Below, in pieces: positions 1-64,000 of a DNA stretch of 64,000 nt (the first letter of the stretch is position 1; each line of letters starts with the position of its first letter). The DNA is from Bacillota bacterium. GTDB taxonomy: Bacteria > Bacillota > Clostridia > Peptostreptococcales > Acidaminobacteraceae. Made by a program: the position numbers and the translations under genes. A model generated the notes under the pieces. The model saw only the letters and a list, made by a program, of their open reading frames with translations. It was not told where the DNA came from and did no database searches. The stretch spans positions 1 to 64,000 of the forward strand of contig JAOARG010000013.1 of NCBI GenBank assembly GCA_025210655.1, given 5' to 3'.

Positions 1-1
1 T

Positions 2-94
2 GTTCCGCCAAGATTTAATTGTACACAGTGCCCGGGTCAAATGGAGCCAATATACTATAAATCGGTACATGGCATAACTTATGAATTAAAGTAA
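2..94 (+). CDS. C-terminal end of a truncated protein
   Basis: An open frame runs from the window edge to a TAA at 92-94 and encodes the last 30 residues of a protein that begins upstream. It contains a Cys-x-x-Cys pair (CTQCPG), which could be half of a zinc ribbon, followed by a short basic/aromatic tail. A well-formed terminator follows directly, which supports this being a real gene end. The family cannot be named from so little sequence. Confidence 0.5.
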   Translation, partial: VPPRFNCTQCPGQMEPIYYKSVHGITYELK

Positions 95-114
95 AAAGTT
101 GAAGTTAAGAAGAA

Positions 115-138
115 GCGGTCGATTAGACCGCCTTTTTT
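115..138 (+). terminator. Rho-independent terminator
   Basis: Perfect 6-bp stem GCGGTC/GACCGC with a 5-nt loop (GATTA) followed by a run of T, 20 bp after the upstream stop codon. It ends the truncated gene at the window edge. Confidence 0.85.
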
Positions 139-161
139 ATACACAAAATGACCACCCTCAC

Positions 162-196
162 CCCAAGTCACTTAATCAGTGACTTGGGTTTTTTTA
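162..196 (+). terminator. Second strong terminator hairpin
   Basis: Perfect 11-bp stem CCCAAGTCACT/AGTGACTTGGG with loop TAATC, followed by seven T. It lies 25 bp after the first terminator, so the two act in tandem and insulate the surface-protein operon. It is preceded by ACCACCCTCACC, which resembles the spacer of the fold-back repeats near 53, 56 and 63 kb; one copy here may be chance. Confidence 0.85.
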
Positions 197-270
197 TTGA
201 TGACTAGTTTGTATTTATTATCACTTTAACTTGTTATAGTCTGTTGATATTAAAGATTGGGAGGATTGTT

Positions 271-1113
271 ATGAAGGGAAGATTTTTTATATTGTTGTGT
301 ATTATGACTATGTCATTGTTTTTATTAGCTGGGTGTGGTGATTCCAAGGCTGAGGTAAATGATGAAAATGAGCTTGCTTCTAATTCAGCTTCGGTTGAGG
401 AAAAGGAAGTTGAGGACTTTGATGTTTCCACGGATATTAAGAAAAGAGCTAAGGAAGAGGGGATTTCTTTTTCTGAGTTGGAGACGATTATTGATGAGCT
501 TACTGAGATGACTGCTAGTAAATATGGTGATACTGCTGATGGTTATAGGGAAAAACTTAAGGCTGAAGGAAAAACTCCTTTTGATGAGTTTGCAGTGGCA
601 GCTGACTATATGGGTGTAACTATCAAGGAATACTATGAGTTTGAAAAATTATCTGCTTCAAAATTGTCAGATGAGGATAAGGACACTATGTCTGCCATGG
701 CAGGGGCTATGGAGGAACTAGGTAATATGGACAGTTCTGAGTTTGAAGCTGATATGGCAGAAGCTGAAAAGGCTATTGCTGGTCTTACGGGAAGTGGAGA
801 CAGGGAAGTGACTGGTGATTATAAGGAGATGGGTCTTTATATGGTCCATGAAATAACAAAGTCAGATGAACTTAAGGATGCTGGGATATATGAAGTTTAC
901 TACACATCAAAGGCTGATACGAGGGAAATCATTGATCATTTTAAAGAGTTTTTAGTGGGTACCCCTGGATATATGTGTTTTGAAAATCAAGATTTAGGTG
1001 CAAATATTCTTGGTACGGTAAATGGAAATCAAATGAATATAAATATTTATAATGAAGATGGAGACGATATTACAAATGTTGAATACGGATATATGTGGGA
1101 TCCTTCTAAATAG
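271..1113 (+). CDS. Predicted lipoprotein, unknown function
   Basis: 280-residue secreted lipoprotein. The N-terminus has two basic residues, a hydrophobic stretch and the lipobox LAGC (Cys at about 21), followed by an acidic Ser/Glu-rich linker. The remainder is Glu/Lys-rich with no catalytic motif I recognise. The ATG at 271 is chosen because GGGAGG lies 7 bp upstream; the same frame could open at a TTG at 244, but that would put charged residues before the signal peptide. The middle of the protein (GISFSELETIIDELTEM...) resembles the next gene (GLSSAELKFYIDQIVEV...), so the two are tandem paralogues. It opens an apparent operon with two SLH surface proteins, consistent with an envelope role. 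Function is unknown. Confidence 0.8.
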   Translation: MKGRFFILLCIMTMSLFLLAGCGDSKAEVNDENELASNSASVEEKEVEDFDVSTDIKKRAKEEGISFSELETIIDELTEMTASKYGDTADGYREKLKAEGKTPFDEFAVAADYMGVTIKEYYEFEKLSASKLSDEDKDTMSAMAGAMEELGNMDSSEFEADMAEAEKAIAGLTGSGDREVTGDYKEMGLYMVHEITKSDELKDAGIYEVYYTSKADTREIIDHFKEFLVGTPGYMCFENQDLGANILGTVNGNQMNINIYNEDGDDITNVEYGYMWDPSK

Positions 1114-1122
1114 GGAGTGGAT

Positions 1123-1824
1123 ATGATGAATGATGTGAGATTAATAATTGTACTGATTCTAGTATTTGGTTTGATACTTACAGCTTGTGGTGATAAAGAG
1201 TTACCGAAAACACCTAATAATAGTGATGATGTTGTTAAAAATACTAGTAAGTTATCACATGAAGTGGAAATAGAAAGTCTTGATGATTTAATTTTTCAAA
1301 AGGCTCAATCAGAGGGCTTATCAAGTGCTGAGCTGAAGTTTTACATTGACCAGATTGTTGAGGTCGAGGCTAAAAATAAAGGAGTATCTAAAGAGGAGTT
1401 TCTTGCGGGCTTAGATAAAGATGCTTTTTTCATATATAGCAATAAAGCTGAGGATATGGGACTAAGTATGAAGGCCTTATTTGAAAAGGAAACTGGGATT
1501 ATTAATTCTGAACTGACAAATGGTTCTGAAGTTGTGCTGAAAAAGGGATACAATCAAGATTATATTCTAGAGGCTGTATATTCTAGGTTGAAAACTATAA
1601 GTGAAGTTGAAGAGGATGATTATTATGAGTATCAATTTATTTCTAATGGAGATATTGATGATATTTCTGATTATTATAAGAAAGTATTTATTGAGTCAGA
1701 AGACATAAATGTAAGTAAAAATGAAGATGGTGTAAAGATTTCAGGAAGTATTGAATATACAGAATTTGAAGTTTCTGTTGAAAGCTATGAAAATGAATAC
1801 AAAGTGGTTTTTACTTTAAAGTAG
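1123..1824 (+). CDS. Predicted lipoprotein, paralogue of the preceding gene
   Basis: About 233 residues. A hydrophobic leader ends in the lipobox LTAC followed by GDKE, so it is exported and lipid-anchored. The part after the linker shares the pattern of the upstream gene: an amphipathic helix 'EGLSSAELKFYIDQI', then a 'KNKGVSKEEFL' segment and an 'AEDMGLSMKALFEKE' segment in the same order. The stop of the upstream gene is 9 bp away and its TAGGGAG supplies the ribosome binding site, so the two are translationally close. ATGs at 1123 and 1126 are both possible starts. No known domain is recognised. Confidence 0.78.
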   Translation: MMNDVRLIIVLILVFGLILTACGDKELPKTPNNSDDVVKNTSKLSHEVEIESLDDLIFQKAQSEGLSSAELKFYIDQIVEVEAKNKGVSKEEFLAGLDKDAFFIYSNKAEDMGLSMKALFEKETGIINSELTNGSEVVLKKGYNQDYILEAVYSRLKTISEVEEDDYYEYQFISNGDIDDISDYYKKVFIESEDINVSKNEDGVKISGSIEYTEFEVSVESYENEYKVVFTLK

Positions 1825-1836
1825 GAGGGGAATAAT

Positions 1837-3528
1837 ATGAGAAAAACAATGTCTTTTATCATGACATTTTTAGTGGTTTTGTCAGGCTTTAGTGCTTCTT
1901 TTGCTCAAGGGGAAAGCAATCAGATAAATAGTGCAGGATATGGATCTACATATGTAATAAAATCAGATAATTCTTTGTGGGGTTGTGGCAGTCAGTATGT
2001 TGGTAATGGTACTGGATATAAGGAAAAGGTGATTGACTTTACAAAAATCATGGATGATGTAAGAAGTGTTTCTAGTGGTGGATTTCAAAAAAGAGTAGCA
2101 GTTAAAAATGATGATACTCTTTGGGGATGGGGATCCTTTGACGGCCATCCAGCGGAAGGTGGAAAGTATGATCCTACATTTCTTTTTCCTACACAATTTT
2201 CTATTGATGATGTGAAAAAAGCATCTGCTTCAGATTTTTATGTTTTGGCCCTTAAAAATGACAATAGTTTATGGCTTTGCGGAGATATGTATAGGGGTGA
2301 TGGTACTACTGATATGGCTACTGGAAAGGATGGATTTGTATTAGTGGCTGAAAATGTAATTGATATGTTTGCTGCTGATGAAAGTGTATTTTTAATAAAA
2401 GATGACAATACTCTTTGGGGATATGGAGAAAACAATGACGGTGAAATGGGAAATATGACTGATACTGGTGATGGTACTGTAGGAAATAATGATGATGTAT
2501 ATAGGATGGTCAAGATACTTGATGATGTAAAGTATGTTACTTCGGACAAGGACGGAAGCGTAGTCATGGCTATTAGAGAGGATAATAGTTTATATGCTTG
2601 GGGAAGCCAGGGGTTTTTTACGGAAGATTATGGTTGGATTGAAGATGCCGGGAAGCCATATAAAGTTATGGATGATGTGAAGTATGTTGCTGTAGATTCA
2701 GATGTAGGATTTGTAGTTAAAAACGACGATTCTTTATGGTCTTGGGGATATAGTTATCAGGGGGATTCTGTTGGAAATGAAAAGGAGATACGAAAGATTG
2801 CGGATGATATAAGAAGTATCACTCTTGGAGAAAGGCATGCCTCAATTGTTAAAACAGATAACACTTTATGGACCATGGGTGGAGCATATAGGGGAGGACT
2901 TGGATATGAGTCAAAGGAAACTTGGTACACGCCACTTACTAAGATTATAGATAATGTAAAAGAAATGCCTGCTTCTTGGGCTAGTGAAGAGGTAGAAAAG
3001 GCTATTGGGGCAAAGCTTATACCAGAAGAATTACAAAATAATTATTCTAAAGCTATAAACAGGAAAGAGTTTTGCACACTTGCTATAAGGATGATTGAAG
3101 TTAAGGAAGGTAAAAGCATAGAAAGTCATATAGATGATTTAGGTCTAGTAATGGCTGACGAATCAATTTTTATAGATTGTACTGATAAGAATGTTCTTGC
3201 TGCAAAAACTTTAGGGATAACAGATGGAACTTCAGAAAATACATTTGATCCTCTTAATATTCTTACTAGGGAAGAGGCTGCTAAGTTTTTAACTGCAACG
3301 GCAATTGCATGTGATAGGGATGTTAAGCTTATTTCCCATGATTACTCTGATTCTGAGGAGATAGAGGATTGGTCAAAACCATATACAGGTTATGTGAATG
3401 AAATAGGTCTTATGAAGGGGTTAGGGGGAAATAAGTTTTCTCCTAAGGATCCATATCAAAGACAAGAGGCTTTTGTAATAATGTATAGGATATGGAAGGA
3501 TCTTGATAGTAAGAAGATAGCAAAATAA
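1837..3528 (+). CDS. RCC1-repeat surface protein with SLH domains
   Basis: 563-residue exported protein. Residues 1-23 form a typical signal peptide with likely cleavage after SFA. Residues ~30-385 carry seven RCC1-like blades, each marked by a 'LWGWG' type motif (LWGCG, LWGWG, LWLCG, LWGYG, LYAWG, LWSWG, LWTMG), which should fold as a beta-propeller used for binding. Residues ~385-563 contain S-layer homology modules (for example 'DGTSENTFDPLNILTREEAAKFL' in spirit, with the Asn/Pro-hinge and TREEA motif) that attach proteins to secondary cell-wall polymers. The start is preceded by AGGAGGGG. It sits 12 bp after the lipoprotein pair and just before another SLH protein, so these four genes probably form one operon for envelope components. 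The ligand of the propeller is unknown. Confidence 0.88.
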   Translation: MRKTMSFIMTFLVVLSGFSASFAQGESNQINSAGYGSTYVIKSDNSLWGCGSQYVGNGTGYKEKVIDFTKIMDDVRSVSSGGFQKRVAVKNDDTLWGWGSFDGHPAEGGKYDPTFLFPTQFSIDDVKKASASDFYVLALKNDNSLWLCGDMYRGDGTTDMATGKDGFVLVAENVIDMFAADESVFLIKDDNTLWGYGENNDGEMGNMTDTGDGTVGNNDDVYRMVKILDDVKYVTSDKDGSVVMAIREDNSLYAWGSQGFFTEDYGWIEDAGKPYKVMDDVKYVAVDSDVGFVVKNDDSLWSWGYSYQGDSVGNEKEIRKIADDIRSITLGERHASIVKTDNTLWTMGGAYRGGLGYESKETWYTPLTKIIDNVKEMPASWASEEVEKAIGAKLIPEELQNNYSKAINRKEFCTLAIRMIEVKEGKSIESHIDDLGLVMADESIFIDCTDKNVLAAKTLGITDGTSENTFDPLNILTREEAAKFLTATAIACDRDVKLISHDYSDSEEIEDWSKPYTGYVNEIGLMKGLGGNKFSPKDPYQRQEAFVIMYRIWKDLDSKKIAK

Positions 3529-3551
3529 ATATTTATTTGGAGGGGACTAAG

Positions 3552-6500
3552 ATGAAAAAACTTTTTATCTTGTTTATGATATTGATTTGTAGTTGTACAT
3601 TTGCTTTTATGTCCTATGGTGTATCAGAGATGATTCCAATAAAGGTGATTCAGACAAATCAACCTACAGGGACTAGGGCAGAACAGTTTGAAGATTATTT
3701 AAAGCTTACTTATGGTGATGACTATAAGACAAGCATGACAGAATTAAGGGTAAATGATGGACTTTTTTACGATGAGTATTTTCCAGTTGTAAATGCTATT
3801 GATTCCCTTGAAGTTTTTGAACTTTCGGGAAATGTAACATTTGAAATTGATAATAGTGATACAAAGGTAGCAGAAATAGATGGATTTATCAATGGTGGAA
3901 ACATTAAGGAAGTTATTGTAGATTTTGATGCAGATATTTTATTAGACTTCGGGGACTATTTTTTATCAAATTGTGATTATCTAGAAGATGTAGTAGTCAA
4001 AAAAGTTGTTAGGATAGGCGATGGATCTTTTAGATATTCAAAAAATTCAGGTAACTTAAGTATGCCGGATTTAAAATTTGCAGGAAATGAATTTTTAAAG
4101 AATGCTAGGGTGCTTACTTTAGATTTACCAAGTCTTAAGGAAGTAGGAAGTAAAGCTTTTTACAGTTTGAGAACTGACAATATTGATTTGCCAAATCTTG
4201 ATCTGTCAGGGACTGAGTTAGTATATGGAACATGGGCTCAGACAGTTAGTTTACCAAAGCTTAAGGTAATGCCTGATTCATCTATTAATGGAAATGGTCT
4301 TTTAGAGAGTATTTCACTTGATCGTTTAGAAGCTGTTTCGGGATATTGTTTTAATGCTAATCAAGAATTAATTACTTTAGATATGCCAGAAGTTACTTTT
4401 ATAGGTAATGGATCAATAGAGAATAATCCATCTTTGAAAGAAGTAAATATGCCAAAACTTCTTGGGATGGGGGGAAGGATTATTAAAAACTGTGACGCCC
4501 TAGAATTTGTAGATCTTTCGACTTTTGGTTCTGACAAGTCTGATGGTAAAGGTGTTTTTAATGAAGTTTCCTTTGCAGCTGTAGATTCAAAGTTCACATT
4601 GAAACTTGGTGAGAATATACCAGGTGTAGGTAATTCAAGCCCTGGAGGCTTTGAAAACTATAATGGAAGATTATTTGATTCTGAGCTGGATGTAGCTAAT
4701 CCTATGGATTATAAGTCCTACGATGATGGGGATATTACAGATGGATATTGGTATGGTTTTAAGATAGCAAATTTGGAAACTACTAAACCTGTTCTTTCAG
4801 ATGTATCAGGGGAAAGTGTAATTGGAAGGATAAAAATAAGTTTTTCTGCCAGTCAAGCAGGAGATTATGTCGTAGCTGTAGTTAATGATGGCTATGAATT
4901 TACTGATACTCAATCAGTAATGTCATGTTCTAAAGGTGGAGATATAAAATTAGTGATGGCAAATTCATCGGATGGAAGGAAGTTGACATTTAATGAAGAA
5001 ATGCCTGTTGGAAAGTATGATGTATTTATTGCTTATAGAAATGGTGATGGAAATTATAGTGATTTTGAAAGTGGAAAGATTAGTGATATTGAGTCTCTTG
5101 AAGATACAAGTCCTCCTGAGATAAGGGATTTTGAAGTGACTAATATAACGACCACAAGTGGAGTTCTTCAATTCAGAGTAAATGAAGATTTTGATTATGC
5201 AATAGTTACTAAAAGAAGCATAGACTCATTTAGTAATCATGACTTTATGATTCCCGATGTAAATGGTGGTATACACGGGCATGGTGATGCAAATACTTTA
5301 TTTACTTATGATATAGCTAGGCTTTATAATTATGATTTATTGTGGCCAAATTCAAATTATACGGTGTATTTTATAGTTACTGGTCAAGATAATGAACACT
5401 CTCAAAAAAGTATTAGTTTCACTACTTTGCCACCAGAACCTACAAATTATGCACCTGTTGTAGATCAGGGTATAAAAGATCAAATTGGCAAGGTTGGAAA
5501 TTACTTTACTTTTGCTTTTCCTGAAAATGCTTTTAAGGATGTAAATGGGGATTTCTTAGAATATACTGTAGAAAATTTACCTGATGAAATATCATTTGAC
5601 CCTAATATTAGGTCTTTCTCAGGCGAACCTACTACTTCTACTAGGGTAGAGGTAACTGTTAAAGCAACTGATCCAAAGGGTGCAAGTGTTTCTACAAGTT
5701 TTGAAATCTATATTGCTCCAAATAGTTCAAGTAGTGATAAGAAAATACTTAAGTTTTTAATTTATGAAGACTTGATTGAAGGTCTTATTGATGAAGAAAA
5801 TAAAAGGGTAATTATACCTGTGGGAGTAAATGAGGGAGATACTTATAATAGGGCTCCTAGTACAATAGAATTGTCTGAAGGAGCAAGTATTAGCCCTAGT
5901 GTAAATGAAATTCAAAATTTTGCTGAGATAGTTGAGTATACTGTTACAGCAGAAGATGGAACAAGTCAAATTTGGGAAGTTGGACTGTCTGATTTATTTA
6001 GGGAAGATAGTAGTGAAAATGATATTTTAAGTTTCAGGGCAAACAATATATTTTCATCTACGGTAGATTTAGATAAGAAAGAAGTAAGATTACATGTTCC
6101 AGATTCAATAGATATATCTTCTTTAACTACCACTATCTCAACTTCTGATAGAAGTACAGTATCTCCAAAGAGTGGTCTAAATCAAGATTTTACAAATCCT
6201 ATAATTTATACTGTAACTGCAGAGAACGGTAATCAGCAAGAGTGGAAAGTATATATTAATAACGAGATAGAAAAGCTGATAATTGATGAAGATCATATTA
6301 CACTTGAATTAGGTGATGTATATGAGATTAAGGCCAATATTTATCCAGATACTGCAACTCCAAGGGATATTACGTGGGGAAGCGAGGATAATTCTGTTGC
6401 CTACGTATACGATGGGAAGAATCTTACTGCTCAAAAAGTAGGTGTGACATGGATTGGAGCCCATATACTACCTGATGATAAGTTTCACGATAAGGTCAAG

Positions 6501-7961
6501 GTTACAGTTCTACCGAAAAGTTACATCGTAACTTTTGACACTAAGGGTGGGACAACTGTTGCAGCTATAGAAAATGTAGTAGGAGGTAGTAAAATTACTA
6601 GACCATCAAACCCAAGTAAAAGTGGATATGAATTTTTAAGTTGGATGGAACCAGTAAAAGAAGGCCAAGTTCAAGGCAATTGGAACTTTGATACTATGAA
6701 GGTGGAGGAAGACATTACCCTTACAGCTGTTTGGAAAAAGGTAAGTAGTGGTGGTTCCAGTTCCAGTTCATCTTCCAGTTCAGGTAGTAAAAAATCTAAA
6801 TCTAGTAAAACGTCTTCCAAGAAGATTGACGAAATTAAAAAAGTAGAGCCTACAAAAAAGTTACTACCAGAGAATAAGAAAATAGAAAATGGTATCAGAA
6901 AGTTTGATGGTCAGTCTCAAAATATTAAAAATGATAAAAAGGAAACGGTATTAGAAATAAAGCCAACAAAACTGGAAAAAGGACATACGGAAATAAGTAT
7001 TCCTAGGGAAGTTAAGGATAAAAAAATGAAGGTTAATATAGCTACTGAGAAAATGAATATCAAAATGGATGGGGACATGTTTTCAGGTAAAGAAAAGTCT
7101 ATAAAAGTTGATATTGAGCCTAAGTCAGTTGATCAATTAAATTTCACTAAAGAAAGCAAAAAACTTATTGGTGATATGCCTATCTATGATATTTCAATAA
7201 AGATAGATGGAAAGAAAGTAGAATGGGATTCTGATAAGAATATAGAAATTCAAATGAAAGTGGATGATAAGGGAAAGGAAAAGCATAAATTTGTTGCTGT
7301 TTATATTAATCCCAATGGAAAGGTGGAAATATTAAACAAGAGTTATTATAATGGTAAATCATTGAGTTTTGATACTAAGCACCTTAGTAATTATAGCGCA
7401 ATATATGTAGATAAATCATTTGATGATATTAGTAAACATTGGTCAAGAGAAGCTGTAGAAGCCCTTGCGGTAAGAAATATTATTAAGGGGACTTCTGATA
7501 AAGATTTTTCCCCTGAAAAATCAATTACCAGAGGTGAGTTTGTTACCCTTGTTGATAGATATTTTGAATTTGAAGGTGAAGCAATAAACATATATGGAGA
7601 TCTTGATGATAATCAGTACTATTTTAATCCAGTAGCTAGGGCGAGTAGTCTTGGCATTGTTCCAAATTCATATGGAGATAATTTTGAGCCTGAAAAGGAA
7701 ATATCTAGGGAAGATATGATGTATATTCTTTCGGGAGCAATTTATAAATCAGGAGCTTACAAAAATATTAAGTTGAATAATATTATGGATAAAGAGTTTG
7801 AGGATGTGGGGGATGTATCATCTTATGCCAAGGGAAGTATAGATTATCTTGTAAAGTCAGGACTATTAAGTGGAGATAATGGGAGAATAAATCCTAAAAA
7901 TACGGCTAGTAGAGGTGAGGTAGCTCAACTTATTTACAATTTACTAAAAGAAAGCAAGTAA
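3552..7961 (+). CDS. Giant BspA-like/Ig-domain SLH surface protein
   Basis: 1,469 residues with a signal peptide (MKKLFILFMILICSC...). In order: BspA-type leucine-rich repeats (~65-370, repeating 'LPSLKEVGSKAF'-like units), two fibronectin/Ig-like regions (~415-640), a cadherin/dystroglycan-like Ig domain (~645-745), two tandem beta-sandwich repeats of a DUF5018-like kind (each ending 'YTVTAEDG/ENG..Q.W.V'), a BIG2-like Ig domain (~915-985), an InlB B-repeat ('VTFDTKGGTTV...GYEFLSW'), a Ser/Lys-rich linker (~1064-1095), an unassigned region, and three SLH domains (~1286-1469). The ATG at 3552 has GGAGGGG 9 bp upstream; an in-frame TTG at 3537 overlaps that site and is not used. The design is that of an adhesin or matrix-binding protein held on the cell wall. 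The domain limits are read by eye. Confidence 0.88.
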   Translation: MKKLFILFMILICSCTFAFMSYGVSEMIPIKVIQTNQPTGTRAEQFEDYLKLTYGDDYKTSMTELRVNDGLFYDEYFPVVNAIDSLEVFELSGNVTFEIDNSDTKVAEIDGFINGGNIKEVIVDFDADILLDFGDYFLSNCDYLEDVVVKKVVRIGDGSFRYSKNSGNLSMPDLKFAGNEFLKNARVLTLDLPSLKEVGSKAFYSLRTDNIDLPNLDLSGTELVYGTWAQTVSLPKLKVMPDSSINGNGLLESISLDRLEAVSGYCFNANQELITLDMPEVTFIGNGSIENNPSLKEVNMPKLLGMGGRIIKNCDALEFVDLSTFGSDKSDGKGVFNEVSFAAVDSKFTLKLGENIPGVGNSSPGGFENYNGRLFDSELDVANPMDYKSYDDGDITDGYWYGFKIANLETTKPVLSDVSGESVIGRIKISFSASQAGDYVVAVVNDGYEFTDTQSVMSCSKGGDIKLVMANSSDGRKLTFNEEMPVGKYDVFIAYRNGDGNYSDFESGKISDIESLEDTSPPEIRDFEVTNITTTSGVLQFRVNEDFDYAIVTKRSIDSFSNHDFMIPDVNGGIHGHGDANTLFTYDIARLYNYDLLWPNSNYTVYFIVTGQDNEHSQKSISFTTLPPEPTNYAPVVDQGIKDQIGKVGNYFTFAFPENAFKDVNGDFLEYTVENLPDEISFDPNIRSFSGEPTTSTRVEVTVKATDPKGASVSTSFEIYIAPNSSSSDKKILKFLIYEDLIEGLIDEENKRVIIPVGVNEGDTYNRAPSTIELSEGASISPSVNEIQNFAEIVEYTVTAEDGTSQIWEVGLSDLFREDSSENDILSFRANNIFSSTVDLDKKEVRLHVPDSIDISSLTTTISTSDRSTVSPKSGLNQDFTNPIIYTVTAENGNQQEWKVYINNEIEKLIIDEDHITLELGDVYEIKANIYPDTATPRDITWGSEDNSVAYVYDGKNLTAQKVGVTWIGAHILPDDKFHDKVKVTVLPKSYIVTFDTKGGTTVAAIENVVGGSKITRPSNPSKSGYEFLSWMEPVKEGQVQGNWNFDTMKVEEDITLTAVWKKVSSGGSSSSSSSSSGSKKSKSSKTSSKKIDEIKKVEPTKKLLPENKKIENGIRKFDGQSQNIKNDKKETVLEIKPTKLEKGHTEISIPREVKDKKMKVNIATEKMNIKMDGDMFSGKEKSIKVDIEPKSVDQLNFTKESKKLIGDMPIYDISIKIDGKKVEWDSDKNIEIQMKVDDKGKEKHKFVAVYINPNGKVEILNKSYYNGKSLSFDTKHLSNYSAIYVDKSFDDISKHWSREAVEALAVRNIIKGTSDKDFSPEKSITRGEFVTLVDRYFEFEGEAINIYGDLDDNQYYFNPVARASSLGIVPNSYGDNFEPEKEISREDMMYILSGAIYKSGAYKNIKLNNIMDKEFEDVGDVSSYAKGSIDYLVKSGLLSGDNGRINPKNTASRGEVAQLIYNLLKESK

Positions 7962-7970
7962 AATCTTGGT

Positions 7971-8000
7971 AAAGGTACCCCAGTGTGGGTACCTTTATCT
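7971..8000 (+). terminator. Terminator-like hairpin
   Basis: Perfect 10-bp stem AAAGGTACCC/GGGTACCTTT with a 6-nt loop just after the SLH protein stop codon. The T-tract is short (TTTATCTT), so termination may be partial. Confidence 0.6.
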
Positions 8001-8044
8001 TAGGGTTTAAAGTATAATGATTTTAAGAAGGGGGGAGGTGAATT

Positions 8045-9364
8045 ATGGGAGATGGAAGATATTATACAGACCAACAATTCTTTAGTGTGATAACAATTAC
8101 TATGCTGATTATTTTTATAGTTTTTAGTATTACTACTATTTTTTATCACAGTAGAAATAGTAAGATGAATAAAGGAATATTTCTCTCATATTTATTACTT
8201 CTCATGTGTTCGGTACTTAAATTTTATGTCTTAGTCGTCGTATCTGCAAATAAGGCATACATAACTAGTTTGATTTCGGCATTGTTTTTAGGACAAGCCT
8301 GTATAATTTTTTTATATGTATTAAGTGATAGTTTTTTTAGAAAAAGTTCTACTTCTGGCAGTACTAGTGGGAATAGATTTTTATTTATTGCTTTGGTTTC
8401 TATTTCAGTTTTCGGAGTATTCTTTGGTGAAAGTCACGTCATAATTAGCCATACATTTTTTGCCTATACATACCATATTTATTATAGGATTTTTCTCTTT
8501 CTAATCGCAGTATTATATTTTCTTCTAGCTCTTAAGGTGCTGTTTATGAAACTTGAAGATAGGGAGTATAATACTAAAACAATATCTCTGATTATGACTA
8601 TATTTATAGTTTTACCCCTAATACTATTTTTAGTGAACATAAATGGTAAGTATAGTGTGATTTTTTATTATGTTCTAATCTTTTCTTTGAGTGGATGTCA
8701 TAACTTTTTTTCAAATTACTTTTCTGAGTATACTGTAAATTCATATGTTTTCGATGATATAAAGGATATGATTCTTGATTATGTTTTTATTACTGATGAG
8801 AAGGGAGACATATTATATAAAAATACTGTATTAGACAAATCCGAATTTTTTAATAATGTTAGTGAAATAAATGTTGATAATATAACAGGTATTTTTAACA
8901 AAGAAGTTGAAATAAGAGAAGCGTTTGGAAAAGAGTTTATAGTTTATAATAGTGAGGATAAAAAGTATTTACAATATTTGATAAAGGAGTTGAGAAATAA
9001 AAGTAATCATGCTGGTTATATTATTACATTTTCAGATATAAGTGAGTTGATACTAAAACTTGACGAACTTGACAAGAAGGAAAAAACTTTAAAGAAAATA
9101 AATTTAGACCTGAAATCTCACAGAAGTATTGTATACGATATTGAAAAGGAAAAGGAAGTTAATACTCTTTTGAAAGAAATTGCGGATAATCAGTATGTTT
9201 CTATGAAAAAACTTAGATCAAGTATTCTTAAGCTGAATCTTGATGATGATAGTAATATACTTGATCACCTGGATAAACTTTTGCATGAAGCTAGAAATGA
9301 TTTAAGTGAAGTAAGAAGTGCAGTAAGTGGTTATAGGTCTTACTATGAGGATTCAAATCATTAG
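8045..9364 (+). CDS. Degenerate sensor kinase without catalytic domain
   Basis: 439 residues. The N-terminal ~225 residues are about seven hydrophobic membrane spans, followed by a PAS-like segment (~235-335) and a coiled coil. The C-terminal ~70 residues look like a NarL-family HisKA_3 dimerisation helix pair: 'KEIADNQYVS' lines up with 'RELHDIIGHS' of the intact kinase two genes downstream, and 'ARNDLSEVRSAVSGYR' matches the second helix. The phospho-acceptor His is Ala (about residue 380), and the protein ends before any HATPase domain. It has the same overall plan as the downstream kinase, so it is probably a duplicate turned into a signal receptor or regulatory partner. A GGGGGGAGG site precedes the ATG. 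The stop is intact and the reading frame clean, so this is not an obvious pseudogene. Confidence 0.75.
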   Translation: MGDGRYYTDQQFFSVITITMLIIFIVFSITTIFYHSRNSKMNKGIFLSYLLLLMCSVLKFYVLVVVSANKAYITSLISALFLGQACIIFLYVLSDSFFRKSSTSGSTSGNRFLFIALVSISVFGVFFGESHVIISHTFFAYTYHIYYRIFLFLIAVLYFLLALKVLFMKLEDREYNTKTISLIMTIFIVLPLILFLVNINGKYSVIFYYVLIFSLSGCHNFFSNYFSEYTVNSYVFDDIKDMILDYVFITDEKGDILYKNTVLDKSEFFNNVSEINVDNITGIFNKEVEIREAFGKEFIVYNSEDKKYLQYLIKELRNKSNHAGYIITFSDISELILKLDELDKKEKTLKKINLDLKSHRSIVYDIEKEKEVNTLLKEIADNQYVSMKKLRSSILKLNLDDDSNILDHLDKLLHEARNDLSEVRSAVSGYRSYYEDSNH

Positions 9365-9380
9365 AAAAGGAGGGGGTAAT

Positions 9381-10016
9381 TTGATTAATATTATTATAGC
9401 GGACGATCAGGTTTTACTTAGACGTTCCCTAAGTCATTTAATAAGTTCGGATCCAGAGATAAATGTATATTGTACTGTTGCCTCTGGCAAAGAGGCTATA
9501 GAAAATTGCGATTTGTATAAACCGGACATAATACTTATGGATATTGAAATGCCTGAAATGGATGGTATTTCTGCTCTTAAGATTATTAAGGAAAAATATA
9601 AGGATACAAAAGTAATAATACTAACAACATTTGAAAATACAGAAAATATTGTTGATGCATTCCTTGCTGAGGCAGATGGATATATTACTAAGGACATAGA
9701 TTGTGATGAACTTATAGCAACTATAAAATGCGTTAATTATGGCCTTACAGTGATACATAAAAGTGTTAAAAAAATAATGGTGGATAAATTTACTAGGGTT
9801 TCAGAAGGAAAGAAAAACTATCAAAATCTACTTACTTCAGAAGAGATAGAGATAGTTAGGGGAATTGTAAATGGTAAGAGCAATAAAGAATTATCTGGAA
9901 TACTTAATTATACTGAAGGAACTATTAAAAACAAGGTTAGCAAAATATATGACAAATTAAATATATCTGATAGGCTTCAGCTTGCGGTATTTGCTGTTGA
10001 AAATGGTATTGACTAA
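9381..10016 (+). CDS. NarL/LuxR-family response regulator
   Basis: 211 residues. The receiver domain (1-~120) has the acidic pair 'ADDQ', phospho-acceptor Asp in 'IILMDIEMPEMDG' (about residue 51), switch Thr in 'ILTTF' and Lys in 'YITKD'. The C-terminal ~60 residues are a LuxR-type helix-turn-helix ('LTSEEIEIVRGIVNGKSNKEL...'). I place the start at the TTG at 9381 because AAAGGAGGGGG lies just upstream; the same frame extends 18 codons further 5' with no ribosome binding site. It lies between the degenerate and intact kinases and overlaps the latter by one base, so all three are co-translated. Targets are unknown; the SLH operon upstream is a candidate. Confidence 0.9.
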   Translation: MINIIIADDQVLLRRSLSHLISSDPEINVYCTVASGKEAIENCDLYKPDIILMDIEMPEMDGISALKIIKEKYKDTKVIILTTFENTENIVDAFLAEADGYITKDIDCDELIATIKCVNYGLTVIHKSVKKIMVDKFTRVSEGKKNYQNLLTSEEIEIVRGIVNGKSNKELSGILNYTEGTIKNKVSKIYDKLNISDRLQLAVFAVENGID

Positions 10017-11707
10017 TGACTGAGGTATTAAAGCACGAAATTAAGATTATTTGTATGGTTCATATTGTTGCTATTATTTTGTCCCTAGTATTTTTGATAG
10101 TTTTTTATTTGAAGGCTAGTAAAGATTATGCTCTTAAAGAATTTTTGATTATGCAAGTAAGTATGATAGGATGGATGGTTTTTAAAATTTTCAAAACTGT
10201 ATCTCCTAATGTAATTATTAGATGGTGGTTTATTGTTTCATATTACTTATGTACAATGATACTTGAAATAAGCTTTTTGAAATTTGGATATGCTTATTAT
10301 CATGGTAAAGCAGTGGATAAAAAACTGGGTAACTTCCTTTATATTTTTCCAGTCATACAGCTAACAGCTATTTTAACTAATCCTTATCACTATAAATTTT
10401 ACTCTAGATATGATTTTTGGGATGACAGATTTGGAATATACTTTTATATCCATATGGCAATAGTATATACATTCATATTTATAGGATTTTATTATTGTTA
10501 CAAGACATTTAAAAAGAGGTTTAGAACCCAGAATAAGCTTTACAAGTATTTCATATCCTCAGCAATAATTGTTCCTCTAATTTTAAATTTTTTATATATT
10601 ACAAAAGTTATTGACAAACTTGTATTTTCAATGGGGATAGCCGTTGTGTTTGATATCACGCCGATTGTGTTTACATGGTCGATTATGGTATTCGTATACG
10701 CGACATTTAAACACGAGTTTTTGGAAATTTCACCTATTATGAAGCATGAAATAATCCATAAATTAGACACAATGGTAGGAGTAATGGATTCGGGATATAA
10801 CCTGCTTTATGTAAATGAAAAGATAAGGGAGTCCTTTAGTGGCGAAGAATTAGAAGGGTTGAAAGTAGCTCTCAACAAAGATAGTATAGAAAAACTTATT
10901 ATAGCTAAGGATCAGCTTGAGATAGACGGGAAAACTTTTTTAGTGGCAGTTAAAAAAGTTAGTCAAGTAATAGAGGATAATTACCTTATTACCCTTAAGG
11001 ATATTACATCTTATGTAAATACAGAAGATCAGTTGCTTATTAATCAAAAAGAGCTGGAAGCTTCAAATAAAGATTTAGAAAATATTATAGAATATTTAAA
11101 GAAAACCTCTAGAGCAGGAGCGAGAAATTTTGTTGCAAGGGAACTCCATGATATTATAGGACACTCTTTGGTTGTAACAATAAAGCTTTTGGAAGTTGCA
11201 AAATTATATTTCAATAAAAATAGGGGATTGGCTCTTGAAGCAATAAGGGATTCGGTAACGTCAATTGATTCTGGGATACAAGGAATGAAGAAAGTTTCGA
11301 ATTTGGATGGTAGAAGAGAATACTATAATGGTGAAGTTCTAAAAAAAGAATTGAATCTTATCTTAAGTAGCTTAAGTTATTCTGATATAAAGGCGAATTT
11401 GATATTAAAAGGTGAATCGTTTCCTGTGGAAAGTGAAGTCTTTTATACGATTGTTCCTGTATGTAAGGAGTTAATTACCAACTCACTTAAACATAGTCAG
11501 TGTACTGAAGTTTTTATATCGGTATCGATTAAGAAAGACGATTTATCAATAACAGTGATTGATAATGGTAAGGGTAGCGAAGAACTTGTTTTTGGTAATG
11601 GACTAAAGGGAATTAGGGAAAGACTGGAAATGATAAATGCTAGTATTGAAATTTCAACAGCCCCTGGTGAAGGTTTTATGAGTAGAATACAGATCAATTC
11701 AAAATAA
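10016..11707 (+). CDS. NarL-type sensor histidine kinase
   Basis: 563 residues. About seven transmembrane spans occupy residues ~10-240, followed by a PAS-like segment (~245-345) and a coiled coil. The HisKA_3 box 'RELHDIIGHSL' places the phospho-acceptor His at about residue 378. The HATPase domain shows the N box 'KELITNSLKHS', the G1 box 'VIDNGKGS' and the G2 box 'GNGLKGIRERLEMI'. The start codon overlaps the last base of the response regulator stop (TAATG). It is the only catalytically complete kinase in the locus and presumably phosphorylates the preceding regulator. The signal is unknown; the membrane module suggests sensing at or within the membrane. Confidence 0.9.
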   Translation: MTEVLKHEIKIICMVHIVAIILSLVFLIVFYLKASKDYALKEFLIMQVSMIGWMVFKIFKTVSPNVIIRWWFIVSYYLCTMILEISFLKFGYAYYHGKAVDKKLGNFLYIFPVIQLTAILTNPYHYKFYSRYDFWDDRFGIYFYIHMAIVYTFIFIGFYYCYKTFKKRFRTQNKLYKYFISSAIIVPLILNFLYITKVIDKLVFSMGIAVVFDITPIVFTWSIMVFVYATFKHEFLEISPIMKHEIIHKLDTMVGVMDSGYNLLYVNEKIRESFSGEELEGLKVALNKDSIEKLIIAKDQLEIDGKTFLVAVKKVSQVIEDNYLITLKDITSYVNTEDQLLINQKELEASNKDLENIIEYLKKTSRAGARNFVARELHDIIGHSLVVTIKLLEVAKLYFNKNRGLALEAIRDSVTSIDSGIQGMKKVSNLDGRREYYNGEVLKKELNLILSSLSYSDIKANLILKGESFPVESEVFYTIVPVCKELITNSLKHSQCTEVFISVSIKKDDLSITVIDNGKGSEELVFGNGLKGIRERLEMINASIEISTAPGEGFMSRIQINSK

Positions 11708-11741
11708 ATGACCTTAGAAAAATGTCTAGGGTCATTTTTTT
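11708..11741 (+). terminator. Terminator of the two-component operon
   Basis: Stem ATGACCTTAGA/TCTAGGGTCAT with a 6-nt loop, one wobble pair, then seven T. It begins directly after the kinase stop codon. Confidence 0.85.
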
Positions 11742-11841
11742 ATAAGTGAAGAGGATACTTTAACATATATTTTTCAGATAATTTAATAAATTCTTTACAT
11801 ATTTTCAGTATTATATAATATGATAGTTATGGAGGTATGTT

Positions 11842-12768
11842 ATGAGGAAATATTTGTCAATGATTCTTGTGGGTATCATGTTAAGTGCTTGTTCTCCTAC
11901 TAATGCTGGGGATGCTACAAAAGATAGTCTTGTTAAGGATAATTCAGAAAAAGTTGAAGTAGTTGAAAACATAGATAAAAATGAAGTTTTGATGACTGAG
12001 ATAAAAGAGTCTATTATACATACTAATGAGAATACTATTGGTGATAGATTTGGTGTTCTTGAAGGCTTTGAAAGGGTTGAGTTGCCTGAAGACTCTTTTG
12101 GTGATTATTTAAGAAATTTACCATTAAAAGCACATGGAGAAAGTGTATATTATTATAATGGTAGAGAAAAGGTTAATTATGATGTGTACGAAGCTGTTGT
12201 AGATATGGATATTGGTGATAGGGATCTTCAGCAGTGTGCTGATGCTATTATGAGGCTTAAGGGTGAATACTTATATAATAACAACAGATTTGATGAAATT
12301 CATTTTAATCTTACTAATGGTTTTAGAATGGATTACTCAAAGTGGATTGAAGGTAACAGGCTAGTTGTTGAAGGTAATAAAACTTATTGGAATAAGAAGG
12401 CTAGTAAATCTAATACATATGATGATTTTAGAAAGTATATGGATATGGTATTTTCATATGCAGGGACACTTTCTTTGTCTAATGAACTTGTAGATGTTGA
12501 TTGTAGTGATATGGAAATTGGTGATATTTTCATACAGGGTGGAAGTCCAGGTCATGCTGTAATTGTTGTTGATATGGCAATAAATAATGATACTGGCGAG
12601 AAAGCTTATATTTTGGCACAAAGTTATATGCCGGCTCAAGATATTCATATTTTGACTAATCAATACCATGAGGATAAAAGTCCATGGTATATTTTGGGGT
12701 GTGGAGAAATAATAAGAACACCAGAGTGGACATTTACAAGAAATGATCTAAAAAGATTTGCTAAGTAA
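11842..12768 (+). CDS. DUF4846 lipoprotein
   Basis: 308 residues with signal peptide and lipobox LSAC (Cys at ~17). The mature region has the features of the DUF4846 family: 'FERVELPEDSFGDYLRNLPLK', 'VDMDIGDRDLQQCADAIMRLKGEYLY', 'FNLTNGFRMDYSKW' and 'GGSPGHAVIVVDMA' with a His after the glycine turn. The biochemical role of the family is not established; it is exported and anchored at the outer face of the membrane. ATG is preceded by TGGAGG. It stands alone between a terminator and a 60-bp gap. Confidence 0.85.
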   Translation: MRKYLSMILVGIMLSACSPTNAGDATKDSLVKDNSEKVEVVENIDKNEVLMTEIKESIIHTNENTIGDRFGVLEGFERVELPEDSFGDYLRNLPLKAHGESVYYYNGREKVNYDVYEAVVDMDIGDRDLQQCADAIMRLKGEYLYNNNRFDEIHFNLTNGFRMDYSKWIEGNRLVVEGNKTYWNKKASKSNTYDDFRKYMDMVFSYAGTLSLSNELVDVDCSDMEIGDIFIQGGSPGHAVIVVDMAINNDTGEKAYILAQSYMPAQDIHILTNQYHEDKSPWYILGCGEIIRTPEWTFTRNDLKRFAK

Positions 12769-12829
12769 AATATTTACTCGATTCTTTTTTTGTAAATAAG
12801 ACTTTATTTTATACAACAGGGGGAAGATT

Positions 12830-13396
12830 ATGATAGAAATAAGGACTCTTGAAAAATTATCTTTTGAAGAGTTAGAATCTTTTGGTTTTAATGGTTTTAA
12901 GACGGATAGGATTATAGCAGTAGAAAAATCAAAAGAAGACAAATCAATGGTTATTAAATTTAATGAAGTAGAACTTGATAGGCAGTATATTAAGGAATGG
13001 AAAAGTGATAATGATTCCATTTCTTTTTTTCAAAGTATTATAGATGAAGGATTTTCGTTTGGAGTATTTAAGGATAATGTTTTGATTGGGATACTTCTAT
13101 CTTCTTACCATGGATGGAATAATAGTCTTTGGATAGAAAATATAAGGGTATCAGAAAAAGCAATGGGTGAAGGGATCGGTAGAAAACTTATTGATAGACT
13201 AATTTCATATGGAAAAAGTAAGAAGATAAGGATTTTAGGTCTTGAAGTTCAGTCTACAAATTATCCGGCTATAAAATTCTATGAAAAATGTGGATTTGAA
13301 ATATCTGGAGTAGATTTCAAGAGATACCCACAAAGGGAAAATGATATATTTCAAGTGGCAATAATTATGAACATTGACATAGGGGAGAGGGATTAG
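12830..13396 (+). CDS. GNAT-family N-acetyltransferase
   Basis: 188 residues. The C-terminal half has the acetyl-CoA binding pattern of GNAT enzymes: 'IENIRVSEKAMGEGIGRKLIDRLISYGKSK' (motif A with the G-x-G-R turn) and 'STNYPAIKFYEKCGFEISG' (motif B). The substrate is unknown. GGGGGAAG precedes the ATG. Its stop codon is immediately followed by the ATG of the TPR protein, so the two are co-translated. Confidence 0.85.
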   Translation: MIEIRTLEKLSFEELESFGFNGFKTDRIIAVEKSKEDKSMVIKFNEVELDRQYIKEWKSDNDSISFFQSIIDEGFSFGVFKDNVLIGILLSSYHGWNNSLWIENIRVSEKAMGEGIGRKLIDRLISYGKSKKIRILGLEVQSTNYPAIKFYEKCGFEISGVDFKRYPQRENDIFQVAIIMNIDIGERD

Positions 13397-14416
13397 ATGA
13401 AGAAGAAACTTACTTTAAAAAGTGTTTTGTTTTACATAGTATTAATAGCAATTATTATTCCAAGTTTTCAGTATGCATGTGAAACAAATTGGCTATACAA
13501 TGTTTGCTCCCATACTTTTACAGAAGAGGAAATAAGAACTTTCTTAAAAAATGAATATAGTAATGGTGTAGAACTTAAAGACTACAAAATCGACAAAAGT
13601 ATGATTAAAATCAAAGAAGAAGAGTCAAAACCTGTGCTTTATTATTATTTTGTTACTAAGTATAATAAAAATCAAGAAGACTTGATTTTTGATGAAGTTA
13701 GACAAATTTATAATAAAATGAGAAAAGAAGATGAAATAAGTGAGTACTTTTATAAATTAAGGTTTAGGGCATTAAATGGGGATAAGGTAATATATAAACA
13801 TACATATAATCTTATTAACTGGACTATGGATAGAATAACATATCTTTCTTTAGCTTTAATGGTTGCATTTGTAATAAGAATATACTATGGAATCAGAGCA
13901 TGGATAAAAGAAAGAAAAAGAAATAAGTTCTTAGGTGGAAATGAGATATATGATTATTCAATGGCAGAACTTAAATTGTATCTACAAACTTATCCTACAG
14001 ACGATAGAGCCCATGCTAGACTTTCACAACTTTATCTAAGTGAAGGAAATGTTGCAGAAGCTTTAGAGTCAATTGGGGAAGCCAATAGGTTGAACCGATT
14101 TGAAAGGGATTATATAATTCATTATGGATATATTCTTGTTCTTTTAGAAGAACATAAAGAGGCATTAGGAGTATACAATGGGCTAATGAAGATTAAGAGT
14201 TTTTTTACAGATTATTATCTTTTATACATCGTGGCGTCCTTGTATTATAAGCTTGGAAAAATGAAGACAGCTAGAAGATACTATAAACACTCTTATAGAG
14301 TTTGTAAGAAAAGACGATTTAGAAATGATCCTAAGGCACAGGAATTGAAAAAAGATATTGAGATGATTTTATTTAATAAGCATCAGGGAGAAATCTATGG
14401 GAATAGTAACGGGTAA
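13397..14416 (+). CDS. Membrane-anchored TPR protein
   Basis: 339 residues. There is an N-terminal membrane helix (~8-25), an extracellular region of ~120 residues without a recognised fold, a second hydrophobic helix (~150-172) and a cytoplasmic C-terminal part with tetratricopeptide-like helices ('DDRAHARLSQLYLSEGNVAEALESIGEANRL', 'YYLLYIVASLYYKLGKMKTARRYYKHSY'). This suggests a scaffold for protein contacts on the inner face of the membrane. It abuts the GNAT gene and overlaps the ROK regulator start by 20 bp. No specific function can be assigned. Confidence 0.75.
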   Translation: MKKKLTLKSVLFYIVLIAIIIPSFQYACETNWLYNVCSHTFTEEEIRTFLKNEYSNGVELKDYKIDKSMIKIKEEESKPVLYYYFVTKYNKNQEDLIFDEVRQIYNKMRKEDEISEYFYKLRFRALNGDKVIYKHTYNLINWTMDRITYLSLALMVAFVIRIYYGIRAWIKERKRNKFLGGNEIYDYSMAELKLYLQTYPTDDRAHARLSQLYLSEGNVAEALESIGEANRLNRFERDYIIHYGYILVLLEEHKEALGVYNGLMKIKSFFTDYYLLYIVASLYYKLGKMKTARRYYKHSYRVCKKRRFRNDPKAQELKKDIEMILFNKHQGEIYGNSNG

Positions 14417-15563
14417 ACCAGCTTTAATAAAAAAAATTAATAGGAGTATTGTGATTAAGCTGATTATAAAACATAAAGAGATTAGTAGATCAGAAATATC
14501 AAAAATCACAAAACTATCACTACCAAGTGTTATGAGAATAATTGATAGTCTCATTGATGAAGGATTGGTAATTGAGATTGGAAAGGGAGACTCTTCTGGT
14601 GGAAGAAAACCCAGTTTACTCTCAATGAACAATAATGCTATGTATATTATAGGTGTTGAAATAGCAATAAATTCAAGGATAATACTTACTGACTTGTCTG
14701 GTAAGGTGCTTGATAGTGAAGAATTTGATAATAGTAATATCAGTACTCCCTTAGGGGTTTTGACGAAAATCAAGGAATGTATAGATAGTATTATATCAAG
14801 GAATAAGGATTATGAAGGTCTTATATCGGGAATCGGAATAGGTACACCCGGTGAAAATTATAAATATAACGATTCTATTGAAATGGCTATAATAAAGGGA
14901 TGGGAAGAGCTAAATGTTCTTAGTTGGTTTGAGAATCATTTTGACTATCCTGTATTTGTTGAAAATGTAGCCAGAACAAGAACTCTTAGTGAATTATGGT
15001 TTGGTGAAGGGCAAAGTATCAAAAACTTTATATACCTTTTTATTGACAGGGGGGTTGGATGTGGAATTGTAAATAATGGCTCTGTATATGAAGGTTATAA
15101 TGGCGTTGCCGGTGAACTTGGACATACTATTATACAACTTGATGGTCGTAAATGTTATTGTGGCAATAAGGGTTGTCTTGAGATGTATGTTTCAGCCGGT
15201 GCAATACTTAACCAATTGAAAGAAAATAATAATTATTATAAGGATTATAATTTTGAAAAACTAATCGAAAATCAGTCTGATGAAGAGATTGGAAGTATTA
15301 TTGAAAAAAGTGCTAAAATCATGGGGATAGCCACAGCAAACTTAATCAACTTATATAATCCAGAAGCTGTGATTTTAGGGGGAATAGTTGCTAAATCTTT
15401 TGAAGAATTTTCAAAAATCTTAAGTGATACTTTGAATGAAAATATATTCAATAAAAATGCACTGAATACAAGGATTTTAAGTAGTAAATTGGATTATGAA
15501 AAAACAGGTCTTGGAAGTGTTGCACTGGTAATAAATAATATATTTAAATCGGTTGAATTATAA
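14397..15563 (+). CDS. ROK-family transcriptional regulator
   Basis: 388 residues. Residues ~5-65 are a winged helix-turn-helix ('ISRSEISKITKLSLPSVMRIIDSLIDEGLV'). The ROK sugar-kinase-like domain follows, with the zinc-binding signature 'GHTIIQLDGRKCYCGNKGCLE' (His plus three Cys) and glycine-rich phosphate loops 'GIGTPGE' and 'DRGVGCGI'. NagC/XylR-type ROK proteins repress sugar genes and release DNA on binding sugar. It lies just upstream of the isomerase/sugar-kinase genes and is the natural candidate to control them. GGGAG about 8 bp upstream precedes the ATG, which lies inside the end of the TPR gene. Confidence 0.9.
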   Translation: MGIVTGKPALIKKINRSIVIKLIIKHKEISRSEISKITKLSLPSVMRIIDSLIDEGLVIEIGKGDSSGGRKPSLLSMNNNAMYIIGVEIAINSRIILTDLSGKVLDSEEFDNSNISTPLGVLTKIKECIDSIISRNKDYEGLISGIGIGTPGENYKYNDSIEMAIIKGWEELNVLSWFENHFDYPVFVENVARTRTLSELWFGEGQSIKNFIYLFIDRGVGCGIVNNGSVYEGYNGVAGELGHTIIQLDGRKCYCGNKGCLEMYVSAGAILNQLKENNNYYKDYNFEKLIENQSDEEIGSIIEKSAKIMGIATANLINLYNPEAVILGGIVAKSFEEFSKILSDTLNENIFNKNALNTRILSSKLDYEKTGLGSVALVINNIFKSVEL

Positions 15564-15571
15564 GATGATAA

Positions 15572-15610
15572 GCCACAGAAAACTCATAATGGAGTTTTCT
15601 GTGGCTTTTA
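15572..15610 (+). terminator. Strong terminator after ROK regulator
   Basis: Perfect 14-bp stem GCCACAGAAAACTC/GAGTTTTCTGTGGC with a 6-nt loop, then TTTT. It separates the ROK gene from the sugar operon. Confidence 0.85.
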
Positions 15611-15613
15611 ATA

Positions 15614-15654
15614 TTGACTTATGATAAACTTAGTTACAAATAGTAAGTAAGTTT
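15614..15654 (+). promoter_or_regulatory. Promoter with inverted-repeat operator of sugar operon
   Basis: TTGACT (15614-15619) is a likely -35 with TACAAA (15635-15640) as a possible -10, at a short 15-bp spacing. A near-perfect inverted repeat, AAACTTAGTTAC / GTAAGTAAGTTT (11 of 12 pairs, 5-nt spacer, 15626-15654), covers the -10. That position suits a repressor; the adjacent ROK protein is the obvious candidate (inference). Confidence 0.5.
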
Positions 15655-15698
15655 GCTTTACATAAAAACTAGACAAATATTCCTGAAAGGAGCTTTTT

Positions 15699-16232
15699 AT
15701 GAAACTAAAAATAAAGACGGTTGATATGGATGATAAGATTATGTCCATGCTTGAAGAAAGAGATCTTATAGCCAGACTTAGGCCAGGAAATCATAGACTT
15801 GAAGTATCAAAGGGTGAGTCTAATCACTACTCCCTATATGAGTCTGAGGATAAATTTGGACCCCATAAGATTATTTCCGTTACTATTAATTCTACAATAC
15901 CTAAAAACTTTTTATTCCATAATGAAAACGAAGAGTTTTGGCTTATTGATTCCCATGATAGGGAAAGTTTGATTATTGTAATTGCTCTTGTAAAGAAGGA
16001 TCTTCTTAATGAAAAGATAAAAGATGCAAGTATTTCTGGAGACGATTTTATAGGACTTAGGTGTAAATTCTGTGATCCCAATTTAAGCTTTTTTATTATG
16101 AAAAAGCATGTGGCCCACGTTGAGATAGTCGAAAGGGAAAGCGAAAAGCCACCTAGTTTTTATGTAACGGAATCAAGGGATATTGATGAGAATTTTATTG
16201 ATTTATTAGATAATAAATTAGATATAATATAA
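15699..16232 (+). CDS. Uncharacterised protein of the sugar operon
   Basis: 177 residues, soluble, no signal peptide. I do not recognise the family. The middle part ('FLFHNENEEFWLIDSHDRESLIIVIALVKKD') and the C-terminal part with Cys-x-x-Cys ('LRCKFCDPNLSFF') look beta-rich. It is preceded by GAAAGGAGC and followed, 17 bp later, by the isomerase gene. Its position suggests a role in sugar handling such as an auxiliary isomerase, mutarotase or ligand-binding protein, but nothing in the sequence proves this. Confidence 0.7.
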   Translation: MKLKIKTVDMDDKIMSMLEERDLIARLRPGNHRLEVSKGESNHYSLYESEDKFGPHKIISVTINSTIPKNFLFHNENEEFWLIDSHDRESLIIVIALVKKDLLNEKIKDASISGDDFIGLRCKFCDPNLSFFIMKKHVAHVEIVERESEKPPSFYVTESRDIDENFIDLLDNKLDII

Positions 16233-16249
16233 ATGAGGAGGTTATCATT

Positions 16250-16939
16250 ATGAAAAGATCGGAAATTAATGGAGCTATTTCTTGGGCAAAAGGGCTTTTA
16301 GAGGAGAATAAAATAAAGCTTCCCCCATTTGGATATTGGAATCTAGACAAATGGAAAGAAAATAGCAATAAGACTGATGTAATTAGAGAAGTAATGCTTG
16401 GATGGGATATTACTGATTATGGTGAAGGTAGATTTGAAGAGTTTGGAGCAGTCCTATTTACATTAAGAAATGGTAGCTTGGATGATTCTAGACTTGGTAC
16501 ACCTTATGCGGAAAAACTAATAATCCTTAAAGAAGGACAAAGACTTCCAAATCATTATCATGCTTCAAAAACAGAGGAAATTATAAATAGAGGTGGTGGA
16601 GTAATGGCCATAAAGCTTTACAATTCCCTTCCTGATGGAAAAGTTGATTATAAATCCAAGGTAGAGGTAGAAATGGATGGTATTAAATATCAATTTGAAG
16701 CTGGTGAAGAAGTTAATATATATCCAGGGGAGAGTATTACACTTAGACCTTTCCAGTATCACTTATTCTGGGCTAAGGAAGGAAAGGGTGATCTTATTTT
16801 AGGTGAAGTATCTTCTATTAATGATGATAACACTGATAATTATAATGCTGATGAAATAGCTAGATTTGCTGAGGTAGAGGAGGATGAAAATATTATACAT
16901 CCCCTATGCAATGAATATAAGAAAGTCTTAGGAGAATAA
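16250..16939 (+). CDS. D-lyxose/D-mannose-type ketol-isomerase
   Basis: 229 residues, the usual length for D-lyxose isomerase (EC 5.3.1.15), a cupin enzyme that interconverts D-lyxose/D-xylulose and usually also D-mannose/D-fructose. The metal-binding residues are visible: His and His in 'LPNHYHASKTEEI' with the following Glu, and a further His in 'LRPFQYHLFW'. The N-terminal 'REVMLGWDITDYGEGRFEEFGAVLFTLRNG' is typical of this family. It lies 2 bp before a PfkB sugar kinase. With the alpha-mannosidase downstream, a mannose-to-fructose role is the most economical reading (inference). RBS GAGGAGG. Confidence 0.85.
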   Translation: MKRSEINGAISWAKGLLEENKIKLPPFGYWNLDKWKENSNKTDVIREVMLGWDITDYGEGRFEEFGAVLFTLRNGSLDDSRLGTPYAEKLIILKEGQRLPNHYHASKTEEIINRGGGVMAIKLYNSLPDGKVDYKSKVEVEMDGIKYQFEAGEEVNIYPGESITLRPFQYHLFWAKEGKGDLILGEVSSINDDNTDNYNADEIARFAEVEEDENIIHPLCNEYKKVLGE

Positions 16940-16941
16940 CT

Positions 16942-17898
16942 ATGAATAATAAAAAATCATTTGATATAGTTGGGGTAGGGGAGCTTCTTATTGATTTTAC
17001 ACCTGTTAAGATAGATGGAGAAAATTATTTTAAGGAAAACCCAGGGGGAGCTCCTTGTAATTATCTTGCTGCAGCTCAAAAGTATGGTATGGACACTGCC
17101 TTTATTGGTAAAGTGGGTAAAGATGCTTTTGGTTATATGCTAAAGTCCACTGTTGAGAGTATTGGTATTGATACATCAAGTCTTATACTTTCTGAAAAAC
17201 ATAATACTACACTTGCTTTTGTCCATCTTGAGGAAAATGGGGAGAGAAGTTTTTCTTTTTATAGAAAAGGCTGTGCAGATATAATGCTTGAAAATAATGA
17301 TATCGATTTTAGTCTTCTTGATAGAACTAAGGCAATTCATTTTGGATCCCTTTCCTTTACAGATGAACCTGGTAGGTCAACTGTTTTAGATTTGTTAGAT
17401 CGTGCTAAGGAGAAGGGGCTTATAATATCTTATGATCCTAATTATAGACCTCCTTTATGGGACTCTGAAGAACATGCCATTAAGGAGATGAAAAGTGGAC
17501 TCAAGTATGCAGATGTTTTAAAGGTTTCTGATGAAGAGGCTGAGTTAATTACAGGTGAAAAGGATCTTCTTGAAGCAGCTAAAATTTTATCTGATTATGG
17601 GATTAGACTTGTATTTGTAACCTTAGGGGATAAGGGTGCTCTTTACTATCATAAAAATGGACATGGTATTGTTGAAGGAAGAAATACCAAGGCTATTGAT
17701 ACAACTGGTGCAGGAGATGCGTTTTTTGGTTCAACAGTAGCACAAATAATTGAGAAAAATGTAGATCTTAATAAGATTGACAATATTGTTATTGAAGAAA
17801 TACTCAAGTATTCAAACACAGCTGCATCAATGTGTATTGAAGGTTATGGTGGAATTCCCTCAATACAAGATAGAGAAAATGTTGAAAAACTATTATAG
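16942..17898 (+). CDS. PfkB-family fructokinase-like sugar kinase
   Basis: 318 residues. Both ribokinase/PfkB signatures are present: the N-terminal 'GGAPCNYLAAAQKYGMDTAF' and 'GKVGKDAFG', and the C-terminal 'DTTGAGDAFFGS' that holds the catalytic Asp and anion hole. The overall sequence is most like bacterial fructokinases (EC 2.7.1.4). It directly follows the isomerase, so mannose or lyxose converted to the ketose could be phosphorylated here and enter glycolysis. RBS GGAG overlaps the end of the isomerase gene. Confidence 0.85.
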   Translation: MNNKKSFDIVGVGELLIDFTPVKIDGENYFKENPGGAPCNYLAAAQKYGMDTAFIGKVGKDAFGYMLKSTVESIGIDTSSLILSEKHNTTLAFVHLEENGERSFSFYRKGCADIMLENNDIDFSLLDRTKAIHFGSLSFTDEPGRSTVLDLLDRAKEKGLIISYDPNYRPPLWDSEEHAIKEMKSGLKYADVLKVSDEEAELITGEKDLLEAAKILSDYGIRLVFVTLGDKGALYYHKNGHGIVEGRNTKAIDTTGAGDAFFGSTVAQIIEKNVDLNKIDNIVIEEILKYSNTAASMCIEGYGGIPSIQDRENVEKLL

Positions 17899-17963
17899 TT
17901 AAGAACAACAATTATTTTGTTAAAAATTTGTTTTAGAGTTCTTTTCTCAAACTATATAAAAGT

Positions 17964-18007
17964 AGGATGACTCCTTTGTTATGAAGGTTTTGGAGTCATC
18001 CTATTTT
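17964..18007 (+). terminator. Terminator of the isomerase/kinase operon
   Basis: Perfect 11-bp stem AGGATGACTCC/GGAGTCATCCT with a 17-nt loop followed by ATTTTATTTT. The rest of the 410-bp gap up to 18308 holds the promoter, operator and leader hairpin described next. Confidence 0.8.
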
Positions 18008-18078
18008 ATTTTTAGTATACAATATTCTTAATTACTCTCATAGAATATTTACAAAAATATATTTATGGATAAGTTTTA

Positions 18079-18134
18079 TTACAAAAGAAAATATCTTATG
18101 ATACAATATACCTGTAAGCTATCATACAGGTATA
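18079..18134 (+). promoter_or_regulatory. Promoter and operator of the transporter/mannosidase operon
   Basis: Candidate -35 TTACAA (18079-18084) and -10 TACAAT (18102-18107) with 17-bp spacing. A perfect 10-bp inverted repeat, TATACCTGTA (18107-18116) / TACAGGTATA (18125-18134), begins at the end of the -10 and covers the expected start site, which is where a repressor would act. The FadR-type regulator at the end of this operon or the ROK protein upstream are candidates (inference). TACAGGT recurs at 18133-18139 and ACCTGTAAG at 18260-18268. Confidence 0.6.
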
Positions 18135-18136
18135 CA

Positions 18137-18237
18137 GGTTGGATCTCGGACTTGTAACAAATCCCCTTATATTAGGTGCTAGACTTTCAGTCTAGTACTT
18201 AATATAAACCGTTTTGTTATAAGTCTGAGATTCAACC
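18137..18237 (+). ncRNA. Long leader RNA hairpin
   Basis: A 101-nt fold-back lies in the 5' leader. The outer helix pairs 18137-18161 with 18213-18237 (25 bp), and the inner helix pairs 18167-18184 with 18190-18207 (18 bp), capped by the 5-nt loop TTTCA and separated by a small internal loop. There are no mismatches within the helices. All five non-Watson-Crick pairs are G on the 5' side opposite T on the 3' side, so they pair as G-U only in RNA made from the + strand. This suggests the RNA, not the DNA palindrome, is under selection. I do not recognise a known riboswitch. Confidence 0.7.
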
Positions 18238-18308
18238 CAAAAAATAATTATATATTTTAACCTGTAAGTAGCTTCAATATGTACTAAATATATTAGGAGG
18301 GGATTTTT

Positions 18309-20000
18309 GTGAAAAGAACAGGTGTGTTGTTTTTAGCTATGATTATGATGATTTCTTGTGTATTTACAGGTTGTGGTCAAAAAGAAGCTAACACAGGTGA
18401 CACTCAAGCTTCTTCAGAAGTGAAGAGTGAGGAAAGTGTAAAGGATGATGTTGAGCAGATAATTAATGTAGAATTTAATGAAGATATGTCATCACTGAAT
18501 TCTGCAAAAATGGCAGAGTCATATGCCAACACAGTAATTATGGAGACTCAAGAGATGCTTGTAAGAATGGAAAATGGCACATTACAGCCTGCAGGTGCGA
18601 AGAGCTGGAGTCAATCAGAAGATGGTTTAGTTTGGACATTTAAAATTAGAGATTTTAAATGGAGTGATGATGTTGCAGTAAAGGCTGAAGATTACGCTTT
18701 TGCAGTAGAGGCAATGCTTGATCCTAGTACAGCTTGTCCAAACGCTGGCATGTTTTATTTTATTAAGGGTGCTAAGGCATTCAATACTGGAGAAGGGGAC
18801 TTTCAAGGGGTTGGAGTTAAGGCTATAGATGATAAAACACTTGAGTTTACTCTTGACTATCAAGTACCTTACTTCTTACAATTAATGAACTTTGCAAACT
18901 TAGTTCCATTAAGAGAGGATATTTATTCGGCTCAAGCTGGTACATATGGACAAGATGAAACTACTATGGTATATTCAGGACCTTTCTATGTTGAGAAATG
19001 GGTTAAGGGTTCTAAAATAATTTTAGCTAAGAATGAAAGTTATTGGGACAAAGATAAGGTGAAACTTGATAAGGCAATAATTAATATTGTTAAAGAAGAG
19101 CCTACTAAGATGAAAATGTTCAATAGCAAGGCTATAGATATTGTTACATCTGTTAAGGGTGAGTACAATACTGCTTTAGAAAAAATGGCTAATGATGGTG
19201 AAATAATTGCACTTAGTGGTTATCAACCAAGATCTGCTGAGGTAATTTTCAATACTCAAGATGAAAGCGGATTCTTTAAAAACGATAAAATTAGATTAGC
19301 ATTCTCTTTGGCGATAGATAGAGAAGCTTATGTAAATACAATAGCAAAAGGTAAAGTTGCAGCATATGGTTGGGTACCATACGAAATTCTTTTAGATGAT
19401 GTTAAATACAGAGAAGCAACTGAGGGTCCTCTTAAAACTGCAATGGATAAAGATCCTAAGGCATTATATGAAGAAGGTCTTGCTGAGCTTGGTTTAGATC
19501 CAGCTAAGGAGCATGAGGTAACTTTCCTTATTAAGAGTGCAAGTACATCTGAAAGATCTAACGGTGAATTCTACCAAGATCAATGGGAAAAGAAACTTGG
19601 TGTAAAAGTTAATATTGATGTTGCAAGTGATAATGCTACATTCAACAAGTGTGTAATGGAAGGTCAATATCAAGTTTGTCAATCAGGATGGGGTGCTGAT
19701 TTCAATGATCCAGTAAATTTCCTTGAAATGTTCGAAACTGGAAATGGTAACAATGGACCATTCTTTAGTGATGAGAAGTTTGATGAACTTATTGCACTTT
19801 CAAGAACTGAACAGGATACTCAAAAGAGACTTGAATTATTCCAAGAAGCTGAGAAAATTTTAGTTGCTGAAAAAGCTGCTATTGCTCCTGTAACTTTTGA
19901 AAAGAAAAGTTCTTATGTACAAAACTATGTAAAAGGTGTTGAATTACCTTCATTTGGACCAAAATTTGAATTTAAAAATGCAAGTATAGAAGGAAAATAG
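18309..20000 (+). CDS. ABC transporter substrate-binding lipoprotein (SBP_bac_5 family)
   Basis: 563 residues, the normal size for OppA/DppA-type binding proteins. The signal peptide ends in lipobox FTGC (Cys ~22). Family features include 'NGTLQPAGAKSWSQSEDGLVWTFKIRDFKWSDDVAVKAEDYAFAVEAML' in the N-terminal lobe and 'NDKIRLAFSLAIDREAYV'. GTG start with TAGGAGGGG upstream. Members of this family bind oligopeptides, but some bind oligosaccharides. With a GH38 mannosidase at the end of the same gene string, a mannose-containing oligosaccharide is a reasonable guess (inference). Confidence 0.88.
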   Translation: MKRTGVLFLAMIMMISCVFTGCGQKEANTGDTQASSEVKSEESVKDDVEQIINVEFNEDMSSLNSAKMAESYANTVIMETQEMLVRMENGTLQPAGAKSWSQSEDGLVWTFKIRDFKWSDDVAVKAEDYAFAVEAMLDPSTACPNAGMFYFIKGAKAFNTGEGDFQGVGVKAIDDKTLEFTLDYQVPYFLQLMNFANLVPLREDIYSAQAGTYGQDETTMVYSGPFYVEKWVKGSKIILAKNESYWDKDKVKLDKAIINIVKEEPTKMKMFNSKAIDIVTSVKGEYNTALEKMANDGEIIALSGYQPRSAEVIFNTQDESGFFKNDKIRLAFSLAIDREAYVNTIAKGKVAAYGWVPYEILLDDVKYREATEGPLKTAMDKDPKALYEEGLAELGLDPAKEHEVTFLIKSASTSERSNGEFYQDQWEKKLGVKVNIDVASDNATFNKCVMEGQYQVCQSGWGADFNDPVNFLEMFETGNGNNGPFFSDEKFDELIALSRTEQDTQKRLELFQEAEKILVAEKAAIAPVTFEKKSSYVQNYVKGVELPSFGPKFEFKNASIEGK

Positions 20001-20036
20001 TTATAAAACATTAACTTGAAAAGACAAGAATACTCT

Positions 20037-20082
20037 AAGGGACAATTTTAGTGCATCGCGTATATGCCTTTGATTGTCCCTT
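20037..20082 (+). terminator. Intercistronic hairpin after the binding-protein gene
   Basis: Perfect 10-bp stem AAGGGACAAT/ATTGTCCCTT enclosing an inner GCAT/ATGC hairpin, with a poor T-tract. Such hairpins between binding protein and permease genes commonly cause partial termination or protect the upstream message, giving more binding protein than membrane subunits. Confidence 0.6.
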
Positions 20083-20106
20083 ACTTAAACAAATATGGAG
20101 GTTTAA

Positions 20107-21051
20107 ATGTTTAACTATATTTTTAAAAGACTATTATACTTGGTATTAACCCTAGTTGTTGTTGTAACATTGACATTTTTCCTAATGAATTCTCTTCCAG
20201 GCGATGCTCTTCAAACTAGTACAAAACTTTTGCCACCTGAAGTTGAACAAAATCTTAGGGTAAAATGGGGCCTTGATAAACCTGTGACTGAAAGGTATGG
20301 AATATATATGAAAAATCTTGCTTCGGGTAATTTTGGAGAATCAATGAAAACTCCGGGATTGACTGCAAATGAGATTTTTAAGGATAGATTCCCTGCATCA
20401 GCAAGATTGGCTGTTCAAGCTGCTTTGTTTGCAATGACTATAGGATTGACCTTTGGAATTATATCGTCTTTCAATAGAAATACATGGATTGATTATCTGG
20501 TCATTTTTATTGCTATACTGGGGGTTTCTGTACCGAGTTTTGTTTATGCTGCACTTCTTCAAAAGTATTTATCTGGTGGTAGTCTTCCTATTATAGGCTG
20601 GCCTAGTAGTGAGGTGTGGACTTCTGGATTTAAGTATACAGTCCTTCCTACATTGGCACTTAGTTTTGGAGGTATAGCAACATTTTCTAGATTTATGAGA
20701 AATTCAGTATTAGATGTAAAGGGTCAAGACTATATTCTTACGGCTGAAGCAAAGGGTTGTTCTAAGTTTAGAATAGTAAGAAAGCATATCTTGAGGAACT
20801 CACTTATACCTATAATCACTATAGCGGGTCCTTATTTTGCATCACTTCTTACAGGATCTTTTATAATTGAAAGAATATTTGTTATACCTGGTTTAGGTGA
20901 ATATTTCGTAGAAAGTATAAATGGTAGGGATTATAACATGATTATGGCCATGACTGTGCTTTATTCTGTATTATTTATAGTATCACTGCTTGTTGTTGAT
21001 GTGCTTTATGCAGTAATTGACCCAAGGGTCAAGCTAAAGGGAGGTAGTTAG
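20107..21051 (+). CDS. Opp/Dpp-type ABC permease subunit 1
   Basis: 314 residues with six predicted membrane spans. Features of the DppB/OppB family are visible: N-terminal 'YIFKRLLYLVLTLVVVVTLTFFLMNSLPGD' and the EAA loop 'YILTAEAKGCSKFRIVRKHILRNSL', which docks with the ATPase. TGGAGG precedes the ATG. It is followed after 4 bp by the second permease subunit. Confidence 0.92.
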   Translation: MFNYIFKRLLYLVLTLVVVVTLTFFLMNSLPGDALQTSTKLLPPEVEQNLRVKWGLDKPVTERYGIYMKNLASGNFGESMKTPGLTANEIFKDRFPASARLAVQAALFAMTIGLTFGIISSFNRNTWIDYLVIFIAILGVSVPSFVYAALLQKYLSGGSLPIIGWPSSEVWTSGFKYTVLPTLALSFGGIATFSRFMRNSVLDVKGQDYILTAEAKGCSKFRIVRKHILRNSLIPIITIAGPYFASLLTGSFIIERIFVIPGLGEYFVESINGRDYNMIMAMTVLYSVLFIVSLLVVDVLYAVIDPRVKLKGGS

Positions 21052-21055
21052 GGTT

Positions 21056-22033
21056 ATGGAAGGTGTATCTATTTATACTGGGAAAGCTACTGAAGAATCA
21101 ATCGAAAATATTGAAGAAGATATTTTTTATGATGATGATTTTATTATAGTAGGTTGTGACAATGATGAAAGTGAAAAGATATCCGCTCCTTCTCTTACAT
21201 ACTGGAAAGACGCAATGAGAAGACTTAGACAAAATAAGATAGCGATTTTTTCATTAATGATATTATTTTTGATTTTTATTATGACCATAATTGGTCCAAA
21301 TATATCAAACTATGGTTTTAGGGATCAGGACTTATCCATAGCCCACAGTCTTCCTTCATCAGATCATTATTTTGGAACAGATGAACTTGGAAGAGACATA
21401 TTCGCTAGAATATGGGTAGGAGGTAGAGTTTCTTTACTAATAGGTTTTGTAGGGACAATAATTTCTTTATTAATTGGATGTACATATGGTGGGATTTGCG
21501 GATATTTTGGTGGTAAAATCGACACTGTAATGATGAGAATAGTAGAGATACTTGTAGGAATTCCATATATGATAGTTGTAATTTTAGCATCTGTTGTTTT
21601 AGGAAAGGGTATAGTATCCCTTATAGTCGCACTTTGTCTGACAAGTTGGACTGGTTCAGCAAGGCTCATCAGGGGACAGATTATACAACTTAAAGAATCA
21701 GAGTATGTATTGGCAGCAAGGGTACTAGGTGCAAAACCATGGAGAATTATCTTAAAGCACCTTATACCAAATACATTGGGGATAATAATTGTTAATATGA
21801 CTTTTGAAATTCCAGGGTTTATTTTTTCAGAGGCCTTTCTAAGTTTTGTAGGATTAGGTGTACAACCTCCTAATACAAGTTGGGGAGCCATGGCTTCTAT
21901 TGGTCAACAGCAAATGGATTTCTTTCCCCATGAATTATTATTTCCAGCTTTAGCTATAAGTATAACAATGTTGGCATTTAATTTACTTGGTGATGGACTA
22001 AGGGATGCCCTTGATCCGAAACTTAGACAGTAA
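21056..22033 (+). CDS. Opp/Dpp-type ABC permease subunit 2
   Basis: 325 residues. The DppC/OppC features are 'DAMRRLRQNKIAIFSLMILFLI', 'HYFGTDELGRDIFARIWVGGRVSL' and the EAA loop 'YVLAARVLGAKPWRIILKHLIPN'. It has an unusual acidic N-terminal extension of about 50 residues, rich in Asp and Glu, before the first membrane span; homologues usually have 10-40 residues there. The ATG lies 11 bp after GGGAGG and 4 bp after the previous stop. Confidence 0.9.
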   Translation: MEGVSIYTGKATEESIENIEEDIFYDDDFIIVGCDNDESEKISAPSLTYWKDAMRRLRQNKIAIFSLMILFLIFIMTIIGPNISNYGFRDQDLSIAHSLPSSDHYFGTDELGRDIFARIWVGGRVSLLIGFVGTIISLLIGCTYGGICGYFGGKIDTVMMRIVEILVGIPYMIVVILASVVLGKGIVSLIVALCLTSWTGSARLIRGQIIQLKESEYVLAARVLGAKPWRIILKHLIPNTLGIIIVNMTFEIPGFIFSEAFLSFVGLGVQPPNTSWGAMASIGQQQMDFFPHELLFPALAISITMLAFNLLGDGLRDALDPKLRQ

Positions 22034-22046
22034 GTAGGAGGGAATT

Positions 22047-24047
22047 ATGGATAATATTTTAGATGTGAATGATTTGCAAGTTTCTTTTAATACTTATGCT
22101 GGAGAAGTGAAATCTGTCAGGGGTGTAAGTTTTCGTGTGAAAAAAGGAGAAACTCTTGCCATTGTAGGTGAGTCGGGATCTGGAAAAACGGTTACAGCAA
22201 AGAGTATATTAAGATTAATCAAAGGACCTATTGGAAAAATTAAAGATACAAGTGAGATAAATTTTCAAGGAGAAAATATTCTTGCTTATAAAGGAAAAAA
22301 GCTTGCAAGTTATAGAGGTGGAGACGTTTCTATGATTTTTCAGGATGCTATGACATCACTGAATCCAACTATGAAAGTAGGAGATCAAATCATTGAAAGT
22401 ATCCGTCTTCATGAAAAGGTAAGCAAGAAAGATGCTAGGAATCGCGCTATAGAAATGCTTAGATTAGTTAAAATAACCAATCCTGAATTGAGGGTTGATG
22501 AATACCCATACCAACTTTCCGGTGGTATGAGACAGAGAGTTATGATTGCAATTGCACTTTCCTGCAATCCTAAGATATTAATAGCTGATGAACCTACTAC
22601 AGCTTTGGATGTTACGGTTCAGGCAGAAATAATGGATCTTTTAAAAAGTTTACAAAATGAATTGGGTATAGGAATACTTCTAATAACCCATGATCTTGGT
22701 GTTGTTGCAGAAAATGCTGATAGAGTAATGGTTATGTATGGTGGGACTGTTGTTGAAGAAGCTACTGTTGAAGAAATTTTTTATAATCCCCAGCATTTAT
22801 ATACAGCATCTTTATTAAGGGCAATTCCAAAATTAAGTATGGATAGAAAGGTAAAATTAACATCTATAGCTGGTTCTCCGCCAGATATGTTAGAGCCACC
22901 TAAGGGATGTCCATTTGCTCCTAGATGTGAAAAGGCTATGAACATTTGCAAAAGGAGAATGCCAAAGGAATTTATTATTTCAAATACTCACAAAACTAAA
23001 TGTTGGCTAAAACATGATTCAGCTCCAAGGGTAGCTATTAAAGAGTTTATTGAGGAATCTAAAAAAGTAAATGTGGGAGATAAGTTCGAGTCTGACGAGA
23101 AAATACTTGAAGTAAAGAATTTGAAAAAGTATTTCCAAGTAGGAAAAAATAAGACTTTAAAGGCTGTAGATGATGTTTCCTTTTATATAAATAAGGGTGA
23201 GACCCTTGGTATTGTAGGGGAATCTGGTTGTGGTAAAACTACATGTGGAAGGACTCTAGTTAATTTATACACACCTTCAGAGGGCAGTGTATATTATAGG
23301 GGGCAAAGTATCTCCGATATGAACTCTAGGCAGTTAATGGATTTTAATAAGGATGTACAAATGATTTTTCAAGATCCTTATGCATCTTTAAATCCCCGTA
23401 TGACTGTTGCAGATATCATAGCAGAGGGTCTAGATATTCATAATATAGAAAGTGGAAAGAAGAGACAGGAAAGAATATATGAACTACTTAATATGGTTGG
23501 ACTTAATAAATCCCATGCCAATAGGTTTCCCCATGAGTTTTCTGGAGGACAAAGGCAGAGGATAGGAATCGCTAGGGCACTTTCTGTAAACCCTAAACTT
23601 ATTGTATGTGATGAACCGATTTCAGCTCTTGATATGTCTATTCAAGCTCAAGTGATTAATTTATTACTTGATTTACAGACTAAAATAGGTCTAACATACG
23701 TTTTTATAGCCCATGATCTTTCCATGGTTAAGTATATATCTGATAGGGTTGCGGTTATGCATTTAGGTAGAATTGTAGAGTTAGCTGATAGTGATTCAAT
23801 ATATCAAAATCCATATCATCCATATACAAAGATGCTTATGGAGTCTATACCTATTCCTGATCCAAAAAATATTAAGGACGCAAATGAAGGTTTTAATAGT
23901 GATGAAGCAGAAAGTCCTATAAATCCTAAAGCAGGATGTAGGTTTGCAAAAAGATGTAAGTATGCTATGGAGATATGTAGAAGTACTACTCCAAAATTAA
24001 AAGAAATAGAAAAGAATCATTACGTTTCTTGTCATATGTCATTTTGA
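22047..24047 (+). CDS. Fused OppD-OppF-type ABC ATPase
   Basis: 666 residues with two complete nucleotide-binding domains in one chain. Domain 1 (~1-325) has Walker A 'GESGSGKT', signature 'LSGGMRQR' and Walker B 'ILIADEPTTALD'. Domain 2 (~350-666) has 'GESGCGKT', 'FSGGQRQR' and 'LIVCDEPISALD'. Each ends in the Cys-rich C-terminal extension of this family ('CPFAPRCEKAMNIC', 'CRFAKRCKYAMEIC'), which in relatives can hold a metal centre. The fusion replaces the separate D and F subunits, so the transporter has a single ATPase polypeptide. GGAGGG precedes the ATG. Confidence 0.92.
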   Translation: MDNILDVNDLQVSFNTYAGEVKSVRGVSFRVKKGETLAIVGESGSGKTVTAKSILRLIKGPIGKIKDTSEINFQGENILAYKGKKLASYRGGDVSMIFQDAMTSLNPTMKVGDQIIESIRLHEKVSKKDARNRAIEMLRLVKITNPELRVDEYPYQLSGGMRQRVMIAIALSCNPKILIADEPTTALDVTVQAEIMDLLKSLQNELGIGILLITHDLGVVAENADRVMVMYGGTVVEEATVEEIFYNPQHLYTASLLRAIPKLSMDRKVKLTSIAGSPPDMLEPPKGCPFAPRCEKAMNICKRRMPKEFIISNTHKTKCWLKHDSAPRVAIKEFIEESKKVNVGDKFESDEKILEVKNLKKYFQVGKNKTLKAVDDVSFYINKGETLGIVGESGCGKTTCGRTLVNLYTPSEGSVYYRGQSISDMNSRQLMDFNKDVQMIFQDPYASLNPRMTVADIIAEGLDIHNIESGKKRQERIYELLNMVGLNKSHANRFPHEFSGGQRQRIGIARALSVNPKLIVCDEPISALDMSIQAQVINLLLDLQTKIGLTYVFIAHDLSMVKYISDRVAVMHLGRIVELADSDSIYQNPYHPYTKMLMESIPIPDPKNIKDANEGFNSDEAESPINPKAGCRFAKRCKYAMEICRSTTPKLKEIEKNHYVSCHMSF

Positions 24048-24078
24048 TTTGAAAATATGATTATATCGGAGGAGTCAT

Positions 24079-27000
24079 ATGTTATATGCTGAAAAAAAAA
24101 TAAAAAGAATAATTAAAGAGCTTGAAAAGAATATATATACTGATGAAGTAAATATAATGAGTTTTTATAAAAAGAATGGATTATATAATTCAATAGAAGA
24201 TGTAGAAAACTCCAAAGATCCTTGGATAGCAACTTGGGCAGAAGATTTTTGGGGTGGTATTGATAAGGATTGTTGGTGTAAGTTTGATCTTGAAATTCCT
24301 GAAGAGTTCAAAGGAAAAAGGCTAGGACTTTTTGTCTCTACAGGTGAATATGATCTTGAAAAGGAAGAGACTACAACAAATCCTCAAATACTTTTTTATC
24401 TTGATAAAAACATAATTCAAGGTTTTGATATTAACCATAGGGAGTATATTCTCACAGAGTCAAGTTCTGGGGATGAAAAATACAGGGTAGACTTAAAAGT
24501 CAATAGTGGTATGTTTGATAGAAAGTTTCATTTTGTTATTAAAATAGTTACTATTGATGAAGATGTAAGAAAGCTCTATTATGATATAAAAGTTCCTTTT
24601 CAAGCTCTTATTGAAATGAATGATTCTGATTATATGAGGAATAGAATTGTAGGAATTCTTGAAAAGACCATTAGTTTTATAGACTTTAGAAAGATAGCTT
24701 CTAAAGAATATAAAGAGTCTATAAAGAATGCTTTAAATTATATTGAAGAAGAATTTTATAAAAAAGAGTGTGGAAAACATGATATTACAGCCAGTGTAGT
24801 GGGCCATACTCATATAGATATTGCCTGGCTATGGACTGTTGCCCAGACAAGGGAGAAGGTCGCTCGAAGTTTTTCTACTGTTCTTAGTTTAATGGATCAG
24901 TATCCGGAATATAAATTTATGTCAAGTACACCACTTTTATATCAATTTGTAAAAGAAGACTATCCAGAAATATATGAAAAGATAAAGGCAAGAATATCTG
25001 AGGGAAGATGGGAAGCTGATGGTGGTATGTGGATTGAATCAGACTGTAACATGGTTTCAGGAAGGTCTTTGTCCAGACAATTTCTTTATGGAAAAAGATT
25101 TTTCCAAAGTGAATTTGCTGTAGACAGTAAAATCTTATGGCTACCTGATGCCTTTGGTTATTGTCCAAGTTTACCACAAATAATGAAAAAATCTGGTATT
25201 GATTATTTTGTAAGTTGTAAAATGGGATGGAATGATAGCAATAGACTTCCTAATGATACTTTTTACTGGAAGGGTATAGATGGAAGCGAGATCCTTAGTC
25301 ATATGATAACCACAACATATCCAAGACAATCAGTAACATCTTATGCAACGGATTATAATGGACAACTTTTTCCTGAAACTGTAATGGGTGCTTGGAATAC
25401 CTATCGACAACAGGATATTAGTAAAGATGTTTTGATTACATTTGGATACGGTGATGGTGGCGGCGGACCAACTAAGGAAATGCTTGAAAATCAAAGGAGG
25501 ATGTCTAAGGGTATACCAGGGTGTCCTAAAACTAATATAAGAAGTGTTGGTCAATACTTCAATGATTTATCAAGTGAAATAGAAAGTGGAAAAAAACTAC
25601 CTAAATGGTCAGGAGAATTATATCTAGAAACCCATAGGGGTACATATACATCTATGGCTAGAAATAAAAAATCCAATCGTTATTGTGATATGTTATTGGG
25701 AAAAGCTGAAAAATTAGCTTCTTTAGATATGTTGATATCAGATAAGAAGTATCCTCAAGAAATACTTGAAAAACACTGGAAGACCGTACTTATGAATCAA
25801 TTTCATGATATATTGCCGGGTTCATCAATAAAGGAAGTATATGAAGTAACAAAAGAGGAATATGAATTTGTTGAAAATGACCTTGAAGGAATGAATAAGA
25901 AACTTCTAACAAGTATTGTAGAAAATATATCGGCAAAGGAAAAGACACTCGTATTGTTTAATTCATTAGGCTTTGAAAGAAGTGATATAGTAGAAATTGA
26001 AGGTGATTTTGATGATAATATTAACCTTCTTGATATAGAGGATGATAGGAAAATAGAAGTTCAAAAGTCCAGTAAAGGAATTGTTTTCTATGCTGAAAGA
26101 TTACCTTCATTAGGTTATAAAAAGTATAGTATTGTAAGTGCTAGAGATAAATCTTTTGACGATGAACTTTTCTATATGAATGTATCCTCTTTTGAAAACA
26201 AGTATTATAAGGTGAAGTTAGATGAATCAGGTGCATTTAAATCAATTTATGATAAAACCATGGGACGAGAAATCATTAAAGAGGGTCAATTGGCAAATAG
26301 ACTTGTTTGTTACGAGAATAAACCTCATATTTATGATAATTGGAATATTGATGCTAATTATAGAGAAAAAAGCTGGGATATTGATGATCTAATATCTATT
26401 GATGTAATCGAAGATGGTCCAGTAAGAAAAGTACTTCAAATAAAAAAAGGAATCCTTGATTCTACTGTTGTTCAGGATATAATCCTATATAGGGATTCCC
26501 GAAGAATTGATTTTAAGACTGTTATTGATATGAAAATGACAGATGTACTTATCAAATGTCAATTTCCTCTTGATATTAATACTGATTTTGGTACATTTGA
26601 AACAGCTTATGGTAGTTGTAGAAGATCAAGCCACGAGAATACCTCGTGGGATATGGCAAACTATGAAGTTCCGGGACATAGATGGGCAGATCTCTCTGAA
26701 GGTAACTACGGAGTAGCGTTGCTAAATGACTCAAGATATGGTTATAGTATTAAAGGTAATGATATTGCTTTAAGTCTAGTAAAACCTGGTACTTATCCGA
26801 ATCCTGATGCGGATATAGAAGTACATGAGCTTATATATTCCCTATATAGTCACAGTAATTCTGTTTTGAATAGTGATACCCATAAAGAAGGGGAAAAAAT
26901 TAATGAACCCTTAAAGGGAGTCTTAATTGATGAAAGAAGTGGAAAGTTTGAAGAAAACCTTTCATTTTTTGAGCTAGACTGTGATAATATTATTATAGAT

Positions 27001-27225
27001 TCTGTCAAAAAGTGTGAAGAGTCGGATGATATTATTGTGACTTGTTATGAACATTGTAATAGGAGATCCAAAGTTGTTTTCAAATCATATTTTAATATAA
27101 GTAGGGTTTGGGAATGTGATTTAACAGAAAAGAATATTACTGAGTATGAGCACTCTGACAATAAAATAGAATTTGATATGAAAGCTTTTGAAATAAAAGT
27201 ATTTAAAATCAGCTTTCAAAAATGA
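24079..27225 (+). CDS. GH38 alpha-mannosidase
   Basis: 1,048 residues, the usual length of bacterial GH38 enzymes. The catalytic domain begins with 'VGHTHIDIAWLWTVAQTREK' at ~240, where the HxHxD motif binds zinc and Trp residues line the -1 site. The nucleophile is the Asp in 'WLPDAFGYC' (~357). The second half is the beta-sandwich C-terminal region ('ENKYYKVKLDESGAFKSIYDK...'). No signal peptide, so it acts in the cytoplasm on imported substrates, releasing mannose. It is 32 bp from the ABC ATPase gene with GGAGGAG upstream. Together with the isomerase and kinase at 16-18 kb this completes mannoside to fructose-6-phosphate (inference). Confidence 0.92.
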   Translation: MLYAEKKIKRIIKELEKNIYTDEVNIMSFYKKNGLYNSIEDVENSKDPWIATWAEDFWGGIDKDCWCKFDLEIPEEFKGKRLGLFVSTGEYDLEKEETTTNPQILFYLDKNIIQGFDINHREYILTESSSGDEKYRVDLKVNSGMFDRKFHFVIKIVTIDEDVRKLYYDIKVPFQALIEMNDSDYMRNRIVGILEKTISFIDFRKIASKEYKESIKNALNYIEEEFYKKECGKHDITASVVGHTHIDIAWLWTVAQTREKVARSFSTVLSLMDQYPEYKFMSSTPLLYQFVKEDYPEIYEKIKARISEGRWEADGGMWIESDCNMVSGRSLSRQFLYGKRFFQSEFAVDSKILWLPDAFGYCPSLPQIMKKSGIDYFVSCKMGWNDSNRLPNDTFYWKGIDGSEILSHMITTTYPRQSVTSYATDYNGQLFPETVMGAWNTYRQQDISKDVLITFGYGDGGGGPTKEMLENQRRMSKGIPGCPKTNIRSVGQYFNDLSSEIESGKKLPKWSGELYLETHRGTYTSMARNKKSNRYCDMLLGKAEKLASLDMLISDKKYPQEILEKHWKTVLMNQFHDILPGSSIKEVYEVTKEEYEFVENDLEGMNKKLLTSIVENISAKEKTLVLFNSLGFERSDIVEIEGDFDDNINLLDIEDDRKIEVQKSSKGIVFYAERLPSLGYKKYSIVSARDKSFDDELFYMNVSSFENKYYKVKLDESGAFKSIYDKTMGREIIKEGQLANRLVCYENKPHIYDNWNIDANYREKSWDIDDLISIDVIEDGPVRKVLQIKKGILDSTVVQDIILYRDSRRIDFKTVIDMKMTDVLIKCQFPLDINTDFGTFETAYGSCRRSSHENTSWDMANYEVPGHRWADLSEGNYGVALLNDSRYGYSIKGNDIALSLVKPGTYPNPDADIEVHELIYSLYSHSNSVLNSDTHKEGEKINEPLKGVLIDERSGKFEENLSFFELDCDNIIIDSVKKCEESDDIIVTCYEHCNRRSKVVFKSYFNISRVWECDLTEKNITEYEHSDNKIEFDMKAFEIKVFKISFQK

Positions 27226-27262
27226 TATTATAGATTATTATATATGCACGAGGAGGACTAAG

Positions 27263-27934
27263 ATGATAGAGAGAATGGCACTTCACGATATGATTGTAAA
27301 AGAAGTTAAGAAATATATTGACGATAATAATCTTAAACCTGGGGACAAACTCCCACCACAAAGTGAATTTGCCAAAATGTTTGGTCTTAGTAGAACCTCT
27401 TTAAGAGAAGCTACAAGAACACTTCAAGCCCTTGGTATTATTGAAATAATAAATGGAAAAGGTATGTATGTAAAGAGTAATATCTTTGCACCGGATGAAA
27501 ATGCTTTGGATAAAGAAGGGAAAATCAAAAGGTTGATATGGGTTCTTGAAGTAAGAAGAGTCCTTGAAAAACTTGCTGTTGAACTAGCTGTAGTTAATGC
27601 AACGGAGGATGATTTGAAAGTAATGGAAGAGAATCTTATAATAATGGAAGAAATGGCTGAAAAATCTCAACCACATCCAAATTACGATAAGGCATTTCAT
27701 TATAAAATATACGAGGCTTCAGGGAATCCAGCTTTACTGGAAAGTATTAACCACATGGGAGTTCAATTTGATTCCTTGTGGGAAAATCCTTTAGGGGCAG
27801 GAGATGCTTTTACTGAGGGAACTAATTATCATAGGGAGCTTTTTGATGCTATAAAAAATAGGGACAAGAAAAGGTCCTTAGAGGTGTTTGACAAATTAAT
27901 TGATCAGATTGAAGTTATATTGAAGAATATATAA
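27263..27934 (+). CDS. FadR-subfamily GntR transcriptional regulator
   Basis: 223 residues. The N-terminal winged helix 'GDKLPPQSEFAKMFGLSRTSLREATRTLQALGIIEIINGKG' is typical of GntR. The C-terminal FCD helical domain contains an Asp and two His positions ('YDKAFHYKIYEASGNP', 'TNYHRELFDAI') that usually bind a metal and an acidic ligand. It is 38 bp after the mannosidase gene with AGGAGG and probably belongs to its operon, so it may autoregulate the locus through the inverted repeat at 18107-18134. Confidence 0.9.
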   Translation: MIERMALHDMIVKEVKKYIDDNNLKPGDKLPPQSEFAKMFGLSRTSLREATRTLQALGIIEIINGKGMYVKSNIFAPDENALDKEGKIKRLIWVLEVRRVLEKLAVELAVVNATEDDLKVMEENLIIMEEMAEKSQPHPNYDKAFHYKIYEASGNPALLESINHMGVQFDSLWENPLGAGDAFTEGTNYHRELFDAIKNRDKKRSLEVFDKLIDQIEVILKNI

Positions 27935-27941
27935 AGTTTCT

Positions 27942-27970
27942 AGGATGTATCATTGATGCATCCTATTGTT
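27942..27970 (+). terminator. Terminator-like hairpin
   Basis: Stem AGGATGTATC/GATGCATCCT (10 pairs, one G-U) with a 3-nt loop followed by ATTGTTTATTT, just after the GntR stop. Confidence 0.65.
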
Positions 27971-28088
27971 TATTTATGCATGAATAAAAATACACAAATT
28001 GCGTATAATTATGTTGAAATGGACTTAATCCTGTGATATTCTACTTAAGTTGCGTCTAAGTTTAATCATAATTGGGGGTTGCTATAAA

Positions 28089-29441
28089 ATGAATAAATTA
28101 AAATTTATATTTTTATCTATATTTGGTTTTGTATTTTTTCTAGTTCCTTTTGAACTAATGGGTGAAGAAAAGATTGCCATATCACATATAGTAAAGTTTA
28201 TTACAGGAAACATGTTAGATGGGTTTATCTCTTTTACGATGATTTGCTCATGGATAGTTCTTCTAGGAACTATTATTTTTATGATATATACTTCGAAAAA
28301 TCAGTATTTAAATGGGGTATTTAAGGCTTCACCTATAAATAGGTTCATGAGAATAGGTGGTTCATTTTTATATCTTATGGTTTTGAATAAATGGTTTGAA
28401 GGCAGCAAATTTGTAGAAAAAATATTAGATCCAAATACTGGTGGTGTCATGGCAGGGGATGGTGGTCTTTTAACTACACTTTATATTACATTCTTTGTAG
28501 GTTTAATGGCTCTTCCACTACTTACCCACTTCGGTGCAGTAGAGTTTATTGGAATAATGTTTGGACGAATTGTAGAAAAGTTGTTTAAAGTACCAGGTTA
28601 TTCAGCTGTTGATGCAATAGCATCATTTGTTGGTGATGGAACTATAGGAATAGTAGTTACTGATACACAGTATCAGAGGGGATATTATAATAAGAGAGAG
28701 GCATATATAATTGCAACGAGCTTCTCAATTGTGGGTATAGCTTTTGCATCAGCAGTTGCTGAGGAATTAGGATTTTCTCATATATTCCCTATATTTTACG
28801 GGGCAATTGTGCTTGTAACAGTTATTCTTGCATTTATAACATCGAGAATGCCACTTAAAAAATTCCCTGCAAAATACTATGAAGGAGTTACTCCAAATAG
28901 AATTGAAATACCAGAAGGAAAAACTGTATTGCAGCACGCATATGATTCAGCAGTTGAAGAAGCTAGTAAGGCTAAAATTCTTGATGTAATCAAGCAGTCT
29001 TTTAAGAGTGTTATAGATATTTATGTAGGCTTCTTACCCATAATAATGTTTGTAGGTACTTTATCATTAATCGTCGCGGAGCATACACAGTTCTTCAATA
29101 TAATCAGTGCACCTTTAGTAAGTGTTTATCAGGTGATTGGATATAGCAAGGAAGTTGCCAGTATGATGGCTCCTGCATCAGTTGTAGGATTTGCGGATAT
29201 GTATCTTCCTTCTTTATTTATTACTGAATCTGTATCTGAGGCTTCGAGATTTTTTATCGGTGTATTAGCATTTACACAGCTTGTCTTTATGTCTGAGACA
29301 GGTATGGTTTTGGTAAAGAGTAAGATTGGTTTAAATTTCTTTGATGTAGTTAAGATATTTATATATAGAACACTGCTTTCATTGCCAATATTATTACTTG
29401 TAACGAAACTTCTAGTATATATGGGTATGTTGACATATTAA
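28089..29441 (+). CDS. YjiH-family membrane protein (nucleoside-recognition/gate domain)
   Basis: 450 residues with about ten hydrophobic spans. The 'MALPLLTHFGAVEFIGIMFGRIVEKLFKVPGYSAVDAIASFVGDGTIGIVVTDTQY' region and the second half 'PASVVGFADMYLPSLFIT' are characteristic of the YjiH family, which carries two gate domains and is thought to move a small molecule. Substrate unknown. The ATG at 28089 has GGGGGTT about 10 bp upstream; 13 further codons in frame 5' lack a ribosome binding site. It follows a terminator, so it is probably transcribed alone. Confidence 0.85.
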   Translation: MNKLKFIFLSIFGFVFFLVPFELMGEEKIAISHIVKFITGNMLDGFISFTMICSWIVLLGTIIFMIYTSKNQYLNGVFKASPINRFMRIGGSFLYLMVLNKWFEGSKFVEKILDPNTGGVMAGDGGLLTTLYITFFVGLMALPLLTHFGAVEFIGIMFGRIVEKLFKVPGYSAVDAIASFVGDGTIGIVVTDTQYQRGYYNKREAYIIATSFSIVGIAFASAVAEELGFSHIFPIFYGAIVLVTVILAFITSRMPLKKFPAKYYEGVTPNRIEIPEGKTVLQHAYDSAVEEASKAKILDVIKQSFKSVIDIYVGFLPIIMFVGTLSLIVAEHTQFFNIISAPLVSVYQVIGYSKEVASMMAPASVVGFADMYLPSLFITESVSEASRFFIGVLAFTQLVFMSETGMVLVKSKIGLNFFDVVKIFIYRTLLSLPILLLVTKLLVYMGMLTY

Positions 29442-29456
29442 ATCAAATAAATTGTA

Positions 29457-29498
29457 TGCATTAGAATCTAAGTAATTTTAGAATCTAGTGCATTTTTT
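29457..29498 (+). terminator. Terminator after YjiH-family gene
   Basis: Imperfect 15-bp stem TGCATTAGAATCTAA/TTAGAATCTAGTGCA (one G-U, one mismatch) with a short AT-rich loop, then TTTTTT. The rest of the gap up to 29774 is AT-rich with a possible promoter (TTGTCG 29672, GATAAA 29696) and nothing else I can support. Confidence 0.75.
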
Positions 29499-29774
29499 AT
29501 TTATTCTATTACTATATTTATAATTTTTTCGGATAGATTGAATAATACCATTTAATAATACCTTCAAATTCTTTATTTTAAAGGTTTTGACTTTGTTATT
29601 ATAAACTTATTCAATGAATATACATATTTTTTGGTGTAGTTTACTTTATTGAAAAGAAAAGGAATAGAAAGTTGTCGAAATTATAGTAAAATTCTGATAA
29701 AATAGAAGAAATAGCTAATTATCAAAATTATAATAATATGTAACTTTAGATGAACTGAAATAAGGGGGATTTAA

Positions 29775-30896
29775 TTGACTTATGTAAATGTTATATTTAT
29801 TATTGCAATTATTTTACTTATTGTGTTTTTGTTAAGGTCTCAAAAGAGAAATGAAGCGATGAATCGTGAACTTCTAGATTTAATAAACTTAAGAGAGGCT
29901 GCTCTTGATATTGCAAATAGAGTTTTGCATAAGGATTCTATGGATCAGCAGTTTCAATATATTTTAGATACTTGTATGAGATTGATTCCAAAATCTAAAT
30001 ATGGTAGTGTTCTTATGATGGATGATGATGGAAAACTTAGGGGGATGGCTTCTTCTGGTCTTGATCCTGAAGCTATGGCGAGTTTTCGATTACCGGTCGA
30101 GGAATCTTTTTTATATATTGCATCATCAGGAAAAATGGATAAGACAATGATAATTAATCGTCTAGGGGATATAGTACTTGAAAAGAATAAGATAGATTCT
30201 AAGGAGGAAGAGGCATTTGTGCTTCGCTCTGAAGTTTCATCACCGCTTTTCATTGAAGGCGAAATGGTCGGGATGCTGTGTATTGATGGTGATGAAAATG
30301 ATCTTTTTACTGAAAAAGATGTACATATTCTTGACTATATGTCTAGGCAGATAAGTGGTGTAATAAAAAAACAATCACTATACCAAGAAGTACTATATCT
30401 TTCTAAAAAAGATACAATGACAGGATTAATGAATAGAAATACATTTGACTGTGATGCTCTTACTGTTATTAGGGAGGCTAAGTTTGATGATTTTGATTTA
30501 TTCCTTACTGTATTTGATGTAGATGGATTAAAGGAAGTAAACGATACTTATGGACATTCAACAGGTGACCTACTTATTAGGACTATAGCTGGAGGATTTA
30601 AGAGAATTTTTTCTGAGGGAGAATTGTGTGCTAGGTATGGTGGAGATGAGTTTATTAGTATTTCTGGTGGTTTATCAGAAGATGAAATAAGAAGTAAAGT
30701 TGATGGTTTAGGAAGACATTTTTCCAAGACTCCACTTCTTTATGAAGGTAAATATATTTATCCGAGCTTCAGTTTTGGTATTGCAAGTATTAAAGAAGTC
30801 AACTATGATTTTGATAGTGGATATAAATTAGCTGATGATAGGATGTATAAACAAAAGAGAGAGAAGAGAAGGAAAGGTAAAATCAATGAGAGTTAA
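29775..30896 (+). CDS. GAF-GGDEF diguanylate cyclase
   Basis: 373 residues: an N-terminal membrane helix (~3-20), a coiled linker, a GAF-like sensor domain (~45-195) and a GGDEF domain (~210-373) with the intact signature 'ARYGGDEF' and 'FLTVFDVDGLKEVNDTYGHSTGD'. It should make c-di-GMP at the membrane. There is no RxxD inhibitory site five residues before the signature, so product feedback of the common type is unlikely. The start is a TTG with AAGGGGGA upstream. The end overlaps the following GNAT gene by 11 bp. Confidence 0.88.
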   Translation: MTYVNVIFIIAIILLIVFLLRSQKRNEAMNRELLDLINLREAALDIANRVLHKDSMDQQFQYILDTCMRLIPKSKYGSVLMMDDDGKLRGMASSGLDPEAMASFRLPVEESFLYIASSGKMDKTMIINRLGDIVLEKNKIDSKEEEAFVLRSEVSSPLFIEGEMVGMLCIDGDENDLFTEKDVHILDYMSRQISGVIKKQSLYQEVLYLSKKDTMTGLMNRNTFDCDALTVIREAKFDDFDLFLTVFDVDGLKEVNDTYGHSTGDLLIRTIAGGFKRIFSEGELCARYGGDEFISISGGLSEDEIRSKVDGLGRHFSKTPLLYEGKYIYPSFSFGIASIKEVNYDFDSGYKLADDRMYKQKREKRRKGKINES

Positions 30897-31434
30897 AGAA
30901 AAAGACATAATTTTAAAGAACAATCTTAAGTGCAAAATTAGAACACCTGAAAGTAAGGATAGCAAAATTTTTATAGATCATTTAATGAAAATATTATCAG
31001 AGACAGATTTCATGCTTACATATCCAGAAGAGTTCACTACGACCCTTGAAGAAGAAGGTAAAATGCTTGAGGAGACAGCCGATAGTGAAAATAAAGCTAT
31101 GATTACAGCTTTTATTAATGGTATAGTTGCTGGTAACGTTTCTGTATATCCGATTAGAGACAGGGAAAAAGTAAGTCATAGGGCATCTATAGGAATTGGT
31201 GTGGTTCAGAAGTTTTGGGGGCTTGAGATTGCAAAGCATCTAATTACTATGGCACTGGATACTGCTAGGAAAATGGGATATAGCCAAATAGAATTGGGAG
31301 TCTTTAAAGATAATCATAAAGCTATAAAGTTGTATGAAGAATTTGCATTTGTAAAATGTGGTGAGGTTCCAAATGCATTTAAATTAAAAGATGGAACTTA
31401 CAGAGATGAAATTCTTATGTATAGAAATTTATAA
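30886..31434 (+). CDS. GNAT-family N-acetyltransferase
   Basis: 182 residues. 'ASIGIGVVQKFWGLEIAKHLITMALDTARKMGYSQIELGVFKDNHKAIKLYEEFAF' shows GNAT motifs A and B, in the RimJ/RimL-like style. The ATG at 30886 follows AAGGAAAGG and overlaps the stop region of the GGDEF gene; frames starting further upstream lie inside that gene and are not preferred. Substrate unknown. Confidence 0.85.
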   Translation: MRVKEKDIILKNNLKCKIRTPESKDSKIFIDHLMKILSETDFMLTYPEEFTTTLEEEGKMLEETADSENKAMITAFINGIVAGNVSVYPIRDREKVSHRASIGIGVVQKFWGLEIAKHLITMALDTARKMGYSQIELGVFKDNHKAIKLYEEFAFVKCGEVPNAFKLKDGTYRDEILMYRNL

Positions 31435-31440
31435 AGCATA

Positions 31441-31472
31441 AATCTGCAAATAAACATTTGCAGATTTTTTAT
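31441..31472 (+). terminator. Terminator of the GGDEF-GNAT operon
   Basis: Perfect 11-bp stem AATCTGCAAAT/ATTTGCAGATT with a 4-nt loop (AAAC) and a following T-run. Confidence 0.88.
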
Positions 31473-31504
31473 GGGATATATTTCTTTGGTCAAAAAATAA
31501 AAAC

Positions 31505-31581
31505 AAGTAAAACACGGGAACGGTGGTGTTTTACTTATCTTTATGCGATATTAAACCATTTTTTTTAGGGGAATGGTTTAA
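31505..31581. repeat. Two tandem perfect hairpins
   Basis: AAGTAAAACAC (31505-31515) pairs perfectly with GTGTTTTACTT (31526-31536), and TTAAACCATT (31551-31560) pairs perfectly with AATGGTTTAA (31572-31581). They lie between a terminator and the LysR gene. Neither has a clear T-run, so they may be operators, a leader structure or terminators for the other strand. The first loop contains GGTGGT. Confidence 0.55.
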
Positions 31582-31656
31582 ATCTTATTGGGTTTTTTTG
31601 CGGATATTTTCCCTTAACTCTTAATAATATGATAACATTAATAAAAACATCGGTAA

Positions 31657-31694
31657 AACGGATTAATCCGTTAGTTGTAATCGGTATTGCCGAT
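31657..31694. promoter_or_regulatory. LysR-type operator region
   Basis: Two palindromes precede the lysR start: AACGGATTAATCCGTT (16 bp, perfect, 31657-31672) and ATCGG-TATTG-CCGAT (31680-31694). The second contains T-N11-A with dyad symmetry, the usual LysR-family recognition form, and lies 16 bp before the ATG, which fits autoregulation (inference). Confidence 0.5.
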
Positions 31695-31709
31695 AGAACG
31701 GAGGTTTTT

Positions 31710-32555
31710 ATGGAGATAAGGCAGTTGAAAATTTTTATGGCAGTGTGTGATAGTATGAGTTTTACTAGGGCTGCTAAGGATTTGTCATATTCACAAAGTA
31801 CTATATCTGACAATATAAAAGCACTTGAAAAAAGTTTAGGTCATCAACTTTTCGATAGATTGGGTAAAAAAATATATTTGACAGATAAGGGAAAAGAGTT
31901 AAAAGACTTAAGTAAAAAGCTAATCGAAGAGTATGACTATGTACTTAATACAATACAGGAAAAAGGACGGGAAATTATAACTATTGGGATTACAGAAACA
32001 CTGTGCTCCTATAAACTTTCTGATTTTTTTATGGATTTTTTAAAAAAGACTAGGGATGTTGAAATTCATTTTGAAATAAGGCATGTAAAGGATATCACCG
32101 AAATGCTTTATAATAATGCTATCGATATTGGATTTTCCTTAGATAAGAAGCCTAATGATAAGAATCTTAAAATTCATAATTTATTTGATGAGGAAATAGT
32201 ATTTGTTAGTTCAAAAAAAATAAATGATCTAAATGGTGAGAGTGTAATAATTCCATTGGCATATGAGTCATATATGAATAGTTTCCATGATTATTATGAT
32301 GAAAATAATATTAAAAAAGGAACTGTTATACACATGGAAAGTATAGAGGGGATTAAAAACTATGTTAAAAGTGGTTTTGGAATTTCTTTTATGCCAATTA
32401 CAACTGTTCAAAAAGAACTTGATGAGGGTGTGCTTTTTATAGTGGATCAAAAAGAAAGATTTTTTATGAATGTAATGATTTTAATTCACAAGGATAAACA
32501 AGTATCTAGAAGATTAGGTGATCTAATTGATGATATAACCAATATGTATAGATAA
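31710..32555 (+). CDS. LysR-family transcriptional regulator
   Basis: 281 residues. The N-terminal helix-turn-helix 'MEIRQLKIFMAVCDSMSFTRAAKDLSYSQSTISDNIKALEKSLGHQLFDRLGKKIYLTDKG' is a textbook LysR domain, followed by a substrate-binding-like effector domain. ACGGAGG lies 6 bp before the ATG at 31710. The effector is unknown. It is followed 90 bp later by a MATE pump gene on the same strand with its own promoter. Confidence 0.92.
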   Translation: MEIRQLKIFMAVCDSMSFTRAAKDLSYSQSTISDNIKALEKSLGHQLFDRLGKKIYLTDKGKELKDLSKKLIEEYDYVLNTIQEKGREIITIGITETLCSYKLSDFFMDFLKKTRDVEIHFEIRHVKDITEMLYNNAIDIGFSLDKKPNDKNLKIHNLFDEEIVFVSSKKINDLNGESVIIPLAYESYMNSFHDYYDENNIKKGTVIHMESIEGIKNYVKSGFGISFMPITTVQKELDEGVLFIVDQKERFFMNVMILIHKDKQVSRRLGDLIDDITNMYR

Positions 32556-32582
32556 AAAAATAGGGTGATCTCAAAAAAACTC

Positions 32583-32613
32583 TTGACCTTATGACTACTA
32601 TAATGTTTATACT
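32583..32613 (+). promoter_or_regulatory. MerR-type promoter with 19-bp spacer
   Basis: -35 TTGACC (32583-32588) and -10 TATACT (32608-32613) are separated by 19 bp rather than 17. The spacer CCTTATGACTACTATAATG resembles the dyad CCTTAT-N-ATAAGG bound by MerR-family activators, which untwist such over-long spacers. It sits just before a MATE efflux gene, a common MerR target. No MerR gene is in the window. Confidence 0.55.
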
Positions 32614-32645
32614 ATTTATTAGCATAAGATATGGAGGAGGAAGAA

Positions 32646-34007
32646 ATGAGAGACTTAACAGTTGGCAGAATTGATAAGAATATAGTAGATTTAGCGATTC
32701 CTATGATTGGTGGACAGTTAATGTTTACCTTGTTTAATATAACAGATACTTATTTTGTAGGAAAACTTGGTACAGAAGCTCTTGCTGCAATGGGATTTAC
32801 TTTTCCAGTTATTCTTATTGCAAGTGCACTAACAATGGGTATATCTACTGGATCTATGTCAGTCTTATCAAGGGCAGCGGGAAACAATGATCGCTATATA
32901 ATGAAAAGAACGGCTACAGATGGACTAATATTATCACTACTATTTGTAATATTGTTTTCAGTAGTAGGTTTAAACTCCATGGATAGTATATTTACTTTAC
33001 TAGGAGCAGACAAAAGTACACTTCCTATAATAAAGGAGTACATGACCATATGGTATTCTTTTTCTTTCGTTGTATTCATTCCCCCTGTAAGTGACTCTTC
33101 TATGAGAGCTTTAGGTGATATGGTCAGGCCCTTTTATGTAATGTGTGTTTGTGCACTTATGAATGTTGTACTTGATCCGATACTTATATTTGGATATTTT
33201 GGATTTCCAGCAATGGGGATTAGGGGAGCAGCGATTGCAACAGTAATTTCAAGGGCATGTGGAATGTGCGCTACCTTGTATTTTTTAAATTTCCATCATA
33301 AACTTTTAGAACTGAGAATGCCCAAAATTTCCGAATTGATTTCATCGTGGAAGAAGATACTTATTGTTGGAATCCCAGCAGTAGGAGTAGCTATTTTCCC
33401 ACAACTACTTAGATCTTTTATTACAGCTCAAGCAGCATATGTAGGTGGCGTTACAGCGGTTGCAGCAGTTGCGGCTGGAAGTAGGATTGAAGGTTTTGCA
33501 TATATAATAACTCAATCGGTAGGTTCAAGTCTAGTACCGATTATTGGACAAAATTGGGGAGCAAAGAAAGCTGCTCGAATTGAAGAAACAAGAAGGTTTT
33601 ATAATAAACATTCCCTCACTTTGGGGATAGCTATGTTTGTCGTAATATTTTTCATTTCAGATTTTACTGCAAAATTATTTACACAGGATGCTGAAGTTTT
33701 GAAATATACTTCAATTTATCTAAAAGTACTTTTGGCGGGTGCTATAGGTATGAATCTCTATACATGGAATGGACAGGCCCTTAATGCAGTTGGAAAATCT
33801 TTTTGGAGTCTTGTTATAAATGGTGGTGGAACAGTTGTATTTATGATGCCTGTACTTTATCTAGGATCAAGATATTCCTTTACAGCCATGATTGGTGGAC
33901 TTGCTGTTGGTCAGATAATAGTTGGATTAATATCTATCTTTATTGCTAGAAGTAAGTTGAAGTTTGAAGATGGAGAAAAAGAAAGCATTCTTTCAATAGA
34001 AAACTAA
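32646..34007 (+). CDS. MATE-family efflux transporter
   Basis: 453 residues with about twelve membrane spans in two halves. MATE features include 'IPMIGGQLMFTLFNITDTYFVGKLGTEALAAMGFTFP' at the N-terminus and 'QSVGSSLVPIIGQNWGAKKAARIEETRR' in the middle. It exports drugs or cationic toxic compounds using an ion gradient. The ATG at 32646 follows GGAGGAGGAAG; another ATG at 32631 overlaps that site. Control is probably by a MerR-type activator at the preceding promoter. Confidence 0.92.
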   Translation: MRDLTVGRIDKNIVDLAIPMIGGQLMFTLFNITDTYFVGKLGTEALAAMGFTFPVILIASALTMGISTGSMSVLSRAAGNNDRYIMKRTATDGLILSLLFVILFSVVGLNSMDSIFTLLGADKSTLPIIKEYMTIWYSFSFVVFIPPVSDSSMRALGDMVRPFYVMCVCALMNVVLDPILIFGYFGFPAMGIRGAAIATVISRACGMCATLYFLNFHHKLLELRMPKISELISSWKKILIVGIPAVGVAIFPQLLRSFITAQAAYVGGVTAVAAVAAGSRIEGFAYIITQSVGSSLVPIIGQNWGAKKAARIEETRRFYNKHSLTLGIAMFVVIFFISDFTAKLFTQDAEVLKYTSIYLKVLLAGAIGMNLYTWNGQALNAVGKSFWSLVINGGGTVVFMMPVLYLGSRYSFTAMIGGLAVGQIIVGLISIFIARSKLKFEDGEKESILSIEN

Positions 34008-34022
34008 ATTATAGATTAAATG

Positions 34023-34070
34023 AAGAACATAATTTATTGATGCTATTTTTAATAAATTATGTTCTTTTTT
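34023..34070 (+). terminator. Strong terminator after MATE gene
   Basis: Perfect 16-bp stem AAGAACATAATTTATT/AATAAATTATGTTCTT with a 12-nt loop, followed by a T-run. Confidence 0.88.
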
Positions 34071-34164
34071 ATTTGTCCAGAAATTGGGTATTGGAATTAC
34101 TGAGAGATTGATTGTATTTATTAAATTTATATACAGTACTGTTTTTTCATTTCGGAGGGATAAT

Positions 34165-35949
34165 ATGAGGAGATTTAGTAGTGATGATTTATATGGGGCT
34201 TTTATTGTAGGAGCAAACAATGTAATAGCGAATAGACAACTTCTTAATAGCATAAATGTTTTTCCGGTTAAAGATGGTGATACAGGAACTAATTTAGCTT
34301 CTATGATGAAGTCTTTGATTAGGGAGTCCAGTAAGGAAGATAATGTAAAGATGACCTTGGAATCTATTGCAGAAGCAGCACTAAAAGGGGCTAGGGGGAA
34401 TTCAGGTCTAATTTTTGCCCAGTACTTCAATGGATTAAGCATTGAGATTACTGATGATTGTGAACTTTCTATAGATGGTTATATAAGGGCCAATGAAAAA
34501 GCTGTTCAGCATGCATATGATGCTATTGATAACCCGATAGAAGGTACTATAATTACAGTAATGCGTGAATGGGGAAATGCACTTAAAATTAATAATGTTG
34601 CTAATATTGAGTTGATTGAAGTATTAAAAAATGCGGTAGAATCAGTTGAAATCGCACTTGAAAGGACAAAGAATCAATTGGACATACTTAGGAGTGAAAA
34701 TGTAGTTGATTCTGGGGCTAAGGGATTTACCTTATTTATTCAGGGAATACTGAGTTACTTTACAGGTGAAAATAAAGGGGATGTGGAGTTTGAAAAAATA
34801 ATTGACGAGGGATCTATATATGAAATAAATCATTTTCACGAAAGCAAATATAGATACTGTACTGAGTGTGTGATAGAGGGAGCAAATATTGATCTTGAAA
34901 AATTGAAAGAAAAGATCAAAATAATGGGTGAGTCATTAATAGTAGTTAAGACAAAGAATATGTGTAAGCTACATATCCATACAGATAATCCAGAAGAAAT
35001 ATTTGCGAAAGCACTTGATTATGGTGATATTAGTTATCAAAAAGTTGATGACATGATTAAGCAAAAGGATATAGTTGAGAATAGAAAATATAATATTGCA
35101 GTCGTAACTGATAGCATTGCAGACATTCCAAAGGATATATTGGATAATGATCAGATACATATTATAAATCTAAATTTACTTTTTCAGGATAGTATTTTTC
35201 TAGATCGTATAGGAATAAGTAATAAGAGAATATTTGAATTAATATTTGAAAAGGGGATAAATCCAAGTTCTTCCCAACCTAATAAAGTAAATATAGAAAA
35301 TTTTATGGATTATCTTACTAATTATTATGATGAATTAATTATTCTTACAGTATCAGACAAATTAAGTGGCACCTATAATGTTATTAGCAAGGTTATAGGT
35401 GAAGATAGGTATAAAGAAAAGAATATTAGGCTTATCAATACAAAACTAAATTCAGGGGCACAAGGCCTTATAGTGAAGAAATGTTCTGATTTAGTTTCTG
35501 AAGGACTTACTATTGATACAGTTGTAGAAAAAATTAATAAGAGTATAAGTAAGTCTACGATTTTGGTTAAGGTTCCTGATATTGATAATATGGTCAGATC
35601 GGGAAGGTTGAGTAAGGGAATTGGAAGATTGGGTAAACTTATTGGTATGAAGCCTGTTGTAACCCTTGATAATTTAGGTAAAGGTAAGATTCATTCAATA
35701 AGTTTTACTCCAGTTGGCGACATTAGGAGTATTGTTAAACATATAAGGACCGTGCAAAAGAAAAATGATATTGAATCATATTGTATTTCATATGTTGATG
35801 ATATTGAAAATGGTCTATATTTAGCTAAGAAAATAGCCAGTCTAGTAGGATTTCCACCGGATTATATTATGGAAACATCAACTATAGTTGCTGTAAGTGC
35901 AGGAAAAGGTTCTGTTGCTGTTTCTTATATTCTCAAAGAGGAGGATTAA
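34165..35949 (+). CDS. DhaL-DegV fusion, likely single-chain fatty acid kinase
   Basis: 594 residues. Residues 1-~190 are a DhaL/DAK2 ATP-binding domain with the nucleotide/Mg motif '[14 protein letters not shown]' and '[16 protein letters not shown]'. Residues ~225-320 are the middle domain of FakA-type kinases ('[12 protein letters not shown]', '[13 protein letters not shown]'). Residues ~325-594 are a complete DegV/FakB lipid-binding domain: '[10 protein letters not shown]', '[14 protein letters not shown]', '[10 protein letters not shown]', '[19 protein letters not shown]'. In other Firmicutes FakA and FakB are separate proteins that phosphorylate exogenous fatty acids; here the carrier replaces the FakA C-terminal domain in cis. 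The ATG at 34165 has CGGAGGGA upstream. Downstream genes DUF1295 and DUF2177 fit a lipid context. Confidence 0.87.
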
Positions 35950-35950
35950 T

Positions 35951-36721
35951 ATGTTTTTTGAAGCTATGTTGATAATTTTTGGATACTTTTTTACCATATT
36001 CCTTATAGGACAAATAAAAAATGACAACTCAATTGTAGATATGGCTTGGGGAGCTGGCTTTGTTCTAATGGCAAATTTCACATTTTTCAGAAGTACTCTT
36101 TTCAGTCTAAAAGGTATTCTTATTACAGTATTTATTACTATTTGGGGGTCAAGACTAACATATCATATTTTAAAAAGAAATTTAGGTAAGCCTGAGGATT
36201 ATAGATATGTTGAAATGAGGCAAAAGTGGGGAGATAAATTTGTAAGGATAAAGGCATTCTTAAATGTATATTTATTGCAAGGTGTAATATTATATATAGT
36301 CTCAATGCCTGTTATTTATGGCAATGGATCTATGAACGTTGAATTTAAGTGGTTTAATTATTTAGGGATTATTTTATGGATAATAGGATTTTTCTTTGAA
36401 TCTGTAGGAGACCATCAACTTAAAGTATTTAAAAGAAAGGCTGAAAATAAGGGGAAGATAATGGATCAGGGGCTTTGGGCTTATACGAGACATCCTAATT
36501 ACTTTGGGGATTCAACTATGTGGTGGGGAATTTTTCTAATAGTAATTGATTCTTTTGCTGGATTGTGGATTATTATTGGTCCAATACTTATGACATATCT
36601 TTTAGTATTTGTATCTGGTGTAAAGCTTTTAGAAAAAAAATACGAGGGTAGACCTGAATATGAAGAGTATAAAAAGCGTACCAATAGTTTTATTCCATGG
36701 TTTCCTAAAAAGGTATCTTAA
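35951..36721 (+). CDS. DUF1295 steroid-reductase-like membrane protein
   Basis: 256 residues with about six membrane spans. The C-terminal part '[22 protein letters not shown]...[13 protein letters not shown]' is the conserved block of the DUF1295/3-oxo-5-alpha-steroid 4-dehydrogenase-like family (ICMT-like fold). Probably acts on a lipid or isoprenoid substrate in the membrane. GAGGAGG overlaps the end of the DhaL-DegV gene 1 bp upstream, so the genes are co-translated. Confidence 0.85.
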
Positions 36722-36733
36722 GGAGGGCGTTTC

Positions 36734-37138
36734 ATGGGCTATTATTTAAAAATGTACTTTGCGACTCTTATTTCATTTTTTGTAATTGATATGATTTGGC
36801 TTGTCTTTATTGCAAGGGGCCTTTATAAAAAAGAATTGGGCTTCATTATGGCTGATAAAGTAAATTGGCTTGCAGCTATGATATTTTATCTGATATTTAT
36901 TGCTGGCTTAGTATATTTTGTTGTGAATCCAGCTATTATAGCAAATGACTGGTCTATGGCCCTTAGAGTAGGGATTATTTTTGGTTTTATAACATACTCA
37001 ACTTATGATCTTACTAATCTAGCAACACTAGCAAATTGGCCTGTTAAGATAACAATAATAGATATTATTTGGGGATCAGTTCTTGGTGGTGGTGTTTCTA
37101 CATTGTCCTTTTTCATTCTTAAAAAACTAGGATTATAA
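36734..37138 (+). CDS. DUF2177 membrane protein
   Basis: 134 residues with four membrane helices. 'FFVIDMIWLVFIARGLYKKELGFIMADKVNW' and 'YSTYDLTNLATLANWPVKITIIDIIWGSVLG' are the hallmark of DUF2177. The family has no proven function; it often neighbours DUF1295 proteins. AGGAGGG precedes the ATG 12 bp after the DUF1295 stop. Confidence 0.88.
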   Translation: MGYYLKMYFATLISFFVIDMIWLVFIARGLYKKELGFIMADKVNWLAAMIFYLIFIAGLVYFVVNPAIIANDWSMALRVGIIFGFITYSTYDLTNLATLANWPVKITIIDIIWGSVLGGGVSTLSFFILKKLGL

Positions 37139-37194
37139 TTCAAATTCATCCTAAATTATGGTACAATTACTAAAAGATTATGAGGAGCATTATT

Positions 37195-37728
37195 GTGGAA
37201 GGACTTATTATTAGAAGACCTAAAGAATTAGAAGAAGAGTATATTAATGAATTATTTGAGTTAGTTATTAAGGATACTTTTAAGAAAAATAATATAGAGC
37301 ATTTGACCTCGGAAATAGATGAAGAAATTATTGATAAAAGAAGGATGCTCAGGGAAGACTTTTCATCATGTGGAGAGGATAGATTTTTTTTAGTAGCCGA
37401 GTACAATGAAATGATTATAGGAACTATTGCCATAGGAATATCAAATTATTTGATTAGTGAAATTACAAATGGTAAGTTTGATAAAGTCGTTGAGCTTGGA
37501 ACCTTATATGTTCATCCAGATTTTCATGGTATGGGTATTGCATCTTTGATGATCGATGAGATGATTATCGAAATGAAAAATAGAGCCATTAAAGAATTTT
37601 GTCTAGATAGTGGATATAAGACTGCTCAAAAGATATGGATGTTTAAGTTTGGAAAGCCTGAATATCATATGGTTGATTATTGGGATAAAGGTAGTGATCA
37701 CATGATTTGGAAAGTTAGGATCAATTAA
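37195..37728 (+). CDS. GNAT-family N-acetyltransferase
   Basis: 177 residues. 'VVELGTLYVHPDFHGMGIASLMIDEMIIEMKNRAIKEFCLDSGYKTAQKIWMFKFG' contains the GNAT acetyl-CoA binding turn (H-G-M-G-I-A). I choose the GTG at 37195, which has GAGGAG 7 bp upstream; the ATG at 37180 overlaps that site and has no site of its own. Substrate unknown. Confidence 0.82.
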   Translation: MEGLIIRRPKELEEEYINELFELVIKDTFKKNNIEHLTSEIDEEIIDKRRMLREDFSSCGEDRFFLVAEYNEMIIGTIAIGISNYLISEITNGKFDKVVELGTLYVHPDFHGMGIASLMIDEMIIEMKNRAIKEFCLDSGYKTAQKIWMFKFGKPEYHMVDYWDKGSDHMIWKVRIN

Positions 37729-37736
37729 GTATGAAT

Positions 37737-37783
37737 CTAGTGGAGGGCTTCTTCTTATAAAGAGGATTTTCCACTAGTTTTTT
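37737..37783 (+). terminator. Terminator after GNAT gene
   Basis: CTAGTGGA/TCCACTAG outer stem with an inner CTTCTT/AAGAGG helix, then TTTTTT. Confidence 0.85.
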
Positions 37784-37816
37784 GTGACAAATATATATTA
37801 GTTGGAGAGGAAAAAA

Positions 37817-38311
37817 ATGAACATGGGAATGAAAAAATTATTAGCTATAGGTATTGCTTTTATTGTTATTGGAGGTATTGTTACATTCATTACACCTAAA
37901 GAGAAAAGTATAGAAGTGAAAGCTGTATCTAATAAAATTGTAGAAAAAGAAGAAAAAAGTGAAGAAAAAAGTGCTTTTAAGGGCATGGAAGTTTATATTT
38001 TTGATGATAACGGAAGTGAAAAATATTTACTAAAGCATGGAACCAACTACAAGCCATCTAGGGAAGAACTTCTTGGATTTAATGGGTGGACAGAAAATTT
38101 TGATGATGTCCTTGGAGAAATAAGTGAATATGAGAAGGATACATATGTATTTATTTTTTATGATAAGTCCATTGAGAAAGAATCAGTAATGAATATTGAA
38201 GATAAGATTTCGAAGTCTTTAGACAGCGAAAACATTTCTATTATGGAGTCTAGCTCATTAGAAGATATAGGTGAAATTAATATAGAGATAGAAAGTGTAA
38301 AGCCGGAGTAA
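37817..38311 (+). CDS. Membrane-anchored small protein, unknown
   Basis: 164 residues with an N-terminal membrane helix (~7-27), then a Lys/Glu-rich linker and a compact C-terminal part ('MEVYIFDDNGSEKYLLKHGTNYKPSREELLGFNGWTENF...'). No family is recognised. The ATG at 37817 follows GGAGAGG. It is 28 bp upstream of an aminotransferase gene. Confidence 0.65.
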   Translation: MNMGMKKLLAIGIAFIVIGGIVTFITPKEKSIEVKAVSNKIVEKEEKSEEKSAFKGMEVYIFDDNGSEKYLLKHGTNYKPSREELLGFNGWTENFDDVLGEISEYEKDTYVFIFYDKSIEKESVMNIEDKISKSLDSENISIMESSSLEDIGEINIEIESVKPE

Positions 38312-38339
38312 TTTATTAAAATTGAAGGGACTGATAAGT

Positions 38340-39455
38340 TTGAAAATCAATGATTTTAAACTGGAAGTGTATTTTGGAAAATATGAGTTTTCAGCACCAT
38401 ATTTACTGACCCAATCAGATTGTGCATCTATGACAATTGAGGAAATATTAAATATGGAAGAAGGTGCCAAGGATTCATTCATGAAAATGGGTCTTGGTTA
38501 TACAGAAGTTCCGGGAAATCCTGAGCTGAGAGAAGTTATAAGTAGTTTGTATGATACAATGGTCCCTGATAATATAGTAGTTCATGCTGGAGCACAAGAG
38601 CCTATATTTAATATTATGAATGTCTTATTAGAAGAGGGCGATCATATAATTACACAGTTTCCTATTTATCAGTCTTTATTTGAAGTAGCAAGTTCCATAG
38701 GATGTGATGTTAGCAGATGGAATTTAATTGACCAAGGAGATAGATGGAATCTTAATATTGATGAACTTGAAACTATGATAAGACCTGAAACAAAATTGAT
38801 TGTAGTGAATAGTCCAAATAATCCTACTGGTCATACCCTTAAGAGGAATGAGATGGAGAGGATTGCTAAAATAGCTAGAAAGCATGATATATATGTATTT
38901 TTCGATGAAGTTTATAAGGGGATAGAACTTGACCAAGTAAAAAGACCTTGGTTTGCAGATCTATATGATAAGGGAATATCCCTAGGTGTTATGTCAAAAT
39001 CCTATGGTCTTGCAGGTCTGAGAATAGGCTGGATAGCATCAAAGGATACTGAACTTCTTGAAAAAGCAATGAGAATGAAACACTATACAAGTATATGCAG
39101 TAGTGGGCCGTCAGAATATATTTCAACTATTGCTCTTAGAAATAGCGACAAAATACTTAATAAAAATTTACAAATAATAAAAGACAATCTTGAATCAGCA
39201 AGAGAATTTTTTAATGAATACAAAAGTCTTTTCAATTTTATAGAACCTATGGCAGGTCCGGTGGCATATGTAAAGATGAATATAGATAAGCCTATAGAAG
39301 AATTTTGTAATGAACTAGTGGAGAAGCACGGAATACTTTTACTTCCAGCAGAAATATATTCCCATGAGGGACAATATTTTAGAATAGGACTAGGGAGAAA
39401 GGATTTTAAGGAAAATCTAAATAGATTTAGGAAGGTTATAGAAAGCATGACTTAA
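38340..39455 (+). CDS. Class I/II PLP-dependent aminotransferase
   Basis: 372 residues. 'PGNPELREVISSLYD', 'HAGAQEPIFNIMNVLLEEGDHI', 'VVNSPNNPTGHTL', 'FFDEVYKGI' (Asp binding the PLP ring) and 'VMSKSYGLAGLRIGW' (Lys forming the Schiff base) define a fold-type I aminotransferase. The amino donor is not readable from sequence. The start is a TTG at 38340 with AAGGGA 9 bp upstream. Confidence 0.88.
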   Translation: MKINDFKLEVYFGKYEFSAPYLLTQSDCASMTIEEILNMEEGAKDSFMKMGLGYTEVPGNPELREVISSLYDTMVPDNIVVHAGAQEPIFNIMNVLLEEGDHIITQFPIYQSLFEVASSIGCDVSRWNLIDQGDRWNLNIDELETMIRPETKLIVVNSPNNPTGHTLKRNEMERIAKIARKHDIYVFFDEVYKGIELDQVKRPWFADLYDKGISLGVMSKSYGLAGLRIGWIASKDTELLEKAMRMKHYTSICSSGPSEYISTIALRNSDKILNKNLQIIKDNLESAREFFNEYKSLFNFIEPMAGPVAYVKMNIDKPIEEFCNELVEKHGILLLPAEIYSHEGQYFRIGLGRKDFKENLNRFRKVIESMT

Positions 39456-39495
39456 TTTCTGACCACTTAAAAAGTCAATTATAAAATTCTTACAC

Positions 39496-39540
39496 CGCAA
39501 TATGTATATTCCTATCAATTATGGAATTCAACATATTGCG
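39496..39540. repeat. Stem-loop between aminotransferase and PEP mutase genes
   Basis: Perfect 10-bp stem CGCAATATGT/ACATATTGCG with an inner ATTCC/GGAAT helix. The following T-tract is weak, so termination is possible but unproven. Confidence 0.5.
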
Positions 39541-39665
39541 TTTAAGAATCAATTGTCTGTACTTTTTCAGTGGCTTAGGCCATGCTTTTCTTAATGTCCT
39601 AAATCGTATTTTAATAATCAAGATAGTAATGTAAACTTGTTTATGATTGGATAGGGGGACTAACA

Positions 39666-40496
39666 ATGAATTTAGAGAAACAGATAAAAAAAGCTAATTA
39701 TTTTAAAGAACTTCATTATGATGGAATGTTTTTACTTCCAAATGCTTGGAATGGTGGCAGTGCTAAAATATTTGAAAAAGAAGGATTTAAAGCTGTAGGA
39801 ACTACTTCAGCAGGAATAGCATATTCTATGGGATATGAGGATGGGGAAAAGATAGATTTTAAAGATGTTTTTAGGATAACTAAGGAAATGCTTGATGTAA
39901 TTGATATTCCTCTTACAGTTGATTTAGAGAGGGGATATGGGGATAATAATAAGCAAATTGCTGATAATGTTAAGAAGATAATTGAACTTGGAGCAGTGGG
40001 AATTAATATTGAAGATGGGCAGCCTGAAAACAATAAAGTAGATGAAATAGATGAGTTTTGTGATAAAATAAAAATTCTTTCAAATTTGAAAAAAACTATG
40101 GGAATACCATTCCTTATTAATGCTAGGACTGATATTTTTCTTCTTGGGGAAGGAAGTATTGGAGAAAAAGTTGAAAAGGCAATTAAGAGAGTTAAAATTA
40201 TTGAAGATGCAGGTGCAGATTGTATATTTCTACCTGGTAGCATTGATGTGGAAGGTATCAAGAAGTTAAGAGTTTCTATTAATCTTCCTATAAATCTATA
40301 CCTTCATCCAGCATATTCAGATTTAGGAGAACTTGAGTCTATTGGAATCAATCGACTTAGTAGTGGTTCGGGAATTGTTAGAAGTTCACTTAACAACATA
40401 ATAAATATTTCAAGAGATTTTATTGATAAAAATGTAGTTACGATGTTAGACCATGATTTTACATATGGGAAAGCAAACGAGTTTTTTAGAAAGTAA
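39666..40496 (+). CDS. Isocitrate lyase/PEP mutase-family protein
   Basis: 276 residues. The TIM-barrel signature of the family is clear: 'LPNAWNGGSAKIFEKEGFKAVGTTSAGIAYSMGYEDG', 'VDLERGYG', 'GINIEDGQPE' and 'INARTDIFL', with the metal-binding Asp/Glu positions. The KKCGH loop of isocitrate lyase is absent, so it is probably a carboxyphosphonoenolpyruvate/oxaloacetate-type lyase or another C-C or C-P lyase. The exact substrate is unknown. RBS GGGGGA. Confidence 0.85.
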   Translation: MNLEKQIKKANYFKELHYDGMFLLPNAWNGGSAKIFEKEGFKAVGTTSAGIAYSMGYEDGEKIDFKDVFRITKEMLDVIDIPLTVDLERGYGDNNKQIADNVKKIIELGAVGINIEDGQPENNKVDEIDEFCDKIKILSNLKKTMGIPFLINARTDIFLLGEGSIGEKVEKAIKRVKIIEDAGADCIFLPGSIDVEGIKKLRVSINLPINLYLHPAYSDLGELESIGINRLSSGSGIVRSSLNNIINISRDFIDKNVVTMLDHDFTYGKANEFFRK

Positions 40497-40570
40497 CTTT
40501 TGTTAATACTTAATTTTATTTTATGATAGTAAAAGTTCAGTGAAGGAGATTGCAAAGCAAAGGGTTAGGC

Positions 40571-40614
40571 AAAAAGATACTTTCTCGAAGTTGTTTATGA
40601 GAAAGTATCTTTTT
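40571..40614. terminator. Bidirectional terminator between converging genes
   Basis: Perfect 16-bp stem AAAAAGATACTTTCTC/GAGAAAGTATCTTTTT with a 12-nt loop; A-run and T-run at either side. The last codons of the minus-strand DUF502 gene lie inside the stem. Confidence 0.85.
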
Positions 40615-41206
40615 TTATTATTATCTCATCTGGGGAAACCGATCCTAATGAGATTATTGTTTTTAGCGCTGATTCAACAGGGATATCAAGTTCTACATAA
40701 TCTTCCTTATCAAGATATACAAGAAATCCACTTGTTGGATTGGGTGTGGTTGGTACAAATACTGCCGTTTTATTTTTGGCACCCATTTTTATATTTTCTT
40801 TTGTTATGAAGCCAATACTTTTACTTTTTTCAGAAGGAAAGCTTACAAGTACGGCCCTTTTGAAATTGTTTGAGTTGTTGCTTGAAAAGTTTTTCATTAT
40901 ATCTTTTACAGGATTATAAATCATTTTGATTATTGGTACTTTTACCAACATATCTTCAATCCATTTAGCAATTCTCTTACCTATGACATTGTTAGATACT
41001 ACTCCAACTCCTAAGACAGCAGCAATAGTGATTAAAAAACCAAGACCGGGAATCCTTATGCCAGTAATATTTGTAATTGTATGTCCAAGGATTGAATCTA
41101 TAAAATTAAAAGTTTTCACCAAGACCCATATGGTTATTCCGATTGGTAGTATGACAAATATGCCGGTAATAAATCTATTTCTTAGGTAGTGACCGATGTC
41201 TTTCAT
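40595..41206 (-). CDS. DUF502 membrane protein
   Basis: 203 residues with two membrane helices near the N-terminus ('FITGIFVILPIGITIWVL', 'GLGFLITIAAVLGVGVV'). 'DSILGHTITNITGIRIPGLGF', 'PIIKMIYNPVKDIMKNF' and 'VFVPTTPNPTSGFLVYL' are the conserved DUF502 blocks. The family is widespread and its role unresolved. The start has GGAGGC upstream on the minus strand. Confidence 0.9.
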   Translation of the reverse strand: MKDIGHYLRNRFITGIFVILPIGITIWVLVKTFNFIDSILGHTITNITGIRIPGLGFLITIAAVLGVGVVSNNVIGKRIAKWIEDMLVKVPIIKMIYNPVKDIMKNFSSNNSNNFKRAVLVSFPSEKSKSIGFITKENIKMGAKNKTAVFVPTTPNPTSGFLVYLDKEDYVELDIPVESALKTIISLGSVSPDEIIIKKDTFS

Positions 41207-41339
41207 AGTGAAGCCTCCTCAAGTAAATATAATCTTATTATATAAGTATCCCATAAGAAAAATTATACTCCTATATATGAAATAATAATAGTTAAGATTT
41301 TATGATTTATTCTTGAGCTGATGCTAAAATACCATAAGT

Positions 41340-41370
41340 AAAAAAAAGTGTTGCCATTTTGGCAACACTT
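41340..41370 (-). terminator. Terminator of the Cys-rich small gene
   Basis: Perfect 10-bp stem AAGTGTTGCC/GGCAACACTT; on the minus strand the transcript then runs into a U-tract (41340-41346). Confidence 0.88.
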
Positions 41371-41372
41371 AA

Positions 41373-41624
41373 TCATTTTCTAGGGTTTAATGCTTCTTTT
41401 GACCATCCAGACTTACTTGTTCCTGGAAGAGGGTAGCCATTTGGCATCATGTTTTTCGGTACAACTTGTTTTCCGTGACTTTCACAGAGTTTTAAACGGA
41501 CACATGAATTCATTTTGCTACCTTTGCAGTAGATGTTCATAAATCCTTGGATGGAATTTGCTTTGTCATATTCTTTACAGCAATTTACAAAAGCACATCC
41601 TGCAAGATTTTTACAAACAGTCAT
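41373..41624 (-). CDS. Small Cys-rich protein, putative metal-binding
   Basis: 83 residues with seven Cys. The spacing C-x8-C...YCKG...C-x-R followed by a 'VPKNMMPNGYPLP' tail resembles a four-Cys module ('CPFFN...YCKG...CAR...VPPDLFPN') that I have seen at the C-terminus of sensory proteins and as stand-alone small proteins in anaerobes; it may hold a metal or Fe-S centre (inference). GAAAGGACG precedes the ATG on the minus strand. It is monocistronic, with its own terminator. Confidence 0.75.
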   Translation of the reverse strand: MTVCKNLAGCAFVNCCKEYDKANSIQGFMNIYCKGSKMNSCVRLKLCESHGKQVVPKNMMPNGYPLPGTSKSGWSKEALNPRK

Positions 41625-41743
41625 TTTAATCGTCCTTTCTAAATATGTATTCTTAGAACATTATGATAAATACCCTAGATTATTAGTTAGAAGCATATCT
41701 TAAGGTAAAGATTTATTTACCTATCTTATTGGATGGAACTTTT

Positions 41744-41773
41744 TTGATAGAATATACGTCTAAAATATATAAT
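41744..41773 (+). promoter_or_regulatory. Promoter of the PrcB-like lipoprotein gene
   Basis: TTGATA (41744-41749) and TATAAT (41768-41773) with 18-bp spacing, 19 bp before the start codon region. An inverted repeat AGGTAAA/TTTACCT (41703-41722) lies upstream. Confidence 0.65.
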
Positions 41774-41791
41774 AAAAATTTGGAGGTAAAT

Positions 41792-42265
41792 ATGAAAAAA
41801 ATAATTATTGTACTTATGATACTTTCCGTATCTTTAGGGGTAATTGCATGTTCGGAGGCAAAAAAGTCTGTTAGTATAGGAAATCCAGAAGAGGGGATGG
41901 AAAAAGAGGAGCAAGTAATAAAAGATGATGATTTTGATGATGATCAAGGAGCTCTTCTTATATCAGATGATTTAAGAGAAAAGCTTGATGGAAATAGAAG
42001 AGATTCAGGATATGAGTTAATTGAAGATGATAATAAAAAATATATTGTTGTATATATGGGTGAACAAAGCTCGGGAGGATACTCGATTTCTATAGAAGAA
42101 ATAAAGTATGAAGAGGATTTAATAATAGTTAATATAATAGAAGAATCACCGGGAAAAGATATGATGGTAACTATGGCGTTAACTTATCCATATGCAGTTG
42201 CAGAGCTGGATTCTAATGAAGATACTACTAATCGTGAAGTTATAATTAATACTAATAGAAAATAG
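41792..42265 (+). CDS. PrcB-like secreted lipoprotein
   Basis: 157 residues. Signal peptide with lipobox GVIAC (Cys ~17) and an acidic linker. The C-terminal part 'YIVVYMGEQSSGGYSISIEEIKYEED...VTMALTYPYAVAEL' matches the PrcB_C domain, first described in a treponemal protease complex subunit and common in clostridial lipoproteins. It may bind proteins at the cell surface. TGGAGG precedes the ATG at 41792; the frame extends upstream without a binding site. Confidence 0.82.
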   Translation: MKKIIIVLMILSVSLGVIACSEAKKSVSIGNPEEGMEKEEQVIKDDDFDDDQGALLISDDLREKLDGNRRDSGYELIEDDNKKYIVVYMGEQSSGGYSISIEEIKYEEDLIIVNIIEESPGKDMMVTMALTYPYAVAELDSNEDTTNREVIINTNRK

Positions 42266-42267
42266 AA

Positions 42268-42296
42268 AAGTATACCTCAGATTTTGAGGTATACTT
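42268..42296. terminator. Bidirectional terminator
   Basis: Stem AAGTATACCTCA/TGAGGTATACTT (12 bp) with loop GATTT between two converging genes, with T- and A-rich flanks. Confidence 0.85.
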
Positions 42297-42304
42297 ATTT
42301 TATT

Positions 42305-42910
42305 TCAAGAGCTTTCCATAATATTCATAAGTATATCCCTATTACAATAATAAGTATTGTTTTTTAGAGGTTTTATTCCTCCGATTGCAATTATACTATT
42401 GTATTCCCTATAAAAAGATCCCCGAGACATTCCTAGATAATTCATTAAAGCACTTTTAGATAAATCAATTTTTACCACTTCATTTTTTGATTGTTTTAGT
42501 TCGTTTACAAAGTAATAAGCTATTCTATGTCTGTTATTTGTGATGCTAAAGAGTATCATTTTATCTATTAGCATATTTACCCTATGCCCCATAAACTCAA
42601 TGAAACCCTCCATGTATTTTTGGTTTTTTCTAATTTCTTTAAAAAAGTCTTCTTGAGGAATTATTGATACTTTTACTGTTTCTTCTGTTAAAAAGCTTAG
42701 ATTTTCATTTGGACAATTCATATTTGAAAATCCAAACAGTTCATTTTTATGTATATTTCTAAATGGTATATTCTTTCCGTTGGGATGGCTTATTGACACG
42801 GTAATTGTTCCTTCGATTAAGTATAGCAGATAATGTTCCTTTATATTCTGGTGTTCTAAATATATCCCTTTTGGAAAAGTAAGTACTTTTGAAGTTATTT
42901 CGGAATACAT
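42305..42910 (-). CDS. Crp/Fnr-family transcriptional regulator
   Basis: 201 residues: N-terminal cyclic-nucleotide-binding-like beta roll (~10-115), dimer helix (~100-130) and C-terminal helix-turn-helix ('LSKSALMNYLGMSRGSFYREYNSI'). It lacks the N-terminal Cys cluster of Fnr, so oxygen sensing by a 4Fe-4S cluster is unlikely. It is transcribed divergently from the nitrogenase-like/ABC operon and shares its 186-bp control region, making it a candidate second regulator beside Fur. Start has GAAAGGAG upstream. Confidence 0.88.
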   Translation of the reverse strand: MYSEITSKVLTFPKGIYLEHQNIKEHYLLYLIEGTITVSISHPNGKNIPFRNIHKNELFGFSNMNCPNENLSFLTEETVKVSIIPQEDFFKEIRKNQKYMEGFIEFMGHRVNMLIDKMILFSITNNRHRIAYYFVNELKQSKNEVVKIDLSKSALMNYLGMSRGSFYREYNSIIAIGGIKPLKNNTYYCNRDILMNIMESS

Positions 42911-43013
42911 GTTAATATCTCCTTTCTAAATAGTTGTTATAGATAAATTTTTGCACAAAAAAGTTTCTTGGTTTACTATTCTTAATATTTTTTATGAAGT
43001 GTCCAATATTATA

Positions 43014-43067
43014 CAGACAATCATGCTATTTAATATTATAATACCACTGATAATGAAAATCAATATC
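43014..43067 (+). promoter_or_regulatory. Promoter and Fur-box-like operator of the nitrogenase-like operon
   Basis: -35 CAGACA (43014-43019), 17-bp spacer, -10 TATAAT (43037-43042). GATAATGAAAATCAATATC (43049-43067) matches the 19-bp Fur consensus GATAATGATAATCATTATC at 17 of 19 positions and covers the expected start point, so iron-bound Fur would block transcription. This is a reading of consensus, not an experiment. Confidence 0.72.
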
Positions 43068-43096
43068 GTTCTAAAAAATAAGAGGAGGACTAATTA

Positions 43097-44251
43097 ATGA
43101 TAAGAAGATTAGGAGTAGTTGTTGCAACATCAATTGTTGCATTTTTGATGTTGACAGGTTGTCAGGCAGGGGGACAGAAAACTGTTGATAACAAGGCTCC
43201 TGAGAATACTGAAGTTGAAGTAAGCTCAGAAAAAATAGTTGTAGATCAAAATGGTACAGAGGTTCTAGTTCCAGAAAATGTTGATAAGCTAGTTATGTCT
43301 GCACTTCCTTTGCCAAGTATCTATGCACTTACAGGAGAACCTTTAGATAAGGTTGTAGGAATGCATCCAGGTGCTAAAAGTGCAATTGAGAGCTCTATTA
43401 TGGGAAAAATGTATCCAGAGTTATTAGATGCATCAACTGGATTTGTTGAAGGAACAGATATTAATATTGAAGAATTACTAAAACTGAATCCAGATCTTGT
43501 ATTTTACTGGGGTCCGTATAGTAATCAAACTCAGCAGCTTAAGGAGTCAGGTATTCCTTCTATTGGTGTAAAGACTCAAGGAGGGGGAGATGCTTTATTA
43601 ACTCTTGCAAGTTGGTTAGAAATAATGGGTCAAGTATTTGATAAAGAAAGTGAAGTTCAGAATGTTATTAAGTACGGAGAAAATACATTAAATGAAATAA
43701 GTCAAAAAGTTTCTAATATAGAAGATGATGAAAAGGTTAACTCTTTATTTCTTTTTAAGCATAGTAGCCAAGAGATAATAGTACCTGGGAAAGGTCACTA
43801 TGGTGATTGGTGGATTACTGAAGCCGGTGGTAAAAATGTTGCAGGGGAAATTGATGTTACTAAAAATGTAAATATGGAACAGATATATAAATGGAATCCT
43901 CAGGTGATATTTATTACAAGCTTTACTTCTACGATGCCAGAGGATTTGTATGAAAATAGAATCGAAGGTCAAGACTGGAGTGGAGTAGATGCTGTAATTA
44001 ATAAAAGAGTTTACAAGGTTCCTGTAGGTGTGTACAGATGGTATCCACCTAGTGGTGATGTAGCTCTTATGATGAAGTGGATGGCTAAGTCTCAGTATCC
44101 AGAAGTGTTTGATTATGATATGAAAGAGGAAGTGAAGTCATACTATAATGAGTTCTATGGATACGACCTCTTAGAAGAAGAAATAGATAGTATATTAAAT
44201 AGCTCTCAGGATAGTGCAAAGGGTACTGGCGGTTTAGGAGTGCAGAAGTAG
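43097..44251 (+). CDS. Metal-chelate-type ABC substrate-binding lipoprotein 1
   Basis: 384 residues. The signal peptide ends with lipobox LTGC (Cys ~22). The mature part is a two-lobed PF01497-like binding protein of the iron-siderophore/haem/cobalamin class ('LLKLNPDLVFYWGPYSNQTQQLKESGIPSIGVK'). The C-terminal part has 'KRVYKVPVGVYRWYPPSGD', shared almost exactly with the second binding protein at 49.3 kb. AGAGGAGG precedes the ATG. First gene of the predicted Fur-controlled operon. The ligand is unknown; iron control suggests an iron-containing or iron-related compound. Confidence 0.88.
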   Translation: MIRRLGVVVATSIVAFLMLTGCQAGGQKTVDNKAPENTEVEVSSEKIVVDQNGTEVLVPENVDKLVMSALPLPSIYALTGEPLDKVVGMHPGAKSAIESSIMGKMYPELLDASTGFVEGTDINIEELLKLNPDLVFYWGPYSNQTQQLKESGIPSIGVKTQGGGDALLTLASWLEIMGQVFDKESEVQNVIKYGENTLNEISQKVSNIEDDEKVNSLFLFKHSSQEIIVPGKGHYGDWWITEAGGKNVAGEIDVTKNVNMEQIYKWNPQVIFITSFTSTMPEDLYENRIEGQDWSGVDAVINKRVYKVPVGVYRWYPPSGDVALMMKWMAKSQYPEVFDYDMKEEVKSYYNEFYGYDLLEEEIDSILNSSQDSAKGTGGLGVQK

Positions 44252-44262
44252 GATGTGGAGAA

Positions 44263-45279
44263 ATGAAGGATAATAAGTTCAGAATTTTTATGGGTATGGC
44301 AGTTGTAGCCTTGATAGTATTTTTTATCGCTGCTATGTCATTGGGTAGATATATGATTCCCTTTGATAAGGTGATCGACATTGTCTTAGGAAATATATTT
44401 GGCTATGAAGGCCAGTGGACAAAAATTGAAGAAACCGTTGTAATGTCTATTAGATTCCCGAGGGTACTACTCTCAGTATTCATAGGAGCAGGACTTTCAG
44501 TATCTGGAGTTTCAATGCAAGCTTTATTTTCAAATCCATTGGTGAGCCCTCATATTTTGGGGGTATCCTATGGAGCTGGATTTGGTGCTGCACTTGGAAT
44601 ACTGTTTTCTGACAAGGTTGCCATTATACAGATTCTTGCAATTACATTTGGAGTGGTCGCCATATGTGTTACATATTTAGTTAGTAAAACAAAGAATGGT
44701 ATACAGCTTTATATGTTGGTACTCTCAGGGGTTGTTGTTGGATCGTTATTCCAAGCTTTTATATCACTAATAAAATATGTTGCAGATCCAGAAGAGAAGC
44801 TACCAACGATAGTATATTGGCTCATGGGAAGTTTATCGGGGACTAGCATGGAAGATCTTAAGATAGGGATACCTCTTATTGGCTTATCTGTCCTAGGACT
44901 TTTTATATTTAGATGGCAACTTAATGTGTTGTCTCTAAACGAAGAAGAGGCAATTTCCATGGGAATAAATATTAAGATTTTGAGGGCTATAGTTGTTATA
45001 ACTACAACTATAATATCAGCTGCATCAGTATCCCTTTGCGGAATTGTAGGTTTTGTAGGTCTTGTTATTCCACATTTTTCAAGGATGATAATAGGCTGTG
45101 AACACAGAAAGTTAATACCTGTGTCAATTGTTATAGGTGGGATATATTTACTTATTATCGATACCCTTTCAAGAACTATAACTGCAGCAGAAATACCATT
45201 ATCAATACTTACGGCAGTAGTCGGGGCACCGTTCTTTGCATATTTACTAAGAAAAAAAGGGGCTGGAGTAGATGTTTAA
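44263..45279 (+). CDS. FecCD/BtuC-family ABC permease
   Basis: 338 residues with about nine to ten membrane spans. 'VVMSIRFPRVLLSVFIGAGLSVSGVSMQALFSNPLVSPHILGVSYGAGFGAALG' and 'GIVGFVGLVIPHFSRMIIGCEHRKLIPVS' are signatures of metal-chelate and cobalamin permeases. It starts 11 bp after the binding protein and overlaps the ATPase gene by 8 bp. Acts as a homodimer in the membrane in this family. Confidence 0.93.
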   Translation: MKDNKFRIFMGMAVVALIVFFIAAMSLGRYMIPFDKVIDIVLGNIFGYEGQWTKIEETVVMSIRFPRVLLSVFIGAGLSVSGVSMQALFSNPLVSPHILGVSYGAGFGAALGILFSDKVAIIQILAITFGVVAICVTYLVSKTKNGIQLYMLVLSGVVVGSLFQAFISLIKYVADPEEKLPTIVYWLMGSLSGTSMEDLKIGIPLIGLSVLGLFIFRWQLNVLSLNEEEAISMGINIKILRAIVVITTTIISAASVSLCGIVGFVGLVIPHFSRMIIGCEHRKLIPVSIVIGGIYLLIIDTLSRTITAAEIPLSILTAVVGAPFFAYLLRKKGAGVDV

Positions 45280-46078
45280 ACTGAGTAACATGAGTTTTGC
45301 TTATGAAAAAAATAATATGCTCTTTTCAGACATAAATGTAGATTTGAGAAAAGGAGAAACCCTATCTATATTAGGTCCAAATGGTGTTGGTAAAACTACT
45401 TTTCTAAAATGTATGATGGGATTTTTAAAACCTACAAGAGGTGAAGTATTTATTGAAGGTAAAAGGGTCAAGGAAATTGGTCAAAAGGATTTTTGGAAGA
45501 AAGTTTCTTATGTTCCCCAGGCTAAACAGGTCAATTTCCCTTATACGGTTCTCGAGATGGTTTTACTTGGAAGGGCATCTTCGATAGGTTTTACATCGAA
45601 ACCATCGAAAAAAGATCGTGAGTTGGCACTTAAGGCCCTAGATACGGTAGGAATGCTAAAACTAAAAGACAAGGATACGAGTAGAATAAGTGGTGGAGAA
45701 CTACAACTTGTACTAATAGCTAGGGCAATAGTAAGTAATCCTGAGATAATGGTTCTTGATGAACCGGAATCTAATCTTGATATGAGAAACCAAATTATTG
45801 TTTTAGATGTACTTGAAAAATTAAAAAGTGAAAAGAAACTAACTACGATTGTTAATACCCATTACCCAAATCACGCTTTTAAAATAGCAGAAAAATCTCT
45901 GATTATGGGCTATGATGGAAGTCATCAAATTGGTGATACAGAAAGTGTAATTAATAGGGAGAACATTAAAAAGTATTTTCAAGTAGATAGTCATTTTTTA
46001 GAAGTGAAAAGTAATGAGGGGAGTAAAGGTCATAGGGTCCTTTTTCCAACTGATATAAGTTCACTTAAGGATATATAG
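45272..46078 (+). CDS. Metal-chelate-type ABC ATPase
   Basis: 268 residues. Walker A 'GPNGVGKTTFLKCM', Q-loop 'SYVPQA', signature 'ISGGELQLVLIARAI' and Walker B 'IMVLDEPESNLD' are all present, in the order of FepC/BtuD-type ATPases. It overlaps the permease gene and is followed after 13 bp by the NifH-like gene, so transport and reductase genes are one transcription unit. Confidence 0.93.
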   Translation: MFKLSNMSFAYEKNNMLFSDINVDLRKGETLSILGPNGVGKTTFLKCMMGFLKPTRGEVFIEGKRVKEIGQKDFWKKVSYVPQAKQVNFPYTVLEMVLLGRASSIGFTSKPSKKDRELALKALDTVGMLKLKDKDTSRISGGELQLVLIARAIVSNPEIMVLDEPESNLDMRNQIIVLDVLEKLKSEKKLTTIVNTHYPNHAFKIAEKSLIMGYDGSHQIGDTESVINRENIKKYFQVDSHFLEVKSNEGSKGHRVLFPTDISSLKDI

Positions 46079-46091
46079 ATGAGGTGAAGTG

Positions 46092-46853
46092 ATGAGAAAA
46101 ATAGCGGTATATGGTAAAGGTGGTATAGGAAAATCTACACTTACAAGTTCTATAGCTGCAGCTGTGGCTAATGAAGGTTATAGAGTAATGCAAATTGGAT
46201 GTGATCCTAAGGCTGATTCAACGATAAATCTAACAGGTGGAAAGCAAGTAACTCCAATAGTTCAATATATATTAAAAAATGGAGAATGTGATGAACTTGA
46301 TGAAATAGCGACGATTGGTTATAAAGATATAGTTTGTTTTGAAGCTGGAGGACCATCTCCTGGTATGGGTTGTGCAGGAAGGGGTATTGTAACTGCATTT
46401 GAACTGCTGGATGAACTTGATGCTTTTGAAAAATACAATCCAGATTTTGTTTTTTATGATGTATTAGGTGATGTTGTTTGTGGTGGTTTTGCAATGCCTA
46501 TAAGAAACGGATATGCAGATGAGGTAATTATAGTAACATCAGGGGAAAAAATGGCACTATTTGCAGCTGGAAACATAAAGATGGCTGTTGATAATTTTAA
46601 AGAAAGAAATAATGTTAATTTACTCGGAGTAATACTCAATAAGCGTAATGTTCCTGATGAAGATATGATAGTTAAAGAATTTGTTTGTAGGGCTGATACA
46701 GGACTTATAGGAGTTGTGCCTAGGGACTCAAATATTCAAAAGTATGAAAATCAAAATATGACAGTTATTGAAGGGGATAGGACTTTAGATATTTCTTTGA
46801 AAATAAGTGAAATTGCTAAGAAAATTATTGAAAGTGGTGATATTAGTGACTAA
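46092..46853 (+). CDS. NifH-like ATP-dependent reductase
   Basis: 253 residues, close to NifH/BchL/CfbC length. P-loop 'YGKGGIGKSTLTSS' with the deviant Walker A Lys, switch I 'GCDPKADST', the first 4Fe-4S Cys in 'PGMGCAGRGIVTA' and the second in 'YDVLGDVVCGGFAMPIR'. All elements of a homodimeric iron protein that passes electrons to a NifDK-type partner with ATP hydrolysis are intact. ATG at 46092 with GAGGTGA upstream. The next gene overlaps by 8 bp. It lies within an ABC-transporter operon rather than with nif biogenesis genes, so nitrogen fixation is not supported. Confidence 0.93.
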   Translation: MRKIAVYGKGGIGKSTLTSSIAAAVANEGYRVMQIGCDPKADSTINLTGGKQVTPIVQYILKNGECDELDEIATIGYKDIVCFEAGGPSPGMGCAGRGIVTAFELLDELDAFEKYNPDFVFYDVLGDVVCGGFAMPIRNGYADEVIIVTSGEKMALFAAGNIKMAVDNFKERNNVNLLGVILNKRNVPDEDMIVKEFVCRADTGLIGVVPRDSNIQKYENQNMTVIEGDRTLDISLKISEIAKKIIESGDISD

Positions 46854-48156
46854 TGGTGAGATTTACTCTATACCTATTTTCGGACTTGATGATGAAATTT
46901 CTAGTAGAAAAAATCAGGTTAATAGAAAAGAGGCAATGCATTATTGTTCCCCGTCTGGAGGAGGTTGGGGAGTTGTTAAGGTTGCTTGTATTGTACCAGA
47001 GACAGAGATTTTATTTGCTATACCAATTGGTTGTGGTAGACATGGAAGTATAGCATCATTTTATGATGGAACAGCAGATAGATTAAGTTTTTTTATTATA
47101 GAAGAAGTTGATATAGTCATGGGAAGTCATATAGAAAAGATAAAAGAGGCAGCTAAAGAACTTTATTATGAAAGAAGGCCTAAGGGGATGATACTTTGTA
47201 CTACTTGTATGGATGATCTTCTTGGATCTGATTATGATGGAATAACTGCAGAGTTGGAAAAGGAACTTGGAATACCAGTTGGTCGTGGGAAAATGAATCC
47301 TATATTGTCAGATACTCCTAAGGATCCATCCCTTATGATTCAGAAGACTATACATGATTTTCTTGAAAAGGTAGATAAGGATGAAAAAAAACTGAATGTT
47401 ATCGGTTCTTTTGAAAACATAGATAGGGATTCTGAATTACATGAACTATTTGCTTGTAATGGATTAGATCCTATATCCCATGTGTCCGATTTTGAAACTT
47501 TTGGTGAGTATAAAGCTGAGATGGAAAGAGCGTGTGGAAATATTGTGATTAGTCCACTAGGTAGTGTTGCTGGTAAATATCTTGAGAAAAAGATTGGTCA
47601 AAAGTACATGCCTGTTTATTCGTCATATAGAAAAGATGAAATAGACAAAAGTTATGAAATTCTAGGTAGCTATTTATCTAGAAACTTTGAAACATCAGAG
47701 TATTCTAAACTTTTACAGGAGAAGATTTTAGAAGCAAGGATTAAGCTTAGGGGATTAAGTGTTGCCCTTGGTACAAATGGTGTGTCAAGATCATTTGACC
47801 TAGCAAGATTTTTAGTTGAACTTGGTATGGATGTTAGATATGTATTGGCCAGATCTGTAATTGAAGTAGATAAGAAAAATGTAGATTGGTTAAGGGTACA
47901 TTCACCCCATATAAAAGTTATACCAAATTTGGAACCAAGTATAGCTCTTCATGGAGAATCACTTGATAAGGTGGATATTTGCATTGGACTTGATGTTGCG
48001 AAGATATTTGAGTGTAAATACCTTGTTGAACTAGAAAATAGTATGAATCACTTTGGATATAGATCTTCAATAAAGCTTATCGACAAGCTTATAAGTAAGG
48101 AAGCTTTTGATGGTGATATTGTTAAGAGAATATATGATGCAAATTTAGTTACTTAG
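46846..48156 (+). CDS. NifD-like subunit of a nitrogenase-family reductase
   Basis: About 436 residues from the GTG at 46846, which overlaps the NifH-like stop; the frame opens further upstream, so the start is uncertain. Three Cys match P-cluster ligand positions: 'HYCSPSGGGWG', 'IPIGCGRHG' and 'ILCTTCMDDLLGSD'. The position of the FeMo-cofactor Cys of NifD (in 'NLVHCYRS') is Ser here ('NIVISPLGS'), so a FeMo-type cofactor bound in the usual way is unlikely. The C-terminal domains have the Rossmann-like folds of the family ('RGLSVALGTNGVSRSFDLARFLVELGMDV'). Probably the catalytic or Fe-S subunit paired with the next gene product. Substrate unknown; Fur control and the transporter suggest an imported iron-related compound. 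Confidence 0.85.
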   Translation: MTNGEIYSIPIFGLDDEISSRKNQVNRKEAMHYCSPSGGGWGVVKVACIVPETEILFAIPIGCGRHGSIASFYDGTADRLSFFIIEEVDIVMGSHIEKIKEAAKELYYERRPKGMILCTTCMDDLLGSDYDGITAELEKELGIPVGRGKMNPILSDTPKDPSLMIQKTIHDFLEKVDKDEKKLNVIGSFENIDRDSELHELFACNGLDPISHVSDFETFGEYKAEMERACGNIVISPLGSVAGKYLEKKIGQKYMPVYSSYRKDEIDKSYEILGSYLSRNFETSEYSKLLQEKILEARIKLRGLSVALGTNGVSRSFDLARFLVELGMDVRYVLARSVIEVDKKNVDWLRVHSPHIKVIPNLEPSIALHGESLDKVDICIGLDVAKIFECKYLVELENSMNHFGYRSSIKLIDKLISKEAFDGDIVKRIYDANLVT

Positions 48157-48172
48157 AAGTGGGAGGAAAAAT

Positions 48173-49306
48173 ATGAGAGGACTTATTAGAAAATTACCAC
48201 CATTTGCTCCCGATTATTCTGGGGTTAATGGCGTCTTGGGTAATATGGGAGGAATTTCCTTAATCGGAGGAGCTGATGGCTGCATAGGTAATGTAACGGG
48301 ATATGACGATCCAAGGTTTTTTGAAGGAAATAAGATTTTCAGTTCGGGCTTAAGAAATATACGTGCCATAACTGGAGATGAAGGAGTCATGAAGGAAAAA
48401 ATTGATGATTTGAAACTAGAAGAGGATATACCTTTTATTTTAGTTCTTTCTACTCCGACTTCGGCGGTTATTGCAAGTGATTATAAGGGACTTGGGAAGA
48501 TAATAAGTAAGGAAAAAGAAATACCTGTAATTACTGTATCTACTACGGGTATGGAGAGTTATGAAGTTGGCATCGAGAAGGGGCTTTATGAATTAGGAAA
48601 GAAATTCATAAAACCTTTTGAGGGCGATAGGGAAGGAGTAAATATTATTGGATGTACTCCTTTAGATTATTGGGGAGAACATCAAATTGAAAATATCAGG
48701 TGCGCCATTGAAAAAAATGGCAATAAGATCAATTCTTTTTGGTCTGTAAAAGGGGGGATAAATGAAATAGAGAAAACTCTTAAGGGGGCTGTAAATTTAG
48801 TGGTCTCAACTGGAGGAGTCAAAATAGCAAAGTATTTGGAAAAAGAGTATGGAATTCCATATGTTGTTGATGTTCCTGTAGGTGAGATACATAGTGAAAT
48901 ACTTGCGAGTGTTCTTTCAAGTGAAAAACTTACACGGTCTTATCTTGATAAGGGGGAAAAGAAAAGTCAAAAGGTGCTTATTATTGGGGAGCAGGTATGG
49001 GCCAATGGATTTAGAAAGTATATGAAATATGAACATGGATTTGAAAAAGTTAAAGTAGCTTCATATTTTAAGATGCTAACTGAATATATGTTGGAAGGTG
49101 ATGTTAAAATGGATACGGAAAAGGAGCTGGAACAGCTTATTAGAGAGTACGAACCTGATATAGTGGTAGGGGATCCTTTTTATAAGAGCTTTTTAAATAC
49201 TAGTAAAGATGTTGAATTTTTAGAAGTTCCTCATTTAGCTGTGTCAAGTAGGCTTTATTGGAATCACAAAATTAACTATGTTGGAGAGAAGATAGAAGTA
49301 ATATAA
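48173..49306 (+). CDS. NifK-like subunit of a nitrogenase-family reductase
   Basis: 377 residues, shorter than NifK and nearer to BchB/NifN-type partners. The N-terminus 'LPPFAPDYSGVNGVLGNMGG' and 'GGADGCIGNVTGYDDPRFF' are family blocks; the Cys in the latter matches the central P-cluster ligand of NifK. The other two NifK Cys positions are replaced ('FAPDYSGV', 'LSTPTSAVIASD'). Together with three Cys in the NifD-like partner this makes a 3+1 ligand set, enough for one 4Fe-4S cluster at the interface as in protochlorophyllide reductase-type enzymes (inference). GGAGG precedes the ATG. Confidence 0.83.
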   Translation: MRGLIRKLPPFAPDYSGVNGVLGNMGGISLIGGADGCIGNVTGYDDPRFFEGNKIFSSGLRNIRAITGDEGVMKEKIDDLKLEEDIPFILVLSTPTSAVIASDYKGLGKIISKEKEIPVITVSTTGMESYEVGIEKGLYELGKKFIKPFEGDREGVNIIGCTPLDYWGEHQIENIRCAIEKNGNKINSFWSVKGGINEIEKTLKGAVNLVVSTGGVKIAKYLEKEYGIPYVVDVPVGEIHSEILASVLSSEKLTRSYLDKGEKKSQKVLIIGEQVWANGFRKYMKYEHGFEKVKVASYFKMLTEYMLEGDVKMDTEKELEQLIREYEPDIVVGDPFYKSFLNTSKDVEFLEVPHLAVSSRLYWNHKINYVGEKIEVI

Positions 49307-49330
49307 ATTCATTGGAAGGGGAGAAAAAAG

Positions 49331-50458
49331 TTGAAAAAATTATTGTTATCAATATTTATGATTGTTGCCCTTATGTCACTGGCGGCTTGTAAAGGAGAAG
49401 CTAAAGTTTCTGAAGCAAAAGAAGATACAAAAGTAGTGGAAAAAGAGAAACTAGTAATAATAGATCAAAATGATAGGGAGGTAGAAATACCAGATAGTAT
49501 CAATCGTGTTGCTACAGGGAGAATACTTCCATTTCCTGCAGTATACTTCTTGGCAAACGGTTCTACAGATGAGATAGTTGGTATTCATCCAGCGTCAAAG
49601 AGTGCAGCTAAGGAGTCAATGCTTGGTAAAATGTCACCATCTATCTTGGAAGCTGATACAAGTTTTCTTAATGGTGGAGAATTGAATGTGGAAGAATTAT
49701 TAAGACTGGATACAGACATTGTATTTGTATATGGTGATAATGGCCATAAGATTGATGTTTATGAGAAGGCAGGTATAAATGCTATCGGAATTAAAACCAT
49801 GTCATTGTTTGGTGGAGACTCTATAGAAACATTAAATAGCTGGCTGGAGCTACTTGGTGAAATATCAGGAAACCAGGCAAAAGCAATGGAAATTATTGAT
49901 TATGGAAAAGAAGTTGAAGCTGATATAAATGATAAATTACAAGGGATAGAGAAAGTAAAAGGCCTTATGATATTTACTCAAACTGATGGCAAGAATGTTG
50001 TTTCGGGTAAAGGATTCTTCGGAAATTACTGGCTTAATTCTACTGGAGCAAAGGACCTTGCAGAAGATGAAATAAAAATTAAAGCAGTTGTAGATATGGA
50101 ACAAATATATACATGGGATCCAGAAGTTCTTTATATAACAAATTTTACATCTTTACAGCCAGAAGATTTTTATGAAAATAAAATTCCAGGGCAGGATTGG
50201 TCTGAAGTTTCAGCTGTAAAAAATAAAAGAGTACACAAGATTCCCCTAGGAATCTATAGATGGTTCCCACCATCAGGAGATTCACCATTAATGCTACAAT
50301 GGTTAGCACAAAAGAATCATCCAGAGCTTTTCGATTATGATATGAATAGTGTAATAAGTGCTTATTATGAAAAATATTATGGATACAGTCTTACAGAAGA
50401 AGAAATCAATATGATACTTAATCCTTCTGAAGAATCTGCTAAGGGCTATAATGACTAA
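49331..50458 (+). CDS. Metal-chelate-type ABC substrate-binding lipoprotein 2
   Basis: 375 residues, lipobox LAAC (Cys ~20). It is a paralogue of the first binding protein of the operon: 'VDMEQIYTWDPEVLYITNFTSLQPEDFYENKIPGQDW' and 'RVHKIPLGIYRWFPPSGDSPLMLQWLA' align closely with it. Only one permease/ATPase set is present, so both may feed one channel, perhaps with different ligand forms. TTG start with GGAAGGGGAG upstream. Last gene before the terminator. Confidence 0.87.
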   Translation: MKKLLLSIFMIVALMSLAACKGEAKVSEAKEDTKVVEKEKLVIIDQNDREVEIPDSINRVATGRILPFPAVYFLANGSTDEIVGIHPASKSAAKESMLGKMSPSILEADTSFLNGGELNVEELLRLDTDIVFVYGDNGHKIDVYEKAGINAIGIKTMSLFGGDSIETLNSWLELLGEISGNQAKAMEIIDYGKEVEADINDKLQGIEKVKGLMIFTQTDGKNVVSGKGFFGNYWLNSTGAKDLAEDEIKIKAVVDMEQIYTWDPEVLYITNFTSLQPEDFYENKIPGQDWSEVSAVKNKRVHKIPLGIYRWFPPSGDSPLMLQWLAQKNHPELFDYDMNSVISAYYEKYYGYSLTEEEINMILNPSEESAKGYND

Positions 50459-50464
50459 AATAAA

Positions 50465-50502
50465 AATAATCAGGTAATCTCTTAATGAGTTACCTGATTA
50501 TT
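50465..50502. terminator. Bidirectional terminator
   Basis: AATAATCAGGTAA/TTACCTGATTATT stem (13 bp) with a central CTC/GAG extension, followed by TTTTTG on + and A-rich sequence on the other side. It ends the nitrogenase-like operon and the minus-strand AraC gene. Confidence 0.85.
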
Positions 50503-50506
50503 TTTG

Positions 50507-51412
50507 TTAGTTTATACGGTAGTTACTAGGTGTAATGCCAGTTTTTTTCTTAAAGAATTTTGAAAAATGAGCGGGATATTCAAATCCTAATTGATAGGCA
50601 ATTTGGCTTACTGTATCATTGCTTCCTATAAGCAAATCTTTTGCCCTTTGAAGTAGATGTTCGTGAATATAATCTTGTGTACTTTTACCTGTTTCTTTTT
50701 TCAAGAGATCACTTAAATAATATGGAGAATAACCTAAAGTTGTTGCCAGTTCTTTAACTGTAGGTATACCTTCATTTTCTAATCTATCTGTAGTGAATCT
50801 TTCCTTTATTACGGCTTCAAATTCTGAAATTGTATCATTATTACTTGCAGTTCTTGTTAAGAATTGTCTATTATAAAAACGTTCGCTGAAATTGAGTAAT
50901 AATTCGATACTACTTAGAATGAGTTTTCTTGTATAGGGGTCAATGTTCTGTGAAATTTCATTTTGAATAGTTTCAACAATATTGTTAAGTGTTATTTTTT
51001 CCTGATCTGATAAATGAAGTGATTCATTGGCAGTGTAAGAGAAAAAATGATACTTATCTATTTTTTGTGCAAGTTCACTTCCTCTAATCAATTCAGGATC
51101 TATGCACAGCATCCAACCCTTAGCATTTTTGTTTGGTGTAGCGATATCAAAAGTAGCAACTTGATTTGGTTCAATGAAGATTAAACTACCTTCACTAAAA
51201 TCATAGAATTGTCTGCCATATTTCATGCCTTCTTCTACATCAGATTTCATAGATATACAATAAAAACCAAGTCGGACCTTTGCATTTTTAATTTCCTGTA
51301 GAGGTTTTATTTTTTTTACATCTATAACAGTTACTAAAGGATGGGTCGGTTTATCATAACCACTATACTCATGTAACTCAGTAATTGAATTTATTTTAAT
51401 AATCTTATCCAT
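50507..51412 (-). CDS. AraC-family transcriptional regulator
   Basis: 301 residues. The C-terminal double helix-turn-helix 'TVKELATTLGYSPYYLSDLLKKETGKSTQDYIHEHLLQRAKDLL...SQIAYQLGFEYPAHFSKFFKKKTGITPSNYR' is complete. The N-terminal ~200 residues form a ligand/cupin-like region of the type that senses small molecules. Divergent from the small protein/hydrolase operon at 51.6 kb, which it probably controls. GAAAGGAG precedes the start on the minus strand. Confidence 0.9.
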   Translation of the reverse strand: MDKIIKINSITELHEYSGYDKPTHPLVTVIDVKKIKPLQEIKNAKVRLGFYCISMKSDVEEGMKYGRQFYDFSEGSLIFIEPNQVATFDIATPNKNAKGWMLCIDPELIRGSELAQKIDKYHFFSYTANESLHLSDQEKITLNNIVETIQNEISQNIDPYTRKLILSSIELLLNFSERFYNRQFLTRTASNNDTISEFEAVIKERFTTDRLENEGIPTVKELATTLGYSPYYLSDLLKKETGKSTQDYIHEHLLQRAKDLLIGSNDTVSQIAYQLGFEYPAHFSKFFKKKTGITPSNYRIN

Positions 51413-51486
51413 AATAAACTCCTTTCATATCCTAAATAAATTATATCATACCCCAAAATTCTACCAATACACTTATTCCATAAGGT

Positions 51487-51528
51487 CTTATACATTTTCC
51501 TTATTTTTGAATAAGGAAAATGTATAAG
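51487..51528. repeat. 19-bp perfect inverted repeat in divergent control region
   Basis: CTTATACATTTTCCTTATT (51487-51505) and its exact complement AATAAGGAAAATGTATAAG (51510-51528) are separated by four bases. It lies between the divergent araC-type and hydrolase operon genes. It could be a large operator or a cruciform; no T-run supports a terminator. Confidence 0.75.
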
Positions 51529-51641
51529 GCTATCGGCAATTGGTTCATTTAATCTAATCAAAAGATTGTATATGATTATATTGTAAGAAGACAGAAATTC
51601 TAAAAACTTTGATTAATATATGAAATTAGGAGGAATGAAAA

Positions 51642-52040
51642 ATGGCTAATGTATTTGATAACAGGTTACCAAAAACAACAACTTATTGGAAAGAAGGGGA
51701 AATCTTTTTTATAAAACATGAAAGTTTTAGAGTAAATTTAGACGAGGGGCAAGCAATTGCAGAGTTGCTCCGATTTGCAATGGAAGATAAATCAACGAAA
51801 GCCTTATTGGTTAATAATCGTGAAGCTAAAGGGGCTTGGTCTAAAGATATTAATAAACTATGGGAAGGTGGAAGTGATAATACTTCAAATTTACCTGTTA
51901 AAAGGATGGCAACATTAACAAATAGCATTATCACTACTATGCAGATTAATCGAATTTCAAAAAGTAATGGAATTGAAGAGTGGTCAAAAGCTTTCAATAG
52001 TGAATTTAATGATGAAATAAAAGGATTCTTATTAGGATAA
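51642..52040 (+). CDS. Small soluble protein, STAS/SpoIIAA-like guess
   Basis: 132 residues, no signal peptide. 'YWKEGEIFFIKHESFRVNLDEGQAIAELLRFAMEDKSTKALLVNNREAKGAWSKDINKLW' has the beta-alpha pattern of small SpoIIAA/STAS-like proteins (DUF7793-type), but the match is weak. It is 18 bp before a hydrolase gene and divergent from an AraC regulator. AGGAGG precedes the ATG. Confidence 0.7.
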   Translation: MANVFDNRLPKTTTYWKEGEIFFIKHESFRVNLDEGQAIAELLRFAMEDKSTKALLVNNREAKGAWSKDINKLWEGGSDNTSNLPVKRMATLTNSIITTMQINRISKSNGIEEWSKAFNSEFNDEIKGFLLG

Positions 52041-52058
52041 AAAAAGAGGAGGAAAATT

Positions 52059-52970
52059 ATGAGTGAATTACAAAACATGATGAATCAAGTAGTATCAGCG
52101 TTGGTAAAGGTAAAAAGATCACCAATTCTTCGTACACCTGAAGATGAAGGTTTGGCTTATGAGGATGTGAAGATTGAAGCGTTAGATGGAATTGAATTAG
52201 ATGCATGGTTTATACCTGCTAATTCGGACAAAGTGATTATTTGTAATCACTTTTCACCAGGTAATAGATATGGCTATCCTGGTCATTTGGAAGAGTTTAA
52301 TACAAGTGGTGGATTTGAGGTTAATTTCATTCCTAAATATAAAGCGTTACACGATGCTGGTTATAATGTCCTAACTTATGATATGCGTAACCATGGAAAT
52401 AGTCAAGAAGCCAATGGGGGTATATCAACAGTTGGTGCTTATGAGTGGCAGGATGTTGTAGGTTCGATTAATTATATTAGAAATAGAGAAGATACTAAGG
52501 AGTATAGAATAGGACTTCAGAGTAACTGCATGGGTGCTGAAGCGACTTTAATAGCTATGGAAAAAATGCCTGAAGTATTTGAAAATATAGAAGCCTTGGT
52601 TGCTGTCCAACCTCTATCAGGAGAGCCGATGATTCAAAGAATGGTTGATGGTGCTGGTCTTCCAGCTGAAATGTATGATACAGCTATAGAAGCATATGAT
52701 AAAGCGTTAAGAGAACAAACAGGATTTGGTGTTGACAGATATGATATGCCAAAGATAGCTCATTTAGTAAAAATACCTACATTACTTCTTCAGGTGAAAG
52801 ATGATTTAATGACAAAACCATTTGATATGGAAAATATATTTACTAATTTAGGCACAGAGGATAAAAAATTAGTGTGGGTTGAAGGTACACCAATGAGATT
52901 CCACGGATATACCTACTTTTCTGAAAAACCAGATGAGATGATTAAATGGTTTAACACTTATATGAAATAG
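52059..52970 (+). CDS. Alpha/beta-hydrolase with Cys at the nucleophile position
   Basis: 303 residues. Alpha/beta-hydrolase fold features: 'VIICNHFSPGNR', 'NVLTYDMRNHGNS' and the nucleophile elbow 'GLQSNCMGAEATL', where the usual G-x-S-x-G is S-N-C-M-G. The acid is probably Asp in 'LLLQVKDDLMTKP' and the base His in 'PMRFHGYTYF'. A Cys-Asp-His triad is known in dienelactone hydrolase, so this may be an active cysteine hydrolase or a non-hydrolytic relative. RBS AGAGGAGG. Confidence 0.85.
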   Translation: MSELQNMMNQVVSALVKVKRSPILRTPEDEGLAYEDVKIEALDGIELDAWFIPANSDKVIICNHFSPGNRYGYPGHLEEFNTSGGFEVNFIPKYKALHDAGYNVLTYDMRNHGNSQEANGGISTVGAYEWQDVVGSINYIRNREDTKEYRIGLQSNCMGAEATLIAMEKMPEVFENIEALVAVQPLSGEPMIQRMVDGAGLPAEMYDTAIEAYDKALREQTGFGVDRYDMPKIAHLVKIPTLLLQVKDDLMTKPFDMENIFTNLGTEDKKLVWVEGTPMRFHGYTYFSEKPDEMIKWFNTYMK

Positions 52971-53032
52971 ATTTTTACATTGACTGTTGATGTATTTCTG
53001 CTAAGGCAGTGTACTTTTTCCCTTTATACCGA

Positions 53033-53121
53033 ACCACCTCATGCCGAAGTCATGAACACCAGCACAAGCACCACTGGGAGCGAGTACACTACCATTTTTT
53101 CTTAAGAAAAAATACACCACC
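53033..53121. repeat. Fold-back modular repeat, copy A (partial)
   Basis: Three short hairpins, TCATG/CATGA (53039-53055), a weak ACT/AGT one (53073-53085) and ATTTTTTC/GAAAAAAT (53094-53113), are separated by ACACC...CACC, ACACTACC and ACACCACC spacers and preceded by ACCACC. The pattern equals the right arm of copies B and C. The central multi-helix part is absent. Confidence 0.6.
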
Positions 53122-53122
53122 C

Positions 53123-53386
53123 TCATATTTTAAACAATATCCACCTACAAGTACTAAGTTCATATTTAATAACAAATCTTTTAAGAAGACCATTAATAAA
53201 ACCCTGACATTCAAATACAATCATTTGATTGCCGGCCAATTTTTCTTTAGATACGGTTATAATATCATCTATTTTAATAACGTTATTTATGCCGTCTTTA
53301 TCACTTATTCTAAACCTTAATGGTTTTGGATTTCCTTTCTTATCAAACCAACAGATAATATCAATTTCTTTTCTAATTACTTTCAT
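53123..53386 (-). CDS. Small protein co-transcribed with DNA polymerase IV
   Basis: 87 residues, basic, no membrane segment ('KVIRKEIDIICWFDKKGNPKPLRFRISDKDGINNVIKIDDI'). The ATG at 53386 has AAGGTGG 6 bp upstream and lies 11 bp after the dinB stop, so it is in the SOS operon. Small proteins of this kind are often beside Y-family polymerase genes in clostridia; the function is not known to me. Confidence 0.75.
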   Translation of the reverse strand: MKVIRKEIDIICWFDKKGNPKPLRFRISDKDGINNVIKIDDIITVSKEKLAGNQMIVFECQGFINGLLKRFVIKYELSTCRWILFKI

Positions 53387-53396
53387 AAAAACCACC

Positions 53397-54647
53397 TTAC
53401 AGTAAACTTCTCATCATTGGATAATCATCCTCATCACCTACACCGCCAATCATTCCTTTTATGTCACTATTGGCAAAACAGCCTCTGGATATAGCCTTGG
53501 AACTGAATCGATTTCTTAAATCATCGATTACTTTATCTAGTTTTTCCTGTTTTTCTGTATCATCATCAAATAGATTCAGCTGAACAAATTCTCCAGGTTC
53601 GAAATCTGTTACCCTTACACCTAAATGTCTTATTGGCTCTTTATTCCAAGATTCACGGAAGAGTTTTTTTGCTGCTTGAAATATTTTAGTGGTATTGTTG
53701 GTGGCAAAATTCAGCTTACACTGATGGGACCAGTGATTAAATGTGTTTGTTTTTATTGAAATAACAACAGTTCTAGCTATATATCCGCTTTCCCTTAGCC
53801 TTGTGGTTACTGTTTCACATAGGCTTAGTATAAACATAAGAGCTTCCTTTTCATTGGTGACATCAAAGGAAATAGTAGTTGAGTTTCCAATACCTTTTAT
53901 ATTTAGTTTGTCATTTTTCTTCACCTCAGAGTATTCAATACCATTTGCGTAATTCCAAATCATAGATCCATGGGATTTTAGCATAGCTTTTATAAGTTGA
54001 TGATCCATTTTTGCAATATCACCTATTGTGTGTATTCCCATTCGTCTAAGTTTAGGTGATGTTGCCCTACCTACCATGAATAAATCTTCTATTGGAAGGG
54101 GCCACATTTTTTCTTTTATTTCATCAGGAAAAAGTGTAGTTACTGCATCAGGTTTTTTCATATCACTGGCCATTTTAGCTAGAAGTTTATTACTTGATAT
54201 ACCTACACTAACTGTAAATCCAAGTTCTTTTTTAATTCTGTTTTTTAAAAAGTATGCAAATTCAACTGGAGGCCCTAATATATGCTCCATATTTGTAAAA
54301 TCAAGAAAGCTTTCGTCTATGCTGTAGCGATCAATTTTATGGAAATATTCTTTGAAAATATCAGTAAGTGCATTGCTGCATTTCATGTATAAAGCATAGT
54401 TGGGAGCTACAACATGGAGATTGGGACATTTTTTATAAGCCTCCATTAGGGATTCACCAGTTTTGATTTTGTATTTTTTTGCAGGGATTGATTTTGTGAG
54501 TATTATTCCGTGACGTTTCTTAGGATTACCACCTATTGCAGATGGAATAGTCCTTAGGTCCAATGTTTCTCCATGTTGTAAACGGTAAGTAGCTTCCCAG
54601 GAAAGGTAGGCACTATTCACATCTACATGAAAAATGATTCTGGACAT
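53397..54647 (-). CDS. dinB: DNA polymerase IV (Y-family translesion polymerase)
   Basis: 416 residues. Catalytic motifs 'FHVDVNSAYLSWEA' and 'RYSIDESFLDF' supply the metal-binding Asp/Asp/Glu residues; 'GISSNKLLAKMASDMKKPDA' is the Y-family fingertip block; the little-finger domain follows. It copies past DNA lesions with low fidelity. A perfect LexA box overlaps its promoter. GGAGGG precedes the ATG on the minus strand. Confidence 0.93.
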   Translation of the reverse strand: MSRIIFHVDVNSAYLSWEATYRLQHGETLDLRTIPSAIGGNPKKRHGIILTKSIPAKKYKIKTGESLMEAYKKCPNLHVVAPNYALYMKCSNALTDIFKEYFHKIDRYSIDESFLDFTNMEHILGPPVEFAYFLKNRIKKELGFTVSVGISSNKLLAKMASDMKKPDAVTTLFPDEIKEKMWPLPIEDLFMVGRATSPKLRRMGIHTIGDIAKMDHQLIKAMLKSHGSMIWNYANGIEYSEVKKNDKLNIKGIGNSTTISFDVTNEKEALMFILSLCETVTTRLRESGYIARTVVISIKTNTFNHWSHQCKLNFATNNTTKIFQAAKKLFRESWNKEPIRHLGVRVTDFEPGEFVQLNLFDDDTEKQEKLDKVIDDLRNRFSSKAISRGCFANSDIKGMIGGVGDEDDYPMMRSLL

Positions 54648-54676
54648 AATATCCCTCCTATATAAATTATATTACA

Positions 54677-54697
54677 ATTATACCGAACAAATGTTCG
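54677..54697 (-). promoter_or_regulatory. LexA (SOS) box and -10 of dinB
   Basis: CGAACAAATGTTCG (54684-54697) fits the Gram-positive LexA consensus CGAAC-N4-GTTCG exactly and is palindromic apart from the centre. On the minus strand it is followed at once by TATAAT (54682-54677), so LexA would block this promoter until DNA damage. Confidence 0.9.
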
Positions 54698-54849
54698 TAT
54701 GTAAAGTGATCTTATTTCCTTTGATGGGAAAATTTTAGAAATGGGTATAAGAATAAGGAATATTTACGTAACATATATCACGGAAAAATTAAAATAATGA
54801 TGATATTTTTGAAATGTGGATTGAAGAAATAATTTGTGAGGTGAATAAA

Positions 54850-55617
54850 ATGTTTGGGGAAACTAAAAATTTATTATCAGGAGCGGCAGTTAAAAAGGCT
54901 GATTTTATTAAGAAATCTTTAGGAAAATATTTAGTTGCATCTTCTTGGGCAGGTACTTATGTAGGTTTGGGAATTATATTAATTATGGTGATTGGCGGTA
55001 TGGGAACTTCTGCAGGATTTCCAATGACTAAGATGCTTATGGGTCTATCTTTTGGTATAGCTCTTAGCCTTGTTATAATGGCTGGTTCGGAACTTTTTAC
55101 TGGTAACAATCTTATTATGATGGTTGGTTCCCTAGATAAAAAGGTAAGCTGGGTTGATTCTATAAAAGTGTGGATTACAAGTTATGTAGGAAATTTTATT
55201 GGTTCTTTCGTAATAGGTGGCTTATTTGTTATGACAAAAATACAGGGAACGGCGACAGGCGATTTTATTATAAATGTGTCTGCTGGAAAGATGAATGGTG
55301 AGTTTTGGCCACTTTTAGTGAAGGGAATATTGTGTAATTTACTTGTGTGTCTAGCAGTATTATGTGCAGTAAAAATGAAGAGCGAGTCTGGTAAGCTTAT
55401 TATGATTTTTTGGTGCCTGTTTGCTTTTATTACAGCGGGTTTTGAACATAGTATAGCAAACATGACTATTTTCGCAATGGGACTTTTTCAGCCCCATCCA
55501 GAAACGGTTTCTATAGCAGGTATGTTTGCTAATTTAATTCCTGTAACCATAGGTAATTTTATCGGTGGTGGTATTATGCTCGGTGGAACATATTACTATA
55601 TGGGTAAAGATGATTGA
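54850..55617 (+). CDS. Formate/nitrite transporter-family channel
   Basis: 255 residues with six membrane helices. FNT features: 'SWAGTYVGLGIILIMVIGG', 'AGSELFTGNNLIMMVGSL' and 'TAGFEHSIANMTIFAMGL', which contains the conserved pore His. It forms a pentameric channel for formate, nitrite or related small anions. The ATG at 54850 has GAGGTGA upstream; 12 in-frame codons upstream lack a binding site. Divergent from dinB. Confidence 0.9.
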   Translation: MFGETKNLLSGAAVKKADFIKKSLGKYLVASSWAGTYVGLGIILIMVIGGMGTSAGFPMTKMLMGLSFGIALSLVIMAGSELFTGNNLIMMVGSLDKKVSWVDSIKVWITSYVGNFIGSFVIGGLFVMTKIQGTATGDFIINVSAGKMNGEFWPLLVKGILCNLLVCLAVLCAVKMKSESGKLIMIFWCLFAFITAGFEHSIANMTIFAMGLFQPHPETVSIAGMFANLIPVTIGNFIGGGIMLGGTYYYMGKDD

Positions 55618-55640
55618 TTTTATAAGAATAAGTAATCTTT

Positions 55641-55696
55641 TTGACGAAATATCTAAAGTGGGATATAATAACCTTAAATTAATCGTATAAGATTGA
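55641..55696 (+). promoter_or_regulatory. Promoter and operator of the OhrR-type gene
   Basis: -35 TTGACG (55641-55646), 17-bp spacer, -10 TATAAT (55664-55669). TTAATCGTATAAGATTGA (55679-55696) lies downstream and matches the palindrome TTAATC-N6-GATTAA found twice before the DUF1499/glutathione peroxidase operon. Autoregulation by the MarR/OhrR protein is likely. Confidence 0.75.
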
Positions 55697-55708
55697 AAAG
55701 GAGAAAAA

Positions 55709-56149
55709 ATGGATTATAAACCGCTACATTTAGATCAACAACTATGTTTTAGACTTTATAGGGCATCAAGAATGATGACCCGTCTTTATAAACCCTTACT
55801 GGATGAACTTAATTTAACGTATCCCCAGTATTTAGCTATGCTTGTACTATGGGAGCATGAGAAAATAGGATTCAGAGATTTGGGTAAACTCTTACAACTT
55901 AAAACGGGAACCCTAACACCAATAATACAAAGACTAGAAAAGATAGGTTATGTCGCAAAAGAAAAAGATCCTGATGATGATAGAAAAGCTTATGTTTTAT
56001 TAACTGAAAAGGGGAGAGAAATCTTTCCAGAAGCTAAGGAGATACCGAATAAGCTTGCAAAGGCTATGAATCTTACACATCAAGAGTACCTTGAATATGT
56101 TGAGGGTTTGGATAAGATGACGAAAAGTTTAATGGATGCAAAGTTTTAG
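55709..56149 (+). CDS. OhrR-type MarR-family peroxide sensor
   Basis: 146 residues. The N-terminus 'LDQQLCFRLYRASRMMTRLYKPLL' carries the reactive Cys (~13) and surroundings of OhrR, and the winged helix is 'GFRDLGKLLQLKTGTLTPIIQRLEKIGYVAKEKDPDDDRKAYVLLTEKG'. OhrR is oxidised by organic hydroperoxides and leaves its operator. No ohrA is visible; the glutathione peroxidase operon downstream is the predicted target. RBS AAAAGGAG. Confidence 0.88.
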   Translation: MDYKPLHLDQQLCFRLYRASRMMTRLYKPLLDELNLTYPQYLAMLVLWEHEKIGFRDLGKLLQLKTGTLTPIIQRLEKIGYVAKEKDPDDDRKAYVLLTEKGREIFPEAKEIPNKLAKAMNLTHQEYLEYVEGLDKMTKSLMDAKF

Positions 56150-56155
56150 AAATAA

Positions 56156-56548
56156 GGTGTTTTATTTTTCCTTTAGGAAAACTGGTAGTTTACGCGCCCC
56201 TTTTGGGCTTGTGGTGGTATTTGTGCCGTAAGCGCAAGTTAGTTAGGAAGAGTGAAGGGGAAAAGGAGAATCGCATTAAAGGATGTTAATGCTAGGGGAA
56301 TCAAGCTCATAAATAAGCTTTTGGGGAAGTGGAAAATATAAGATTTTTTAAAAAGTTTTTTAAAGGTCTTAAGTTTTCCGCTTCCCCTAAATTTTATGCA
56401 TTAAAATTGATTCCCCTAACACAAATGAAATTTTGTGTGATTCTCCTTTTCACCTAACCACCGTTTGCTCAAGCAAACTCACCACCACAAAACCTTTGCA
56501 AAAGGTTGCGTACATTACCATTTTCCTCCAAAAAGAAAATAAACCACC
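56156..56548. repeat. Fold-back modular repeat, copy B (complete)
   Basis: A 393-bp intergenic element that folds on itself. Three long helices pair left and right halves: 56261-56272 with 56439-56450 (12 bp perfect), 56293-56304 with 56407-56418 (12 bp perfect) and 56323-56336 with 56374-56387 (14 bp, one G-U). Side hairpins fill the junctions, e.g. GCATTAA/TTAATGC (56273-56292) and a seven-pair hairpin ACACAAA/TTTGTGT (56419-56438). Three hairpin modules flank each side, separated by GGTGGT-type spacers on the left and ACCACC-type on the right; each module begins with A and ends with T or is a near variant. No protein gene is visible within it. Confidence 0.8.
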
Positions 56549-56565
56549 AAAACTTTGTTTTTCTA

Positions 56566-56624
56566 TTGACAGATGATAAAAAAAGAGTTATATTAATCTT
56601 ACAAGATTAATCGCACACGATTAA
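56566..56624 (+). promoter_or_regulatory. Promoter with two overlapping OhrR-type operators
   Basis: -35 TTGACA (56566-56571), 17-bp spacer, -10 TATATT (56589-56594). TTAATCTTACAAGATTAA (56593-56610) and TTAATCGCACACGATTAA (56607-56624) are two 18-bp palindromes overlapping by four bases from the -10 onward. The shared TTAATC-N6-GATTAA form with the site before the MarR/OhrR gene defines a small regulon. Confidence 0.82.
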
Positions 56625-56639
56625 AAAGAGGTGATTGTT

Positions 56640-57107
56640 GTGAAATTTAAAATATTGATAGTACTTTTTATATTTTTAGCGTTATTGGTTATTTATATGT
56701 TTGCAAAAAACAATAAGATTCCAAGCAATGTTGGAATGAACGGAGATAGTTTTCAAGATTTAAAAAGTTCACCAAATGGTGTTTCATCTCAGGATAGTGG
56801 AGACAAATATGTTGAAGCAATTAATGTGATGGGTAATCCTAAAAATGATTTTGAAAGATTAATTAAAATTTGTGATGACTTGTGGAATATGGAGATAATT
56901 AAAGAGGATGAAAATTATGTACATATGGTTATTACAACTTCAGGTATGAAATTTAAGGATGATATACAAATCTATTATAACCTTGAGAAAAATATATTTG
57001 AGTATTGGTCTCAAAGTCGTATAGGTTATTCCGATATGGGATTAAATATGGAACGTTATAATAGCTTATTTAAAGAATATATAAATAATGAGGAGGAAGT
57101 AAAATGA
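56640..57107 (+). CDS. DUF1499-like membrane-anchored protein
   Basis: 155 residues. One N-terminal membrane helix (~3-22) and a soluble part with 'LKSSPNGVSSQD' (the S-P-N-x-V-S-S motif of DUF1499, although the usual Cys is Gly here), 'NPKNDFERLIKICDDLWNMEIIKEDENYVHMVITTSGMKFKDDIQIYYN' and 'SQSRIGYSDMGLNMERY'. The role of the family is unknown. The GTG at 56640 has AGAGGTG upstream. It overlaps the glutathione peroxidase start by 4 bp, and both are under the predicted OhrR operators. Confidence 0.8.
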   Translation: MKFKILIVLFIFLALLVIYMFAKNNKIPSNVGMNGDSFQDLKSSPNGVSSQDSGDKYVEAINVMGNPKNDFERLIKICDDLWNMEIIKEDENYVHMVITTSGMKFKDDIQIYYNLEKNIFEYWSQSRIGYSDMGLNMERYNSLFKEYINNEEEVK

Positions 57108-57649
57108 AAATTTATGAGTTTGGTTTCAAAGATACATTCCAAGAAGAGGTTAAATTAAGTAATTTCAAAGGAAAGGTAATGATTATAGCAAATACTGCAA
57201 GTAAATGTGGTTTTACACCTCAATATGAGGGTTTACAAGAATTATATGAAAAATATAATGATAAAGGTCTTGAAATTATAGGATTCCCATGTAATCAGTT
57301 TTTAGATCAAGAACCTGGTGATGAAAAGGAAATTCAATCCTTTTGTAAATTAAACTATGGAGTTTCATTTCCACTTTCAGAGAAGGTTGAAGTACGTGGT
57401 GAAAACAAAGATCCACTATTTGCTTACCTAGTTGGTGAAAAGGGATTTGAAGGTTTTGACACAAATACTGAAGGTGGAGCTAAGATGCAAGGATTTTTAA
57501 ATGAGAATCTTCCACATTTACTTGAAGGTGATGATATAAAATGGAATTTTACAAAATTCTTAGTTGATAGAGATGGAAATGTTGTTAAAAGATATGAGTC
57601 ACCTATTTCTCCAGAAGAAATGGTTGCTGATATAGAAAAGTGTTTATAG
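57104..57649 (+). CDS. Glutathione peroxidase-family thiol peroxidase
   Basis: 181 residues. 'NTASKCGFTPQYEGLQELYEKY' carries the peroxidatic Cys (selenocysteine in some homologues, Cys here), 'GFPCNQFLDQEPG' contains the Gln/resolving region and 'KWNFTKFLVDRDGNVVKRY' the conserved Trp and Asn. It reduces hydrogen and organic peroxides, most likely with thioredoxin. Its ATG overlaps the DUF1499 stop (ATGA). Regulation by the OhrR-type protein upstream is predicted. Confidence 0.92.
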   Translation: MKIYEFGFKDTFQEEVKLSNFKGKVMIIANTASKCGFTPQYEGLQELYEKYNDKGLEIIGFPCNQFLDQEPGDEKEIQSFCKLNYGVSFPLSEKVEVRGENKDPLFAYLVGEKGFEGFDTNTEGGAKMQGFLNENLPHLLEGDDIKWNFTKFLVDRDGNVVKRYESPISPEEMVADIEKCL

Positions 57650-57700
57650 TTTAAAACCGTCCCCAATGGTTTAGAACTAGCCCCTCTTTTTCAATAGATT

Positions 57701-57740
57701 CCCCATTGGCAAATTAAATTGCCAGTGGGGTTTTTATTTG
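57701..57740 (+). terminator. Terminator of the glutathione peroxidase operon
   Basis: CCCCATTGGCAA/TTGCCAGTGGGG stem with loop ATTAAA (one G-U-type pair) followed by TTTTTATTT. Confidence 0.85.
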
Positions 57741-57819
57741 CTTAAATTGGTCTATATATGTGAATAAATATAATATACAGACAAAATGAAGTGAAAATAC
57801 TAGTTGGGGGAGTATGCCT

Positions 57820-58926
57820 ATGAAATATTATATTAAAAAGATATTGTCACTTGGAATAAATGATACTATGGATTTAAGCGATCAAGCTAGGCTAAATATA
57901 ATAAATGCTTCTGCTATTTTGGCTATAGTAAATACTTTATTGAACATTATAGCTTATTTTTCCTTTGCAGGTGAGCATGCATATATGATGGGAGCAGTTA
58001 GTTTAATATGTATTGGATTTATAGTTACTACATTGGTATTAAATAAATATGGATATATAAAACTTGCCGTTAATATCATGATGATTGCCAGTATGTTTTG
58101 TGTATTTTATATTTCTAGATTTTATTTAGGTCCAGACTATGGATTTCAAAGGTATTTTTTGATATTTGGGATTGTGCCGACGGTATTTTTAAGTGCTAAA
58201 GAGAATATTACTAAAACAATCTATGTAATATTTAATTTGTTGATTTATGGTTATATAGAGAACTGGAGTTATGATTATAGATTATCAATGGATACGATGT
58301 ATTATAGTGAAAATATAGCTCATTTTTTTAACTATATAACTATTATTGTAGGATTTGTTGTTATTATAGCAATGCTTAGGATTTATCAATATATAATCAG
58401 TAGGGAAGAGGCTGGGTTGAAAAAGGCTTTGGAAGAAGCTGAACATAAATCAAAGTATGACCACTTAACGAATTTAATGAATAGAAGATATATGATGGAA
58501 GTATTAGAGAACAAGCATAATAATAGCAGTAAATCAGGTATATGTTGTGGTGTACTTATGATGGATATAGATAATTTTAAAGGTGTAAATGATGAGTATG
58601 GTCATCCGGTTGGTGATAAAGTACTTATAGATGTTAGTAAAACCATTTTAAATGTTTTGGATAATCGTGGTAAGGCAGCAAGATGGGGTGGAGAAGAATT
58701 TTTAGTTTTGTTAGATTCTTGCGAAGCTACTATATGTAGTGAAATTGCAGAAGAGATAAGATCTAATGTAGAGTTGTTGGGTACTTTGGGCGAAAGAAAA
58801 ATAACTATAAGCATAGGTGTTGCTTGCCCTAGTGGGAAAGATGATATTAGTGAAATTTTAAAAAATGCCGATAAAAATTTATATGAAGCAAAGGCAAGGG
58901 GGAAGAACAGAGTGGTAAGTTCTTAA
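57820..58926 (+). CDS. Membrane GGDEF diguanylate cyclase
   Basis: 368 residues. Residues ~25-195 contain about six membrane spans, followed by a short coiled coil and a GGDEF domain (~210-368) with the active signature 'RWGGEEFLVLL' and 'MMDIDNFKGVNDEYGHPVGD'. It should synthesise c-di-GMP in response to a membrane signal. I prefer the ATG at 57820, which has GGGGGAG 7 bp upstream, over that at 57814. No RxxD inhibitory site is present in the usual position. Confidence 0.88.
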   Translation: MKYYIKKILSLGINDTMDLSDQARLNIINASAILAIVNTLLNIIAYFSFAGEHAYMMGAVSLICIGFIVTTLVLNKYGYIKLAVNIMMIASMFCVFYISRFYLGPDYGFQRYFLIFGIVPTVFLSAKENITKTIYVIFNLLIYGYIENWSYDYRLSMDTMYYSENIAHFFNYITIIVGFVVIIAMLRIYQYIISREEAGLKKALEEAEHKSKYDHLTNLMNRRYMMEVLENKHNNSSKSGICCGVLMMDIDNFKGVNDEYGHPVGDKVLIDVSKTILNVLDNRGKAARWGGEEFLVLLDSCEATICSEIAEEIRSNVELLGTLGERKITISIGVACPSGKDDISEILKNADKNLYEAKARGKNRVVSS

Positions 58927-58951
58927 ATAAATTTTAAATTTAATATACAGT

Positions 58952-59003
58952 AAGGCTGTTTTGTGAATTAATAAATGAAAATTCATATGACAGCCTTTTC
59001 TTT
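58952..59003 (+). terminator. Terminator after GGDEF gene
   Basis: AAGGCTGT/ACAGCCTT stem with an inner GTGAATT/AATTCAT helix, followed by TTTTCTTTTT. Confidence 0.82.
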
Positions 59004-59101
59004 TTGGAAAAATGTAAAATAATTGTACAGTTATTTGTTTTATTATAACAATGAATTGATTGAAAACAGAGTACAGTATAGCAAAACAACACAAAAACAA
59101 T

Positions 59102-59130
59102 TTGTAAAGTTTATAGTGGAGTGATATAAT
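59102..59130 (+). promoter_or_regulatory. Promoter of the acc operon
   Basis: TTGTAA (59102-59107) and TATAAT (59125-59130) with 17-bp spacing, 57 bp before the accB start. No clear FabT or FapR operator was seen. Confidence 0.65.
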
Positions 59131-59187
59131 AGGCAACAGGTGTTAGAACCAGATACTAATAATAGGTCAAATACGGAGGTAATAAAT

Positions 59188-59640
59188 ATGAAAATTAATG
59201 ATATAAAAGAATTAATATCAGCGGTAGAAAAGTCAAGTATTCAGAAGCTAGATCTTGAGCTTGATGGTGCTAGAATACTAATGACCAAGTATAGTGAAAA
59301 TGTGAATAATGAAAGTATTTCTGTAGTAAAGACTGAAAATGTAAAAAAAATAGAAAGCAAGGTAGATATAGAAGATATTGCTGTAGGAAAATCAGAAAAT
59401 GATTATTTTATTGAGTCGCCAATAGTAGGTGTGTTTTATTCAGCTCCAAGCCCTGAAAGTGATGATTTTGTAAAAATTGGTGATAGTGTTTCTAATGGGC
59501 AAATAGTTTGTATACTTGAAGCTATGAAAATGATGAATGAAATAGAGTGCGAAGAAGCTGGTGAGATAGTTGAAGTACTTGTCAAAAATGGTGAGCCGGT
59601 AGAATACGGTCAAGCTCTCTTTAGAGTAAGGAGGGGATAG
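59188..59640 (+). CDS. accB: Biotin carboxyl carrier protein of acetyl-CoA carboxylase
   Basis: 150 residues. N-terminal helix pair ('INDIKELISAVEKSSIQKLDLELDGARILM'), a flexible linker and a C-terminal biotinyl domain with the modified Lys in 'ILEAMKMMNEIECEEAGEIVEVLVKNGEPVEYGQALF'. The ATG at 59188 follows ACGGAGG; 16 codons upstream in frame are not needed. First gene of accBCDA. Confidence 0.93.
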   Translation: MKINDIKELISAVEKSSIQKLDLELDGARILMTKYSENVNNESISVVKTENVKKIESKVDIEDIAVGKSENDYFIESPIVGVFYSAPSPESDDFVKIGDSVSNGQIVCILEAMKMMNEIECEEAGEIVEVLVKNGEPVEYGQALFRVRRG

Positions 59641-59641
59641 G

Positions 59642-60988
59642 ATGCTAAAAAAAGTACTTATTGCCAATAGAGGTGAGATAGCTTTAAGAATTATTAGAGC
59701 CTGTAAAGAACTTGGAGTATCAACTGTGGCTGTATATTCCAAGGCTGATGAAGATTCTTTGCATGTACATATTGCAGATGAGGCAATTTGTGTAGGTCCA
59801 GCTATGTCTTCCCACAGTTATTTAAAGATGGATAATATAATTAGTGCAGCCCTAAATAGTGGCTGTGATGCAATTCATCCGGGATATGGTTTTTTATCTG
59901 AGAATACAGAGTTTGCTAAAAAATGTTCTGAAAATAATATTAAGTTTATTGGTCCCAAGCCAGAAGTAATAAGTAGGATGGGGAATAAATCTGAGGCCAG
60001 AAAAACAATGATTGAGGCAGGGGTTCCAGTTGTACCCGGTTCTGATGGTACTGTTGATACAGTAGATAGTGCATTAGAATTAGCTGAAAGCATGGGTTAT
60101 CCTGTAATAATAAAAGCTTCCAGTGGTGGTGGCGGAAGAGGAATGAGAATTGTATATTCCAAGGAAGAGCTTGCAGAAAAGTATGATACGGCTAAAGCAG
60201 AAGCTGTTTCTGCTTTCGGAGATGGGGATATGTATTTGGAGAAGTTTGTAGAAAATCCTAGACATATTGAATTTCAAATAATAGCTGACGAGCATGGGAA
60301 TGTTGTTCATCTTGGAGAAAGAGACTGTTCTATGCAAAGAAGAAATCAAAAGGTAATCGAGGAGTCACCTTGTGTTGTAATTGATGAAAAATTAAGAAAA
60401 GAGATGGGTGAAACTGCTGTTAAGGCTGCAAAGTTTGTAAATTATCAAAATGCAGGGACTATAGAGTTTCTATTAGATAAAAATAATGACTATTATTTTA
60501 TAGAGATGAATACAAGAATACAGGTTGAGCATCCTGTAACAGAAATGGTAACGGGTGTAGATCTTATTAAGGAACAAATAAAAGTTGCGTCTGGTGAAAA
60601 ACTTAGTTTTTCACAAAAAGAGATAGTAATCAATGGTCATGCCATAGAGTGTAGAATTAATGCTGAGGATATGAAACATGGTTTTAGGCCATCTCCGGGT
60701 AAGATTGATATATATATGGTGCCAGGTGGATATGGTGTTAGGATGGATAGTCATGTATATACAGGTTACAGTGTGCCATCTTATTATGACTCAATGATAG
60801 GGAAGCTTATAGTATGGGGAGAAAATAGGGTAGATGCTTTAAGGAGAATGGAAAGATCTATAGATGAATTTGTAGTAGAAGGAATAAATACAAATATAGA
60901 CTTTCATAAATTGCTCCTTAATAATGAGAAGTTTATAAAGAATAATATATATACTACTTTTATTGAAAAAGAGATAATGGAAGATTAA
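59642..60988 (+). CDS. accC: Acetyl-CoA carboxylase biotin carboxylase subunit
   Basis: 448 residues. 'KKVLIANRGEIALRIIRACKELG' at the N-terminus, ATP-grasp loop 'KASSGGGGRGMRIV', 'GERDCSMQRRNQKVIEESP' and 'FIEMNTRIQVEHPVTEMVTG' are the standard biotin carboxylase motifs. It carboxylates the biotin on AccB with ATP and bicarbonate. It begins 1 bp after the accB stop region. Confidence 0.95.
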   Translation: MLKKVLIANRGEIALRIIRACKELGVSTVAVYSKADEDSLHVHIADEAICVGPAMSSHSYLKMDNIISAALNSGCDAIHPGYGFLSENTEFAKKCSENNIKFIGPKPEVISRMGNKSEARKTMIEAGVPVVPGSDGTVDTVDSALELAESMGYPVIIKASSGGGGRGMRIVYSKEELAEKYDTAKAEAVSAFGDGDMYLEKFVENPRHIEFQIIADEHGNVVHLGERDCSMQRRNQKVIEESPCVVIDEKLRKEMGETAVKAAKFVNYQNAGTIEFLLDKNNDYYFIEMNTRIQVEHPVTEMVTGVDLIKEQIKVASGEKLSFSQKEIVINGHAIECRINAEDMKHGFRPSPGKIDIYMVPGGYGVRMDSHVYTGYSVPSYYDSMIGKLIVWGENRVDALRRMERSIDEFVVEGINTNIDFHKLLLNNEKFIKNNIYTTFIEKEIMED

Positions 60989-61005
60989 TAGGAGGAATTG
61001 TAAAG

Positions 61006-61884
61006 ATGATTAAAGACATATTTAGAAAGAAAAAATCTGTAAAAATTCCTGTGATAAAGAAAAAAGAAAGTTCAAGTAAAGATAATGGGAAAAAACCATT
61101 TAAATTTGATACTGATAAGTACAGTAAATGCAAAGGCTGTGAAAGTATGCTAATCAGTGGGGAATTTAAAAATAATATGTATGTTTGTCCTAAATGTGGC
61201 TTTCATAGTGTAGTAGATGGAAGAAAAAGAATAGGAATGGTAATTGATAAGGGCACATTTACTGAGTATGATAAGGATGCAAAATCAATAGATATATTGA
61301 ATTTTCCCGGTTACGAGAAAAAATTGAAAACGTCTATAGATAAATCAGGGGAAGTAGAAGCTGTAATTACAGGTCAGGGGAAAATACATGGTATAGACAC
61401 AATAATCTGTGTAATGAATCCTAAGTTTATGATGGGAAGTATGGGGTCAGTAGTTGGGGAGAAGATTGCTTTGGCTATTGAGAAAGCAACTGAAAAAAAA
61501 ATACCTGTACTTATTTTTTGTGCCTCTGGCGGAGCGAGGATGCAAGAGGGAATAGTGTCCCTAATGCAGATGGGAAAAACATCGGCGGCTTTGAAGAGAC
61601 ATTCAGATGCAGGTCTTTTGTATTTGCCGATTCTTACAAATCCTACTACTGGTGGTGTTACGGCAAGTTTTGCTATGCTTGGAGATATGATTATCGCAGA
61701 GCCTGGAGCACTTATTGGATTCGCTGGACCAAGGGTGATTGAGCAAACAATAAGACAGAAACTTCCAGAAGGTTTTCAAAGAAGTGAATTTTTAGTTGAA
61801 AAAGGATTTGTAGATAAAATTGTAGATAGAAGAGAATTAAAGGAATTCTTATATAGAATATTAGGTATTCACAAAGTCGATTGA
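61006..61884 (+). CDS. accD: Acetyl-CoA carboxylase carboxyltransferase subunit beta
   Basis: 292 residues. The zinc ribbon 'CKGCESML...YVCPKCGFHS' has all four Cys. The crotonase-fold part includes 'FCASGGARMQEGIVSLMQMGKTSAAL' and 'TNPTTGGVTASFAMLGDMIIAEPGALIGFAGPRVIEQT'. Partner of AccA in transferring carboxyl to acetyl-CoA. GGAGG precedes the ATG. Confidence 0.95.
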   Translation: MIKDIFRKKKSVKIPVIKKKESSSKDNGKKPFKFDTDKYSKCKGCESMLISGEFKNNMYVCPKCGFHSVVDGRKRIGMVIDKGTFTEYDKDAKSIDILNFPGYEKKLKTSIDKSGEVEAVITGQGKIHGIDTIICVMNPKFMMGSMGSVVGEKIALAIEKATEKKIPVLIFCASGGARMQEGIVSLMQMGKTSAALKRHSDAGLLYLPILTNPTTGGVTASFAMLGDMIIAEPGALIGFAGPRVIEQTIRQKLPEGFQRSEFLVEKGFVDKIVDRRELKEFLYRILGIHKVD

Positions 61885-61910
61885 TAAGAGTATTGTGGGA
61901 GGTTTGCTGA

Positions 61911-62855
61911 ATGAATAAAGAAATTAAAGTCAAAATAGAAAACTTAGAAAATAAGTTGAATAGGTTCAGAGAATTCTCAAATGAAAATGATTTAGATCTT
62001 TCTGATGAAATAAAATATATAGAATTGGAACTAAGTCTTTTAAGGGAACATGAGTATGAAAATATGAATCCGTGGGATAGGGTGAATATAGCAAGAATGA
62101 AGGAAAGACCTACTGCGCTTGATTATATAAATGAAATATTTGAAGGATTCATAGAGCTTCACGGGGATAGATTATACGGAGATGACCCAGCAATGGTAGG
62201 GGGTATTGCATATTTTAATGGTAAGCCGATTACTGTTATAGGTCATCAAAAAGGTAAGGATACAAAAGATAATCTAAAGAGAAACTTTGGTATGGCAAAT
62301 CCCGAAGGTTATAGAAAAGCACTTAGGCTTATGAAACAGGCAGAGAAATTTGGAAGACCAGTAGTAACTTTTGTTGATACACCTGGAGCATATTGTGGAC
62401 TAGGTGCAGAAGAAAGGGGACAGGGGGAAGCAATTGCAAGAAATCTACTTGAAATGAGTGGATTAAATGTACCCATAATAGTATTTGTAATAGGTGAAGG
62501 TGGCAGCGGTGGTGCACTTGGACTTAGTATAGGTGATAGAATCTATATGCTAGAGAATTCCATTTACTCCGTAATATCGCCAGAAGGACTTTCAAGTATT
62601 CTTTGGGGGGATGCATCCTTAGTAGAAAAAGCAGCAAATATAATGAAATTAACTGCAAAAAATTTAAAAAAGTTAGGAATAATAGAAGGGGTAATTAAAG
62701 AAGCAGCTGGAGGAGCCCATAAGGATATTTCCTTAGTTGCAAATCAGATGAAAGAAATACTTAAAAGTGAACTTAACTTACTTTCAAGTTATGAATCGGA
62801 TGAACTGCTTGATAAGAGGTATGAGAAGTATAGGAGTATAGGTAGGACTATTTAA
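61911..62855 (+). CDS. accA: Acetyl-CoA carboxylase carboxyltransferase subunit alpha
   Basis: 314 residues. 'PWDRVNIARMKERPTALDYINEIFEGFIELHGDRLYGDDPAMVGGIAYFNGKPITVIGHQKG' and 'FVDTPGAYCGLGAEERGQGEAIARNLLEMS' are AccA signatures. It completes the four-gene order accB-accC-accD-accA for malonyl-CoA synthesis. GGGAGG precedes the ATG 26 bp after accD. A fold-back repeat follows instead of a simple terminator. Confidence 0.95.
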   Translation: MNKEIKVKIENLENKLNRFREFSNENDLDLSDEIKYIELELSLLREHEYENMNPWDRVNIARMKERPTALDYINEIFEGFIELHGDRLYGDDPAMVGGIAYFNGKPITVIGHQKGKDTKDNLKRNFGMANPEGYRKALRLMKQAEKFGRPVVTFVDTPGAYCGLGAEERGQGEAIARNLLEMSGLNVPIIVFVIGEGGSGGALGLSIGDRIYMLENSIYSVISPEGLSSILWGDASLVEKAANIMKLTAKNLKKLGIIEGVIKEAAGGAHKDISLVANQMKEILKSELNLLSSYESDELLDKRYEKYRSIGRTI

Positions 62856-62865
62856 ATAATAGTCG

Positions 62866-63204
62866 GGTGGTTAGTTTGCTGAAGCAAACGGTGGTTAGGT
62901 GTTGGGAAGAGATATTAGGTGAACCGCACAAGATATTTCTTGTGCTAGGGGAATTCGTTTTGTAATCAAAACTAAGGGGAAGAGGAAGAACTAAAGATCT
63001 TTATAAAGCGATTTTAAAGATACTTGTTCTGCCTTTTCCCCTAATTTTATTTATAAAATTAATTCCCCCAGCACTGACGAAGTTCAGTGCGATTCCCCAT
63101 TTCCCCCTATACCCAACCACCACTTGACTAAGTCAAGTACACCACCACGAGTCCCAAAAGGACAAGTAAACCACCATTTCTGCCAATAGCAGAAATACAC
63201 CACC
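62866..63204. repeat. Fold-back modular repeat, copy C (complete)
   Basis: A 339-bp intergenic element with the same plan as copy B, in the opposite orientation: its left end GGTGGTTA-GTTTGCT..AGCAAAC-GGTGGTTAGG is almost the reverse complement of the right arm of B. Long helices: 62946-62955 with 63061-63070 (9 of 10 pairs) and 62976-62991 with 63026-63041 (15 of 16 pairs). Side hairpins: GCACAAGA/TCTTGTGC (62926-62945) and GCACTGA/TCAGTGC (63071-63090). The right arm has three modules ACTTGAC/GTCAAGT, GTCC/GGAC and ATTTCTGC/GCAGAAAT, each separated by A(C/A)ACCACC. Stem sequences differ from B but pairing is kept. Confidence 0.8.
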
Positions 63205-63263
63205 CATTTACACCCAAAACTCTAAATACTATAATATACTTATTAAAAGAAAGCAGGTAAAAC

Positions 63264-63803
63264 ATGAAAAATAGAAAAGGTATATATTACATAGGTGAAA
63301 ATAAAGAGTATAGGGATAAGATGGTAGCTTTTTTCGATTACTATGAAGATTATAATAGTATTACTTTATATATGAATTATTCAGAAAGTGAAATTAACTA
63401 TATTTTTAATAATAGTGTTATTAAAGATTTGATGAAAATTGGAATAAAAAAAGGAAGATACTTGTCAATTGGATTATTTCCAAATCAAAATGATGAGGAA
63501 TTATTTATAAAGAAAAACTTAAGTGTATCCCATATAAATGACCATGGATATCAAAAGTTTCTATATATCAAAATAGAAGATTCTGTGATAGATTTTTTAG
63601 AAAAAGCATCTATGGATGATTCAGGGAAAATAAGATGGTTTTCGTATAGGTTTTGTGATGATGTTAAGGGTAATAGTTCAATTATAGATATTGAACATTG
63701 TGGAGAAGAATGTCATTTGAAAGTAGGAAAATATTTTTCTTATGATGATTTTTTGAAGATATTATTTGATAATGATTTAGAATTGGGAAAGTTTGTTTTG
63801 TAG
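63264..63803 (+). CDS. Hypothetical soluble protein
   Basis: 179 residues, no membrane segment. Sequence is acidic and aromatic-rich ('MVAFFDYYEDYNSITLYMNYSESEINYIFNNSVIKDLMKIGIKKGRYLSIGLFPNQND', 'HCGEECHLKVGKYFSYDDFLKILFDN'). No family recognised. GAAAGCAGG precedes the ATG and a clear terminator follows, so it is a single-gene unit after the fold-back repeat. Confidence 0.7.
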   Translation: MKNRKGIYYIGENKEYRDKMVAFFDYYEDYNSITLYMNYSESEINYIFNNSVIKDLMKIGIKKGRYLSIGLFPNQNDEELFIKKNLSVSHINDHGYQKFLYIKIEDSVIDFLEKASMDDSGKIRWFSYRFCDDVKGNSSIIDIEHCGEECHLKVGKYFSYDDFLKILFDNDLELGKFVL

Positions 63804-63815
63804 ATCTAGTTGACT

Positions 63816-63850
63816 AGGGTGAATCCTTTAAAAAGGATTCACCCTATATT
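63816..63850. terminator. Bidirectional terminator
   Basis: Perfect 14-bp stem AGGGTGAATCCTTT/AAAGGATTCACCCT with a 2-nt loop extendable by A's, followed by ATATTTTT; it also serves the minus-strand gene at the window edge. Confidence 0.85.
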
Positions 63851-63851
63851 T

Positions 63852-64000
63852 TTAATCTTCCTCTAAGTTAATCCTAACAGTGTTTGAAGTATACTTTCCA
63901 TCTTTAAATACAGCAGTTATAGAAACATAATACTTTCCAGGAAGTAATTTTCCTCCGAAATCTCCGCCGTTATACTTTTTGTATAGTTCAATTTCAAATT
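63852..64000 (-). CDS. C-terminal end of an Ig/BsuPI-like domain protein
   Basis: Open minus-strand frame of 48 codons plus stop (TTA at 63852-63854), cut by the window edge. The residues '..YNGGDFGGKLLPGKYYVSITAVFKDGKYTSNTVRI..' have the strand pattern of a small beta-sandwich such as the BsuPI/FN3-like domains of secreted proteins. A terminator follows. The rest of the gene lies outside the window. Confidence 0.6.
   Translation of the reverse strand, partial: FEIELYKKYNGGDFGGKLLPGKYYVSITAVFKDGKYTSNTVRINLEED

Follow-up and report, generated by a model that had tools for sequence, protein, structure and literature searches.

A long hairpin at positions 18137-18237 of the 64,000-nucleotide stretch of DNA analysed here (the window) lies directly upstream of an operon for an ABC transporter and a GH38 alpha-mannosidase, and its position raises the question of whether it acts in the mRNA leader of this operon or is a palindromic DNA repeat that came to lie between promoter and gene. 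The initial annotation favored a regulatory or stabilizing RNA over a relic inverted repeat, on the basis of strand-polarized G-T positions in the stem and of the location between promoter and first gene. We followed this up by structure prediction, by searches for relatives and by a comparison with other hairpins and palindromic repeats of the host genome.

Structure of the hairpin

Folding of the region resolved the following elements:

18137-18161, + strand, 5' arm of the lower stem (25 bp, three of them G-U; folding)
18162-18166, + strand, 5' side of the internal loop, UCCCC (folding)
18167-18185, + strand, 5' arm of the upper stem (19 bp, two of them G-U; folding)
18186-18188, + strand, terminal loop UUC, 3 nt (folding)
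18189-18207, + strand, 3' arm of the upper stem (folding)
18208-18212, + strand, 3' side of the internal loop, ACCGU (folding)
18213-18237, + strand, 3' arm of the lower stem (folding and sequence)

The predicted fold comprises 44 pairs (39 Watson-Crick and five G-U) and a 5x5 internal loop, so that the long and near-perfect hairpin described before occupies exactly 18137-18237, with a stem of 44 bp instead of the 43 bp originally counted. Its + strand fold has an energy of -60.4 kcal/mol (z = -13.9), which was equaled by none of 200 shuffled sequences, and a scan of 457,832 bases of the host genome, the 458 kb sample that served as hairpin background, gave this hairpin the highest score. It is a real and unusually stable structure, present in a single copy and without conserved relatives, and its closest resemblance is to known leader hairpins with an influence on the processing and lifetime of mRNA.

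A U-run directly 3' of the stem is absent (the sequence from 18238 onward is CAAAAAATAATT), and the hairpin is therefore not an intrinsic terminator or attenuator. The sole match in the terminator scan is made up of the upper stem and the ACCGTTTTGT behind it and lies within the larger helix. In a search for a leader peptide, no open reading frame was longer than 18 codons, nor did any have a good ribosome site.

Putative promoter, operator and outer stem

The sequence around the hairpin and the downstream operon contain the following features:

18102-18107, + strand, extended -10 promoter-like element TG-A-TACAAT (TGATACAAT, 18099-18107, with the TG at 18099-18100; consensus scan and sequence)
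18108-18133, no strand assigned, operator-like palindrome ATACCTGT-N10-ACAGGTAT, overlapping the predicted start (motif search)
18116-18131, + strand, 5' arm of an outer stem (base-pair probabilities)
18260-18274, + strand, 3' arm of the outer stem (base-pair probabilities)
18295-18302, + strand, Shine-Dalgarno sequence AGGAGGGG (sequence)
18309-20000, + strand, first gene, extracellular solute-binding protein family 5 (SBP_bac_5), GTG start (ORF and Pfam)
20107-21051, + strand, first ABC permease (Pfam)
21056-22033, + strand, second ABC permease (ORF and position)
22047-24047, + strand, fused two-domain ATPase (Pfam)
24079-27225, + strand, GH38 alpha-mannosidase (ORF and Pfam)
27263-27934, + strand, GntR/FCD regulator, last gene (Pfam)

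From the pattern of the promoter-like element, transcription is predicted to start at about 18113-18116, and a promoter scan of the stretch between hairpin and gene revealed no + strand promoter-like site. The reported location between promoter and first gene agrees with the + strand promoter-like site upstream and the same-strand gene downstream, but the promoter is recognized by pattern only. The preceding gene, for a kinase, ends at 17898, and behind it the sequence shows a terminator-like stem with a T-run at 17963-18013.

The exact ATACCTGT-N10-ACAGGTAT motif occurs only once in the genome, and its half-site is found again at 18260-18268 (ACCTGTAAG). In the closest homologue of the operon, in genome G061, a GntR gene is located directly upstream of the solute-binding protein gene, and the best match of this GntR protein in the host genome is the GntR protein at the end of the operon (35% identity). 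This makes the operon-end GntR/FCD protein a natural and likely candidate regulator for the operator at 18108-18133.

When folding starts at 18114, most pairs of the outer stem reach probabilities of 0.9-1.0 and two pairs 0.66-0.69, and among 1000 shuffled versions of the downstream flank a single one gave a duplex at least as good. If this stem is real in the RNA, it would close the 5' end of the transcript. It consists in part of the repeated half-sites ACCTGT/ACAGGT, and therefore six or seven of its pairs can be explained at the DNA level. A further explanation is placed entirely at the DNA level, with ACCTGT half-sites that flank a cruciform-prone palindrome and together form an extended operator for looping repression by the GntR regulator. 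The unique palindrome over the start site, the half-site at 18260 and the GntR/FCD regulator as last gene of the operon are in line with it, but no half-site is present within the 44-bp palindrome itself, looping between half-sites at a distance of 145 bp does not require a palindrome, and pairing in the hairpin is better on the sense RNA. We therefore regard such an extended operator as quite improbable.

Strand preference of the fold

The initial annotation described all five non-Watson-Crick positions as G opposite T. All five G.T positions indeed have the G in the 5' arm, but the hairpin contains nine non-Watson-Crick positions, and the four in the internal loop (T.T, C.C, C.C and C.A) were omitted. 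The C.A position turns into a G-U pair on the - strand and so favors the other strand. Measured against a strand-neutral coin, the five G.T positions alone correspond to 1/32, and the 5:1 count including C.A to about 0.1. Among 22 hairpins with at least three transition-type mismatches in the genome sample, five besides this one reach a one-sidedness of 83% or more, and one of these five, at 56309-56401, belongs to a palindromic repeat with multiple copies. Because other hairpins and repeats of the host genome are one-sided as well, G-U polarity is weak evidence, and its use as an argument for RNA was overstated.

The fold of the - strand has an energy of -40.7 kcal/mol, which gives a strand difference of about 20 kcal/mol. 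For a palindromic DNA repeat of genus g119 (see below), ten copies gave smaller differences of 0.1-15.6 kcal/mol. Taken together, the strand polarity lends mild support to an RNA role of the hairpin and no more; whatever the origin of this hairpin, strand-biased G-U pairs in a single hairpin are weak proof of selection on RNA.

Search for homologues

BLAST and a covariance model both identified the hairpin as single copy over the whole assembly, which is 93% complete. BLAST against 60 relatives gave nothing above chance. Covariance-model searches yielded no credible homologue either, whether in 247 genomes of the order, in 391 of the class or in 40 chosen genomes; in the large order and class runs the filters were set more strictly, at the cost of weak matches. 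Among phages, plasmids and viral contigs, only chance k-mers of the hairpin turned up. In the window there was no Rfam match at gathering level and no riboswitch, and sub-threshold matches to miRNA families reflect nothing but the generic hairpin shape. A conserved structured RNA or riboswitch is characterized by a match to a described RNA family and by homologous leaders with covariation; the hairpin matches no described family, and the comparison of leaders across related genomes proposed earlier brought up no homologous leader in the genomes sampled.

The binding protein of the closest operon homologue (G061) is 53% identical, and the 84-nt gap upstream of its gene, between the GntR gene and the solute-binding protein gene, contains no such hairpin. 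Homologous leaders without the hairpin had been named as an observation that would speak against a regulatory RNA, and G061 provides one, but this homologue is distant and its gene order is different. When named genomes were scanned for the solute-binding protein, the only match was a distant one in Verrucomicrobia. As no relative was found to have the hairpin, its function is unproven.

One candidate was rejected after closer inspection. The covariance model of the hairpin alone gave one match in the 247 genomes, in G234 (E 8.7e-6 per genome), which shares ACAAATCCCCTTATAT, a run of 16 identical bases, at the same structural place as the leader hairpin. A model trained on the leader hairpin, this match and its orthologue in G270 detected about five places of a palindromic repeat of ~165 bp per genome in G234 and G270, and in a ten-copy alignment of this repeat only the orthologous pair aligned to the leader hairpin above background. 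The shared 16-mer thus lies in an unconserved part of an unrelated palindromic repeat. Across 394 genomes of the order the exact 16-mer has only two occurrences, one of them in the leader hairpin, and the count expected by chance (4^-16, about 10^9 bases, both strands) is about the same. Since the other repeat copies score at background and the 16-mer stretch is variable among them, we treat the match as a chance event. The covariation seen in the alignment of the three sequences was dismissed as an artefact, because any two hairpins aligned in register give apparent covariation.

The repeat itself, present in G234 and G270 of genus g119, has the ends TATGCCA...TGGCATA and the inner sequences ACTGACTTAGA...TCTAAGTCAGT. 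Its copies are located around position 1500 of L074, L075, L081, L082 and L084-L089, and one of them lies in the TRIC-Fur gap of G234 as well as in that of G270.

Palindromic repeats in the host genome

The host genome has its own family of palindromic repeats of 166-361 bp, found at nine places in 458 kb with pairwise identities of mostly 70-77%, which suggests many tens of copies genome-wide. The repeats are intergenic where checked and, whichever strand is folded, reach -48 to -155 kcal/mol; the window gave no Rfam match. They are located at:

window 56209-56490 and 62865-63150
L093 2706-2934
L097 5411-5641
L099 3028-3264 and 14894-15169
L100 522-723
L103 3207-3567
L108 8102-8267

A second palindromic element of the host (L099 6225-6325 and L109 6814-6930) has a partial copy with 73% identity elsewhere. 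In G017, a genome of the same family as the host, L016 186-250 contains an inverted repeat that is perfect over ~30 bp (GGGGACAGGTCCAAAGTGGTACCTAGC..) and has a loop of 3 nt; both of its strands fold about equally.

In a genome this rich in palindromic repeats a lone palindrome in an intergenic gap is less surprising, and the hairpin may be a MITE-like, single-copy intergenic repeat that was inserted or arose between promoter and gene and affects expression only incidentally. The nine-place family and the second element with its partial copy fit this idea, as do the one-sided G-T positions among host repeats and the hairpin-free gap of G061, the nearest operon homologue. There is also a precedent in Neisseria, where a Correia element lies between the native promoter and mtrCDE and is cut by RNase III (PMC2649163). 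Correia repeat enclosed elements share with the hairpin a long palindrome between promoter and gene that forms a hairpin if transcribed, but they are multi-copy and mobile with defined ends, whereas the hairpin is single copy and has no recognized ends (PMC2649163). The host family resembles it in being long, intergenic and strongly folding, but differs in size, in copy number and in that both strands fold about equally, and its profile gives no match to the leader hairpin, which is therefore not a member. Several copies, which a repeat should have, were found neither by BLAST nor by the covariance model in the 93% complete assembly, and the energy difference between the strands exceeds that of all ten g119 copies. 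Nor is a target-site duplication clearly present: ACCTGTAAG flanks the block as a direct repeat (18110-18118 and 18260-18268), but it adjoins no terminal inverted repeats, matches the operator half-site and is better read as such. An origin as a lone repeat, the main rival of a leader RNA, is hence possible though somewhat doubtful. If it is correct, the locus shows how repeats enter leaders and mimic regulatory RNA, and the two explanations, a repeat or a leader RNA, differ more in origin than in effect.

The ribosome-binding site

The 5' side of the internal loop carries AAATCCCCT, a perfect 9-nt complement of AGGGGATTT in the Shine-Dalgarno region, a coincidence seen in about 1% of shuffles. 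A translational switch could therefore be imagined in which the UCCCC loop pairs with the Shine-Dalgarno GGGGA, or in which the Shine-Dalgarno sequence is masked by a weak helix with which the outer stem is in competition. Without the 5' outer arm the site becomes 2-3 kcal/mol harder to open in transcripts ending at 18330 or 18345 (3.4-4.2 vs 1.2-1.4 kcal/mol with the arm), but this effect is absent, slight or reversed in transcripts ending at 18368 or 18400. The energy of the duplex between hairpin and ribosome site is likewise unexceptional, as 5.8% of shuffles equal it, and matches between C-rich and purine-rich stretches are easy to find post hoc. In silico removal of the hairpin alone, a check that the initial annotation had suggested, lowered the opening energy of the Shine-Dalgarno sequence from 5.0 to 4.5 kcal/mol, and no consistent change in the opening energy of the ribosome site emerged. 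Translational control by the leader is thus possible and not robustly supported, and a switch of this kind appears unlikely. Highly unlikely is a lineage-specific regulatory leader RNA in which the C-rich internal loop of the 44-bp helix contacts the Shine-Dalgarno sequence and, jointly with the 5' outer stem, controls how strongly an operon for the uptake of mannose-type glycans is translated, with a protein or a sugar-related signal as possible trigger.

A proposed structural leader at the 5' end of the mRNA

For a transcribed structural leader, which would shield the 5' end of the mRNA or be cut near it, we see about an even chance. The preference for a regulatory or stabilizing RNA over a relic inverted repeat holds to the extent that a transcribed leader is still the likeliest reading, given the promoter-like site, the same-strand gene, the sense fold and the outer stem, but it has to be set against the sampled genomes, which offered no homologous leader for a comparison by covariation, and against the hairpin-free G061. 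Transcription would begin near 18114, at a promoter overlapped by the operator of a regulator, and pass through the hairpin. The first about 160 nt would then form a closed structure, consisting of the outer stem and the 44-bp helix with its C-rich internal loop, which leaves about 20 nt to the ribosome-binding site. The paired 5' end may hinder the removal of pyrophosphate and 5'-to-3' decay, and/or RNase III may cut the long helix and thereby determine the mature 5' end and the lifetime of the transcript. The analysis establishes the structure as a prediction, along with its preference for the sense strand, where it lies and that it is present once, whereas transcription through it, protection of the 5' end and cutting are inferred.

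The closest worked example is the cspA leader of Staphylococcus aureus (PMC3386247). There, RNase III cleaves a helix of 32 bp that is almost perfect and lies close to the 5' end, the half-life increases from <2.5 to >16 min, and base pairing of 5' ends gives protection against RppH and RNase J1. Both leaders have a near-perfect long helix on the sense strand near the 5' end (here a predicted one) and upstream of the ribosome site in a Gram-positive type host. The genes are different, the helix is longer here (44 vs 32 bp), contains an internal loop and is joined by the outer stem as a second one, and cutting by RNase III, documented for cspA, may occur in our case as well. Furthermore, the cspA leader is conserved among staphylococci, whereas the hairpin was not seen in relatives. 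Stabilizers with a 5'-terminal stem-loop, such as the leaders of Escherichia coli ompA and Bacillus subtilis aprE (works listed in PMC3997798), also combine a paired 5' end, again a predicted one in our case, with a ribosome site in a less structured stretch, but the helix predicted here is far longer. If transcribed, the hairpin would rank among the longer leader helices and would make it simple to test how much 5'-end pairing and cutting by RNase III contribute to mRNA lifetime in clostridia-like bacteria.

Neighboring genes and a second intergenic stem

Upstream of the hairpin, at 14397-17898 of the window, an operon encodes a ROK regulator, a protein without Pfam match (15699-16232), a D-lyxose isomerase family protein and a PfkB sugar kinase, which together with the GH38 operon suggests a locus for the use of mannose-type glycans. 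Within the transporter operon, a further hairpin with the arms AAGGGACAAT and ATTGTCCCTT is located at 20036-20085 between the gene of the solute-binding protein and that of the first permease. This is a position where stems that lower the expression of downstream genes or stabilize the upstream mRNA are usually found.
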